A DNA stretch of 41,957 nucleotides from a virus. Every line of letters starts with the position of its first letter. Position 1 is the stretch's first letter. The DNA is taken from the IMG/VR virus record IMGVR_UViG_3300025425_000048, positions 1 to 41,957 of that record, one strand, 5' to 3'. A program made the translations under genes and the position numbers. Below, piece by piece: positions 1 to 41,957 of this stretch. The notes beneath the pieces were generated by a model that was given only the letters and a program-made list of their open reading frames with translations, did no database searches and was not told the origin of the DNA.

Positions 1-1
1 A

Positions 2-106
2 GTCTATCTTCAAGTCTGGAATCAAGTCTGGAATCAAGTCAGCAATCAAGTCAGGGAACAAGTCACCAATCAAGTCAGGGATCAAGTCTGGGATGATATA
101 CAATGA
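2..106 (+). CDS. Q-V tetrapeptide-repeat protein, 5' partial
   Basis: This is the C-terminal end of a reading frame that enters from outside the window. It encodes eight Q-V-x-x repeats and ends WDDIQ followed by TGA. The stop overlaps the ATG of the next repeat gene (ATGA at 103-106), the same junction seen twice more downstream. The frame is chosen because this junction, the shared C-terminal WDDI and the Q-V pattern of DUF6745 relatives all agree with it. Function is unknown. It could also be non-coding repeat DNA, since every frame of a 12-bp repeat is open. Confidence 0.45.
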   Translation, partial: VYLQVWNQVWNQVSNQVREQVTNQVRDQVWDDIQ

Positions 107-372
107 AATCTGTCAGCAATCAAGTCATGGATCAAGTCTGGGCTCAAGTCAGGGTTCAAGTCAACGCTCAAGTCAGGGTTCAAGTCAGCAATCAAGTCTG
201 GGATCAAGTCATGGATCAAGTCTGGGATCAAGTCAATGATCAAGTCTGGGATCAAGTCAACACTCAAGCCTATGGTCAAGTCTGGAATCAAGTCTGGAAT
301 CAAGTCAGCAATCAAGTCAGGGAACAAGTCACCAATCAAGTCAGGGATCAAGTCTGGGATGATATACAATGA
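103..372 (+). CDS. Q-V tetrapeptide-repeat protein (89 aa)
   Basis: The protein begins MKSVSN and then consists of about twenty four-residue repeats of the form Q-V-x-x, where the variable pair is most often WD, MD, RV, NA, SN or WN. One repeat has Q-A instead of Q-V. It ends WDDIQ. There is no signal peptide, membrane segment or recognisable catalytic motif. Its ATG overlaps the preceding stop and its own TGA overlaps the next ATG, so the copies look translationally coupled. Such repeats occur inside many bacterial DUF6745 proteins (recalled, not searched), and a DUF6745-like gene lies 450 bp downstream. Whether the short protein is made is not known. Confidence 0.5.
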   Translation: MKSVSNQVMDQVWAQVRVQVNAQVRVQVSNQVWDQVMDQVWDQVNDQVWDQVNTQAYGQVWNQVWNQVSNQVREQVTNQVRDQVWDDIQ

Positions 373-554
373 AATCTGTCAGCAATCAAGTCATGGATCA
401 AGTCTGGGCTCAAGTCAGGGTTCAAGTCAACGCTCAAGTCAGGGTTCAAGTCATGGAACAAGTCTGGGATCAAGTCTGGGATCAAGTCATGGATCAAGTC
501 TGGGATCAAGTCATGGATCAAGTCAGGGATCAAGTCTGGGATGATATACAATGA
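369..554 (+). CDS. Q-V tetrapeptide-repeat protein (61 aa)
   Basis: This is a shorter copy of the preceding gene. The first 28 or so codons are identical at the DNA level to 103-187, and the remainder consists of WDQV, MDQV and RDQV units, thirteen repeats in all, ending WDDIQ. The start overlaps the stop of the upstream copy and the stop overlaps the next ATG (ATGA). The length difference from its neighbour is a whole number of repeat units, as expected from slippage or unequal recombination that keeps the frame. Function unknown. Confidence 0.5.
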   Translation: MKSVSNQVMDQVWAQVRVQVNAQVRVQVMEQVWDQVWDQVMDQVWDQVMDQVRDQVWDDIQ

Positions 555-727
555 AATCTGTCAGCAATCAAGTCAAGAATCAAGTCAGGGCTCAAGTCAT
601 GGATCAAGTCTGGGATCAAGTCATGGATCAAGTCTGGGATCAAGTCAGGGCTCAAGTCATGGATCAAGTCTGGGATCAAGTCATGGATCAAGTCAGGGCT
701 CAAGTCTGGGATGATATAGAGATGTAG
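551..727 (+). CDS. Q-V tetrapeptide-repeat protein (58 aa)
   Basis: This is the last copy of the upstream array. It opens with the same MKSVSNQV, has twelve Q-V repeats (mostly MDQV, WDQV and RAQV) and ends WDDIEM with a TAG stop at 725-727, where the earlier copies end WDDIQ with TGA. The ATG overlaps the TGA of the previous copy. The same C-terminus WDDIEM ends the downstream array at 1912, so these two terminal copies are closest relatives. Directly after it lies a sigma70-like promoter. Function unknown. Confidence 0.5.
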   Translation: MKSVSNQVKNQVRAQVMDQVWDQVMDQVWDQVRAQVMDQVWDQVMDQVRAQVWDDIEM

Positions 728-797
728 AAACTTTATTTGACAACAACTCAGATTCTTCTTGACAAAATCCTTTAGATATGATACTATTAGTTATAAT
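711..797 (+). repeat. Leader/promoter direct repeat, copy 1
   Basis: This roughly 87-bp segment recurs with few differences at 1896-1983, offset about 1185 bp. It contains the end of a Q-V repeat gene, a spacer beginning TAGAAACTTTATTTGACAAC, and a promoter. The two copies differ mainly in a short stretch between the two TTGACA boxes. Together with the arrays they form a direct repeat on each side of the DUF6745-like gene. Confidence 0.9.
759..787 (+). promoter_or_regulatory. Sigma70-like promoter for the DUF6745-like gene
   Basis: TTGACA at 759-764, a 17-bp spacer, and TACTAT at 782-787 preceded by TGA (extended -10 type). The predicted transcript starts near 794, about 27 bases before the ATG at 821. 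A second TTGACA at 737-742 has no matching -10 at normal spacing. Confidence 0.7.
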
Positions 798-820
798 CAG
801 AAATTAGAAAGTGAAATATA

Positions 821-1681
821 ATGATTGAAAAACTTACTGCCGAACAAGAAGCGCAATTTGATGTCTATCGTGATAAGTGGCTAAAAATTGGGCTGTCAAC
901 TGATCCGATTGATTTTGAGAAATCAAAAGATGCAGTTTGCAAAGCATATAACTTGGCTGGTATCAAGAATCCTGTCAATTTTTATCAGGCTAAAAGTCCT
1001 ATGGATGCAGTTCGAATCATTCAAGAGCTTGACCCTTCCATGTCGGCATCGACTATCGTGTCTGATATGATCTATCGTAGCCATGATGCAAGTTGGCTGG
1101 CGTTTTATGAATATTTTCGCAATGTTCTAAAAATCAAAGATTGTGAAAAACTGGATGGTATCACAGAGCTTGCCAAATATTGTGGATGGTTGAACGTATA
1201 TGAAGATACGGTTGTCTTTCAGGATCGGCCAGAAGTAATCAAGTTTGATGACCGAAATCTGCTGCACTGTGAGGATGGCCCTGCTATTTGCTATCGTGAT
1301 GGTTATTCAGTGTTCGCTTGGCATGGTGTTCGTATCCCTGCTGAATGGATTACTAACAAGGCAGGGCTTGCTCCTGAAACTGCCCTTAATTGGGAAAATG
1401 TTGAGCAGCGCCGATGTGCATGTGAAATTATCGGTTGGGCTACAATTCTTCGGAAGCTGGATGCATCTGTGATTGATTGTGATGATGATCCAATGATTGG
1501 CACATTGGTTGAGGTGACTATTCCTGATATTGGCCGTGAGAAGTTTCTCAAAGTACGCTGTGGAACTGGGCGGGAGTTTGCCTTGCCAGTTCCCCCGGAA
1601 ATGAAGACTGCCCTTGATGCTAATGCTTGGACCTATGGTTTGGACGGCGACCTTCTCCGACAGCTTGAAGTGAGGACTTGA
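821..1681 (+). CDS. DUF6745-like protein without internal Q-V repeats
   Basis: The 286-aa protein resembles bacterial DUF6745 proteins, recognised from memory. The N-terminus has EQEAQFDVYRDKWLKIGLST. The middle has HDASWLAFYEYF at about 89-99, and the core has HCEDGPAI at 149-156 followed by FAWHGVRIP at 165-173. Many relatives have a long run of Q-V-x-x repeats between the N-terminal part and the H-D-A-x-W-L motif. Here residues 68-88 carry no repeats, but Q-V repeat genes flank the gene on both sides. Biochemical function is unknown. The ribosome site is weak (AAAGTGAA). Its own promoter lies at 759-787. The stop is followed within a few bases by the second repeat array. Confidence 0.8.
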   Translation: MIEKLTAEQEAQFDVYRDKWLKIGLSTDPIDFEKSKDAVCKAYNLAGIKNPVNFYQAKSPMDAVRIIQELDPSMSASTIVSDMIYRSHDASWLAFYEYFRNVLKIKDCEKLDGITELAKYCGWLNVYEDTVVFQDRPEVIKFDDRNLLHCEDGPAICYRDGYSVFAWHGVRIPAEWITNKAGLAPETALNWENVEQRRCACEIIGWATILRKLDASVIDCDDDPMIGTLVEVTIPDIGREKFLKVRCGTGREFALPVPPEMKTALDANAWTYGLDGDLLRQLEVRT

Positions 1682-1684
1682 TTA

Positions 1685-1912
1685 TTGCTGAAATCCATCA
1701 GGGCTCAAGTCATGGATCAAGTCTATCTTCAAGTCTGGAATCAAGTCAGCAATCAAGTCATGGATCAAGTCTGGGCTCAAGTCAGGGTTCAAGTCAACGC
1801 TCAAGTCATGGATCAAGTCATGGATCAAGTCATTGATCAAGTCAGGGATCAGGTCTGGGAACAAGTCTGGCGTCAAGTCAAGGCTCAAGTCTGGGATGAT
1901 ATAGAGATGTAG
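1685..1912 (+). CDS. Q-V tetrapeptide-repeat protein, downstream copy (75 aa)
   Basis: Sixteen Q-V-x-x repeats follow a short N-terminus and end WDDIEM with TAG. The 5' end is homologous to the upstream copies, but the position of their ATG is CTG (1688); only a TTG at 1685 is available as an alternative start, so translation is uncertain. It starts right after the DUF6745-like stop codon, which suggests coupling or a former fusion. Parts match the upstream array exactly, for example around 1751-1804 compared with about 113-166. No function can be assigned. Confidence 0.4.
   Translation: MLKSIRAQVMDQVYLQVWNQVSNQVMDQVWAQVRVQVNAQVMDQVMDQVIDQVRDQVWEQVWRQVKAQVWDDIEM
1706..1893 (+). repeat. 12-bp tandem repeat array (downstream array)
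   Basis: Sixteen units of the same 12-bp repeat as the upstream array, with CAAGTC cores from 1706 to 1891 in unbroken 12-base register. Several consecutive units are identical in order to units of the upstream array, so the arrays exchanged sequence or arose by duplication. Confidence 0.93.
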
Positions 1913-1983
1913 AAACTTTATTTGACAACAACTCAAAATATCCCTTGACAAAATCCTTTAGATATGTTACTATTAGTTATAAT
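1896..1983 (+). repeat. Leader/promoter direct repeat, copy 2
   Basis: Second copy of the segment at 711-797. It includes the last codons of the downstream Q-V gene and a promoter of the same design. It lies upstream of the 116-aa gene at 2029. Confidence 0.9.
1945..1973 (+). promoter_or_regulatory. Sigma70-like promoter for the 116-aa gene
   Basis: TTGACA at 1945-1950, a 17-bp spacer and TACTAT at 1968-1973, preceded by TGT (extended -10). It is the duplicate of the promoter at 759-787. The expected transcript has a leader of about 50 bases before the ATG at 2029. Confidence 0.7.
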
Positions 1984-2028
1984 AAGATAAATATACTTTC
2001 AATACTACTATGAAATGGAGAGATTACT

Positions 2029-2379
2029 ATGAAAACATTCACTAAAATGGCTGCACAGGGTGATTTTATTATTATTCGTATCGATGATATTCCTGAGAAC
2101 GTAGAGAAAATGGAATCTGAAAACGGATACTTTACAATCGCACATAGCGAAACTGGGCATAACCATGTTATGGTTGCAGATCGTGTTGAAGCATTCAAGC
2201 CCGATCATGTTCCAGATAATGATCTGTATGAACTGTTTCTTATTGTTAAAGAACCAACTGATATTCAGCATATTCGTTCATTTGACACACATGAAACGCT
2301 TCGTGTCCCGCCCGGTAACTATCAAATCCGCCGTCAGCGGGAATATACTCCAGAAGGGTTTCGTCGGGCTGCTGACTAA
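2029..2379 (+). CDS. Small conserved-type protein with HSETGHNHV motif (116 aa)
   Basis: The protein has no named domain that I can assign. Visible features are an N-terminal AAQGDFIIIRIDDIP, a central AHSETGHNHVM with three clustered histidines that could bind metal, FDTHETLRVPPG, and a C-terminal RRQREYTPEGFRR. I recall similar small proteins encoded beside DUF6745 genes in bacteria, which would make the two a pair, but this was not searched. It has a good ribosome site (GGAG at 2017-2020, 8 bases before the ATG) and its own promoter at 1945-1973. Function unknown. Confidence 0.75.
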   Translation: MKTFTKMAAQGDFIIIRIDDIPENVEKMESENGYFTIAHSETGHNHVMVADRVEAFKPDHVPDNDLYELFLIVKEPTDIQHIRSFDTHETLRVPPGNYQIRRQREYTPEGFRRAAD

Positions 2380-2397
2380 TAATCTGTAATAACTGCT

Positions 2398-2562
2398 ATG
2401 GAAGCACTACTAATATTATTTGTGATTGGGTTTGTCCTCTGCTTCTTTGTAAGCCACCCAATTAAATCTTTGAAATATGTATTTTATACCTTGACATTTG
2501 TTACAATAGGGTATATAGTAATAGTTACAATATTCTTTTATATGATGACAGGAGCGAAGTGA
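2398..2562 (+). CDS. Small two-segment membrane protein (54 aa)
   Basis: An ATG at 2398 opens a 54-codon frame ending TGA at 2560-2562. It encodes a hydrophobic stretch at residues 3-18, a short polar loop (SHPIKSLK), and a second hydrophobic stretch at about 29-50, so two membrane-spanning helices are likely. The stop lies one base before the next ATG. There is no clear ribosome site. A strong promoter lies inside the frame, so the region may instead be mainly the leader of the following gene. No family is recognised. Confidence 0.5.
   Translation: MEALLILFVIGFVLCFFVSHPIKSLKYVFYTLTFVTIGYIVIVTIFFYMMTGAK
2491..2519 (+). promoter_or_regulatory. Sigma70-like promoter before the 142-aa gene
   Basis: TTGACA at 2491-2496, a 17-bp spacer, and TATAGT at 2514-2519, five of six matches to TATAAT. 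Of the three promoters of this type in the window it is nearest to consensus. The predicted start is near 2526, giving a leader of about 38 bases that contains the GGAG ribosome site at 2551-2554. Confidence 0.7.
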
Positions 2563-2563
2563 G

Positions 2564-2992
2564 ATGGGTGGTACAATTAAGCATATTCCCATGTTTGATA
2601 CAGATAAGATTTGTGAACTTTATTCAGAGAAGGATGGCGTGCCAGTAAAGTATGTCTGTACCACCACCCCTACTGAGCAAGGAACAAACTCAGCTGATGT
2701 GTTCTATCGTGCAACCCCTCACCCAGAGTTTGGCAATCGGTATTTTGGGTTGTATAAATCACAGGGTACAGGAAATCTTATGATTACCAATGCAGATGCA
2801 GTTGAGGGTTTTGAGTTTGGGCTTGTAGAGGACGATGAAGGTACTCTACAATATAGTGCTGACCGTTGGGACTACAAGCAGTTTGATAACGGTAATATGA
2901 TTGATGGGGGCCGTGCTTATATTCGGTCAAGTGGTTGTACTATTCACAGGCATGTTGTTCGTGATGGCGAAATGGTATCGAAAGCAATCTGA
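2564..2992 (+). CDS. Hypothetical protein (142 aa)
   Basis: A soluble protein with no recognised domain. Visible features are an N-terminal GGTIKHIPMFDTDKI, a central HPEFGNRYFGLYKSQGTG, and a C-terminal GGRAYIRSSGCTIHRHV. There is no signal peptide or membrane segment. It has a GGAG ribosome site about 9 bases before its ATG and a promoter upstream. Its TGA overlaps the next ATG (TGATG), so it is in an operon with the 239-aa gene that follows. Function unknown. Confidence 0.8.
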   Translation: MGGTIKHIPMFDTDKICELYSEKDGVPVKYVCTTTPTEQGTNSADVFYRATPHPEFGNRYFGLYKSQGTGNLMITNADAVEGFEFGLVEDDEGTLQYSADRWDYKQFDNGNMIDGGRAYIRSSGCTIHRHVVRDGEMVSKAI

Positions 2993-3711
2993 TGAAAGTT
3001 ACTATCGGAAAGTATAAAAAATGGTTCGGCCCGTATCAACTGGCAGATAAACTTTGCTTCTGGGCAAAGAAAGTTCCAGGCGAAGACGGAATAACTGATA
3101 AACCAGAGTGGGTTTATCAGTTTGGTGAATGGCTTGCTTACGGTAGCATAGAGCCTGAAACACAAGTTGGCGAGAAGGTCAGTTGGGATCGTGATCGTCA
3201 CGACACTGTGCTGTCTAAGTTTCTAACTTGGGCTGACAGTAAAAAGAAGAGGACTGTTAACGTCCAGATAGATTCGTGGGATACATGGAGCATGGATAGC
3301 ACCCTTGCTTATATCATTCTTCCTATGCTCAAGCAACTTAAAGAAACTAATCACGGCGGGCCTCAAGTTGATATAAAGGATTGCCCAGACCATTTGAAGC
3401 CTAATAAGAAAGAGTTGGCGAATTATAAGAAGAATGGGGAAGTTGATGATCGTTTCTTTGATCGTTGGAATTGGGTAATGGACGAAATGATCTTTGCCTT
3501 TGACAGTAAGGTTAATACCGATTGGGAAGATCAATTTGAAACTGGGGTAAGTGATATACAATGGATGAAACTGGAAAACGGAAACAGTGAAATGATCCAT
3601 GGCCCTAATGATACTAAGGTATATGATTGGGATGGCCGTAAGGTATATGAAGAAAGAATTCAAAATGGGTTTAGATTGTTTGGTGTATATTATCAAAATC
3701 TTTGGGATTAA
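2992..3711 (+). CDS. Conserved phage hypothetical protein (239 aa)
   Basis: This resembles a hypothetical protein common in T4-like phages. The recognisable pattern, from memory, is an N-terminal KIGPY-like segment (here TIGKYKKWFGPYQLADKL), then VNVQIDSWDTWSMDSTLA, ILPMLKQLKETNHG, and a C-terminal RWNWVMDEMIFAFDS. The role is not known in any phage that I am aware of. It is rich in tryptophan and charged residues and has no membrane segment. Its ATG overlaps the preceding stop, and it lies just upstream of uvsX, which fits an early or middle gene set. Confidence 0.85.
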   Translation: MKVTIGKYKKWFGPYQLADKLCFWAKKVPGEDGITDKPEWVYQFGEWLAYGSIEPETQVGEKVSWDRDRHDTVLSKFLTWADSKKKRTVNVQIDSWDTWSMDSTLAYIILPMLKQLKETNHGGPQVDIKDCPDHLKPNKKELANYKKNGEVDDRFFDRWNWVMDEMIFAFDSKVNTDWEDQFETGVSDIQWMKLENGNSEMIHGPNDTKVYDWDGRKVYEERIQNGFRLFGVYYQNLWD

Positions 3712-3734
3712 TAAAATGAAAGAGGAATATTGAA

Positions 3735-4784
3735 ATGAATAATTTTCTAAAGGACATTATCAAGGAAGTTGGTAATGAATACGCATCTATCGTGGATGAC
3801 GGAGTTGAAGCAGGAGATGTGGACAGTTTCATTGATACTGGCTCATATATCTTCAATGCATTATTGAGTGGCTCATTGTATGGGGGGTTGCCTGCCAATA
3901 AGATTACTGCAATCGCAGGAGAGAGTGCAACAGGTAAGACATACTTCCTTATGGGTATTGTGAAGAACTTCCTTGACAGTGATCCAAATGCGGGGGTCAT
4001 ATATTTTGAGAGTGAAAGTGCGATTACCAAGAACATGGTTGTTGACCGGGGGATTGATCCCAAGCGTATGGTGATCTTCCCTGTTACAACTGTGCAGGAG
4101 TTTCGCACCCAAGCGCTCAAAGTCCTTGACAGTTACATGGCGCAACCTGAGAGTGATCGCAATCCAATGTTCCTTTGTCTGGACTCTCTGGGGATGCTGA
4201 GTACCACGAAGGAAGTCGAAGATACTGCTGATGGTAAAGAGACACGGGACATGACAAGGGCTCAGGTTCTCAAAGCGGCGTTCAGAGTTCTGACCCTTAA
4301 ACTTGGGCGAGCAAAGGTTCCGATGGTGGTGACTAATCATACTTACGAGAGTATGGGCTTGTTCTCTACCAAGGAGATGGGTGGTGGTTCTGGGCTGAAG
4401 TATGCTGCGAGTTCTATCATCTACCTCAGCAAGAAGAAAGAGAAGGATGGTACTGAGGTTATCGGTAACATCATTCATTGTAAGAACCACAAGTCCCGCC
4501 TCACCAAAGAGAACAAGATGGTGGACGTTCGACTGACTTATGACAGGGGATTGGATCGATACTACGGCCTGCTGGAACTGGCAGAGAAGTATGAGGTGTT
4601 TAAGAAGGTGTCTACACGGTATGAACTGCCTGACGGGTCTAAGCAGTTTGGTAAGGCAATACTAAGTGACCCAGAAACCTACTTTACGGAAGACATCATG
4701 CACAAGTTAGACCTTGCAGCTGAAACCGAATTCAAATATGGAGTGAGCAAGAATGAAGAAACCATTCAAGACAGTAACGACTGA
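3735..4784 (+). CDS. uvsX: UvsX-like RecA-family recombinase
   Basis: The protein is the phage counterpart of RecA: it forms filaments on single-stranded DNA and drives strand exchange in recombination-dependent replication and repair. The Walker A motif GESATGKT lies at 62-69, the Walker B strand MFLCLD at 145-150, and the RecA-type loop region with [12 protein letters not shown] follows at about 216-227. It is 349 aa, a little shorter than T4 UvsX (391 aa, from memory), with the acidic C-terminus typical of the family. AGAGGA at 3721-3726 lies 8 bases before the ATG. It is the only replication or repair gene in the window and marks the end of the non-structural region. Confidence 0.95.
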
Positions 4785-4803
4785 GTACTTTGAGGAGATC
4801 GAC

Positions 4804-4944
4804 ATGACAGCTGTTGCAGCTGACAGTCGAAAATCTCGGCGCATCCGAGTCGTGACAACGGAGACTAGGTTTATTGACCGGCATGGTCGAGAAATTGGGG
4901 AAGGGGTTGTCCCTATTGTAACAACAACCTATGAATATCTTTAA
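4804..4944 (+). CDS. Small hypothetical protein (46 aa)
   Basis: The frame encodes a short basic protein containing SRRIRVVTTETRFIDRHGREI. The start at 4804 is preferred because GAGGAG at 4792-4797 lies six bases before it and it begins after the uvsX stop at 4784. An in-frame ATG at 4753, with GGAG at 4740-4743, would give 63 aa but overlap uvsX by 32 bases. No domain is recognised. Confidence 0.6.
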   Translation: MTAVAADSRKSRRIRVVTTETRFIDRHGREIGEGVVPIVTTTYEYL

Positions 4945-4963
4945 TATAAACGGAAGCGAAAAA

Positions 4964-5233
4964 ATGAATATTGGTGATGAAGTTGTATATAACGGCGACT
5001 ATGGTGACATTCTCTGTGGGAAGATCACTGCTATTGGTTCTGACAAGGACTCGTATGATGACATTAAGTTGGAAGACGGGGTGTTTATGTACAAATCCAA
5101 GAAGCTAAAGAAGTATGTTGAGTTCAAGGAGAAGTCTCTGCAATCTGTTTATATCGAAATTACCCGCCAGAGCACGAGAGGTGATAAAAATTTAGACTAC
5201 ATTCTTCCCAATGAACTCATTGGTAATGTATAA
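4964..5233 (+). CDS. Small hypothetical protein (89 aa)
   Basis: The N-terminus MNIGDEVVYNGDYGDILCGKI resembles the short beta-barrel (SH3/KOW-like) folds that begin with a G-D-x-V strand, but this is only a pattern. The rest is charged, with KSKKLKKYVEF in the middle. The start at 4964 has GGAAG at 4952-4956; an in-frame ATG at 4931 would add 11 residues and overlap the previous gene. The TAA stop at 5231-5233 lies inside a late-promoter box (5229-5236). Function unknown. Confidence 0.7.
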   Translation: MNIGDEVVYNGDYGDILCGKITAIGSDKDSYDDIKLEDGVFMYKSKKLKKYVEFKEKSLQSVYIEITRQSTRGDKNLDYILPNELIGNV

Positions 5234-5236
5234 ATA
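5229..5236 (+). promoter_or_regulatory. T4-type late promoter box (TATAAATA)
   Basis: A perfect TATAAATA. In T4 this box spans about -13 to -6, which would place the transcript start near 5242, two bases before the ATG at 5244. The stop codon of the upstream gene is embedded in the box. There is no ribosome site before 5244. Confidence 0.65.
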
Positions 5237-5243
5237 ACCAACC

Positions 5244-5789
5244 ATGTTAGTAAAAAGAACAAATCATTCCTATGATCTGAATAGATGTCTAGTTGAATGG
5301 GAGAATATACAGTCACGATTCGGTGATAATCTGTGGTCAAAACCACTGGGTGAGAACCGCCAGACTTGTATACAACGTAGTAACGAGTCTGGCGGTAATC
5401 CATTTACCGATGGAACTGGTTCGATATATGGAAACAATCCAGTCAAGGACCATATTTTAATATCACAGTCTGACTACATTATATTAAATGATATATACGA
5501 GGGTACAGTTTTTGCTGATGTGATACGGGATATGAATGGTGAGCGTTCTAGAGTTATGCATATGTCATCTCACAGCACCTATTCCGTACATAAAGATAAA
5601 TCCCCTCGTTATCATTTAGTTCTTATAACTAATCCAAATGCTTATTTTATTTTTCCTACACTGAATGAGATAGTTCATATACCTGCTGATGGTTGTGTCT
5701 ATGAGGTTGATACTACACTACCACACAGTTTTGTTAATTGTGGTAAAGAAAGGGATCATCTAGTGATGTCAAAAAAGTTAACTTCATGA
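5244..5789 (+). CDS. Possible Fe(II)/2-oxoglutarate oxygenase, Asp-hydroxylase type
   Basis: The C-terminal half has the residue pattern of aspartyl/asparaginyl beta-hydroxylase-like enzymes. HKD (H116, D118) could supply two iron ligands, followed by RYHLVLITNP at 122-131, a D-G turn at 149-150, and LPHSFVN with H161 as the third ligand. R170 in ERDHLVM could bind 2-oxoglutarate. The N-terminal 100 residues are not recognised. The protein is 181 aa. It has no ribosome site and directly follows a late box. Its TGA overlaps the next gene (ATGA). The substrate is unknown; a non-enzymatic cupin-like fold is the alternative. Confidence 0.6.
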   Translation: MLVKRTNHSYDLNRCLVEWENIQSRFGDNLWSKPLGENRQTCIQRSNESGGNPFTDGTGSIYGNNPVKDHILISQSDYIILNDIYEGTVFADVIRDMNGERSRVMHMSSHSTYSVHKDKSPRYHLVLITNPNAYFIFPTLNEIVHIPADGCVYEVDTTLPHSFVNCGKERDHLVMSKKLTS

Positions 5790-5962
5790 TAAGATATAGA
5801 ATTATAGAAAAACAAATGGTAACAGAGGGTATGTCTGAGCTCGAAGCTGCTGAAATGCTTATGGCTTTGCGAGACAGTGATCCAAAAAAGTTGTTTGATG
5901 TAGAACAGTATAATTGGTCAATTGATGGTAAACGTCTAGGGCGTGATCCAGACCTTCATTAA
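5786..5962 (+). CDS. Small hypothetical protein (58 aa)
   Basis: The ATG at 5786 overlaps the preceding stop (ATGA), and the frame ends TAA at 5960-5962. The protein begins MIRYRIIEKQMVTEG and contains a predicted helix SELEAAEMLMALRDSDP followed by a polar tail ending LGRDPDLH. An internal ATG at residue 11 is an alternative start. No domain is recognised. It sits between a putative oxygenase and the gp5-like spike gene and ends just before a late box. Confidence 0.7.
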   Translation: MIRYRIIEKQMVTEGMSELEAAEMLMALRDSDPKKLFDVEQYNWSIDGKRLGRDPDLH

Positions 5963-5967
5963 ACTCT

Positions 5968-5975
5968 TATAAATA
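5968..5975 (+). promoter_or_regulatory. T4-type late promoter box (TATAAATA)
   Basis: A perfect TATAAATA whose predicted transcript start, six bases after the last A, coincides with the ATG of the gp5-like gene at 5981. No ribosome site is present between the box and the start. Confidence 0.65.
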
Positions 5976-5980
5976 GTCCC

Positions 5981-7492
5981 ATGCAAGATTTCATGGGTAA
6001 AGATGGTTTCAGTTGGTTTGTTGGTGTAGTTGAAGACAGGAATGATCCTGCTAAGATTGGTAGGGTTCGTGTTCGTGTACTTGGGCGACACAATGAGGAT
6101 TTAACTCAGGTTAAGACTGCGGATTTGCCGTGGGCGCATGTTATGCACCCCGTGACTGATCCATCTATGCAAGGACTTGGACATACCCCCTCGTTTTTGA
6201 CGCAAGGTTCGTGGGTTGTCGGGTTCTTTAGGGACACTGAGGCACAGCAACCTGTTATCATGGGTACACTACCGGGTGTGGCCGCATCACAAGCAGATAA
6301 CTCTAAGGGATTTAATGATCCAAGAGGACTTGATACCGATATCGGTATTCAAAAAGCATATGCATCTGAACATGGTCCAACTTATGGGCCATATCCTGGC
6401 CCAAGGAAAAGTGGCCACGGCTCATCGTTTGCAAGTCATGACGCTGTTGGCGAGTCTGATACAAACAGACTTGCCCTTGGTAAAATCTCAGAAACACACA
6501 ACTCTCTTATTAATCGCAGAGCTCAGAGATTGCATGGTGATCCTGTCGAGGCTAATGACGAAGATTCTAGCGGTACAGGTATTCCTACCGCAACCAAACC
6601 CTATATAAAAAGTCTCTCTGTTGAAGCAGAACAAGAGACACGGGGGTTTTGGGAAGAACCTAATTCAAAAGGAATTGTTGAGGATGCTAATCCATACATT
6701 TCTGCTACTTATCCATACAACCATGTATTTGAATCTGAGTCTGGTCATATCACGGAAGTGGATGACAGTCCCGGTGCTGAACGGATGTTTCGTCAACATA
6801 TGGCAGGAACATTTGAAGAGATACATCCTGATGGTTCTGTTGTCACCAAGATCATTGGAGATAAGTATGAGATTGTTATTGGTAGTGAGAACATTGTCAT
6901 CAAGGGATCGCAGAACATCACTGTTGAGGGTTCAGTAAGAGAACTTATCAAGGGGGATTATATACAAGAGATTGAAGGAAACTTCTATCAGAAGATTCAC
7001 AAGAACCATCGTGTTAAGGTTGGTGTCGGTCAAGATGCGGCTGGGAAGCCCCTTGGTGGTAATCGTGAGGAAGAGATTGTTGGCAACTATGGTTATAATA
7101 TCAACAAGGATGTTCATGGCAGAGTTGGTGGCGATGCAGTCATTATTCACGAAAAATCTAAATCACAAATCGTTGGTGGAATGTATCAACTTTCGGTTTC
7201 TGGTAAGGAGATGGATTCTAATCTAACCGCTGCTGGTATTTTTATAACAACTGGTTCTAATTATATGTTGGGTGTAACAAAGGATTTGTCTATATCAACT
7301 ATATCAGGCATCGTGTCTATGAAGTCGGGTAGCACACTCAATATAAAGTCTGATTCTGCAATGACTATTAATCCAGAGACAAGTCTCTCACAAATAGTTG
7401 GTACTTCATGGTCAAGTACCACAGGAACAACATGGGCTCACACATCAACAGGCAATCTAGAGATTAACGGCGCAAGGATTGACTTGAACTAA
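5981..7492 (+). CDS. 5: gp5-like baseplate hub/tail spike protein without lysozyme domain
   Basis: The protein forms the central spike below the tail tube. The N-terminal 110 residues are the OB-fold domain of gp5 (WFVGVVEDRNDP, IGRVRVRVLGRH, GSWVVGFFRDTEAQQPVIMG). After a Gly/Ser/Asp-rich linker, residues from about 260 to the end form the repetitive C-terminal beta-helix, with strands such as KYEIVIGSENIVIKGSQNI and repeated G-x-Y/N-x-x-x-I turns. T4 gp5 carries a lysozyme domain between these parts (about 575 aa); this 503-aa protein has none. A cell-wall peptidase gene lies three genes downstream and may take over that role. The start is 5981, or the ATG at 5993; neither has a ribosome site. 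The stop overlaps the next ATG (TAATG). Confidence 0.9.
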   Translation: MQDFMGKDGFSWFVGVVEDRNDPAKIGRVRVRVLGRHNEDLTQVKTADLPWAHVMHPVTDPSMQGLGHTPSFLTQGSWVVGFFRDTEAQQPVIMGTLPGVAASQADNSKGFNDPRGLDTDIGIQKAYASEHGPTYGPYPGPRKSGHGSSFASHDAVGESDTNRLALGKISETHNSLINRRAQRLHGDPVEANDEDSSGTGIPTATKPYIKSLSVEAEQETRGFWEEPNSKGIVEDANPYISATYPYNHVFESESGHITEVDDSPGAERMFRQHMAGTFEEIHPDGSVVTKIIGDKYEIVIGSENIVIKGSQNITVEGSVRELIKGDYIQEIEGNFYQKIHKNHRVKVGVGQDAAGKPLGGNREEEIVGNYGYNINKDVHGRVGGDAVIIHEKSKSQIVGGMYQLSVSGKEMDSNLTAAGIFITTGSNYMLGVTKDLSISTISGIVSMKSGSTLNIKSDSAMTINPETSLSQIVGTSWSSTTGTTWAHTSTGNLEINGARIDLN

Positions 7493-7887
7493 TGGCACAC
7501 GAATTTCAAATAATGAATCAGGTTGGAACGATTACAACGTATACAAGTTATGATGCAATTCCAGTCGATTCAACATTAAAAAATGTCATAAAATTTTTAC
7601 CAGATTTGGGAACGCTAATTACAACAAACGAGATACTTTTAGAAAGTTCAACTGCATCAGCAGGGGATCGTATAATCCCCGAAAATTGGTCAACAGAGTC
7701 AGAAAATCATTTAATGTTAGAAACAGCATCGGCCATGGGTGACAACAATCACTATCACGAACCGTCGAATGTTCACCATACTGTTAATGATGGTCACACG
7801 GAGGATGAACATAGGGAAATTGCACTTTGGAATTATAGATTGCAATTGCTTATGACAAAGGAGAGATCAAATGCCAGCAGCAACTAG
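7492..7887 (+). CDS. Hypothetical protein of the spike cluster (131 aa)
   Basis: Sits between the gp5-like spike and the PAAR tip, with a TAATG overlap upstream and a 17-base overlap downstream, so it is probably a baseplate or spike component or its chaperone. It contains the strand motif EILLESSTASAGDRII, similar to repeats in the large structural protein at 12094 and in gp14, then a His-rich part (NNHYHEP, HHTVNDGHTEDEH) that could bind metal, and a C-terminal helix. No family is recognised. Confidence 0.75.
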   Translation: MAHEFQIMNQVGTITTYTSYDAIPVDSTLKNVIKFLPDLGTLITTNEILLESSTASAGDRIIPENWSTESENHLMLETASAMGDNNHYHEPSNVHHTVNDGHTEDEHREIALWNYRLQLLMTKERSNASSN

Positions 7888-8161
7888 AATAGGTGATGCA
7901 GATATTCCCCATTGCTCAACACCATCAAGAGCAGTGGGATCACCAACCGTGTTCGTAAATAATATTGCATGGAGCAGACAGGGTGATAACAATACATCAC
8001 ATCTATTACCCGGTGTTCCTTGTCCATCACATGCCGCACCAATTGCTACAGGATCAACAACTGTCTTTGTAAATAATATGGGTGCTGGTAGAATTGGTGA
8101 TGCGATTAGTGGATGCACTTCTGTAGCTGCTGGCAGTTCTGATGTATTTGCGGGGGGTTAA
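7871..8161 (+). CDS. PAAR-type spike tip protein
   Basis: A 96-aa protein with the PAAR repeat pattern: N-terminal MPAATRIGDADIPHC, then SPTVFVNNIAWSRQGD, and a second half VFVNNMGAGRIGDAISGC. PAAR proteins form a small cone, held by zinc, that sharpens the tip of contractile-tail spikes; the T4 counterpart is gp5.4. Candidate metal ligands are H14, H43, H54 and cysteines 15, 51 and 82. The ribosome site AAGGAGAG lies just before the ATG. Its place after the gp5-like gene fits directly: the tip binds the end of the spike beta-helix. Confidence 0.93.
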   Translation: MPAATRIGDADIPHCSTPSRAVGSPTVFVNNIAWSRQGDNNTSHLLPGVPCPSHAAPIATGSTTVFVNNMGAGRIGDAISGCTSVAAGSSDVFAGG

Positions 8162-8163
8162 TA

Positions 8164-9387
8164 ATGGTTGATTTCGCAAACGCTAATTTATGCGGTGCAA
8201 GTCCAGAACTGAATAGTGTTCTGTCAAAGTTGGATGATGCAAAGGCTGAGATACTGGCATCAATTGACGAAGCGGCATCAACGGCAGCTGCGGCGTTTGG
8301 AGCAACGAAGAATGAACTTGATGGGTTGGTGGATAAACTACAAACTATTGAGATACCAACTCTACCCAAACTAAACTTGCAAGCAGAAATTACAAGCCTC
8401 CTTTCTCAGACTCCCGGCAGCCCATCATTCTTTTCTGCTCTTGCAAAAATCAAAACAGAATTTGGAGACGATATAAAATCAGCAGGTTTAGAATTAGAAA
8501 GTCTTATTACAAAAGCAACTGAAGCTCTGTCGGGTGGTGGTAATCTTTGTGCAGTTATCCCAAATCTTGAAAAGGAATCGGGCAGTAAAGTTCCTGCGAC
8601 TATGGAACCTGTTGCAGTAACACAGGCCGCAGTAAATGCGGAATCTGAAACCCCATCCGTGTCAAATCAAAATCCAGAAATTGAAGCAAGTGTTCTTGCG
8701 ATTGGAGAGAAGTTAAAATCTTATGATGTTTCTGCTATTCCGCCAACATTAGATACTGGAGCAATTAAAGTTGCATCTGAAAATGATGCACAAACATTAT
8801 CTAATGTTAATGGCGAATTAATAAAAGCTATATTGCCGGGTTCAAGTAAAAACTTTTCTGGGGATGCAGGATTTTCCCACAGAAGTCATGCTGGTGTTCT
8901 AGACAATTATAATCCCGATATTAAACCTGTGCCAGATTTTGTCCCAGCGACAGGTTTATTAACATATAGAAACTCTGCCGCAACACGCAAACTAAGACTT
9001 GTACCTGCACTCGAATCTATTTTAATATCCGCCGCTGCAGCAACTGGTATTAATGTTGTTGTATTTTCAGGTGGACAAAATGCAAGTACAGGTACAGTTG
9101 GTTCCAAAAGACATGATGATGGATTTGCTGCTGACATATGGTTATATAAAGATGGTCGCCGTTTGTCGATGGTAAAGGATGTTGCCCTTGCATCTAGTTT
9201 TGCAAAGGCAGCTAAGAATGCAGGAGCATTATCAATTGGTGCCGGGTCTGGTTATATGAATGATGTGGGTATGCATGTTGATATTTCACAATCTGGTCCT
9301 CTGGGGGGTAGTGGGGCAACATATTGGGGAGCGGGTGGTAAATCTGCAAATGCCGCACCTTGGTTGAGCAGTATAATGGTAGGTTAG
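8164..9387 (+). CDS. Tail-associated M15-like peptidoglycan peptidase
   Basis: The C-terminal domain (about 260-407) has the D-Ala-D-Ala carboxypeptidase/VanY (M15) pattern: SGGQN at 302-306, SKRHDDGFAADIW with H317 and D324, and GMHVDI with H371 and D373. The two histidines and D324 would bind zinc. These enzymes cut peptide bonds in peptidoglycan. The N-terminal 130 residues are Ala/Leu/Asp-rich helices, probably a coiled coil that attaches the enzyme to the tail. Because the gp5-like protein lacks lysozyme, this is the likely enzyme that opens the cell wall during injection. It begins two bases after the PAAR stop. Confidence 0.75.
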   Translation: MVDFANANLCGASPELNSVLSKLDDAKAEILASIDEAASTAAAAFGATKNELDGLVDKLQTIEIPTLPKLNLQAEITSLLSQTPGSPSFFSALAKIKTEFGDDIKSAGLELESLITKATEALSGGGNLCAVIPNLEKESGSKVPATMEPVAVTQAAVNAESETPSVSNQNPEIEASVLAIGEKLKSYDVSAIPPTLDTGAIKVASENDAQTLSNVNGELIKAILPGSSKNFSGDAGFSHRSHAGVLDNYNPDIKPVPDFVPATGLLTYRNSAATRKLRLVPALESILISAAAATGINVVVFSGGQNASTGTVGSKRHDDGFAADIWLYKDGRRLSMVKDVALASSFAKAAKNAGALSIGAGSGYMNDVGMHVDISQSGPLGGSGATYWGAGGKSANAAPWLSSIMVG

Positions 9388-9412
9388 GGTAATAACACCG
9401 CCGGATAGTCAT

Positions 9413-9420
9413 TATAAATA
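9413..9420 (+). promoter_or_regulatory. T4-type late promoter box (TATAAATA)
   Basis: A perfect box. The predicted start near 9426 gives a leader of about 20 bases with GAGGAG at 9433-9438 before the ATG at 9446. Confidence 0.75.
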
Positions 9421-9445
9421 CAAACACATATAGAGGAGTTATATT

Positions 9446-9727
9446 ATGGGAAAGAAAACATCAAGGGCGACACAAACATCAAAGGGTGAACGTAATAATG
9501 TTTGTAAGTCCACTACTAAGGCAGTTCGTAGAAATTATATGAATAACGATTTTGCGAGAATGAGAAATCAGCTTGATGCATTTAACAACGGTAAGAATGT
9601 TATAGTGACTATTCCTAACCCAAATACAAATGAAACCAACAAACGATTCATTCGTGTAAGTGCAAAGAACGTTTGGAAGTCTAATAATAAGTTTATGATG
9701 AAACAAAACACATCAGAGAGTGTATAA
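9446..9727 (+). CDS. Small basic hypothetical protein (93 aa)
   Basis: Rich in lysine, arginine and asparagine with an N-terminal KKTSRATQTSKGERNN; the C-terminal half contains VIVTIPNPNTNETNKRFIRV. No domain is recognised and there is no membrane segment. It has its own late box and a strong ribosome site (GAGGAG, 7-base spacer), and its TAA stop is embedded in the late box of the next gene. Its position before gp25 suggests a late role, but its basic charge would also fit nucleic-acid binding. Confidence 0.75.
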   Translation: MGKKTSRATQTSKGERNNVCKSTTKAVRRNYMNNDFARMRNQLDAFNNGKNVIVTIPNPNTNETNKRFIRVSAKNVWKSNNKFMMKQNTSESV

Positions 9728-9730
9728 ATA
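9723..9730 (+). promoter_or_regulatory. T4-type late promoter box (TATAAATA)
   Basis: A perfect box that contains the TAA stop (9725-9727) of the preceding gene. The predicted start near 9736 gives a leader of about 14 bases that includes AGAGGA before the gp25 ATG at 9750. Confidence 0.75.
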
Positions 9731-9749
9731 ATACTAAAGAGGAATACAC

Positions 9750-10187
9750 ATGGGTGCTAAAGATGCATATACTGACGCTACATATCAAGGTGAAAGCCGT
9801 GCAGCTCAATTGTATTCTGATATTGATTTATTCTTTGGACCAAAGACGGGAACGGGTGATGTTAATAAGGTAATTAATTTTACGGCAGTCAAGCGATCTG
9901 TAAGAAATCTTATCCTAACCAACTTCTATGAGAAACCCTTTCACCCAGAGATTGGTTCTGGTGTAAGAGATATTCTATTTGAACCTATGACGCCAATCAC
10001 TGCATATGTTCTAACTATGAAGATCGAAGAGGTGATTGAGAACTTTGAACCAAGGGCTAGACTCGTTGGAGTTCGAGCTCAACCTAATCTTGACAACAAT
10101 GCATATAATGTTACTATTGAGTTTTATGTTGTTAACGCCCCAACAGAACTTGTGAATATGGAAGTTCTATTAGAGAGATTACGATAA
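9750..10187 (+). CDS. 25: gp25-like baseplate wedge protein
   Basis: A 145-aa member of the GPW/gp25 family, found in baseplates of contractile tails and type VI secretion systems, where it holds the wedge core together with gp6 and gp53 and links it to the sheath. The core motif is clear: AVKRSVRNLILTN, then EKPFHPEIGSGVRDILFEP at about 61-79, and IEEVIENFEPRARLVGV. T4 gp25 is 132 aa. The TAA overlaps the gp6 ATG (TAATG), which matches the known partnership of the two proteins. Confidence 0.95.
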   Translation: MGAKDAYTDATYQGESRAAQLYSDIDLFFGPKTGTGDVNKVINFTAVKRSVRNLILTNFYEKPFHPEIGSGVRDILFEPMTPITAYVLTMKIEEVIENFEPRARLVGVRAQPNLDNNAYNVTIEFYVVNAPTELVNMEVLLERLR

Positions 10188-12091
10188 TGGCAGCGACTAG
10201 AAAAAGACTCAGTGTAACAGAATTTGGCTTTGATGAGGTTAAAGATAACCTAAAAGTCTTCATGCGAAATCAATCAGAGTTCAAGGACTATGACTTCGAA
10301 GGTTCGGGTCTTAGTGCGCTCCTTGATGTTCTTGCATACAATACTCACTATCTTGGTTTCAATGCGAACATGCTTGCAAACGAGATGTTCCTTGACTCAT
10401 CTCAGTTGAGGTCAAGTGTGGTTTCACATGCGAAGACTTTGGGATATACTACTCGTTCATCCACAGCAGCAAAGGCAGTCGTTGATGTATTTTTGAATAC
10501 ATCTCTTGCAAGTGCAACAATGCCTGCGGGTACAGTTTTCACATCTAGTGTGGGGGATACATCTTATCAGTTTGTAACCACACAAAGTGTTACTGCATCC
10601 AATAGTGGGTCTTCTATTCAATTCAATAATGTAACAATAGCTGAGGGTAGTTTTGTTGCAACTAGATATACTGCTGACACCCAGAATGTTGAACAGAGAT
10701 TTGTTATTAATGATGATAGAGCAGATACAACAACTCTTACAATCAAAGTTCAAAATTCTGCAACGGATACTGGAAGTGCTACATATACGAGAGCAACAGA
10801 TATTGCAGGATTGACTTCAACATCCAATGTATATTTTCTGCAAGAGGTAGAAGACGGTAAGTTTGAAATATACTTTGGTGATGGTATTCTAGGCAATGCA
10901 GTAGAGGATGGTAACATCATCATAATGAATTATGTTGTTACCAACAAAGGTGCTGCAAATGGTGCATCAGTCTTTAGTAGTTCGGCTGCAATTGATACGG
11001 TTAATAGTGTAAATGTTAGAACCGTTTCTAATTCTGCTGGTGGGTCAGAACCAGAATCAATTGAGTCTGTCAAGTATAACGCACCACTTGATTATGCATC
11101 ACAGGGTCGATGTGTTACCACAGAAGATTACAAGACATATGTTAAACAGTTGTTTGCAAACACTCAGGCGGTTTCTGTTTGGGGTGGTGAGGATGGTTCA
11201 TTTAATGCGGTTACTGGTATATCTGATGTTGCAGATTATGGTAAGGTTTTCATTAGTGTTAAGTCAACGACAGGTCTAAATCTAAATGAGATTCAGAAGG
11301 CACAGTTGGTAAAAGACTTGGCTCCATACACTGTTGCATCAATTACTCCTGTGGTTGTTGACCCAGAAAATCTATTTCTTATTCTCAATTGTAATTTTCA
11401 ATACGACAGTAATGCAACAACAAGTTCTAAAGAGTCTATAGAGACACTTGTATCTAATACAATTTCAACATACAATACTGATTACCTCAAAGTATTTAAT
11501 TCAATTTTTAGGCATTCACAGTTTACTTCTTTGGTTGATAATACTGATAATTCAATATTGAGTAATGTCACAACGGTGACTCTGGGTAGTTTTTATACAC
11601 CAAACACATCTGGTTCATTTTCTTTCACAATTCAATTTGGAAACTCACTTTTCAATCCACACTCTGGACACAACGCATCTGGGGGTGGTATCATTGCATC
11701 AACAGGTTTCTACATACAAGACAATACAAACGAGATGTTCTTTGACGATGATGGTGCGGGCAACCTTCGTATATACTATTTGGTTTCTGGGGTGCGAACC
11801 TATCATAGTTCGGCTGCCGGAACTGTAGACTATGCAACTGGCCTAGTTTCAGTTAATCCAATTTATATAACTTCAGTATCTAATGTTGATGACAATGCAT
11901 CAAGAGCAATAAGGTTAACTGCAATACCAGCGTCCAATGATATTGTAGGTAAGAGAAATCAAATCATCGAAATTGATATAATCAATACCATCATTACAGG
12001 AGGACAAGATACCATTGCAGTAAATAGTGGTGGTGGGGGTACTTCGGCATTTGTGGCAACAACTAATTATGTAACGCCGTCGAGTTATTAA
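10187..12091 (+). CDS. 6: gp6-like baseplate wedge protein
   Basis: A 634-aa homologue of T4 gp6 (660 aa). The N-terminal part is characteristic: FDEVKDNLKVFMRNQSEF, then GLSALLDVLAYNTHYLGFNAN and EMFLDSSQLRSSVVSHAKTL. The middle holds the baseplate J-like region with EDGKFEIYFGDGILG and CVTTEDYKTYVKQLF. gp6 forms the ring that joins the wedges around the hub. The C-terminal part is Thr/Ser/Gly-rich. It is coupled to gp25 upstream and is followed after two bases by the next gene. Confidence 0.95.
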   Translation: MAATRKRLSVTEFGFDEVKDNLKVFMRNQSEFKDYDFEGSGLSALLDVLAYNTHYLGFNANMLANEMFLDSSQLRSSVVSHAKTLGYTTRSSTAAKAVVDVFLNTSLASATMPAGTVFTSSVGDTSYQFVTTQSVTASNSGSSIQFNNVTIAEGSFVATRYTADTQNVEQRFVINDDRADTTTLTIKVQNSATDTGSATYTRATDIAGLTSTSNVYFLQEVEDGKFEIYFGDGILGNAVEDGNIIIMNYVVTNKGAANGASVFSSSAAIDTVNSVNVRTVSNSAGGSEPESIESVKYNAPLDYASQGRCVTTEDYKTYVKQLFANTQAVSVWGGEDGSFNAVTGISDVADYGKVFISVKSTTGLNLNEIQKAQLVKDLAPYTVASITPVVVDPENLFLILNCNFQYDSNATTSSKESIETLVSNTISTYNTDYLKVFNSIFRHSQFTSLVDNTDNSILSNVTTVTLGSFYTPNTSGSFSFTIQFGNSLFNPHSGHNASGGGIIASTGFYIQDNTNEMFFDDDGAGNLRIYYLVSGVRTYHSSAAGTVDYATGLVSVNPIYITSVSNVDDNASRAIRLTAIPASNDIVGKRNQIIEIDIINTIITGGQDTIAVNSGGGGTSAFVATTNYVTPSSY

Positions 12092-12093
12092 TC

Positions 12094-15000
12094 ATGCCAC
12101 CATTTGATTTAAACTGGACCCCAGAACTAGAGAATAAACTCAGTACCCAGATTGATGGACAACTTCCTGACTTCATTGCTGAAGACCATCCACAATTTTC
12201 TCGTTTCCTAAGATCATATTACGAATTTCTAGAAGCGGGTGAGCTGCGACTAGAAGTCAATATCGATAATATTCTTTTGGAATTGGAAACATCAACAAAT
12301 CTTCTAAGTGAAGATGGAACACTGGTTGTTACAGAATCAGGTTCGGGATCGACAGGTAAGTTTATTGAAGGTGAAACAATCACCGGCAGTATATCTTATG
12401 CTACTGCAACTGTTCTTGTTGAAGACCTTTCGGATGATACCCCTAGATTGTTTATCTCATCCCAACAGTTGTTTGAAACTGGTGAGACTGTTACAGGTTC
12501 AACCTCTGGTGCGTCTGGTACAATCACAAGGTATCGTGCAAACCCAGTTCAGAATATTCAGCAGTTATTGGCTTACGCTGACATTGACAATACCATCTAT
12601 GACTTTATCGAACAGTTTCGTAAATCATTTATGGAAGGAATTCCTAGTAACACCGCAACTGGTATCGATAAGAGAAATCTAGAAAAACATATTCGTGAGT
12701 TGTATCGACGGAAGGGAACTAAGGAGGGTGCTAAACTCTTTATGAAAATCCTTCTGGATGAAGATGCAGAAATATTCTATCCAAACCAGTATATGTTAAA
12801 AGCGTCAGCTGCTGATTGGGATCAGCCCACAGTTATTCGTTGTTCTGCTTCTGGTAATGTTGTTGCAAATGAACTAATAGGTCAATCTATTACAGGTGGA
12901 ACTAGTTTGGCAACTGCTCTTGTTGAGAGTGCAACAACCTTTGCTGTTGTTGGTGGTGTTTCTTATATTGAATTTCAAATCTCAAGTGTGGTTGGAACAT
13001 TTGTTGATGGAGAAATAATTTCCGGTATATCTTCTACAAAAGATATTAAATATAATTTTGTCATTCAACAATTACTTTCATCTACAACAATTTCAAATGA
13101 CGGAACGCTATATAGTAACAGTGATATTATAGACCTTGATACTTCTGTTGCAATTGGTAGTGGTGATATTTCTGCTAGTATTAATAAGGTAGAAACTGGT
13201 TCGGTTTCTGGTGTTGTTGTTGATGATGCAGGAACCAACTATGAGATTGGTGACCTTGTTGTATTTACTGATAATAGTACTGAAGCAGGGTTTGTAGATA
13301 GTGCTAAGGCTGAGGTTACAGTTATAAATGGTAACATCATCGATGAAACTGATGGTGATATTATTGTACAGGAATCTGGTACAAATCAGTTTATTGATCT
13401 GTTTAACTTTCAGTTGGAAGAGGGTACAATTGAGGGTGAGGAACCATATACAGTTTATGGTACTGATGTTATATACAACAATGGTATCGGTTATTACTAT
13501 CCAATCCATTTGACAAATTATTCTGCTGAACAGACTACTATCACAAAATCTAGCGGCTTGGCCAACGGGGCAACTTTTAATTCAACAACAGTAATCTTGG
13601 ACGGAAATTCTGGTGATGAAATTTTGGTGGGAATGACTGTTAGATCAAACAGTATCGGTTTGAGTAATACTGTTACAGTCGTCTCCGTTACAAGTCAAAA
13701 TTCAATTACAATGTCTGCTGCACAGACACTACTGGACAATGAGGTGTTGGTGTTTGAGAGCGCAGCAACAGCAGTGAGACAATATCAATTCCTAGAGTAT
13801 CCCGGTATTACTTTCTATTCACCAACTGCAACAACAGCTATTGCTCAATCATCATACAACAGTTCAACATATACCCTCTATGGTGGTAACTATAATCATC
13901 GTTCAGATCATCTATATGGTGAGTCTGGAAATGCGGCTTCTTATACTGATGGTATAAACACTGAGGCTGTTCTTGGTGATCGTGTTGAGTCTGAGTGGGC
14001 GGTAAATTTAAAAGTCATAGACACAAACCGTTATGACAATGAAGGATTTATCTTAGAATCTGGTTCTGGTGATATTACAAAAATTACGGTTACTCAGGGT
14101 GGTGATGGGTATTCACTGTTACCAACTGCGGCTGTTAGAAGTCAGTATGGTACAGGTGCTAAAGTATTGTCAACCACTACGGATATTGGTCGTATATCTT
14201 CTATCAATGTTTCTAACCCCGGTTTTGATTATAGTGAATCACCTATTATGGAACCCCGTGGAAATTTTGTCATTAAAGACATCACTGGAACTTTTGCTGT
14301 GGGTGCAGCATTAACTTCACACACAGGAACAGTTCGGGCTTATGATTCTACAACCCAAGTTCTAACAGTTTCAATTGAAGACAATATTGCTATTCAAGAT
14401 GAATCTCAGGGCGGAACTTCTAATGAGGGTGTGCTTCTAGAAGACTCACTTGCAACTAATGAGTATGTTGGTGTAAATATTATTTTAGATGCTAATCTTG
14501 TCTATGGAGAAAATCTAGTTAGTGAGGATGGAGACAGACTTTTAATAGATGACCTCTCAACTAATACTGGGATGATACTCTTGGAGAGTGGTGACGGCGA
14601 TCTTATCATGGAGAGCGGACAAAGATTATCTTACTTTGATTTGGAAGATGGTACTGGAGATAGTGGATTTATAATTACAGAGGATAACAACTTCCTTGGT
14701 TCTGATAATGAAACTACTCAACTTTCATCTGCACCAAGGCAGGTAAAATTTATATTAGAAAGTTCACCAATCCCAATCGTTTCAGATGGTGCTGGTTACT
14801 TTATCGTACTTGATGCTGATCTATCCTACGAAGATGATTTGGTTCTTAATGGTACTGATGCTAGTGGTACAAACGCTGGTGAAAAAATCATTCCTAATGC
14901 AACAGATGCGAATGGAACGGATGATCCAAACAATAATATCGTTTTAAACCAAGATGACAACGGGGATGGCAATGGAATACTTCTATACGAGGATGATGTT

Positions 15001-16887
15001 CCCTTTGATAACTTAATCTTGGATGGGACAAATGCATCCTCTCTTCATGCCACAGAAAAAGTATTATTTGAAGATGCTGGTGCAGATTTCTCTGCTGGAA
15101 CAACAGCAATAACAACTTCTGCAGCATCTGCGACAATCGTTCATGCAGATATTGCAAAGTCAAATATTACACTAGGAACTACGACTGAGAAATCTGGTAG
15201 ATTTGGTGGTATTGAAAATTTAATTGGTGAAGCTCTTATCAGGATTCAAGACTCTTATTATTATCAGCAATTCTCATATGAAATTCAGACAAACGCTGGT
15301 GGCAATCAATATCTGAATGAGTTGAAAAAAGCAGTTCATCCAGCTGGATTTAATGTATTCTCAAAAGTTATCAACACATCATTCGTTTCTGCGAAACTTG
15401 GCATCTCCGGCGCAAGCCTTACACGAAATGATTATGATCTTAATACCTATAGTGCAATTCTTGCTTCTACATTCAGAACGGTATTTGATGAACCTATAAA
15501 ATATCGTCTTGGTACAATCCTATTTGATCAGTTTGAAATTCTATTAGAAACTTCTATTATTCAAGAGGATGGTGATAGATTTATTCTTGAAAACGAAACT
15601 GGTGAAGGGTTTGTAGAACTAGAAACCCCAGAAAATGCATTTCCTGATTTTGAAGGAATTGAGATATCTCACGGTACAGGTGCTGGTGAGTTTGGTATAC
15701 TAGTTACTGAAGACTTGGACCGTATCATATCTGAAAGTGCTGAAGAGATATCTAATAATATTGTTATTAATGGTACTGAGGATGGACATCTTTCACAATC
15801 TCAAGGTGATGATGGAAGTGATCTTCTTTTGGAGGATGGATTTGCTATTCTTCGTGAGACAGTTGGTACAGATGGCATTTCGTTTATGTTTGGTGAAGAT
15901 GTAAGTATAAAGTTTAATATTATTGATGAAACAGATGGTGAGAAATTTGTCACTGATGGTCGTGCTGATCCACAGGGTGATCATGAAATATTCTTACGTT
16001 CAACAGTTACAACCCATCTTAATGCAAAAGTTACTAATAATCATAATACTTCTAATGGTCTAGCCTTCCTTGCAACTTCATCATATGAAGGTATCACTGG
16101 TGATGGTATTCAATTAGAGAGTGGTATATCTGAATTGGGTAGTCGTTTGTTGATTACTGGTACTGTTGATCTTTCACCAGAAGGAAATCCACAGGCAGAT
16201 AATGGCGATCACTTCTTGTTGGAAGATTCTTCAGATGTTAATGTTGGACAGAGTGTTACGATAAACAGCTTTACATCTATTGCAAACGATAACCTTGTTG
16301 ATGAGACTGATGGTGACAATCTAATCCTTGAAAATCCTGTCGGGTTCCAAGGCGGTGGTGCAATATTGGGCGAAAGCTTTAATCCAGAATCATATTCTAT
16401 TGGAGATATTGTTCGTGATTCTCTCTTTAATATCTCTGATGAGAATTCCCTTGATACAATTGTTCTTGAGGGACAAGAACTTGGAACATTCAAACAAGAG
16501 GATGGTACAACTGTTACCGGAACCTTTGGCGATGATATTCTGTTAGAAGATTATACTGGGTTTGGTATTGGTGGAAAACTATCTCTAGAGAAAACATTTA
16601 TTGCGCTAGAAGAGTCATTAAACACGGGCGAATTACCATTTGGTATATATGATACTACTACACTAGTACGATATGGTATTCCGTCAGATATCTTCATTAG
16701 GACAAATGGCAACTTAGCTTTAGAAGACCTTGATTTGATTGTATACAACACTTCTGTAGATGAGAATGACCAAATTATTCTAGAAGACGGAACTGACCTT
16801 GACCGATATATTAAAATTATAAACACAGGATTTAGTGGTGCAACAACATTTGATAGTCCAATAACTTGGGACTCACTAAAGGTATAA
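12094..16887 (+). CDS. Very large baseplate-region structural protein (gp7 position)
   Basis: A 1597-aa protein, the largest in the window. Residues 1-230 contain a domain seen in large structural proteins of marine T4-like phages: PDFIAEDHPQFSRFLRSYYE, QQLLAYADIDNTIYDFIEQF, EKHIRELYRRKGTKEGAKLF. The remainder is a long series of beta-rich units. Many contain I-L-L-E followed by D/S-G and then D-x-x-I/L-x-E, for example ILLETSIIQEDGDRFILE and FLLEDSSDVNVG. Gene order places it where T4 has gp7 (1032 aa), but I do not see clear gp7 similarity. It is probably a trimeric or extended peripheral wedge protein. Its stop lies inside a late box. Confidence 0.8.
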   Translation: MPPFDLNWTPELENKLSTQIDGQLPDFIAEDHPQFSRFLRSYYEFLEAGELRLEVNIDNILLELETSTNLLSEDGTLVVTESGSGSTGKFIEGETITGSISYATATVLVEDLSDDTPRLFISSQQLFETGETVTGSTSGASGTITRYRANPVQNIQQLLAYADIDNTIYDFIEQFRKSFMEGIPSNTATGIDKRNLEKHIRELYRRKGTKEGAKLFMKILLDEDAEIFYPNQYMLKASAADWDQPTVIRCSASGNVVANELIGQSITGGTSLATALVESATTFAVVGGVSYIEFQISSVVGTFVDGEIISGISSTKDIKYNFVIQQLLSSTTISNDGTLYSNSDIIDLDTSVAIGSGDISASINKVETGSVSGVVVDDAGTNYEIGDLVVFTDNSTEAGFVDSAKAEVTVINGNIIDETDGDIIVQESGTNQFIDLFNFQLEEGTIEGEEPYTVYGTDVIYNNGIGYYYPIHLTNYSAEQTTITKSSGLANGATFNSTTVILDGNSGDEILVGMTVRSNSIGLSNTVTVVSVTSQNSITMSAAQTLLDNEVLVFESAATAVRQYQFLEYPGITFYSPTATTAIAQSSYNSSTYTLYGGNYNHRSDHLYGESGNAASYTDGINTEAVLGDRVESEWAVNLKVIDTNRYDNEGFILESGSGDITKITVTQGGDGYSLLPTAAVRSQYGTGAKVLSTTTDIGRISSINVSNPGFDYSESPIMEPRGNFVIKDITGTFAVGAALTSHTGTVRAYDSTTQVLTVSIEDNIAIQDESQGGTSNEGVLLEDSLATNEYVGVNIILDANLVYGENLVSEDGDRLLIDDLSTNTGMILLESGDGDLIMESGQRLSYFDLEDGTGDSGFIITEDNNFLGSDNETTQLSSAPRQVKFILESSPIPIVSDGAGYFIVLDADLSYEDDLVLNGTDASGTNAGEKIIPNATDANGTDDPNNNIVLNQDDNGDGNGILLYEDDVPFDNLILDGTNASSLHATEKVLFEDAGADFSAGTTAITTSAASATIVHADIAKSNITLGTTTEKSGRFGGIENLIGEALIRIQDSYYYQQFSYEIQTNAGGNQYLNELKKAVHPAGFNVFSKVINTSFVSAKLGISGASLTRNDYDLNTYSAILASTFRTVFDEPIKYRLGTILFDQFEILLETSIIQEDGDRFILENETGEGFVELETPENAFPDFEGIEISHGTGAGEFGILVTEDLDRIISESAEEISNNIVINGTEDGHLSQSQGDDGSDLLLEDGFAILRETVGTDGISFMFGEDVSIKFNIIDETDGEKFVTDGRADPQGDHEIFLRSTVTTHLNAKVTNNHNTSNGLAFLATSSYEGITGDGIQLESGISELGSRLLITGTVDLSPEGNPQADNGDHFLLEDSSDVNVGQSVTINSFTSIANDNLVDETDGDNLILENPVGFQGGGAILGESFNPESYSIGDIVRDSLFNISDENSLDTIVLEGQELGTFKQEDGTTVTGTFGDDILLEDYTGFGIGGKLSLEKTFIALEESLNTGELPFGIYDTTTLVRYGIPSDIFIRTNGNLALEDLDLIVYNTSVDENDQIILEDGTDLDRYIKIINTGFSGATTFDSPITWDSLKV

Positions 16888-16890
16888 ATA
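16883..16890 (+). promoter_or_regulatory. T4-type late promoter box (TATAAATA)
   Basis: A perfect box containing the TAA stop (16885-16887) of the giant gene. The predicted start near 16896 precedes AGAGGA and the ATG at 16915. Confidence 0.75.
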
Positions 16891-16914
16891 CTCAGATAGA
16901 AGAGGACACGGATA

Positions 16915-18447
16915 ATGGCATTACAAACATTAGGATTAGGAACAACCGAAGGAGATGGGACAGGTGATTCTATCCGTGACGGTGGTGACAAGATCAACGA
17001 TAACTTTAGTGAAATTTATACTCTGTTGGGTACGGGTACTGCACTAAGTTCTGGTATCAGTGCTACTGCTACTGTTGTTACTCTTGCTGCACCTTCAATC
17101 ACTGGTGTTGCATCATTTGCAGACGGCAGCGTATCAGCACCATCAATTACAAACACGGGTGACACAAATACTGGAATATTCTTTAGTGCTGCTGATACAG
17201 TCAATGTGACTACTGGTGGAACTGAAAGAATTGAAATTGACAGTTCGGGTTTGGATGTAACAGGTAATGTTACAGCAACGGGAACAATCACCGCTGCAAC
17301 GGCTTTCGTTCCAGACGCACAAGATGGTGCTGCACTGGGCACAACCTCATTGCAATTCTCTGACTTATTCTTAGCAGATAGTGCTGTAATTGGTTTCGGT
17401 GATGATAACGATACAACATTAACCCATACTGATGGTGCTGGTCTGACACTTAACTCAACAAATAAATTAATGTTCAATGACGTTTCACAATTTATTCAAG
17501 GTGCAAGTGCAACAGTTTTAGATATTGCTGCTACAGATGAGATTGAACTCACTGCTACTCTAATTAATGTTGTTGGAGCATTAACTTCTAGTGGTTTAGT
17601 TACTGCAAATGGTGGTATAGTAATTCCAAATGATGCAGATATTGGATCAGCAGGTGCCACAGATGCGATGCAAATATCTTCTGGTGGTATTGTTACATTT
17701 AAAGATGACATTCTCATAAAAGATGGTGGTACGATAGGTGTTGCATCTGCAACATCTGCTATGACAATTGCTTCAACTGGTATCGTTACTTTTGTAGATG
17801 ATATCTTAATTAAAGATACTGGAACAATTGGTACTGCAACTACTCCAGCTGCAGTAACAATTGCAGCAAATGGTAATGTTACTTTCTCTGGTAGTATATC
17901 ATCCGCCGGGTCTGCATTTAAAGAACAGGGTAAAGAAACTGTCTTTATTCCAGCTGGAGCAATTCGACCCACAATATCAAATGGTTGTGCGGGTCTTGTA
18001 GATGTTGAAACAACCGCTGGTAGACCAGATATGCAAGTTCTTGACTTTGATGCTTCTGCTGATGAAGCAGCTCAGTTTCAAATTGCATTCCCAAAAAGTT
18101 GGAATGGAGGCACCATCACTTTCCAAGTATTTTGGACAACCGCTGCAACAGATACGGATGGTGTTGCTTGGGGATTACAGGGCGTTGCTGCTTCTAACAA
18201 TGATACAATTGACGTTGCATATGGTACAACAGTTGTTGTTACAGACGATGCGCTCGGTGCGGCAGAAGATTTGTGCGTGACCGCAGAGAGTGGTGCGGTG
18301 ACTATTGCCGGATCGCCTGCTGCAGCAGATATGTGTTATTTTAGAATATTTAGAGATATTTCAGACGGCAATGATGATATGGCCGAGGATGCTAGACTCA
18401 TTGGCGTTAAATTATTCTTCACTACAGATGCTGCTAACGATGCTTAA
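16915..18447 (+). CDS. Fibre-like virion protein with C-terminal jelly-roll-like domain
   Basis: A 510-aa protein. The N-terminus (LGLGTTEGDGTGDSIRDGG, INDNFSEIYTLLG) resembles the attachment segment of many marine phage fibres. The middle repeats short units with beta pattern (VPDAQDGAALGTTSLQFSD, then LADSAVIGFGDDNDTTLTHT, ATDEIELTATLI) that also occur several times in the protein at 28339. From about 340 a distinct domain begins (GKETVFIPAGAIRPT, FPKSWNGGTITFQVFWTTAA, MAEDARLIGVKLFFTTDAAN), common at the ends of such fibres and probably the tip. AGAGGA precedes the start. The likely role is attachment to the host or to the baseplate edge. Confidence 0.8.
   Translation: MALQTLGLGTTEGDGTGDSIRDGGDKINDNFSEIYTLLGTGTALSSGISATATVVTLAAPSITGVASFADGSVSAPSITNTGDTNTGIFFSAADTVNVTTGGTERIEIDSSGLDVTGNVTATGTITAATAFVPDAQDGAALGTTSLQFSDLFLADSAVIGFGDDNDTTLTHTDGAGLTLNSTNKLMFNDVSQFIQGASATVLDIAATDEIELTATLINVVGALTSSGLVTANGGIVIPNDADIGSAGATDAMQISSGGIVTFKDDILIKDGGTIGVASATSAMTIASTGIVTFVDDILIKDTGTIGTATTPAAVTIAANGNVTFSGSISSAGSAFKEQGKETVFIPAGAIRPTISNGCAGLVDVETTAGRPDMQVLDFDASADEAAQFQIAFPKSWNGGTITFQVFWTTAATDTDGVAWGLQGVAASNNDTIDVAYGTTVVVTDDALGAAEDLCVTAESGAVTIAGSPAAADMCYFRIFRDISDGNDDMAEDARLIGVKLFFTTDAANDA
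17303..17576 (+). repeat. Fibre module shared with the gene at 28339
   Basis: This part of the fibre gene is nearly identical in DNA to units at about 29045-29323 and 29390-29665. It encodes the VPDAQDGAALG to DEIELTATLI unit and could support recombination between the two fibre genes. Confidence 0.8.
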
Positions 18448-18462
18448 TAGGAGTATATAAAT

Positions 18463-19752
18463 ATGTTTGGGTATAATTTGATTGGCGGTGTTGGTTCTCC
18501 AACACCAACAGTACATACTAATGACATGACATCTAGTGGTGATTTAGGATTTTTTGCTGCGGGCGGCGATTGGTTATATGATGCAGATGAAACTAATTCA
18601 CAGGATGATGATAATTGGATTATGATGGTTCGTCCATACAACCCAGCTAACTATGGAGGTACTCCAATTGCATATGATACTTCAGATCACTCACTCAGTG
18701 AAGGTAGTGATTGGGTATTATATAATCAAGGGGGGAGTAATCATTCAGGCGGAGGCACGCAATTAAGTTTAGATAGGGCTTTCTGGGGGATGCGGTCTTC
18801 TACTAGTGGTTATACTGCCAAAAATTATATGACTGATCTAGCAAATGACTTAGGTAGTTTTACTAATAACGTCGCCGTTACCACCCAAACGGAACGCTAT
18901 TCAGCCGGGCACCGTCTAAATGATACAACTGGAATTTTCTATGCTAAGTCTAATTCTCAACAACAAATTATTGGTACTTATAATGGTGGAGCGACTACAA
19001 CGATTGCTGCAACTCTTGGTGATGGGCCCGCACAGTATATGTGGGACTTCTCATCCCCCGGCGGCGGAACGGAGTACGCTAATTTAGGTACTGCAAATAC
19101 ATGGGTATATTTAAATACTAATAACAGTGCAACTTTTGCTGAAGGCACTACAAGACTTGATATGAATCATTGTGTGTGGGATGGCAGCGCTGGAACAGCT
19201 GTTACTAAAGTTGACAGAGATAGTGTGGTTACATTACCAACACACACTGGAAGCACACTGGCACCTACTATTTTAGCCACAACTTGGGGTAATATACTTA
19301 TTCATTTTGATACTTCAAATCCCGGCAATTCAGTAGTATACCCTGTTACTTGGTCAGGCACATCACCGACCATAGGCTCTGCCGTTCCGTGGGCGGGGGG
19401 GACTCAAATACCATCTCATGAATGTTATTTAAAGGGGTTAGATGGAAGCGGTATTGTTCATAATGGTACAAAATACCAATGTGGTCAAGATAGAAGTGGT
19501 AGGAACGTCGATTTATATAGAACGTGTAGAATTTATACATCTGGAAGTGATCTTAAATTAGATACTATTGACATTGATTTTTCTAAACCAAATGGTGAAC
19601 ACACGTTAAGAGTTCGTCATAGAGGAGTTGTAACATTTTCATCAACAACCGATGCCTCTGTGTGGCCGCTATTTATGGCAAACAATAAAGATTTGGGAAT
19701 TTGGCACAAAGACACTGGAAAGTTTCATTACATTGAAAACGCATATTATTAA
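18463..19752 (+). CDS. Hypothetical virion protein, possible receptor-binding (429 aa)
   Basis: Between the fibre gene and gp8, transcribed with both. The protein is rich in Gly, Ser, Thr, Asn and Trp, with many short beta-type segments (DWLYDADETNSQDDDNWIMM, GTYNGGATTTIAATLGDG, WGNILIHFDTS) and few Lys or Glu, which suggests a beta-structured surface protein such as a fibre tip or propeller. I recognise no family. AGGAG at 18449-18453 lies nine bases before the ATG; a TATAAATA box overlaps the ATG and so cannot serve this start. Its lack of the shared fibre repeats suggests a separately acquired module. Confidence 0.7.
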   Translation: MFGYNLIGGVGSPTPTVHTNDMTSSGDLGFFAAGGDWLYDADETNSQDDDNWIMMVRPYNPANYGGTPIAYDTSDHSLSEGSDWVLYNQGGSNHSGGGTQLSLDRAFWGMRSSTSGYTAKNYMTDLANDLGSFTNNVAVTTQTERYSAGHRLNDTTGIFYAKSNSQQQIIGTYNGGATTTIAATLGDGPAQYMWDFSSPGGGTEYANLGTANTWVYLNTNNSATFAEGTTRLDMNHCVWDGSAGTAVTKVDRDSVVTLPTHTGSTLAPTILATTWGNILIHFDTSNPGNSVVYPVTWSGTSPTIGSAVPWAGGTQIPSHECYLKGLDGSGIVHNGTKYQCGQDRSGRNVDLYRTCRIYTSGSDLKLDTIDIDFSKPNGEHTLRVRHRGVVTFSSTTDASVWPLFMANNKDLGIWHKDTGKFHYIENAYY

Positions 19753-19763
19753 GGATTAAATAA

Positions 19764-19991
19764 ATGGCTCAACCTTACGATTACATATTAGCAAAATATA
19801 TTGAAATTGGTAAAAGAGAAAGTAAATATATTGGTCATTCATATTATCTTTCATTAAGTTCAGCTCTTGAAATGGCTAAAGAAGAGTTTGGTAATACTTA
19901 TACTGGGGAAGAATATAATATTGCAATGATAAATTCTGAGGTATATGTATTGGAAAACTACGCTAATAATTTTACAAGAATACCAGATTAA
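19764..19991 (+). CDS. Small hypothetical protein (75 aa)
   Basis: A small, Tyr-rich helical protein (PYDYILAKYIEIGKRESKYI, LSSALEMAKEEFGNTYTG). AAGGA precedes the start. It lies 11 bases after the 429-aa gene and may be its partner or chaperone, since fibre genes are often followed by small assembly factors; there is no direct evidence for that. No domain is recognised. Confidence 0.65.
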   Translation: MAQPYDYILAKYIEIGKRESKYIGHSYYLSLSSALEMAKEEFGNTYTGEEYNIAMINSEVYVLENYANNFTRIPD

Positions 19992-20030
19992 ACTAGTTTG
20001 AGAATAACCAAGGCATAGTTGGTGATGTCG

Positions 20031-20038
20031 TATAAATA
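20031..20038 (+). promoter_or_regulatory. T4-type late promoter box (TATAAATA)
   Basis: A perfect box in the 73-base gap before gp8. The predicted start near 20044 gives a 20-base leader with AGAGGAA before the ATG at 20065. A short inverted repeat, ACCAA and TTGGT, lies just upstream (about 20008-20024) but is too weak to call a terminator. Confidence 0.75.
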
Positions 20039-20064
20039 CTAATACAGATTAGAGGAATCAAAAA

Positions 20065-21570
20065 ATGACAGCAATCATAACACAGAAATTTAGGGCGCAT
20101 AATGCAGAACAGTTTTTTGAGTCCTTCTCAGAAGCCTCGTCAAATGCATATTATATGATGATCGGTAAGGCCACACCATTTACATCATCAACTAGTGGGG
20201 GAACAGATGCATCTCCACCCACACCCGCAGATGATGTGTCTAGTGAATATTATCTTTGGGATCAAACGATTGCTGCTAAAAATATTGCGGCGAGTGATGT
20301 TACCTTTGCAATCCCCCGTAGAGATTGGGAGAATAGTTTCGTTTACGACAAATATCAGGATAATGTTAGTGCAAGTAACCTATCCCAATCTGGTGCAACT
20401 AATCTCTGGGATTCCACATTCTTCTTTCGTACATCTGATAACCGTGTATACAAAGTTATGAACAATAATGGAAACGTAGGGTATAGTGGTTCTGAACCTA
20501 CATCTGAATCCACATCACTTTTTGCACAGGGCGGTTATATCCTAAAATATATGTACACAATTTCAGCATCAGAACAGACCAAGTTTCTGACAACAGATTT
20601 TATGCCTGTCAGTACTGACTCTGTTGTATCAGCTGCAGCAACTGATGGTGCGATTGTATCACTGTCAGTGACAGGTGGTGCTAGTTATACAGATGGCACT
20701 TACTATGTTGCGGTCAATGGTGATGGTACATCAGCGGGAACATCTTCTGGTGCAGTTATTTCCTTTATTGTTTCTAGTGGTAGTATTCAAGATTTTGGAC
20801 TGACCTCTGGAACGGACACTATCGTTTATGCCGCTGGTGCGGGGTACACATACGGAACAGTTACCCTTACTGACGCAACAGTATTTGCAAATGCAGCACT
20901 GACAACTGCTGTTGATACTGGTGATATTAATAATGGTAGTGGTGGCGCAATTGGTGTTTTCATTAGTCCAAAGGGTGGTCATGGTTTTGATGCAGTTCAA
21001 GAGTTCGGTGGTCACTATGTTATGTTGAACACACTCTTTATTGGTGCAGAACGTGATGACCTTCTCACAGGTAATGATTTCCGTAACATTGCAATTGTCA
21101 CAGACCCAACAACCTTTGGGACATCAACAGTTGCATCTGACCAGACAGCTCGTCAAACCTATGCACTAAAACTTACTGGTCTTAGTGGAACATTTGTTGA
21201 TGACGAGAAAATTACTCAAGCCTCAACGGGTGCCATTGGTAGGGTTGTAGAGTGGGATAGTGGAAACTCTATTCTTTATTATCAACAGGAAAGATATACA
21301 AATTACGGTACAAATTCCCTTGGTGCTTATGTTGCATTTTCGGGTGCAAATGCTGTAACAGGTGCAGACTCTAGTGCAGTTGGAACACCAGACTCAACCG
21401 CAGATGCAGCGGTCACTCTTGCAAACGGATTTACTGTCACATTTTCTGATGGGTATGTTAATCCAGAACTGCAACCAGACAGCGGTAACATTATCTATAC
21501 AGAAAACAGATCACCTATCTCCCGTGCTACTGACCAAACGGAAGACATCAAAATTGTAGTGGAATTCTAA
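20065..21570 (+). CDS. 8: gp8-like baseplate wedge protein
   Basis: A 501-aa protein with the gp8 signature: N-terminal FRAHNAEQFFESFSE, YYMMIGKATPF, FAIPRRDWENSFVYDKY, and NRVYKVMNNNGNVGYSGSEPT followed by GGYILKYMYTISASEQTKFL. In T4 gp8 (334 aa) forms a dimer that joins the wedge to gp10 and gp7. The extra length is a beta-rich insertion from about 190, with repeats such as GGASYTDGTYYV and GAGYTYGTVTLTD; marine relatives are also long (from memory). Own late box and ribosome site; the stop is one base before the next gene. Confidence 0.92.
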   Translation: MTAIITQKFRAHNAEQFFESFSEASSNAYYMMIGKATPFTSSTSGGTDASPPTPADDVSSEYYLWDQTIAAKNIAASDVTFAIPRRDWENSFVYDKYQDNVSASNLSQSGATNLWDSTFFFRTSDNRVYKVMNNNGNVGYSGSEPTSESTSLFAQGGYILKYMYTISASEQTKFLTTDFMPVSTDSVVSAAATDGAIVSLSVTGGASYTDGTYYVAVNGDGTSAGTSSGAVISFIVSSGSIQDFGLTSGTDTIVYAAGAGYTYGTVTLTDATVFANAALTTAVDTGDINNGSGGAIGVFISPKGGHGFDAVQEFGGHYVMLNTLFIGAERDDLLTGNDFRNIAIVTDPTTFGTSTVASDQTARQTYALKLTGLSGTFVDDEKITQASTGAIGRVVEWDSGNSILYYQQERYTNYGTNSLGAYVAFSGANAVTGADSSAVGTPDSTADAAVTLANGFTVTFSDGYVNPELQPDSGNIIYTENRSPISRATDQTEDIKIVVEF

Positions 21571-21571
21571 T

Positions 21572-24500
21572 ATGGCACAAAAAACTAATCTTAATGCAGC
21601 ACCGTACTTTGATGATTTTAATGCAGAGAATAATTATCACAGAATTCTCTTTAGGCCGGGTTTTGCAGTTCAAGCGAGAGAACTAACGCAACTACAAAGT
21701 GCTTTGCAACATCAGATTGAATCTCACGGTAGTCACATTTTCCGTGAAGGGGCAATGGTTGTGCCCGGACAAGGAAAAACTCAACGATATCACTCCCTGA
21801 AACTTGCAAGCACATTTAATGGTGAACAGGTTGACCCATCACAGTATTATAATGTAGATAGTCCTACAACTATTACTGGTGCAACAACAGGCGTTACTGC
21901 AAAGGTTATTGGTTTCAAGGCCGCAACGACGACAGACCAACCACTCCTTTATGTTTCTTATGAACGTGCTGGTAGTGACTTCACGACCACTATTTTTGCA
22001 GATGGTGAGAACATTACTGCAAACACGGCGATCACACATTCAACTCAGTCATACGGGACGGGTGTTGCAGCTGTTACAACATACACTTCTGTATATAGTG
22101 CTGCTGCGGGGTCAAGTGCAACACAACTTGCAAGTGCAACAGGTCCAGCATCAAGAACAGGTCTTGCATTTGCTATCGAGTCTGGTATATACTACATTCG
22201 TGGTTTCTTTGTTAATAATGTATCAGAAACACTTATTATCAATAACTATGATGAAGATTATACAGGTACAGTTGGATTTACAGTAAACGAAACTATTATT
22301 ACACCAGAGAGTGCATCAGCTCTATTGGATAATTCTACAGGGTCTAGTAACTATGCTGCGAAGGGCGCACATAGACTGAGTATTTATGTTGCATTATCTT
22401 CTATTACAACTTCAACGAATACAACTAATTTTATCGCTCTTGTTGATGTTAAAAATGGTAAGTCAAGTTCAATCGGGCGGACAACACCTTATGCTCAACT
22501 TGCAGATGAAATGGCAAGGCGGACTAATGATGAATCTGGAAATTATACTGTTCGTCCATTTGAATTTCTTGCAAGTGAATCAGTAGATGTTAGTGTGGGT
22601 CGAGATAACTTACTTGGTAAATATATTGCGGGGGCCCCGACTGATGATGGTAACATTGCTAGTAGTGATTTTATAGCTATCTCTGTATCGCCGGGAAAGG
22701 CATACGTCAGAGGGTTTGAAATTGAGAAGACTCAATCTACAATTAAAGATGTTTCTAAAGCAAGAGATTTTAATACTGTTAATGCGGGTATCTCAACCTT
22801 TGATATGGGCAACTATGCGCTTGTCTCAAATGTATATGGCACCCCAGACATTACAGCGGTAACTGGTGAATCTACTGCATTCAAGACTGTTCAATTTTAT
22901 GATGCAAAAAATACGGTTAGAGGTTCTACAAACGGTAATTTAATCGGTGTTGGACGATCTAGAGGAATTGAATTCCACTCTGGTGTTGCTGGATCAAGTG
23001 CTGCGGCGAACCTTTCTGTTTACAAATTATTTCTATTTGATATCCGACCATTTACAAAACTGACTTTGAGCGGCACTCCATCTCCAACACTTCTTGCTTC
23101 ACATTCAAACGGTGGTGTATTGGTAACCGGCGTAACTTCGGGTGCCACGGGTTTGGTTTATGCATCTGGAACTTCTGCAACCACAGTAAATCTAACTTCT
23201 GTGGTTGGTGTATTTAGAGCAGGAGAAGAACTTCAAGCATCAGATTCATCTGAGGGTGATGGTGGTACTATTGAAAATAGTAGTAATGCAGACATTACAC
23301 TTGTATCAGTCAAAAGTTATAATGTTGCTGATTTTAGACAGGTCTTTATGGATGATGCAGATAGTGGCCAAGACTTTACTGCTGATTTTGAGATTGAAAC
23401 TCTAACAAACATCTTTGCTGATATTTCTCTTGAAGATGATGCAACATCATCTATCCAACAGGAGGATGGTACGGGTTCTGGTAATGTTATTCAAGAGGGG
23501 TTTAATAGTACATCAGCAAAACTAAAAGATACAGAGAAAAATCGATCTATATTTAAACTACCAAAACGAATAGTTAAAACACTCCTAACCGCAACAAATG
23601 CTGGTGCCAGTGATACGCAATATACAATTCGTAGACAGTTTGTTGGAACTACAGACTCTTCAGGTATTGTTACCTTTACTGCTGGTACGAATGAAACATT
23701 TTCCTCACACAGTGAAGCAGACTATACACTATCTATTCTAACCGCTGGTGGTGGAACGGGAGCCCAAGGCGACCTTGTTAGTCTTTCTGATAAAATTGGC
23801 GGTGCAGGATCATCATCTATTACTATTACAGATACAACCATATTAGGAAGTGCAGCGAAAGTAAAAATTGTTGCAACAATTCTTAAAACTTCTGTTATTC
23901 AAAAAAGTAAAACTGTTAATTTGATGAAGCAATTGAAAGTAGTTGCTGGAACAACAGATGCTTATGGAACCCGCCCTACTGATAATAATATTTCTCTTGG
24001 TCGTGCTGATGCATTTAATCTTGTTGCAGTGTTTGACTCTGGGGGTGCAAGTATAGATGCAGTTGCTCCAGATTTTGTTCTAACTAATCAGGCAGGAACA
24101 TTTACCAGAGGTGAAAAAATTACTGGTGGAACAAGCCGTGCAACTGCAAGAATTGTTGATATTACATCTCCCATGAGTTATGTTTTGTCTACTTCACTTA
24201 CCTTTGTATCAGCCGAAGTAATCACTGGTGAAAGTTCTGGTGCATCTGCTACTATTGGAACTCTTACGGATGGGAGTGTAAACATCACAACCAAATATTT
24301 GTTTGATGATGGACAACGTGATAACTTCTATGACATTTCACGAATTGTTAAAAAACCATCTTCTCCTGCACCCACAGGAAGGTTACTTGTCATATATGAT
24401 TATCTGGAACATGGTACAGGAGATATGTTCACAGTTGACTCTTATGTTGATATTGCTAATCAAATGGATTATGAAGACATTCCAACATATACCGCAACTA

Positions 24501-25552
24501 AGGTTGATCCTGACAGCCCATCACCAGCAGGACAATTTCCATTAAGAGATAGTTATGATTTTAGATCAAGGGTTGGAGATATTGCTGGTGCCTCAACTAC
24601 ACTAACAACTATTGACGAAATTACGGGAAACTCTTTTGACTTCTACTCTAGACAGTATGATGGTACTGGTGCATCAGTCTCCGATTTTTGCAAACCCGGC
24701 TCTACTATTCAAGCAGACCTTGAGTATTATCTTGGTAAAAGAGCATCGATTGTGATTGATGATAGGGGAATTATTAGTGTTATTGATGGAGCATCAGCGG
24801 ATTTCCCCGTTAAACCTGATATCCCACTGGATTCTATGAAACTTGCTGACCTTAGAATACCACCATTTACCTTTAGACCAGAAGATGTTACAATTATCAG
24901 AACAAGAAATCAAAGATTTACCATGAAAGATATTGGTAAGCTCAATAACCGTCTTGCTAATGTTGAAAAAATGACAACTCTAAATCTATTGGAAAGAAAT
25001 GCTTTGGACTTTGAGGTGTTGGATGCCAATGGATTGAATAGATTTAAGTCAGGAATTGTTGTTGATAATTTTCAAGGACATAGAGTTGGTGATGCATACC
25101 ATAAAGATTATAGAAACTCTATGGACTTTTCGAGTGGAATTTTGCGACCAATTCATGTCACTAAATCCATTGATTTGGAAGAAAATGCAACTACTGATGC
25201 GGCAAGAACTTCTGCTGGTTATCAGAAGACAGGTGATCTTATCACTCTTCCATACACAGAGGTTGTTCTAACAGAACAACCATTTGCTAGTACAGTTGAA
25301 CGTGTTGCACCATTTTTGACTGCAACATGGAAAGGTGTATTGACCATAGACCCAACTCAGGATAACTGGATGGAAACAGAAATTGCTCCCCAGTTAATTA
25401 TTAATCGTGAGGGCAACTATGATGCAGTTGTTGCTGCTATTGGTAATAATATGGGTACTGTTTGGAACTCTTGGCAAACAACTTGGGCTGGTGTTGTGGT
25501 GAGAGATGATGGTGTTGAAGCGGATTTGGGTTTTGATTTCGGCACACAATAA
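21572..25552 (+). CDS. Large virion protein with DUF4815-like N-terminus (gp9/gp10 region)
   Basis: A 1326-aa structural protein. Residues 1-60 carry the typical start of these proteins: LNAAPYFDDFNAENNYHRIL, FRPGFAVQARELTQLQSALQ and HQIESHGSHIFREGAMVV, as in DUF4815 proteins of marine myoviruses. The middle has beta-rich insertions with T-G-x-T-S-G-A units, including an LEDD/QEDG stretch near 620-650 like the repeats in the gene at 12094. The C-terminal third has conserved-looking segments (FRPEDVTIIRTRNQRFTMKD, NNRLANVEKMTTLNLLER). By position it is probably a peripheral baseplate protein of the gp9/gp10 type. Confidence 0.8.
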   Translation: MAQKTNLNAAPYFDDFNAENNYHRILFRPGFAVQARELTQLQSALQHQIESHGSHIFREGAMVVPGQGKTQRYHSLKLASTFNGEQVDPSQYYNVDSPTTITGATTGVTAKVIGFKAATTTDQPLLYVSYERAGSDFTTTIFADGENITANTAITHSTQSYGTGVAAVTTYTSVYSAAAGSSATQLASATGPASRTGLAFAIESGIYYIRGFFVNNVSETLIINNYDEDYTGTVGFTVNETIITPESASALLDNSTGSSNYAAKGAHRLSIYVALSSITTSTNTTNFIALVDVKNGKSSSIGRTTPYAQLADEMARRTNDESGNYTVRPFEFLASESVDVSVGRDNLLGKYIAGAPTDDGNIASSDFIAISVSPGKAYVRGFEIEKTQSTIKDVSKARDFNTVNAGISTFDMGNYALVSNVYGTPDITAVTGESTAFKTVQFYDAKNTVRGSTNGNLIGVGRSRGIEFHSGVAGSSAAANLSVYKLFLFDIRPFTKLTLSGTPSPTLLASHSNGGVLVTGVTSGATGLVYASGTSATTVNLTSVVGVFRAGEELQASDSSEGDGGTIENSSNADITLVSVKSYNVADFRQVFMDDADSGQDFTADFEIETLTNIFADISLEDDATSSIQQEDGTGSGNVIQEGFNSTSAKLKDTEKNRSIFKLPKRIVKTLLTATNAGASDTQYTIRRQFVGTTDSSGIVTFTAGTNETFSSHSEADYTLSILTAGGGTGAQGDLVSLSDKIGGAGSSSITITDTTILGSAAKVKIVATILKTSVIQKSKTVNLMKQLKVVAGTTDAYGTRPTDNNISLGRADAFNLVAVFDSGGASIDAVAPDFVLTNQAGTFTRGEKITGGTSRATARIVDITSPMSYVLSTSLTFVSAEVITGESSGASATIGTLTDGSVNITTKYLFDDGQRDNFYDISRIVKKPSSPAPTGRLLVIYDYLEHGTGDMFTVDSYVDIANQMDYEDIPTYTATKVDPDSPSPAGQFPLRDSYDFRSRVGDIAGASTTLTTIDEITGNSFDFYSRQYDGTGASVSDFCKPGSTIQADLEYYLGKRASIVIDDRGIISVIDGASADFPVKPDIPLDSMKLADLRIPPFTFRPEDVTIIRTRNQRFTMKDIGKLNNRLANVEKMTTLNLLERNALDFEVLDANGLNRFKSGIVVDNFQGHRVGDAYHKDYRNSMDFSSGILRPIHVTKSIDLEENATTDAARTSAGYQKTGDLITLPYTEVVLTEQPFASTVERVAPFLTATWKGVLTIDPTQDNWMETEIAPQLIINREGNYDAVVAAIGNNMGTVWNSWQTTWAGVVVRDDGVEADLGFDFGTQ

Positions 25553-25559
25553 TTATCGT

Positions 25560-25567
25560 AATAAATA
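25560..25567 (+). promoter_or_regulatory. Late promoter box variant (AATAAATA)
   Basis: Differs from TATAAATA only in the first base, a position reported as variable in T4-like marine phages. Its distance to the next ATG (25598) matches that of the perfect boxes, and GGAG precedes that ATG. Confidence 0.5.
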
Positions 25568-25597
25568 TGAATAGAAATACAAACGGAGATATGCCAG

Positions 25598-28105
25598 ATG
25601 ACACTTAGAAATTTTAATGCAACTCAACAGTCTAGAACTGGTGTGTTAACAGAGGTATTTGAAGATATTGAGCTTACAAGTAATGGGTTTAGGTCTATTG
25701 CTAAAACTCTCATCCCATATGCTCGTTCAAAAACAATTACTTTTACTGCAAAAAGCTTGAAACCTTTCACAAAATTGCATGTGTATTTTGATAAGAAAGT
25801 GGTTAATGCATATGTCACGCCAGCTGCATCTGGTGGAGTTGGCACTGCATTTTCAAACTTCTCTGATGTTGTATCTCCTGTCGCCGGTAGTACCTTGATT
25901 AGTGATGGTGTTGGTAACTGTGAAGGAACCTTTACCATTCCCAACCCAAGAATTTCTGGCAACCCCCAGTTTGCAACTGGCGATATTGAGTTTGTATTAA
26001 CATCAGACCCAAATAATGCCCAAGTGGGTGACGGCGCAAGTGAAATTGTTGCAAGGGAGACTTTTGCAGAGGCAGTTTATTCTGCAAAAGGTATATTGGA
26101 CACGCAACAGGAAACCATTATATCTACTAGAAATGCGATTGTAAGAACAACAAGTTTAACAGAAAATAGTGGACTTATTTTAGGTGCTGTTATACCAGCG
26201 TCCGGCGGAGATGATGGCGGCGACGGCGACGGCGGCGACGGCGACGGCGGTGATCCATTAGCGCAGACCTTTATTGTTTTGGATACAGATAGCGCTGATG
26301 GAATTACTGGCGCATTTCTAACTTCTTGCGATATATTTTTCTTTGAAAAAGATGATAATTATCCTGTAACAATGGAAGTTCGTAATGTAGTTAATGGTGC
26401 CCCCGGACCTAAGATTTTACCGTTTGGTAGAAAAACATTACAGTCTTCAGAAATTACAACATCTACAGATGGAAATACTGTTACAACATTTACCTTTGAT
26501 TCTCCCGTATATGTGCAGGGTGGAACAGAATATTCAATCTGTCTATTAACTAATACTCCAGATTATAAAGTATGGATTTCTGATCTTGGAACACAGGATA
26601 CTGCTGGTAATGAAATTACAGACCAACCTCATGTTGGTGTTCTTTTTAAGAGTTCAAATAATAATTCATGGGTTCCTTCCCCCACACAGGATATGAAGTT
26701 CTCCCTGAAACGAGCTAAGTTTGACACAACTGCTGCTGGTTTGGTTACATTACAAAATCAAACACTTCCTGCAAAAACTCTTAAAGTTAATCCTTTAGAG
26801 ATGCTTGATAATAGTACAGTTCTAAAAATTAACCATGATGGACATGGTATGTATTCTACTGCTAATAACGTCACCATTGCTGGGGTTAAGTCTGGTGCAA
26901 CAACGACACTTGCTGGTGCTATTTCTGGCACCGCAACATCTATTACTCTTACGAGTGGAACAAACTTTGATGACACTAGTGGTAAGTATTCTAGAGACGC
27001 ATCTAATATATACTATATTAAAATCGATGATGAGATTATTAGTTATACCACTATTTCTGGAACGGGTATCACTAGTGCGACACGGGGTGCGAATAGTACA
27101 ACGGCAGTATCTCATGCGAATGGTGCGACTGTGGAACTATATCAAATACATAAAGTTCCACTCTCCGACATTAATAAAACACACACTACAATTGCTAATA
27201 TTCAACAGGATAGTTATACTATTGTAACTGCAACTACACCAGTTGTTGATGGTGCTGGTAGTACTTCAACAATGGGCGGTAGTGTTGTTACTGCAACAGA
27301 AAATGCTCAGTATGATGTTTCTACAACTAACATGGGTCTTTTGATTCTTGCAAGAACTAAAATTGATGCTGGGTTCTTAGCAACAACAGGAACAAGCCCA
27401 AGCGGTTCTGAAACTTCATTTACAAAATCAACAACCAGTAGGGCTCTTCCTCTTCAAGACAACTATTATTGGACAGAAACTAATTTGGTTGCGTCCGGTA
27501 TTAACGAAACAAATGAAATGTCTGGTGATAAATCTCTTACTATTCCGTTGACTTTGAGTTCAGATTTAGATGCGCTATCTCCTGTAATTGATACGCAAAG
27601 GTTATCTATGATTGCCGTATCAAATCAAATCAATAAGATTGATTCTTCATCTGATGTGTATCCAACATCCATATACAGAGCAATGACGGAACCAGAGGGG
27701 GATAATCATTCTGCAATCTATCTTACTAAGAAAATTAATTTAGAAACTCCCGCAACTTCTTTGCGAGTTCTTTTGGATGCTGTGCGACAATCTGATTCAA
27801 GTATTAAATTATTGTATAAAACTTTACGAGTTGATGATGCATTTGATTTTGATGAGATGAGTTTCAAATTCTTTAATGATGATGGAACTGTTACTGGGTC
27901 TGGCGGACCAGATGTTACAACCCGTCCTTCTGAAAGAAGGGGTGAATATCTTGAACATGAATACACTGCTGGTGTAACAGATGATGGCATTGGTTCTCCA
28001 TTGGAAGAATTTATTGCATTTCAAATTAAAATTGTTATGAGAACAACAAATCAATCAACACCACCACTGCTTAAAAATCTTCGTGTTTTGGCTCTTGCAA
28101 CATAA
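25598..28105 (+). CDS. Large virion protein, gp10-region (835 aa)
   Basis: Follows the DUF4815-like gene and shares its style. The N-terminus (SIAKTLIPYARSKTITFTAK, LKPFTKLHVYFDKK) and the centre (FLTSCDIFFFEKDDNYPVTM, VYVQGGTEYSICLLTNTPDY, VWISDLGTQD) are known from peripheral baseplate proteins of marine T4-like phages. Residues about 202-219 form a glycine/aspartate linker coded by GC-rich DNA. The C-terminus (FIAFQIKIVMRTTNQSTPPL, LKNLRVLAL) ends the conserved part. It is probably part of the baseplate edge near the fibres. I recognise no enzymatic motif. Confidence 0.78.
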   Translation: MTLRNFNATQQSRTGVLTEVFEDIELTSNGFRSIAKTLIPYARSKTITFTAKSLKPFTKLHVYFDKKVVNAYVTPAASGGVGTAFSNFSDVVSPVAGSTLISDGVGNCEGTFTIPNPRISGNPQFATGDIEFVLTSDPNNAQVGDGASEIVARETFAEAVYSAKGILDTQQETIISTRNAIVRTTSLTENSGLILGAVIPASGGDDGGDGDGGDGDGGDPLAQTFIVLDTDSADGITGAFLTSCDIFFFEKDDNYPVTMEVRNVVNGAPGPKILPFGRKTLQSSEITTSTDGNTVTTFTFDSPVYVQGGTEYSICLLTNTPDYKVWISDLGTQDTAGNEITDQPHVGVLFKSSNNNSWVPSPTQDMKFSLKRAKFDTTAAGLVTLQNQTLPAKTLKVNPLEMLDNSTVLKINHDGHGMYSTANNVTIAGVKSGATTTLAGAISGTATSITLTSGTNFDDTSGKYSRDASNIYYIKIDDEIISYTTISGTGITSATRGANSTTAVSHANGATVELYQIHKVPLSDINKTHTTIANIQQDSYTIVTATTPVVDGAGSTSTMGGSVVTATENAQYDVSTTNMGLLILARTKIDAGFLATTGTSPSGSETSFTKSTTSRALPLQDNYYWTETNLVASGINETNEMSGDKSLTIPLTLSSDLDALSPVIDTQRLSMIAVSNQINKIDSSSDVYPTSIYRAMTEPEGDNHSAIYLTKKINLETPATSLRVLLDAVRQSDSSIKLLYKTLRVDDAFDFDEMSFKFFNDDGTVTGSGGPDVTTRPSERRGEYLEHEYTAGVTDDGIGSPLEEFIAFQIKIVMRTTNQSTPPLLKNLRVLALAT

Positions 28106-28106
28106 G

Positions 28107-28337
28107 ATGTCAGAATATTTTAAAATAGAGAATGAAGATAATTATGTTAAGTCTTCTAATGGTAGTCATGGTATTATAAATAACAATGTGAACGCATATG
28201 AGGTTGCAAAAAAACGTGCGGGGGAAGCACAAATACAGAGGGATGAGGTGCGTGAAACAACCAGAGAAATTAATATTTTAAAATCTGAGATGCACGAAAT
28301 TAAATCCCTGTTACAACAATTAGTGAAAGAGAACTAA
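28107..28337 (+). CDS. Small coiled-coil virion-region protein (76 aa)
   Basis: The protein starts MSEYFKIENEDNYVKSSNGS, then has a long charged helix from about 30 to the end (YEVAKKRAGEAQIQRDEVRE, INILKSEMHEIKSLLQQLV) with heptad spacing, so a coiled coil is likely. The ATG at 28107, one base after the preceding stop, is preferred over an in-frame GTG at 28083 inside the upstream gene. Similar short proteins occur beside baseplate genes in marine T4-like phages (from memory); the role is unknown. It ends one base before the fibre gene. Confidence 0.75.
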   Translation: MSEYFKIENEDNYVKSSNGSHGIINNNVNAYEVAKKRAGEAQIQRDEVRETTREINILKSEMHEIKSLLQQLVKEN

Positions 28338-28338
28338 A

Positions 28339-30804
28339 ATGGCACTAGTATCAGCAAATCAATTATCACTAGAAAAAACTCTAGAAGAACTGATTAAAGA
28401 ATTCAATGCTCTTAGGAGCGATGTTACATCTGTAACATTGGAATCTCTCGTCGCAGCTGCGTCTGCTCAAATTGTTTTTGAGGGTGCAACTGATGATGCA
28501 AATGAAACCACACTTACAGCTGTTGATCCTACTGCTGATAGAACAATCACACTCCCAGATGCAACGGGCACAGTTGTTACAACAGGTAATGCTGATGCTG
28601 GTGCAACCACAACAACATTTGCTGACCTAGACCATTTCCTAATCAATGACGGGGGCACTCTCAAGAAGATGAGTATTGACACAGCGTTGTCGAGTCTCCC
28701 CGCACTGATCCCCTCTTCTGCTAACGCAAATGCGATTGGTTCTGCATCACTAGAATGGTCAGACCTTTTCCTTGGTGATGGTTCGGTAATAAACTTTGGT
28801 AATGACCAAGATACAACATTAACACACACAGACGGTGCAGGTCTGACACTTAACTCAACCAATAAACTTATGTTCAATGATGCATCACAATTCATTCAAG
28901 GAGCAAGTGCAACAATCCTTGACATTGCTGCCACAGATGAGATAGAACTTACTGCAACACTGATTGATGTAGTGGGTAACTTTACTATTTCTGGTACAGT
29001 TGTTGGTGCGAGCACAATCCAAGGTACTACCATAACAGCAACAACTGCTTTTGTTCCAGACGCACAAGATGGTGCTGCACTGGGTACAACCTCATTACAG
29101 TTTTCAGATTTGTTCTTGGCAGATAGTGCTGTAATTGGTTTTGGTGATGATAACGATACAACATTAACACACACAGACGGTGCAGGTCTTACGTTAAACA
29201 GTACCAATAAACTCATGTTCAATGATGCATCACAATTCATTCAAGGAGCAAGTTCTACCGTTCTGGATATTGCCGCAACAGATGAGATTGAACTTACTGC
29301 AACATTGATTGATGTGGTTGGTAACCTTGATGTTTCCGGTACAGTTGTTGGTGCAAGCACAATCCAAGGTACTACCATAACAGCAACAACTGCTTTTGTT
29401 CCAGACGCACAAGATGGTGCTGCATTAGGAACAACCTCATTACAGTTTAGTGATTTGTTCTTGGCTGACGGGGCTGTACTTGGTTTTGGTGATAACAATG
29501 AGGTTACCCTAACACACGTTCATGATACTGGTATCCTGTTGAATAGTACGATGGCAATCCAGTTCAACGATGCAAGTCAGTTTATCAATGCACCCAGTAA
29601 TGCTATTCTGGATATTAATGCTACCGATGAAATAGAACTGAATGCAACTCTGTTAGATGTTAATGCGAACATAAACGCAAGTGGGACATACACTGGTGCT
29701 GGAACAATGACCACGGGTGGTAATATTGTTCTTCCTGATGCTGGTACAATTGGTTCAGCTACAGATGTAGATGCCATTGCTATTGGCTCTGATGGTGACA
29801 TTACATTAACTCAAGACCTAGAACTTCAACATGACGGTGCGATACTTTCCTTTGGTGCCAACGATGAGGTAACACTGACTCATGTTCATGATACAGGTAT
29901 CTTACTGAATAGTACAAACGTAATTCAATTCAATGATGCATCACAAAACATTGGCGCACCCAGTAATGCTATTCTGGATATTAATGCGACAGACGAAATA
30001 GAACTCAACGCAACATTAGTTGATATAAATGCGAATGTTGAAATCAGTGGCAACCTAACAGTAAGTGGTACAACTATACAGGTTGATACTATTACAATGA
30101 ATGCTACAAACGCCATTGTCTTTGAGGGTGCAACTGCTGACGATTCCGAAACTACACTGACAATTACAGACCCAACTGCTGACCGGACTATCACGTTGCC
30201 GGATGAAACGGGGACAGTTCATACTTCTGGTGGTAGCATCGTTATTCCAAATGCAGCAAACATTGGTTCTGCTGGCGATGCAGATGCAATTGCAATTGCT
30301 GCTAATGGTGTTGTAACCTTTAGTCAGATACCAGTTATGCCAGCAAACTCCATAGACAGTGATCAATATATAGACGGTAGTATTGATACAGCACATTATG
30401 CTGCGGGTTCTGTTGATGCTGCTGCTTTAGGTGCTGACTCTGTTACCGCTGCAAAGATTGGTGATAATGTAATTAACTCTGAACATTATGCTGCTGGTAG
30501 TATTGATGCAGAACATATGTCTGCAAACTCCATTGATAGTGACTCTTATGTGGATGGTTCTATCGATAGAGCGCATCTTGCTGGTGGTATTATTGATGGC
30601 ACCAAACTTGCTGACAACGCCGTGGATAGTGAACACTATACCGATGGAAGTATTGATACAGAACATTATGCAGACGATTCAATAACAGAAGCAAAAATAG
30701 CAAATGATGCGATTGGCGCAGCAGAACTGAAATCAGTTTCCACCCTATTGATTAAAAATGCCGCCGGGGGCACCTTGAAAACATTGTATGGTGCTGGTGC
30801 ATAA
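28339..30804 (+). CDS. Repeat-rich tail fibre-like protein (821 aa)
   Basis: The N-terminus has a helical segment (SLEKTLEELIKEFNALRSDV). The body has repeated units of about 115 residues, each with VPDAQDGAALGTTSLQFSD, LTHTDGAGLTLNSTNKLMFN and ATDEIELTATLIDVVGN, or variants with LTHVHDTGILLNST. Further on are GATADDSETTLTITDPTADR repeats. The last 150 residues repeat short S-I-D-x-x-H-Y-x-x-G-S-I-D units (GSIDTAHYAAGSV, DAEHMSANSIDSDSYVDGSI), a pattern seen in marine phage fibres. It shares nearly identical DNA with the fibre gene at 16915 but lacks that protein's tip domain. It probably forms an elongated trimer used for attachment. Confidence 0.8.
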   Translation: MALVSANQLSLEKTLEELIKEFNALRSDVTSVTLESLVAAASAQIVFEGATDDANETTLTAVDPTADRTITLPDATGTVVTTGNADAGATTTTFADLDHFLINDGGTLKKMSIDTALSSLPALIPSSANANAIGSASLEWSDLFLGDGSVINFGNDQDTTLTHTDGAGLTLNSTNKLMFNDASQFIQGASATILDIAATDEIELTATLIDVVGNFTISGTVVGASTIQGTTITATTAFVPDAQDGAALGTTSLQFSDLFLADSAVIGFGDDNDTTLTHTDGAGLTLNSTNKLMFNDASQFIQGASSTVLDIAATDEIELTATLIDVVGNLDVSGTVVGASTIQGTTITATTAFVPDAQDGAALGTTSLQFSDLFLADGAVLGFGDNNEVTLTHVHDTGILLNSTMAIQFNDASQFINAPSNAILDINATDEIELNATLLDVNANINASGTYTGAGTMTTGGNIVLPDAGTIGSATDVDAIAIGSDGDITLTQDLELQHDGAILSFGANDEVTLTHVHDTGILLNSTNVIQFNDASQNIGAPSNAILDINATDEIELNATLVDINANVEISGNLTVSGTTIQVDTITMNATNAIVFEGATADDSETTLTITDPTADRTITLPDETGTVHTSGGSIVIPNAANIGSAGDADAIAIAANGVVTFSQIPVMPANSIDSDQYIDGSIDTAHYAAGSVDAAALGADSVTAAKIGDNVINSEHYAAGSIDAEHMSANSIDSDSYVDGSIDRAHLAGGIIDGTKLADNAVDSEHYTDGSIDTEHYADDSITEAKIANDAIGAAELKSVSTLLIKNAAGGTLKTLYGAGA
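28738..29670 (+). repeat. Tandem fibre repeats with 345-bp period
   Basis: Three consecutive units, with the segment around 29041 repeated at 29386 with very few changes (period 345 bp, 115 codons). A less similar first unit begins near 28738. The repeat lies within the fibre coding frame. Confidence 0.85.
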
Positions 30805-30807
30805 ATA
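30800..30807 (+). promoter_or_regulatory. Late promoter box variant (CATAAATA)
   Basis: Differs from TATAAATA only in the first base. The TAA stop of the fibre gene (30802-30804) is embedded in it. Distance to the ATG at 30827 matches the other boxes, and a GGGAG ribosome site follows. Confidence 0.5.
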
Positions 30808-30826
30808 TTGTTATGGGAGTAATTAA

Positions 30827-31789
30827 ATGACTGTTCGTGTTCCCGTAAAATATGATGGTAGTGATATTGTAGAGATGTCAGCCGGTGATATGACTGAATA
30901 CTATACCTACATTGCATATCTGTATGCCCAAGCACCAACTGTAACTCTTACTGTTGTGTCTGCTAGTGGTACATTGACTCCCGGTTTGACTGATACAAGA
31001 TTGCAGGCTGGTGCTGTAAGTAACTCTGCAACTGCTTTTGTTGCTGAAGGTTCAACAGCAGAACCCACAACAGTCACAGGAACCACATACGATAAAATTA
31101 CAGGACCAACTTATAATACAGATGGTTCTGCTGCTGGTGATCTGGGCGCTATTGGTTACCCACTATATATTAATGTCGATAATGATTTACAAGTCATGAC
31201 GCAAGCAGACTATGTTGATACCTTTATCTATGCAACGCTGGACGCAATGATTACTGCATCAGAGGATGCTACGACTAACGGAACATATACCATTACAACT
31301 GCCGCAACTGTTGCGAACTATACAGAGGTTTCTGGTGCAAACACCCCAGTATTCGTAGATACCCGTGCAAATACGGCATTATATTCTGCTGCCGGTATTC
31401 CAGAGACACTTGATCAACCAACAACTATTACAAGTTATTATCTACAGAGGCGTAATGAAGCAAGGGCATTCCCAAGCAATGCCCTCCTATTTGCAGAAAG
31501 TGATGGAAATATTATACAGGGTCCGCTGGCAGCAGATGATTCCACATTCCACGCTGTACTTGCAGTCGATATTAAGTTTCGTGCAGCAGAGGATGATGCT
31601 GGACATAAACTAAGTTATAACATTAATGGCTCTGGTAATACTAGAGGAACTGCGATTGTTGATACAAGACTTAATGGTGCTGGTAACTACCAAACTCTAC
31701 AGGTTGGTGATGACTATCGTTCACAGGAATTTCCAAATGGATCATCTGTAGTAATTGGCACAAACACACTTAACATAGTACATGTCTAA
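30827..31789 (+). CDS. Putative virion structural protein (320 aa)
   Basis: A mostly beta-type protein with an N-terminal VRVPVKYDGSDIVEMSAGD and YYTYIAYLYAQ, a middle with many Thr and Ala residues, and a C-terminal NTRGTAIVDTRLNGAGNYQT. I recall similar proteins after the fibre genes in marine T4-like phages, annotated only as structural. No enzymatic motif or membrane segment. It has GGGAG before its start and a late box variant upstream. It could form part of a fibre or a baseplate edge. Confidence 0.7.
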   Translation: MTVRVPVKYDGSDIVEMSAGDMTEYYTYIAYLYAQAPTVTLTVVSASGTLTPGLTDTRLQAGAVSNSATAFVAEGSTAEPTTVTGTTYDKITGPTYNTDGSAAGDLGAIGYPLYINVDNDLQVMTQADYVDTFIYATLDAMITASEDATTNGTYTITTAATVANYTEVSGANTPVFVDTRANTALYSAAGIPETLDQPTTITSYYLQRRNEARAFPSNALLFAESDGNIIQGPLAADDSTFHAVLAVDIKFRAAEDDAGHKLSYNINGSGNTRGTAIVDTRLNGAGNYQTLQVGDDYRSQEFPNGSSVVIGTNTLNIVHV

Positions 31790-31792
31790 TCG

Positions 31793-31800
31793 TATAAATA
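31793..31800 (+). promoter_or_regulatory. T4-type late promoter box (TATAAATA)
   Basis: A perfect box 3 bases after the preceding stop. The predicted start near 31806 gives a leader with AGGAGA before the ATG at 31821. It is the last late box before the enzyme island and may transcribe it by read-through. Confidence 0.75.
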
Positions 31801-31820
31801 AAGAACACAGGAGAAATTAA

Positions 31821-32393
31821 ATGTCATATTTATGGACAGATAAAATTACAGATTACTATTACAGCAATCCAGAGTTGGATACTGTTGCAGTTATGTGGAC
31901 AGACCCAGAAGATAAACTTACACGGGAACACTACATTAAGGTAGATGAATCTGATGAACAATGGAGAGATTTTGTTGCAGAAGTTTCTTATGAAAAAATC
32001 GACGAACGCACTGTGGTTCGACACGAACAGTTTCGTGAACAGTTTCGTGATGCATTTCGTGAGTGGGCTGGAAGAAATGAAGATGACATACAAAATAGAA
32101 CTCAGTCAAATAAGTTTGAAGATGTAATTATTAATTTTTTCTCAGAATTTGATAATACAGATGCTGATCAAAAAGAACAGTTGTTTAAACTCAAACTCAA
32201 AATATTTGAACAAGAATGTGTTAAAAATTCAAAGTCAGCTGACAAGTTTAAAAATGCAAAAACTTTCATTCGTAAAGCAGAAAGTCCTATGGATGTTTTG
32301 TTGGGGTATATGGTATTTGCAAATGGTGCTGAACTCAAGATGGCCGATAAAGAAAAGTTTCAAGTGGAGGGGGTATACGTCCCAATAAAATAA
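31821..32393 (+). CDS. Hypothetical protein (190 aa)
   Basis: A soluble, highly charged protein (SYLWTDKITDYYYSNPELDT, RHEQFREQFRDAFREWAGRN) with mainly helical prediction in the middle and a C-terminal AESPMDVLLGYMVFANGAEL. No known domain is visible. It has the promoter and ribosome site from which the downstream enzyme genes may be expressed. Function unknown. Confidence 0.75.
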   Translation: MSYLWTDKITDYYYSNPELDTVAVMWTDPEDKLTREHYIKVDESDEQWRDFVAEVSYEKIDERTVVRHEQFREQFRDAFREWAGRNEDDIQNRTQSNKFEDVIINFFSEFDNTDADQKEQLFKLKLKIFEQECVKNSKSADKFKNAKTFIRKAESPMDVLLGYMVFANGAELKMADKEKFQVEGVYVPIK

Positions 32394-32395
32394 TT

Positions 32396-33136
32396 ATGAA
32401 TAATATATTATGTATGAAGTGGGGAGATAAGTATGATGACTCCTATGTTGAGAAGTTGAAAGAACAGTGTGAGGCAAACTGCACTGTTCCTTTTAAATTT
32501 TGGTGTTTTACCGACAAGCCAGAAAAAGACTGGCACATTCCAATTCCAACTACACTAGATAAGTTCTATAATGAGGAACGTGGTTTCTTCTGGGCATATC
32601 GTAAGTGTTATATGTTTAGACCTGATCTTATTAGTGGTGATGGGAAAATCTTTCCAGATAATTCTAAATTTATGTTCCTTGATCTTGATGTTATCATTCA
32701 TCAAGATTTAAAGTATTTCTTTGAATTGCCTAACGATAAGCCATGGATTGTTCGTGGGTGGTGGAATGATATTAGTATGGTTAAACAAAATTATGCAAAG
32801 CATAAATCAACACCCCTCAACTCATCAGTTATTGTATGGAAGAAAGGTCAGCTGATGCCAGTGTGGAACCACGTTGTGGATAATGCAGAAGTTGTTTTCT
32901 TTACATCACCAAGTCTAGATAACTACTTTGCTCACCACTGGTATGATCCTTGGAAAGAAGATGACGGATTTCTACGAGGATTTCCACAAGGAGATATCTA
33001 TTCATGGTATAAGGGGAATGTTTTTCCTGATGATATGGAGAAAAAGAAAATAAGAGAAGACCACAAAATTTGTTTATTTAACAATAGCACACAGACTGAG
33101 GGTGTTAATACTGATGAGATAAAAGAATTATGGTAG
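32396..33136 (+). CDS. Glycosyltransferase-like protein (GT-A type)
   Basis: A 246-aa protein with features of nucleotide-sugar transferases. After the N-terminal strand ILCMKWGDKYDDSYV and PFKFWCFTDKP, the strand KFMFLDLDVII carries a D-x-D pair (D96, D98) that would bind the metal and nucleotide sugar. It continues WIVRGWWND and LNSSVIVWKKG. This resembles bacterial and phage proteins of the same superfamily. The sugar and acceptor cannot be told. It follows two bases after the previous gene and overlaps the next by seven bases, starting the island of enzyme genes. Confidence 0.75.
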   Translation: MNNILCMKWGDKYDDSYVEKLKEQCEANCTVPFKFWCFTDKPEKDWHIPIPTTLDKFYNEERGFFWAYRKCYMFRPDLISGDGKIFPDNSKFMFLDLDVIIHQDLKYFFELPNDKPWIVRGWWNDISMVKQNYAKHKSTPLNSSVIVWKKGQLMPVWNHVVDNAEVVFFTSPSLDNYFAHHWYDPWKEDDGFLRGFPQGDIYSWYKGNVFPDDMEKKKIREDHKICLFNNSTQTEGVNTDEIKELW

Positions 33137-33777
33137 ATCATATAAAATTTACAACTGAAATTGCTGAAGATTGGAAGTCTGTTCTTTCTCTAGTACATCA
33201 CGATGAATATAATCACTGTATCAAAAGAATTCGAGATGCATCAACAGCGTCCCAGTTGCAAAGTAAGTTATGGTTAGTTTCAGAAATCGTAAATCTTGGT
33301 ATCAGGGCTGAGAGGGTAGCTCTTCTTGCTGGTTGGTATGCAAACTTCATCACACCACTTTTGATTGATGAACTTGGAGTAAAATATATACTTAACCTAG
33401 AAATTGATCCTGATGTTAAAACTCTTACCTATAAATTTAATAAGAGATATAAAGATCAAGACTCTGAGACAAAAGCATTATACAAGTGTTATTTGCATGA
33501 CGTTATGTTTGAACCTCTAAAATATGGTCATTTTGATTTAGTTATTAACGCATCATGCGAACATATGTTCCCCATGTCAAGGTTTCGTAAACTAAACAAG
33601 TCTAATAATCATATATATGTGTTACAGTCAACCGATGATGAACAATGGGATGATCATATAAATTGTGTTAGTGGCCCAGAGGAATTAGCGGATCAGGCAG
33701 AGATTGTTGATATTATGTATTCTGGCACACTAAAATTGGACAATGGTATGAACAGGTTTATGGTGATAGGACGATGA
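33130..33777 (+). CDS. Class I SAM methyltransferase-like protein
   Basis: A 215-aa protein with a Rossmann pattern: VALLAGWYANFITPLLIDEL at about 63-82 in the place of the SAM loop, YILNLEIDPD at 85-94 with an acidic residue after the second strand, and FDLVINASCEHMFPM at about 137-151 as the fourth strand and active-site loop. The SAM loop is poor in glycine (L-A-G-W), so activity is uncertain. Similar genes are found in marine T4-like phages (from memory). Overlaps both neighbours by a few bases. The acceptor is unknown. Confidence 0.65.
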   Translation: MVDHIKFTTEIAEDWKSVLSLVHHDEYNHCIKRIRDASTASQLQSKLWLVSEIVNLGIRAERVALLAGWYANFITPLLIDELGVKYILNLEIDPDVKTLTYKFNKRYKDQDSETKALYKCYLHDVMFEPLKYGHFDLVINASCEHMFPMSRFRKLNKSNNHIYVLQSTDDEQWDDHINCVSGPEELADQAEIVDIMYSGTLKLDNGMNRFMVIGR

Positions 33778-34472
33778 ACATCGTAGAGTGGTGCCGGGAT
33801 CATGATGTCTGGTATTTAAAGATTGATATAGAGATTCCAGAAGTTTGCATGAAGGAAGCACAGGCAGTATATGACGAAGGTTTCTTTGTTGATCACAGAT
33901 ATGGTGACGGCGACGGTTGGAGGTCAGCATCTATTCACAGTTTTGTGGAGAAAGGTTCTGACCCATCATTAGGATGGTTTCATACAAAAAATCCAAGCGG
34001 GCATGGTCTGTCTGAGGATAATGTTGATTGGGGGTGGACAGAGATTGCAGAAGTTGCCCCAGAGACTAAGAGGTGGTTAGAGGATTTCCCCCACAAGTCC
34101 TATAGACGTTTGCGGTTTATGTTATTGGAACCGGGCGGCGCTATTGTAGATCATAATGACTCCAATGAAAAAAGAGACAGAGAAGGTAGAACAAGAAACA
34201 TTTCTGGTGCAATCAATCTTGCGTTCTATCAACCTGAAAATTGTTATCTGAGACGAACAGACACAAAGGAAGAGTTGCCTTTTGAGAACTGCACGGGTTT
34301 CTGGTTTGATAATGGTGTGCAGCACGAAGCATTAAACAGCTCAAATGAGAATAGGTTTCACTTTATTATGCATGGGGGTTTCAATAAGGAACGTGAAGAA
34401 CTTATGAAGAGGTCGTTGGTCAAACAATTTGGTAAAGATGTGTTGCGAGAGATTGATGACCAAAAAACTTGA
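33774..34472 (+). CDS. Asp/Asn beta-hydroxylase-type Fe(II)/2-oxoglutarate oxygenase
   Basis: The 232-aa protein has the family pattern: FMLLEPGGAIVDHNDSNEK with H127 and D129 as two iron ligands, GAINLAFYQPENCYLRR, GFWFDNGVQHEALN with H184 as third ligand, and NRFHFIMHGG with R194 for 2-oxoglutarate binding. Enzymes of this type hydroxylate amino-acid side chains or related substrates using oxygen. The start overlaps the methyltransferase stop (ATGA) and the end overlaps the radical SAM gene. A related but shorter protein is encoded at 5244. Confidence 0.8.
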   Translation: MNIVEWCRDHDVWYLKIDIEIPEVCMKEAQAVYDEGFFVDHRYGDGDGWRSASIHSFVEKGSDPSLGWFHTKNPSGHGLSEDNVDWGWTEIAEVAPETKRWLEDFPHKSYRRLRFMLLEPGGAIVDHNDSNEKRDREGRTRNISGAINLAFYQPENCYLRRTDTKEELPFENCTGFWFDNGVQHEALNSSNENRFHFIMHGGFNKEREELMKRSLVKQFGKDVLREIDDQKT

Positions 34473-35595
34473 AGATTATAAATGGTTTTGTCCAGAACCC
34501 TTTACAAATACTATGAACTCTATAACTGGTTCAGGTGAAATGAATATACCTTGTTGTCACATTAACAGCAATAAATGGAATAGGAAAGTTGAAGGTCAAG
34601 ATATAAAATCCTTTCGAAAAGAATTTATAAATGGTGGTGGACCTTTAATTGATAATGTTTGCACTAGGTGTATTAAACAAGAGGAATCTGGAAACAAAAG
34701 TTTTAGACAAAATCACTTAGATAATTTCAATGGTAAGTTTGCACATAAGAAAAAAGAACTAGAAGAGAATTTAGACAACCCGCCATTACTTACTATGGAA
34801 TTTAGAGCGCAAGATAATTTTTGCAATTTGAGATGTAACATGTGTAAATCGATACTGTCTTCTGGACTTGCCAAAGAAAACTTGGCATTGGGAAAACCCA
34901 TTCATCATAGATTGAATAATAATCCTCGTTTTAAAAAAGAATCTAATATTCCTAACTTAGAAAACTTACTAGAGCTGAAACTTGTTGGTGGAGAGACATT
35001 AGCAATTGATGATAACTATAAGGTCATGGAAAAATGTCCAGCTGATGTGGTAGTCCATATCACAACCAATGCAACTGTAACTCCTAAATTTAACGATAAG
35101 GATATATTTGACTATATTTCAAAATTTAAAGAGATACATATGAATGTGTCTATAGAATTTTGGGGAGATAAAAATAACTATCTACGTTTTCCATCAAAGT
35201 GGGATCGTATTATGGACAATGTTAAAAAGTTTAAATCTTTTGATAATTGTATAGTAAATTATCACGCTACAATAAATGCTTTAAACGTAGGTTATATGTT
35301 AGAAATAATTGATAATGCTGATTGTCCAATTGCAATAGACAATTTAGTATATGGTGAGAATGAAATTTATTCAATCGTTTCGGTTCCTCCAGAGATAAGA
35401 GAACAATACTTAGAGAAGTATTATCGTGATTATAGGAAAGAAACAGATACTATAATCACATACCTTGAAAATATTGAATATGATAAATCTCAAATGATTC
35501 GTATGTTACAAGACATAAAGGATAGAGATAAATATCGTGGAACGTGTTTAACTGATTTGTTTCCAGAATGGAGAAACTATTATGAAAAGCTTTGA
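34456..35595 (+). CDS. Radical SAM protein with N-terminal cysteine-rich (twitch-like) domain
   Basis: The protein has 379 aa from the ATG at 34456; an in-frame GTG at 34429 would add nine. The C-x3-C-x2-C motif that binds the 4Fe-4S cluster for SAM is CNLRCNMC, with C123, C127 and C130, followed by a KLVGGETL segment typical of the SAM site. Upstream, FCPEPF (C12), MNIPCC (C33, C34) and CTRC (C69, C72) could bind an auxiliary cluster, as in radical SAM proteins with an N-terminal twitch domain. Such enzymes modify peptides, sugars or cofactors. It overlaps the preceding oxygenase by 17 bases and the next gene by 14. Confidence 0.8.
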   Translation: MTKKLEDYKWFCPEPFTNTMNSITGSGEMNIPCCHINSNKWNRKVEGQDIKSFRKEFINGGGPLIDNVCTRCIKQEESGNKSFRQNHLDNFNGKFAHKKKELEENLDNPPLLTMEFRAQDNFCNLRCNMCKSILSSGLAKENLALGKPIHHRLNNNPRFKKESNIPNLENLLELKLVGGETLAIDDNYKVMEKCPADVVVHITTNATVTPKFNDKDIFDYISKFKEIHMNVSIEFWGDKNNYLRFPSKWDRIMDNVKKFKSFDNCIVNYHATINALNVGYMLEIIDNADCPIAIDNLVYGENEIYSIVSVPPEIREQYLEKYYRDYRKETDTIITYLENIEYDKSQMIRMLQDIKDRDKYRGTCLTDLFPEWRNYYEKL

Positions 35596-36877
35596 TGAAT
35601 TTGTTGCATTGTGGGAGAAGGAAACAGATAAGGTAAAAATTAAAAAAGAATTTAAACATATGTTGTTTCTGGTGGTTTATCCTGACAAACTAAAATGGGA
35701 TTTTGGAATAGAGAAACAAACTCAAACTACAACATTTATGGTTACAGGGGGTGCTACTGGAGCATCAACAGGCCACGATGTTCGTTTTTGTTATAGGAGC
35801 GAAGTTCACGATCTTCTTTTAAAGTGTGATCATACCCATGCTATGATTGTATCAGTTGGTATGGTATTCGATATGGTGTCCGGTGGGCCTGAAAAACGAG
35901 TTACACCAATAACGGACTTCTATGATTTTGTAGAGAGCGATCAGTTTTGCAAAGCTCATATTATGGCAAGGCCAAAACATAAAGCATATTTTCACCATCA
36001 ACATATCAATTTAAATCTTACGGTATGGAAGGATATCGGTTCTCCTGATATGTCTAAGAGATATGCTGTTGTTAAACGATCCCCCGATAATTACCATGAT
36101 GACTATACCCCGCCATGGATAGAACTAGAGGGGATGCCTACTGTCACAAATTTTACGAATGCTGAAAGATCGAGAAAATCCTTTTCATATTATAGAGATG
36201 ATCAAACTGCATTTTGGAAAGACCTTGACAATGTAGATATGAACGATTATTATTTTAGTAGATTTATGACGAGAATACGAAAACAATTTTATATAGAGAA
36301 TACAGAAAGAGTTGGAGAACTACCTACAGAAAAATTTGATATTATATTTTCAACTACAGCTGGTTATCGTGCTGCACTACTTGCAGACCAATTAGAGTTT
36401 GACGGTGAAGTTGTGTTGTTTGATTACTGTCAAGAAAATTTAGATATAAAACAAATGATAATAGAAATGAATATGTCTTTGCCAGAAATTAACTCTTATG
36501 GTAAAATGATCGACCATGATATGGTACTTCCTGATTCTATCGCAAAACAATCTGTAAAAAGTATGGGTTCTTTTGAAAATTTAAGGCAATTAGAAGAAAA
36601 AATGGAAAGGGACTATGACATTGAGTATTGGTTGATGGATTTAATATCACCAAACTATGATAGAATTTTGGAAAAAATTCAAGGTAAGACAGTATTTTTC
36701 GACGCAACTAATATCTTTTGTTATCACATGTCACACGCATATTATACTCTAGATGAATTGGTCAATTCGTATAAAAAATTACGAGATGTTTTGACATCAT
36801 CTAATGGAACCTTTTATAGAGGCACTTCACCAACCAAACAAAAAATAGATGCATGGGTATCCAAATGGATATCGTAG
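35582..36877 (+). CDS. Hypothetical protein of the enzyme island (431 aa)
   Basis: No known domain can be named. The N-terminal part (KHMLFLVVYPDKLKWDFGIE, HTHAMIVSVGMVFDMVSGG) and the central part (FDIIFSTTAGYRAALLADQL, EFDGEVVLFDYCQENLDIKQ) look like two alpha/beta folds, the second with a Rossmann-like strand-loop-helix. DIEYWLMDLISPNYD and HAYYTLDELVNSYKKLRDVL follow. It could be a transferase acting with its neighbours. It overlaps the radical SAM gene by 14 bases and the next by 13 bases. Confidence 0.7.
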   Translation: MKSFDEFVALWEKETDKVKIKKEFKHMLFLVVYPDKLKWDFGIEKQTQTTTFMVTGGATGASTGHDVRFCYRSEVHDLLLKCDHTHAMIVSVGMVFDMVSGGPEKRVTPITDFYDFVESDQFCKAHIMARPKHKAYFHHQHINLNLTVWKDIGSPDMSKRYAVVKRSPDNYHDDYTPPWIELEGMPTVTNFTNAERSRKSFSYYRDDQTAFWKDLDNVDMNDYYFSRFMTRIRKQFYIENTERVGELPTEKFDIIFSTTAGYRAALLADQLEFDGEVVLFDYCQENLDIKQMIIEMNMSLPEINSYGKMIDHDMVLPDSIAKQSVKSMGSFENLRQLEEKMERDYDIEYWLMDLISPNYDRILEKIQGKTVFFDATNIFCYHMSHAYYTLDELVNSYKKLRDVLTSSNGTFYRGTSPTKQKIDAWVSKWIS

Positions 36878-37569
36878 CAGTTCGTATTGGTGATAAGTAT
36901 GGTCCAGAGTATGAGACATACTTAGAGAACAAGTTACCAGAACACAACTTTATCTGGGTTCATGAACCATATCATCCATCTGTCACTTTGCAATGGAACA
37001 AGATGTGGGGTATGCAGATGGACACCGATGAACCTATCTGTGTGATGGACATTGACATTTTGCTTATGGGTGATTATAAGAAGGTTTTTGACTATCCAAT
37101 AAAGCCGGGACAGTTTCTTGCAATGCCGGGATGGTGGAGAAATGATTCCGACACTTATGAGATTAATGGTGGGTTCTTTAAATACTACCCAAAGGAATGC
37201 AAATATATCTATGACAAGTTCATGAAGGATATTCATCATTGGCAACAGTTTTATATTAAGAATGGCCAAACCACTGGGCCTGTTAATGGTGAACAATATT
37301 TTGTAGAGGATAGTGTGAATGAAAGATTAGAACTTATCACACTTCCTAACGAGTGGTTTACCAGATGGGTTGCTGATGATAAGGTTATTGATTTTAAAAA
37401 CAACAAAACTTGGCAGTACAGGATGACTGAGCGATATGAGAAGGCAACTGGTAACGATTGGATATATATGGGGGGAGAGTTTCATCCCGATATAAAAATT
37501 GTGCATTTTACAAACCATAGAAACAAACCTCATGAATGGAGAGACTATGAAAATTTTTGCAGCAACTAG
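36865..37569 (+). CDS. Second glycosyltransferase-like protein
   Basis: A 234-aa protein with the same general layout as the one at 32396. The N-terminal strand MDIVAVRIGDKYGPEYE is followed by ICVMDIDILLMGD with D62 and D64 as the D-x-D pair, then LAMPGWWRND, and a C-terminal IKIVHFTNHRNKPHEW with histidines that could help bind the metal. The start at 36865 is preferred; an ATG at 36853 would add four residues. It overlaps the neighbours at both ends. Its sugar is unknown, and the low identity to the first transferase suggests a different step. Confidence 0.72.
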   Translation: MDIVAVRIGDKYGPEYETYLENKLPEHNFIWVHEPYHPSVTLQWNKMWGMQMDTDEPICVMDIDILLMGDYKKVFDYPIKPGQFLAMPGWWRNDSDTYEINGGFFKYYPKECKYIYDKFMKDIHHWQQFYIKNGQTTGPVNGEQYFVEDSVNERLELITLPNEWFTRWVADDKVIDFKNNKTWQYRMTERYEKATGNDWIYMGGEFHPDIKIVHFTNHRNKPHEWRDYENFCSN

Positions 37570-38317
37570 TTCTTCTTCAGATAGTACATATCTGTTATAT
37601 AAACTCCTTACTGAAACTACAGATGATATTATATCAAGGATACTTCGTCTAGATGCATCTGATCAAGACGTAACACAGTATCCTATTGTGTGTAATTGGT
37701 TGAAAGAAAATGTTCGTGATTTTGATTTTGATTTTTCAGAGTTTGAAGATCGTGCTAGTGATACCATGTTAGAAACTATAAGATCAAAATGGTATACTGT
37801 TGCATTGTTATCAGAAATGCACGATGTAAACTTAATATGTATAGGTTATAATACATATAATTGGAGTCCTTCTAATTGGTATTTTAAAAGTTCAGAGTCA
37901 ACTGAAAATTTTTATAGAAGAGGAAATTTATATTCTAGAGTAGATCATTCCATTCTTAGAGATTACACAGATATTCCCATTGAATGGCCGTTAATGAATC
38001 GCAAAGATGAACCTATGGGAAGATGGGAAACGTGGGAGTTAATACCGAAAGAGCTTCAAAAGTTAGTTTCTCACTGTTCATGTGAAAAGTGTGCTAAATG
38101 TAAATGTCGGGAATGGTATAATAAAAAGAAAAAAGAAGGATTTAGTGCTGTAGAACTTGATGATATTATTATGAAGGAGGGAAAATATGGGAAATATTAT
38201 ACAAAAGAAAGTATTCCAGACACTAGGCATGATGCTTATGCAGACCAGAAATTTCCAGTATGGAAACCGAAGTTGTCCAGTTATCAAGCATTACCAACAA
38301 AACCTCACAATAGATGA
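37547..38317 (+). CDS. PP-loop ATPase-like protein, QueC-related pattern
   Basis: The N-terminus (KIFAATSSSSDSTYLLYKLL) matches the position and shape of the PP-loop S-G-G-x-D-S, but with serines in place of both glycines (S8-S13). The C-terminal region has a cysteine cluster, HCSCEKCAKCKCREW (C177, C179, C182, C185, C187), as in the zinc site of QueC-type 7-cyano-7-deazaguanine synthases, and PIEWPLM upstream. Phages use such enzymes to make modified bases, or as relatives with other substrates. The start is the ATG at 37547, overlapping the preceding gene by 23 bases. The altered loop makes activity uncertain. Confidence 0.55.
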   Translation: MKIFAATSSSSDSTYLLYKLLTETTDDIISRILRLDASDQDVTQYPIVCNWLKENVRDFDFDFSEFEDRASDTMLETIRSKWYTVALLSEMHDVNLICIGYNTYNWSPSNWYFKSSESTENFYRRGNLYSRVDHSILRDYTDIPIEWPLMNRKDEPMGRWETWELIPKELQKLVSHCSCEKCAKCKCREWYNKKKKEGFSAVELDDIIMKEGKYGKYYTKESIPDTRHDAYADQKFPVWKPKLSSYQALPTKPHNR

Positions 38318-38338
38318 TGAACTACATAAACCAAATCT

Positions 38339-38346
38339 TATAAATA
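38339..38346 (+). promoter_or_regulatory. T4-type late promoter box (TATAAATA)
   Basis: A perfect box between the enzyme island and gp13. The predicted start near 38352 gives a 14-base leader to the ATG at 38366. Confidence 0.75.
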
Positions 38347-38365
38347 TAGGAAAAAGGATACTTCT

Positions 38366-39187
38366 ATGGCCATACCTATAAGTAAATCAACATTCAAAGA
38401 TTATTGCCTGCGAGCATTGGGTTCTGGGGTCATTGATATTAACATATCAGACGCTCAGGCAGATGATCGTATTGATGAAGCTCTTCAGTATTTTGCACAA
38501 TATCATTATGATGGTATTGAGAAGATGTATCTCAAACATCTAATTACCGCAGCAGATGTTGCAAGGGGAACAGCAAATATAACCTCAACGGGAACAGATA
38601 CGGCAGACATCACTATTACTGATACATTCCTAGAGGGTAGTAATTTTATTCCAATGCCTTCTGCTGTTGTGTCAGTGATACAGGTCTGGCCGTTCACTGG
38701 TACAGGTGGTGGTTCGAACATGTTTGATGTTCGTTATCAGTTGCGCCTTAATGATTTATATGACCTATCTTCTACTTCTGTCATTCAGTATCAGATGGCA
38801 ATGGATAACCTTGACCTTCTAGAACATATCCTTGTTGGTGAAACGCCAATTCGATTTAACCAACATCAAAATCGTCTTTATATTGATGGCGATTGGACAA
38901 ATGACTTTGTTGCTGGGGAAGATTATATCATTGCAGAATGTTATCGCAAAATAGACCCAGACACATATATAGATATCTATGATGACATCTTCCTAAAGAG
39001 ATATGCAACTGCCCTGATTAAACAGCAATGGGGTGCAAACCTATCCAAGTTCAGTGGTGTTGCGATGCTTGGTGGTGTTACTATGAATGGTGAGACTATC
39101 TATTCACAGGCACAGGAAGAGATTAATAAGTTGGAAGAACAAATTCAGCTTACGTTTGAGTTACCTGTGAATTATATGATAGGTTAA
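38366..39187 (+). CDS. 13: gp13-like neck protein
   Basis: A 273-aa homologue of the T4 neck protein gp13 (309 aa), which with gp14 closes the filled head and forms the site for tail joining. Recognisable segments are TFKDYCLRALGSGVIDINIS at the N-terminus, QADDRIDEALQYFAQYHYDG, then FDVRYQLRLNDLYDLSS, and C-terminal ECYRKIDPDTYIDIYDDIFL with LKRYATALIKQQWGANLSKF. The short insertion around 70-85 (TANITSTGTDTADITITDTF) is typical for marine relatives. It is separated from gp14 by an inserted endonuclease gene. Confidence 0.95.
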   Translation: MAIPISKSTFKDYCLRALGSGVIDINISDAQADDRIDEALQYFAQYHYDGIEKMYLKHLITAADVARGTANITSTGTDTADITITDTFLEGSNFIPMPSAVVSVIQVWPFTGTGGGSNMFDVRYQLRLNDLYDLSSTSVIQYQMAMDNLDLLEHILVGETPIRFNQHQNRLYIDGDWTNDFVAGEDYIIAECYRKIDPDTYIDIYDDIFLKRYATALIKQQWGANLSKFSGVAMLGGVTMNGETIYSQAQEEINKLEEQIQLTFELPVNYMIG

Positions 39188-39199
39188 AGGAACTACTTT

Positions 39200-39207
39200 T
39201 ATAAATA
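39200..39207 (+). promoter_or_regulatory. T4-type late promoter box (TATAAATA)
   Basis: A perfect box in the 53-base gap after gp13. The predicted start near 39213 precedes AGGAG and the endonuclease ATG at 39241. It may originally have served gp14. Confidence 0.7.
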
Positions 39208-39240
39208 ACTATATGAATTAACTTTCTATAGGAGTGAATA

Positions 39241-39882
39241 ATGGAAAAATATGGTTTTGTTTATATTTGGAGAGATCGAAAGCATAATAAATATTATATA
39301 GGATGTCATTGGGGAACTGAAGATGATGGTTATATTTCATCATGTAAATGGATGAATAGAGCTTATAAAAGAAGACCGGAAGATTTCAAAAGAAGAATAT
39401 TGAAAAAAATATATACTTCTAGGGAAGATTTATTAAACGAAGAATATTATTGGTTGCGGTTTATAGATGATGGTGAACTTAAAGTAAAATATTATAACAC
39501 TATAAATAAAAAATTTAATCATTGGTCTGTTTCTGAAAGAGACAGTGTTCGAAAGACTATTAGTGAAAAAACTAAAGAAGCAATGTGGAGAGATGATGTA
39601 AGAACTAACTATATCAAAGGTATGAAAACCAGAGATAATAAAAGCGCAGACCCAGAAGTTAGAAGGAAAAGGTCTATATCTATGATGGGTAAGAATGTGG
39701 GCAAGAAACGCACAGAAGAATCCAAGAGAAAGATGAGTAAAGCAAAGATGGGCACGAAACACACAGAAGAACACATAAGGAAAAAAATGGTAGGTATTAG
39801 CAAACTCTATGGGTGCCCTAGTTGTGATAAAAAAATGAATGTTGGGAACCTCACAAAACATATTAAGATTTGCAGAGGATAA
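39241..39882 (+). CDS. GIY-YIG homing-type endonuclease
   Basis: A 213-aa protein. The GIY-YIG nuclease domain occupies residues 1-80: GFVYIW at 5-10, KYYIGCH at 17-23, and a conserved Glu in LNEEYYWL (E67 or E68), with basic KRRPEDFKRRIL between. Two NUMOD3-like DNA-binding segments follow (about 137-155, and TEESKRKMSKAKMG plus HTEEHIRKKM at about 158-183). A C2HC zinc finger ends the protein (C192, C195, H207, C211). These freestanding enzymes of the Seg type cut relatives that lack the gene and spread by repair. It interrupts the gp13-gp14 pair and looks richer in A and T than its neighbours. Confidence 0.9.
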   Translation: MEKYGFVYIWRDRKHNKYYIGCHWGTEDDGYISSCKWMNRAYKRRPEDFKRRILKKIYTSREDLLNEEYYWLRFIDDGELKVKYYNTINKKFNHWSVSERDSVRKTISEKTKEAMWRDDVRTNYIKGMKTRDNKSADPEVRRKRSISMMGKNVGKKRTEESKRKMSKAKMGTKHTEEHIRKKMVGISKLYGCPSCDKKMNVGNLTKHIKICRG

Positions 39883-39885
39883 TTC

Positions 39886-40875
39886 ATGGCTGTAAATAAA
39901 CATTTTCATACAAGTGGTGTATCTGCGATTGCAACTGAGCAATCTCTATACGCTGACTTAGTTGCAGAAGCAATTCAGATTCATGGTCATGATGTATATT
40001 ATCTTGACCGCACACTAGTTGCAGAAGACACCGTACTTGGTGAAGATGCGATATCCAAGTTTAATACACAATCCCTTATCGAAATGTATATGGAAGATGC
40101 TGGCGGGGGTTATGCTGGAGAACGAGAACTGATGTCTCAGTTCGGTTTGCAGAACCTTAGTGAAGCAACCTTTGTTGTAAGTAAGACAAGGTTTCAGGAG
40201 AAAACTAAACAGTTACAAATTGAAACAGGAACAGATTCAACATCATCTGGTTCTATTCAATTGGAATCTGGCACACTCTCAACATCTAAACTAGAGGGTG
40301 AGATATTTTATATTATAAACGAAACTGATGCAACAGATGCAGACCGGCCATTAGAGGGTGATGCGATTTATCACCCAACACTAAAGAAACTATTTGAGAT
40401 TAACTTTGTAGATCACGATGATCCTTTTCACCAGTTGGATAATAATCCGGTTTACAAGATGCGCTGTCGCCTGTTCGATTATGGTTCAGAGTCACTTGAT
40501 ACAGGTATTACAGACATTGATGCAATTGAAGATTCTCTATCAATTGCAAGTTCTGATTATCAGCTGACACTTGAACAGGCAACAGGAACTACCATCAATC
40601 AAGAGATCAGGATTGATTATGATACTAGTGAAAGTGGCTTACTGTTGGATGAGACAGATAGCGATAACATTATCGGTGAAGATGAAACCACACTTGGTGG
40701 TGAGAGTATCCTACTCGAAACAGGTGGTGATGAATACATCATACAGGAAGACTATATAGTAGGTGACGGAGTTATAGACAAGACGGCTCAAAATGAGTTA
40801 TTTGACACATTGGATGATACTGTACTGGACTTCAGTGAGTCAAATCCATTTGGTGATGCAGGGAGCGCAGATTAA
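39886..40875 (+). CDS. 14: gp14-like neck protein
   Basis: A 329-aa homologue of T4 gp14 (256 aa), a neck protein that works with gp13. The N-terminal half is clear: IQIHGHDVYYLDRTLVAEDT, IEMYMEDAGGGYAGERELMS, QFGLQNLSEATFVVSKTRFQ, and DAIYHPTLKKLFEINFVDHD with PVYKMRCRLFDYGSE. The C-terminal part holds an insertion with GLLLDETDSDNIIGEDETT and ESILLETGGDEYIIQED, similar to repeats in the large structural protein at 12094. AGAGG precedes the start, and the stop overlaps the next ATG (TAATG). Confidence 0.93.
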   Translation: MAVNKHFHTSGVSAIATEQSLYADLVAEAIQIHGHDVYYLDRTLVAEDTVLGEDAISKFNTQSLIEMYMEDAGGGYAGERELMSQFGLQNLSEATFVVSKTRFQEKTKQLQIETGTDSTSSGSIQLESGTLSTSKLEGEIFYIINETDATDADRPLEGDAIYHPTLKKLFEINFVDHDDPFHQLDNNPVYKMRCRLFDYGSESLDTGITDIDAIEDSLSIASSDYQLTLEQATGTTINQEIRIDYDTSESGLLLDETDSDNIIGEDETTLGGESILLETGGDEYIIQEDYIVGDGVIDKTAQNELFDTLDDTVLDFSESNPFGDAGSAD

Positions 40876-41201
40876 TGTTTGACTTGAGTGATATATCAAA
40901 CCCAACTAAAGAACAACTTGCTAAAGAGATGGAAGGTATTCCACAACATTTTGTTAATTATGTTCATGGTAAATGTGAGGGTGATTACCACAATAATCCA
41001 GAACAACGTAATGCATATATGCGTGAGTATCACAAAGAGTATCGTGAGAACAACGAGACACCAGAACAAAGAGAAAATCGTAGACAAAAACAAAAGTTAT
41101 CAGACGCTAAAAGACATAAAGAAACATACCATCTACGGAAAGATGAATATAATGCCAGAAGGCGTGAAAGATATACTATGAAGAAAAAGGAGACGGTATA
41201 A
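40875..41201 (+). CDS. Small charged hypothetical protein between gp14 and gp15
   Basis: A 108-aa protein. Residues 1-35 (DLSDISNPTKEQLAKEMEGI, HFVNYVHGKCEGD) look folded, while the rest is a string of Arg, Lys, Glu, Asn and Tyr (NNPEQRNAYMREYHKEYREN, PEQRENRRQKQ, YNARRRERYTMKKKE). Such charged tails also occur in DNA-binding parts of mobile phage proteins, but no nuclease motif is seen. Start and stop overlap both neighbours (TAATG at each end), so it is a settled operon member. GGGAG lies upstream. Function unknown. Confidence 0.75.
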   Translation: MFDLSDISNPTKEQLAKEMEGIPQHFVNYVHGKCEGDYHNNPEQRNAYMREYHKEYRENNETPEQRENRRQKQKLSDAKRHKETYHLRKDEYNARRRERYTMKKKETV

Positions 41202-41957
41202 TGTTGGGAACCCAGTTCTACCACGAAACAGTACGCAACGTAGTTGTGGGTTTCGGAACAATTTTTAATAATATTCAATTAGTTCGTAAGGACAATGCTG
41301 GAAAGGTTCAACAGACTATGAAGGTTCCCTTGGCATATGGTCCAAGGCAGAAGTTTCTTGTTCGTCTTGCTGATGATGCAGACCTTAGTAAAGCTGCTGC
41401 GGTTACTTTACCTCGTATTGGTTTTGAAATCACAGGTCTTACCTACGATCCCGGTAGGAAACTAAACCGTGTTCAGAAGTTCAAAAAGGTTAAGGGTGAC
41501 ACAACCAAAACACAACAGTTGGACACGCAATATATGCCTGTTCCCTATAATGTTAATTTTCAACTTTATATTCTTGCAAAACAGTCAGATGATGCTCTAC
41601 AAATTGTTGAACAGATTCTACCATACTTTCAACCAGACTACACAATCACGATGAATGATAACGCTGATATGGGTGTTAAAAAAGATATCCCTGTTATTCT
41701 AAACAGTATTTCTTATGAGGATGATTATCAGGGAGACTTCACTACAAGACGAGCAATCATCTATACTATGGATTTCACTTGTAAATTTTATCTATATGGC
41801 CCGGTTACTTCTAGTAAGGTTATCAAGACGGTACAGGTTGATGCATATACTGATCTGCCCGACAAATCACCCACACGACAGCAGAGACTTACAGTTACAC
41901 CAAACCCAACCAGTGCTGATGCTGATGATGATTTTGGTTTCAATGAGGTGACATCAT
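41201..41957 (+). CDS. 15: gp15-like tail sheath stabiliser/completion protein, 3' partial
   Basis: The frame starts at ATG 41201 and stays open to the end of the window (252 codons). The N-terminus MLGTQFYHETVRNVVVGFGT, then VPLAYGPRQKFLVRL, LPRIGFEITGLTYDPGRK, and PVPYNVNFQLYILAKQSDDA are typical of gp15, the ring that ends the tail tube and joins it to the neck (T4 gp15 is 272 aa). EDDYQGDFTTRRAIIYTMDF and CKFYLYGPV come later. AAGGAG lies just before the start, which overlaps the preceding TAA. The missing part is probably short. Confidence 0.95.
   Translation, partial: MLGTQFYHETVRNVVVGFGTIFNNIQLVRKDNAGKVQQTMKVPLAYGPRQKFLVRLADDADLSKAAAVTLPRIGFEITGLTYDPGRKLNRVQKFKKVKGDTTKTQQLDTQYMPVPYNVNFQLYILAKQSDDALQIVEQILPYFQPDYTITMNDNADMGVKKDIPVILNSISYEDDYQGDFTTRRAIIYTMDFTCKFYLYGPVTSSKVIKTVQVDAYTDLPDKSPTRQQRLTVTPNPTSADADDDFGFNEVTS

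Follow-up and report, generated by a model that had tools for sequence, protein, structure and literature searches.

The window, as we call the whole 41,957-nt stretch of viral DNA analyzed here, carries an oxygenase-like gene, a small ORF and a gp5-like baseplate hub gene in succession, and one exact copy of a late box lies just ahead of the first and of the third (Table 1). The gp5-like protein matches PF06714 (Gp5_OB) with E = 4e-20 and phrog_430 with E = 2e-91. The profile of 18 oxygenase orthologues matches the PDB beta-hydroxylase 7v4f (E = 2e-23), and 10 of the 18 have a weak match to PF05118 (best E = 0.0014). Confidence in the AlphaFold model of the oxygenase is low (pLDDT 58), and the assignment is based on the sequence profile and not on the predicted structure.

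Genome contigs scanned with gp5 for a host contained no relative. Melnitz (OM43 host) and HTVC008M (SAR11 host) are among the closest cultured phages when UvsX and gp6 are compared, and Mosig (SAR11 host) is next closest by gp6. Identities to the cultured phages that share the arrangement described below are 73–81% for UvsX and 46–51% for gp6, values of relatives and not of close kin. By these comparisons the phage is placed near the T4-like phages of marine heterotrophs and not near T4.

Table 1. Coordinates of genes, late boxes and predicted elements at the oxygenase–gp5 locus
Feature	Position	Strand	Remark
Late box TATAAATA before oxygenase-like gene	5229..5236	+	Contains the stop codon of ORF 4931-5233
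Predicted transcription start, oxygenase	5241..5242	+	A5241, the invariant A (leader ACC, 3 nt), or C5242, by exact T4 geometry
Oxygenase-like gene, 181 aa, no SD	5244..5789	+	Related to Asp/Asn beta-hydroxylases
Small ORF, 58 aa	5786..5962	+	Overlaps oxygenase stop; ends 18 nt upstream of gp5
Late box TATAAATA before gp5	5968..5975	+	Spacing of exactly 5 nt to the ATG in 56/57 viral contigs
Spacer GTCCC	5976..5980	+	Orthologues GTTCC, GTCTC, GTCCT; last three positions always pyrimidine
Hairpin CCCAUG-CAAGAUUU-CAUGGG over gp5 start codon, read-through RNA	5978..5997	+	Predicted structure
Predicted late transcription start, first base of gp5 ATG	5981	+	From T4 geometry and purine peak at +6
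gp5-like baseplate hub/central spike gene, 503 aa, no SD	5981..7492	+	PF06714, phrog_430

Late boxes and start-site geometry in the window

Twelve exact copies of TATAAATA lie on the plus strand of the window and none on the minus strand. Spacing (d) was defined as the number of nucleotides between the last base of the box and the start codon. At seven of the 12 boxes (9413, 9723, 16883, 20031, 31793, 38339 and 39200) the ATG is 20–34 positions downstream, and a scan for Shine-Dalgarno (SD) sequences found one of at least 4 nt before each gene behind them. The box at 18456 runs into the start codon ATG of an ORF bearing its own AGGAG, and the boxes at 28175 and 39501 are inside ORFs. These three belong to neither the leadered nor the close-spaced class, which corrects an earlier sequence-only reading in which most boxes stand 20–34 bases from an ATG with a ribosome site. 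The box of the oxygenase-like gene ends 8 positions before its ATG (d = 7) and that of gp5 ends 6 positions before its ATG (d = 5), which confirms the coordinates and distances of that reading. The SD scan also bore out its statement that both genes lack a ribosome site; 13 of the 32 other listed window genes have no SD either, so this property is not unique to the pair, and most of the 13 abut or overlap the preceding gene.

Both sites have sequence features of T4-type late promoters. The box is TATAAATA or a near variant of it, and it stands on the late-gene strand, as the 12:0 strand bias and the gp5 and baseplate wedge genes downstream indicate. No gene for the late sigma factor gp55 was found on the 42-kb fragment, and a scan for sigma-70 promoters gave no excess. 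One minus-strand terminator-like match (5997-5978) coincides with the inverted repeat at the gp5 start and has a poor T tract, and an Rfam search of positions 4900-6200 returned no match.

The T4 late promoter has its box at −13 to −6 (PMC1524935). Recomputing +1 from this geometry gave 5242 for the oxygenase-like gene and 5981 for gp5, the same positions as in the sequence-only reading. A purine occupies +6 after leadered boxes in 71% of cases in T4, 84% in Syn9, S-PM2 and KVP40, 87% in HTVC008M, Mosig and Melnitz, and 80% in the window, and T4 start geometry thus appears to hold in the lineage of this phage. Because this purine peak 6 nt after leadered boxes matches T4 geometry, a spacing of d = 5 would put +1 exactly on the A of the AUG. 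The sites share with T4 late promoters (gp55/gp33/gp45; TATAAATA at −13 to −6) the box, the dispensable −35 element, the +1 purine 6 nt past the box and the late structural genes downstream. They differ in that the box of T4, KVP40, Syn9 and S-PM2 is mostly about 20–35 nt before the ATG (13–35 in T4) and here is 5 or 7 nt before it, and in that T4 has an SD in most cases, whereas these two genes have none.

Spacing among relatives

IMG/VR was scanned for a late box followed by a gp5 start within 30 nt, which yielded 57 contigs. The spacer is exactly 5 nt in 56 of them, and in 36 of the 37 distinct contexts to which they collapse. The spacing is unchanged, free of spacer indels, in relatives down to 64% protein identity, and it stays fixed while the gap between the upstream stop codon and the box varies in length. 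The base at +6 after the gp5 box is an invariant A, in keeping with a T4-type purine start. Along the gp5 gene, synonymous constraint is strongest at the first codons (rank 1 of about 270). The lone exception to the spacing is L064 (41% identity), which keeps the box and has a 24-nt spacer carrying AAGGAG; compared with its 5-nt orthologues, this spacer has 19 extra bases with an SD.

Whether the gp5-like protein begins at residue 1 or residue 5 had been raised in the sequence-only reading. Sequence comparison makes translation from residue 1 likelier, because the L064 AAGGAG is at a normal distance from residue 1 and not from residue 5, the distant relatives L073, L074 and L078 have I or L at the latter position and begin upstream, and the predicted +1 falls on residue 1. 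Translation from Met5 (ATG 5993) behind a 12-nt leader AUGCAAGAUUUC would agree with the invariance of Met5 in the leaderless clade; it is rather improbable in view of these comparisons, and no SD precedes 5993.

All 22 oxygenase orthologues examined have a spacing of exactly 7 nt, including those with a different gene upstream. The window and its nearest kin are the only ones with TATAAATA as the box, and the other orthologues have TCTAAATA, CCTAAATA or ACTAAATA. The base at +5 after the box is A in all 22, and the base at +6 is C in the window, so that relative to T4 geometry the invariant A is off by one. Because this A is invariant, a 3-nt leader (ACC) is the likelier form of the oxygenase late mRNA, and the alignment suggests it over a leader of 2 nt. 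In contigs G005 and G007, a module of CTAAATA, 7 nt and ATG lies directly before a homologue of the 58-aa small ORF instead of the oxygenase. CTAAATA is a known late box of phage Aeh1 (PMC1524935; PMC2988020), with which this variant is shared, and CTAAATA-type substitutions also occur in the late box of g9446 in L049 and L051. The comparison of related phages that the sequence-only reading had proposed therefore found a constant distance at both genes.

The same relatives keep the box, a leader of about 20–26 nt and the SD at g9446 and g9750 (gp25), which indicates that SD-based and promoter-based systems coexist in these phages. A/U-rich sequence upstream of a start codon helps SD-less initiation, and TATAAATA and CTAAATA could on this ground be A/U-rich translation-initiation elements beside the ATG and not promoters. 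This explanation is very improbable. The same box also stands 20–34 nt upstream of other genes that have SD leaders, with +1 geometry kept, L064 retains it despite the 19 extra bases and SD of its spacer, and the copies in the window are confined to one strand.

The predicted gp5 start-codon hairpin

In read-through RNA coming from upstream, CCCAUG (5978-5983) is predicted to pair with CAUGGG (5992-5997). Averaged over 29 gp5 contexts, the gp5 AUG has a predicted unpaired probability of 0.02 when the RNA reads through and 0.84 when it is leaderless. The corresponding values for 130 other leaderless genes are 0.41 and 0.70. When synonymous codons and spacers were resampled, 0.55% of 2000 versions were equally closed at the AUG. 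The coding sequence dictates part of the pairing, and the hairpin of the window reaches a z-score of only −1.7. All six pairs are kept in 13 of 13 distinct sequences by one-sided changes to G-U pairs; compensatory double changes were not found among these 13, and shuffles were uninformative. L039 is an exception to freeing by the late start, as its AUG is predicted to be mostly paired even without a leader. L064 has lost the gp5 hairpin and has a different 13-bp hairpin over the SD and AUG (z = −5.2, 0 of 200 shuffles). The late start would cut the 5′ arm of this hairpin as well, and the AUG of the late RNA is predicted to be still largely paired (0.21 unpaired). There is no comparable hairpin at the oxygenase start, where the mean AUG unpaired probability is 0.43 on read-through and 0.49 on late RNA.

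A hairpin on the early RNA hides the start of the T4 genes e, soc, 49 and I-TevI, and the late promoter lies inside or beside it (PMC3014915). The gp5 prediction has both elements of this arrangement, a start hidden on the longer RNA and freed when the late start removes the 5′ arm. The gp5 gene differs in that its late transcript would have neither SD nor leader and would start right at the AUG, within the hairpin. RNA reading through from promoters upstream would fold CCCAUG onto CAUGGG and conceal the gp5 AUG, and RNA begun at the late promoter (5981) would lack CCC, half of one hairpin arm, and expose it. Synthesis of the gp5-like protein would then depend mostly on late transcripts. Such a switch is plausible on the folding predictions, and the hairpin step taken alone has about an even chance of being correct.

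The boxes could also be late promoters mainly for genes further downstream, with both genes translated by re-initiation on a longer polycistronic RNA. The stop codons upstream of the oxygenase and gp5 ATGs are 10 and 18 nt away, read-through RNA could also yield both proteins, and the 13 other SD-less window genes, which mostly abut or overlap the upstream gene, must rely on coupling. This explanation is nevertheless unlikely. In L097, L101 and L106 the upstream frame, judged from the sequence, closes with a stop roughly 50–65 nt upstream, and the 7-nt oxygenase spacing is kept. The gp5 AUG is predicted to be almost fully paired on the read-through RNA that re-initiation would use, and a promoter serving downstream genes alone needs no exact spacing of 5 or 7 nt.

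Close-spaced boxes in marine T4-like phages and the proposed late transcripts

HTVC008M, Mosig and Melnitz (pelagimyophages and methylophages) also carry d = 5 late boxes, at gp2, gp3, gp4, gp25, gp29, gp48 and other genes. In HTVC008M, 12 boxes stand exactly 5 nt ahead of an ATG that begins an open frame, where 0.25 are expected (P = 8e-17). Of the 17 boxes that it has at spacings of 5–8, 16 lie at the start of an annotated CDS, the six genes just named included. It has an annotated late sigma factor (gp099) and late transcription factor (gp197). The signal is weaker in Mosig (6 boxes, P = 4e-7) and in Melnitz (3 boxes, P = 0.003). Across these three cultured phages of heterotrophs an SD precedes 41 of 53 leadered genes versus 2 of 21 d = 5 genes. 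T4, Syn9, S-PM2 and KVP40 have no excess of d = 5 boxes, and P-SSM2, phiM12 and Aeh1 contain no exact TATAAATAN5ATG. Among the gp25 orthologues of pelagimyophage contigs, spacings range from 5 to 9 nt. In IMG/VR, 114 of the 121 TATAAATAGTN3ATGG (d = 5) matches listed (94%) begin an ORF of 60 aa or more; among the matches listed for the other spacings the share is 40% for d = 6 and 21% for d = 9. The largest d = 5 families among the listed matches are the DNA end protector (gp2), gp25, the tail tube, a tail-fibre assembly family and the head-tail adaptor.

One d = 5 box has P = 0.09 in the window by itself, a single window having little power, and a meaningless placement fixed by shared descent would fit that value. 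Chance is excluded for the close spacing because the spacing is conserved across relatives: it persists to 64% protein identity without spacer indels. The spacing also recurs at unrelated genes of HTVC008M and Mosig, and 94% of the listed IMG/VR d = 5 matches stand at ORF starts. The probability left to a meaningless placement is negligible. By these comparisons the close spacing is a recurring, conserved promoter design of marine T4-like phages of heterotrophic bacteria and is not peculiar to two genes. The expectation that leaderless late mRNA would be unusual for a T4-type phage fits T4, KVP40 and the cyanophages and probably fails for the lineage near this phage, where the arrangement recurs (HTVC008M, Mosig, Melnitz and many IMG/VR contigs).

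Sequence comparison makes leaderless or near-leaderless late mRNA very likely at both genes. From the box positions, the conserved spacing, the missing SDs, the spacing peak in relatives and the pairing potential, we infer, with a probability of roughly 0.8, that both sites are T4-type late promoters giving a leaderless gp5 mRNA and a near-leaderless oxygenase mRNA, probably with hairpin coupling at gp5. The late sigma system would start transcription on the start codon, or within about 3 nt of it, and ribosomes would recognise the two late mRNAs by their 5′-terminal AUG. The proposal of leaderless late mRNA in the sequence-only reading is thus strongly supported for gp5 by the conserved d = 5, the purine at +6 and the recurrence of the design; for the oxygenase it is modified to a near-leaderless mRNA whose leader is probably 3 nt and not 2. 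The lambda cI mRNA is leaderless. Leaderless mRNAs are also known from mycobacteria (PMC4633059), and as in both cases the RNA here is predicted to begin with AUG and has no SD. The present case differs in that a phage late sigma-type promoter would drive it, repeatedly across many late genes of one phage.

Low spike output, the role that the sequence-only reading had suggested for the leaderless mRNA, is unsupported, since d = 5 boxes also precede tail-tube genes. Tail-tube proteins are high-copy in T4 tails. Low output of low-copy proteins was rejected as the general purpose of the design because the d = 5 matches listed from IMG/VR include tail-tube genes (phrog_45). HTVC008M taken singly fits the low-copy idea: gp2, gp3, gp4, gp13, gp25, gp29 and gp48 are leaderless or nearly so, and capsid, sheath and tube keep SD leaders. 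The folding predictions favour instead, with moderate confidence, a proposal in which the hairpin controls timing.

How late genes are controlled has gone largely unread in the abundant T4-like phages that infect SAR11 and OM43, and late-promoter prediction in pelagimyophages was reported as unsuccessful (PMC7029224). Late promoters are listed in PMC9004378, with no remark on leaderlessness in the passages found. A full-text search with partial coverage found no statement that T4-type late promoters give leaderless mRNAs. A box 5 nt before the ATG is a simple rule that locates late promoters and fixes gene starts together, and it predicts leaderless late messages across many marine phages. The idea that part of a late programme runs on leaderless mRNA is directly testable in the culturable HTVC008M or Melnitz.

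Tentatively, and with more doubt than confidence, a marine T4-like lineage may have rebuilt late expression on leaderless mRNAs. In many genes for tail, neck and packaging the late sigma would set +1 on the start codon, and a ribosomal protein bS21 encoded by the phage may tune ribosomes for these messages late in infection. Phage bS21 has been linked to late expression in other phages (PMC9723584). Its correlation with the d = 5 design is speculation drawn from few genomes of shared ancestry. A bS21 gene was not found in T4, Syn9, P-SSM2, S-PM2, KVP40 or contig G006, and it is present in HTVC008M, Mosig, Melnitz and the clade contig G001.

Ribosomal protein bS21 in phages with start-proximal late boxes

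Each of the checked phages with a late box exactly 5 nt before an ATG (HTVC008M, Mosig, Melnitz and the clade contig G001) encodes bS21. The gene was looked for and not found in T4, Syn9, P-SSM2, S-PM2, KVP40 and contig G006.

Coordinates of the features discussed (bare numbers refer to the window)
Feature	Position	Description
bS21 gene	HTVC008M 91228-91431	
bS21 gene	Mosig 9983-10132	
bS21 gene	Melnitz 35461-35619	
bS21 gene	G001 41328-41486	
gp5 orthologue start region	L064:4969-5010	24-nt spacer with AAGGAG and 13-bp hairpin
Exact late box	18456-18463	Overlaps ATG (TATAAATATG) of 429-aa ORF
Exact late box	28175-28182	Within small ORF ending at 28337 (MSEYFKIENED...)
Exact late box	39501-39508	Within homing-endonuclease-like ORF 39241-39882 (phrog_314)

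Hub and oxygenase-like genes

The hairpin predicted in viral contig L064 (z = -5.2) covers both the SD and the AUG of the gp5 orthologue, and the predicted late start falls within its 5' arm, cutting the arm. Residues H116, D118 and H161 of the oxygenase-like gene (5244-5789) are conserved in 18/18 orthologues and resemble the HxD...H iron site of Asp/Asn β-hydroxylases.

Other late boxes

The 429-aa ORF has its own SD (AGGAG at -10), and under T4 geometry the overlapping box cannot serve its ATG. The two boxes within ORFs are either internal promoters or chance occurrences. Upstream of the g9446 orthologue in contigs L049 and L051, the late box is CTAAATA in place of C/TATAAATA, a variant of the type found in phage Aeh1. 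It occurs here within a single phage lineage.
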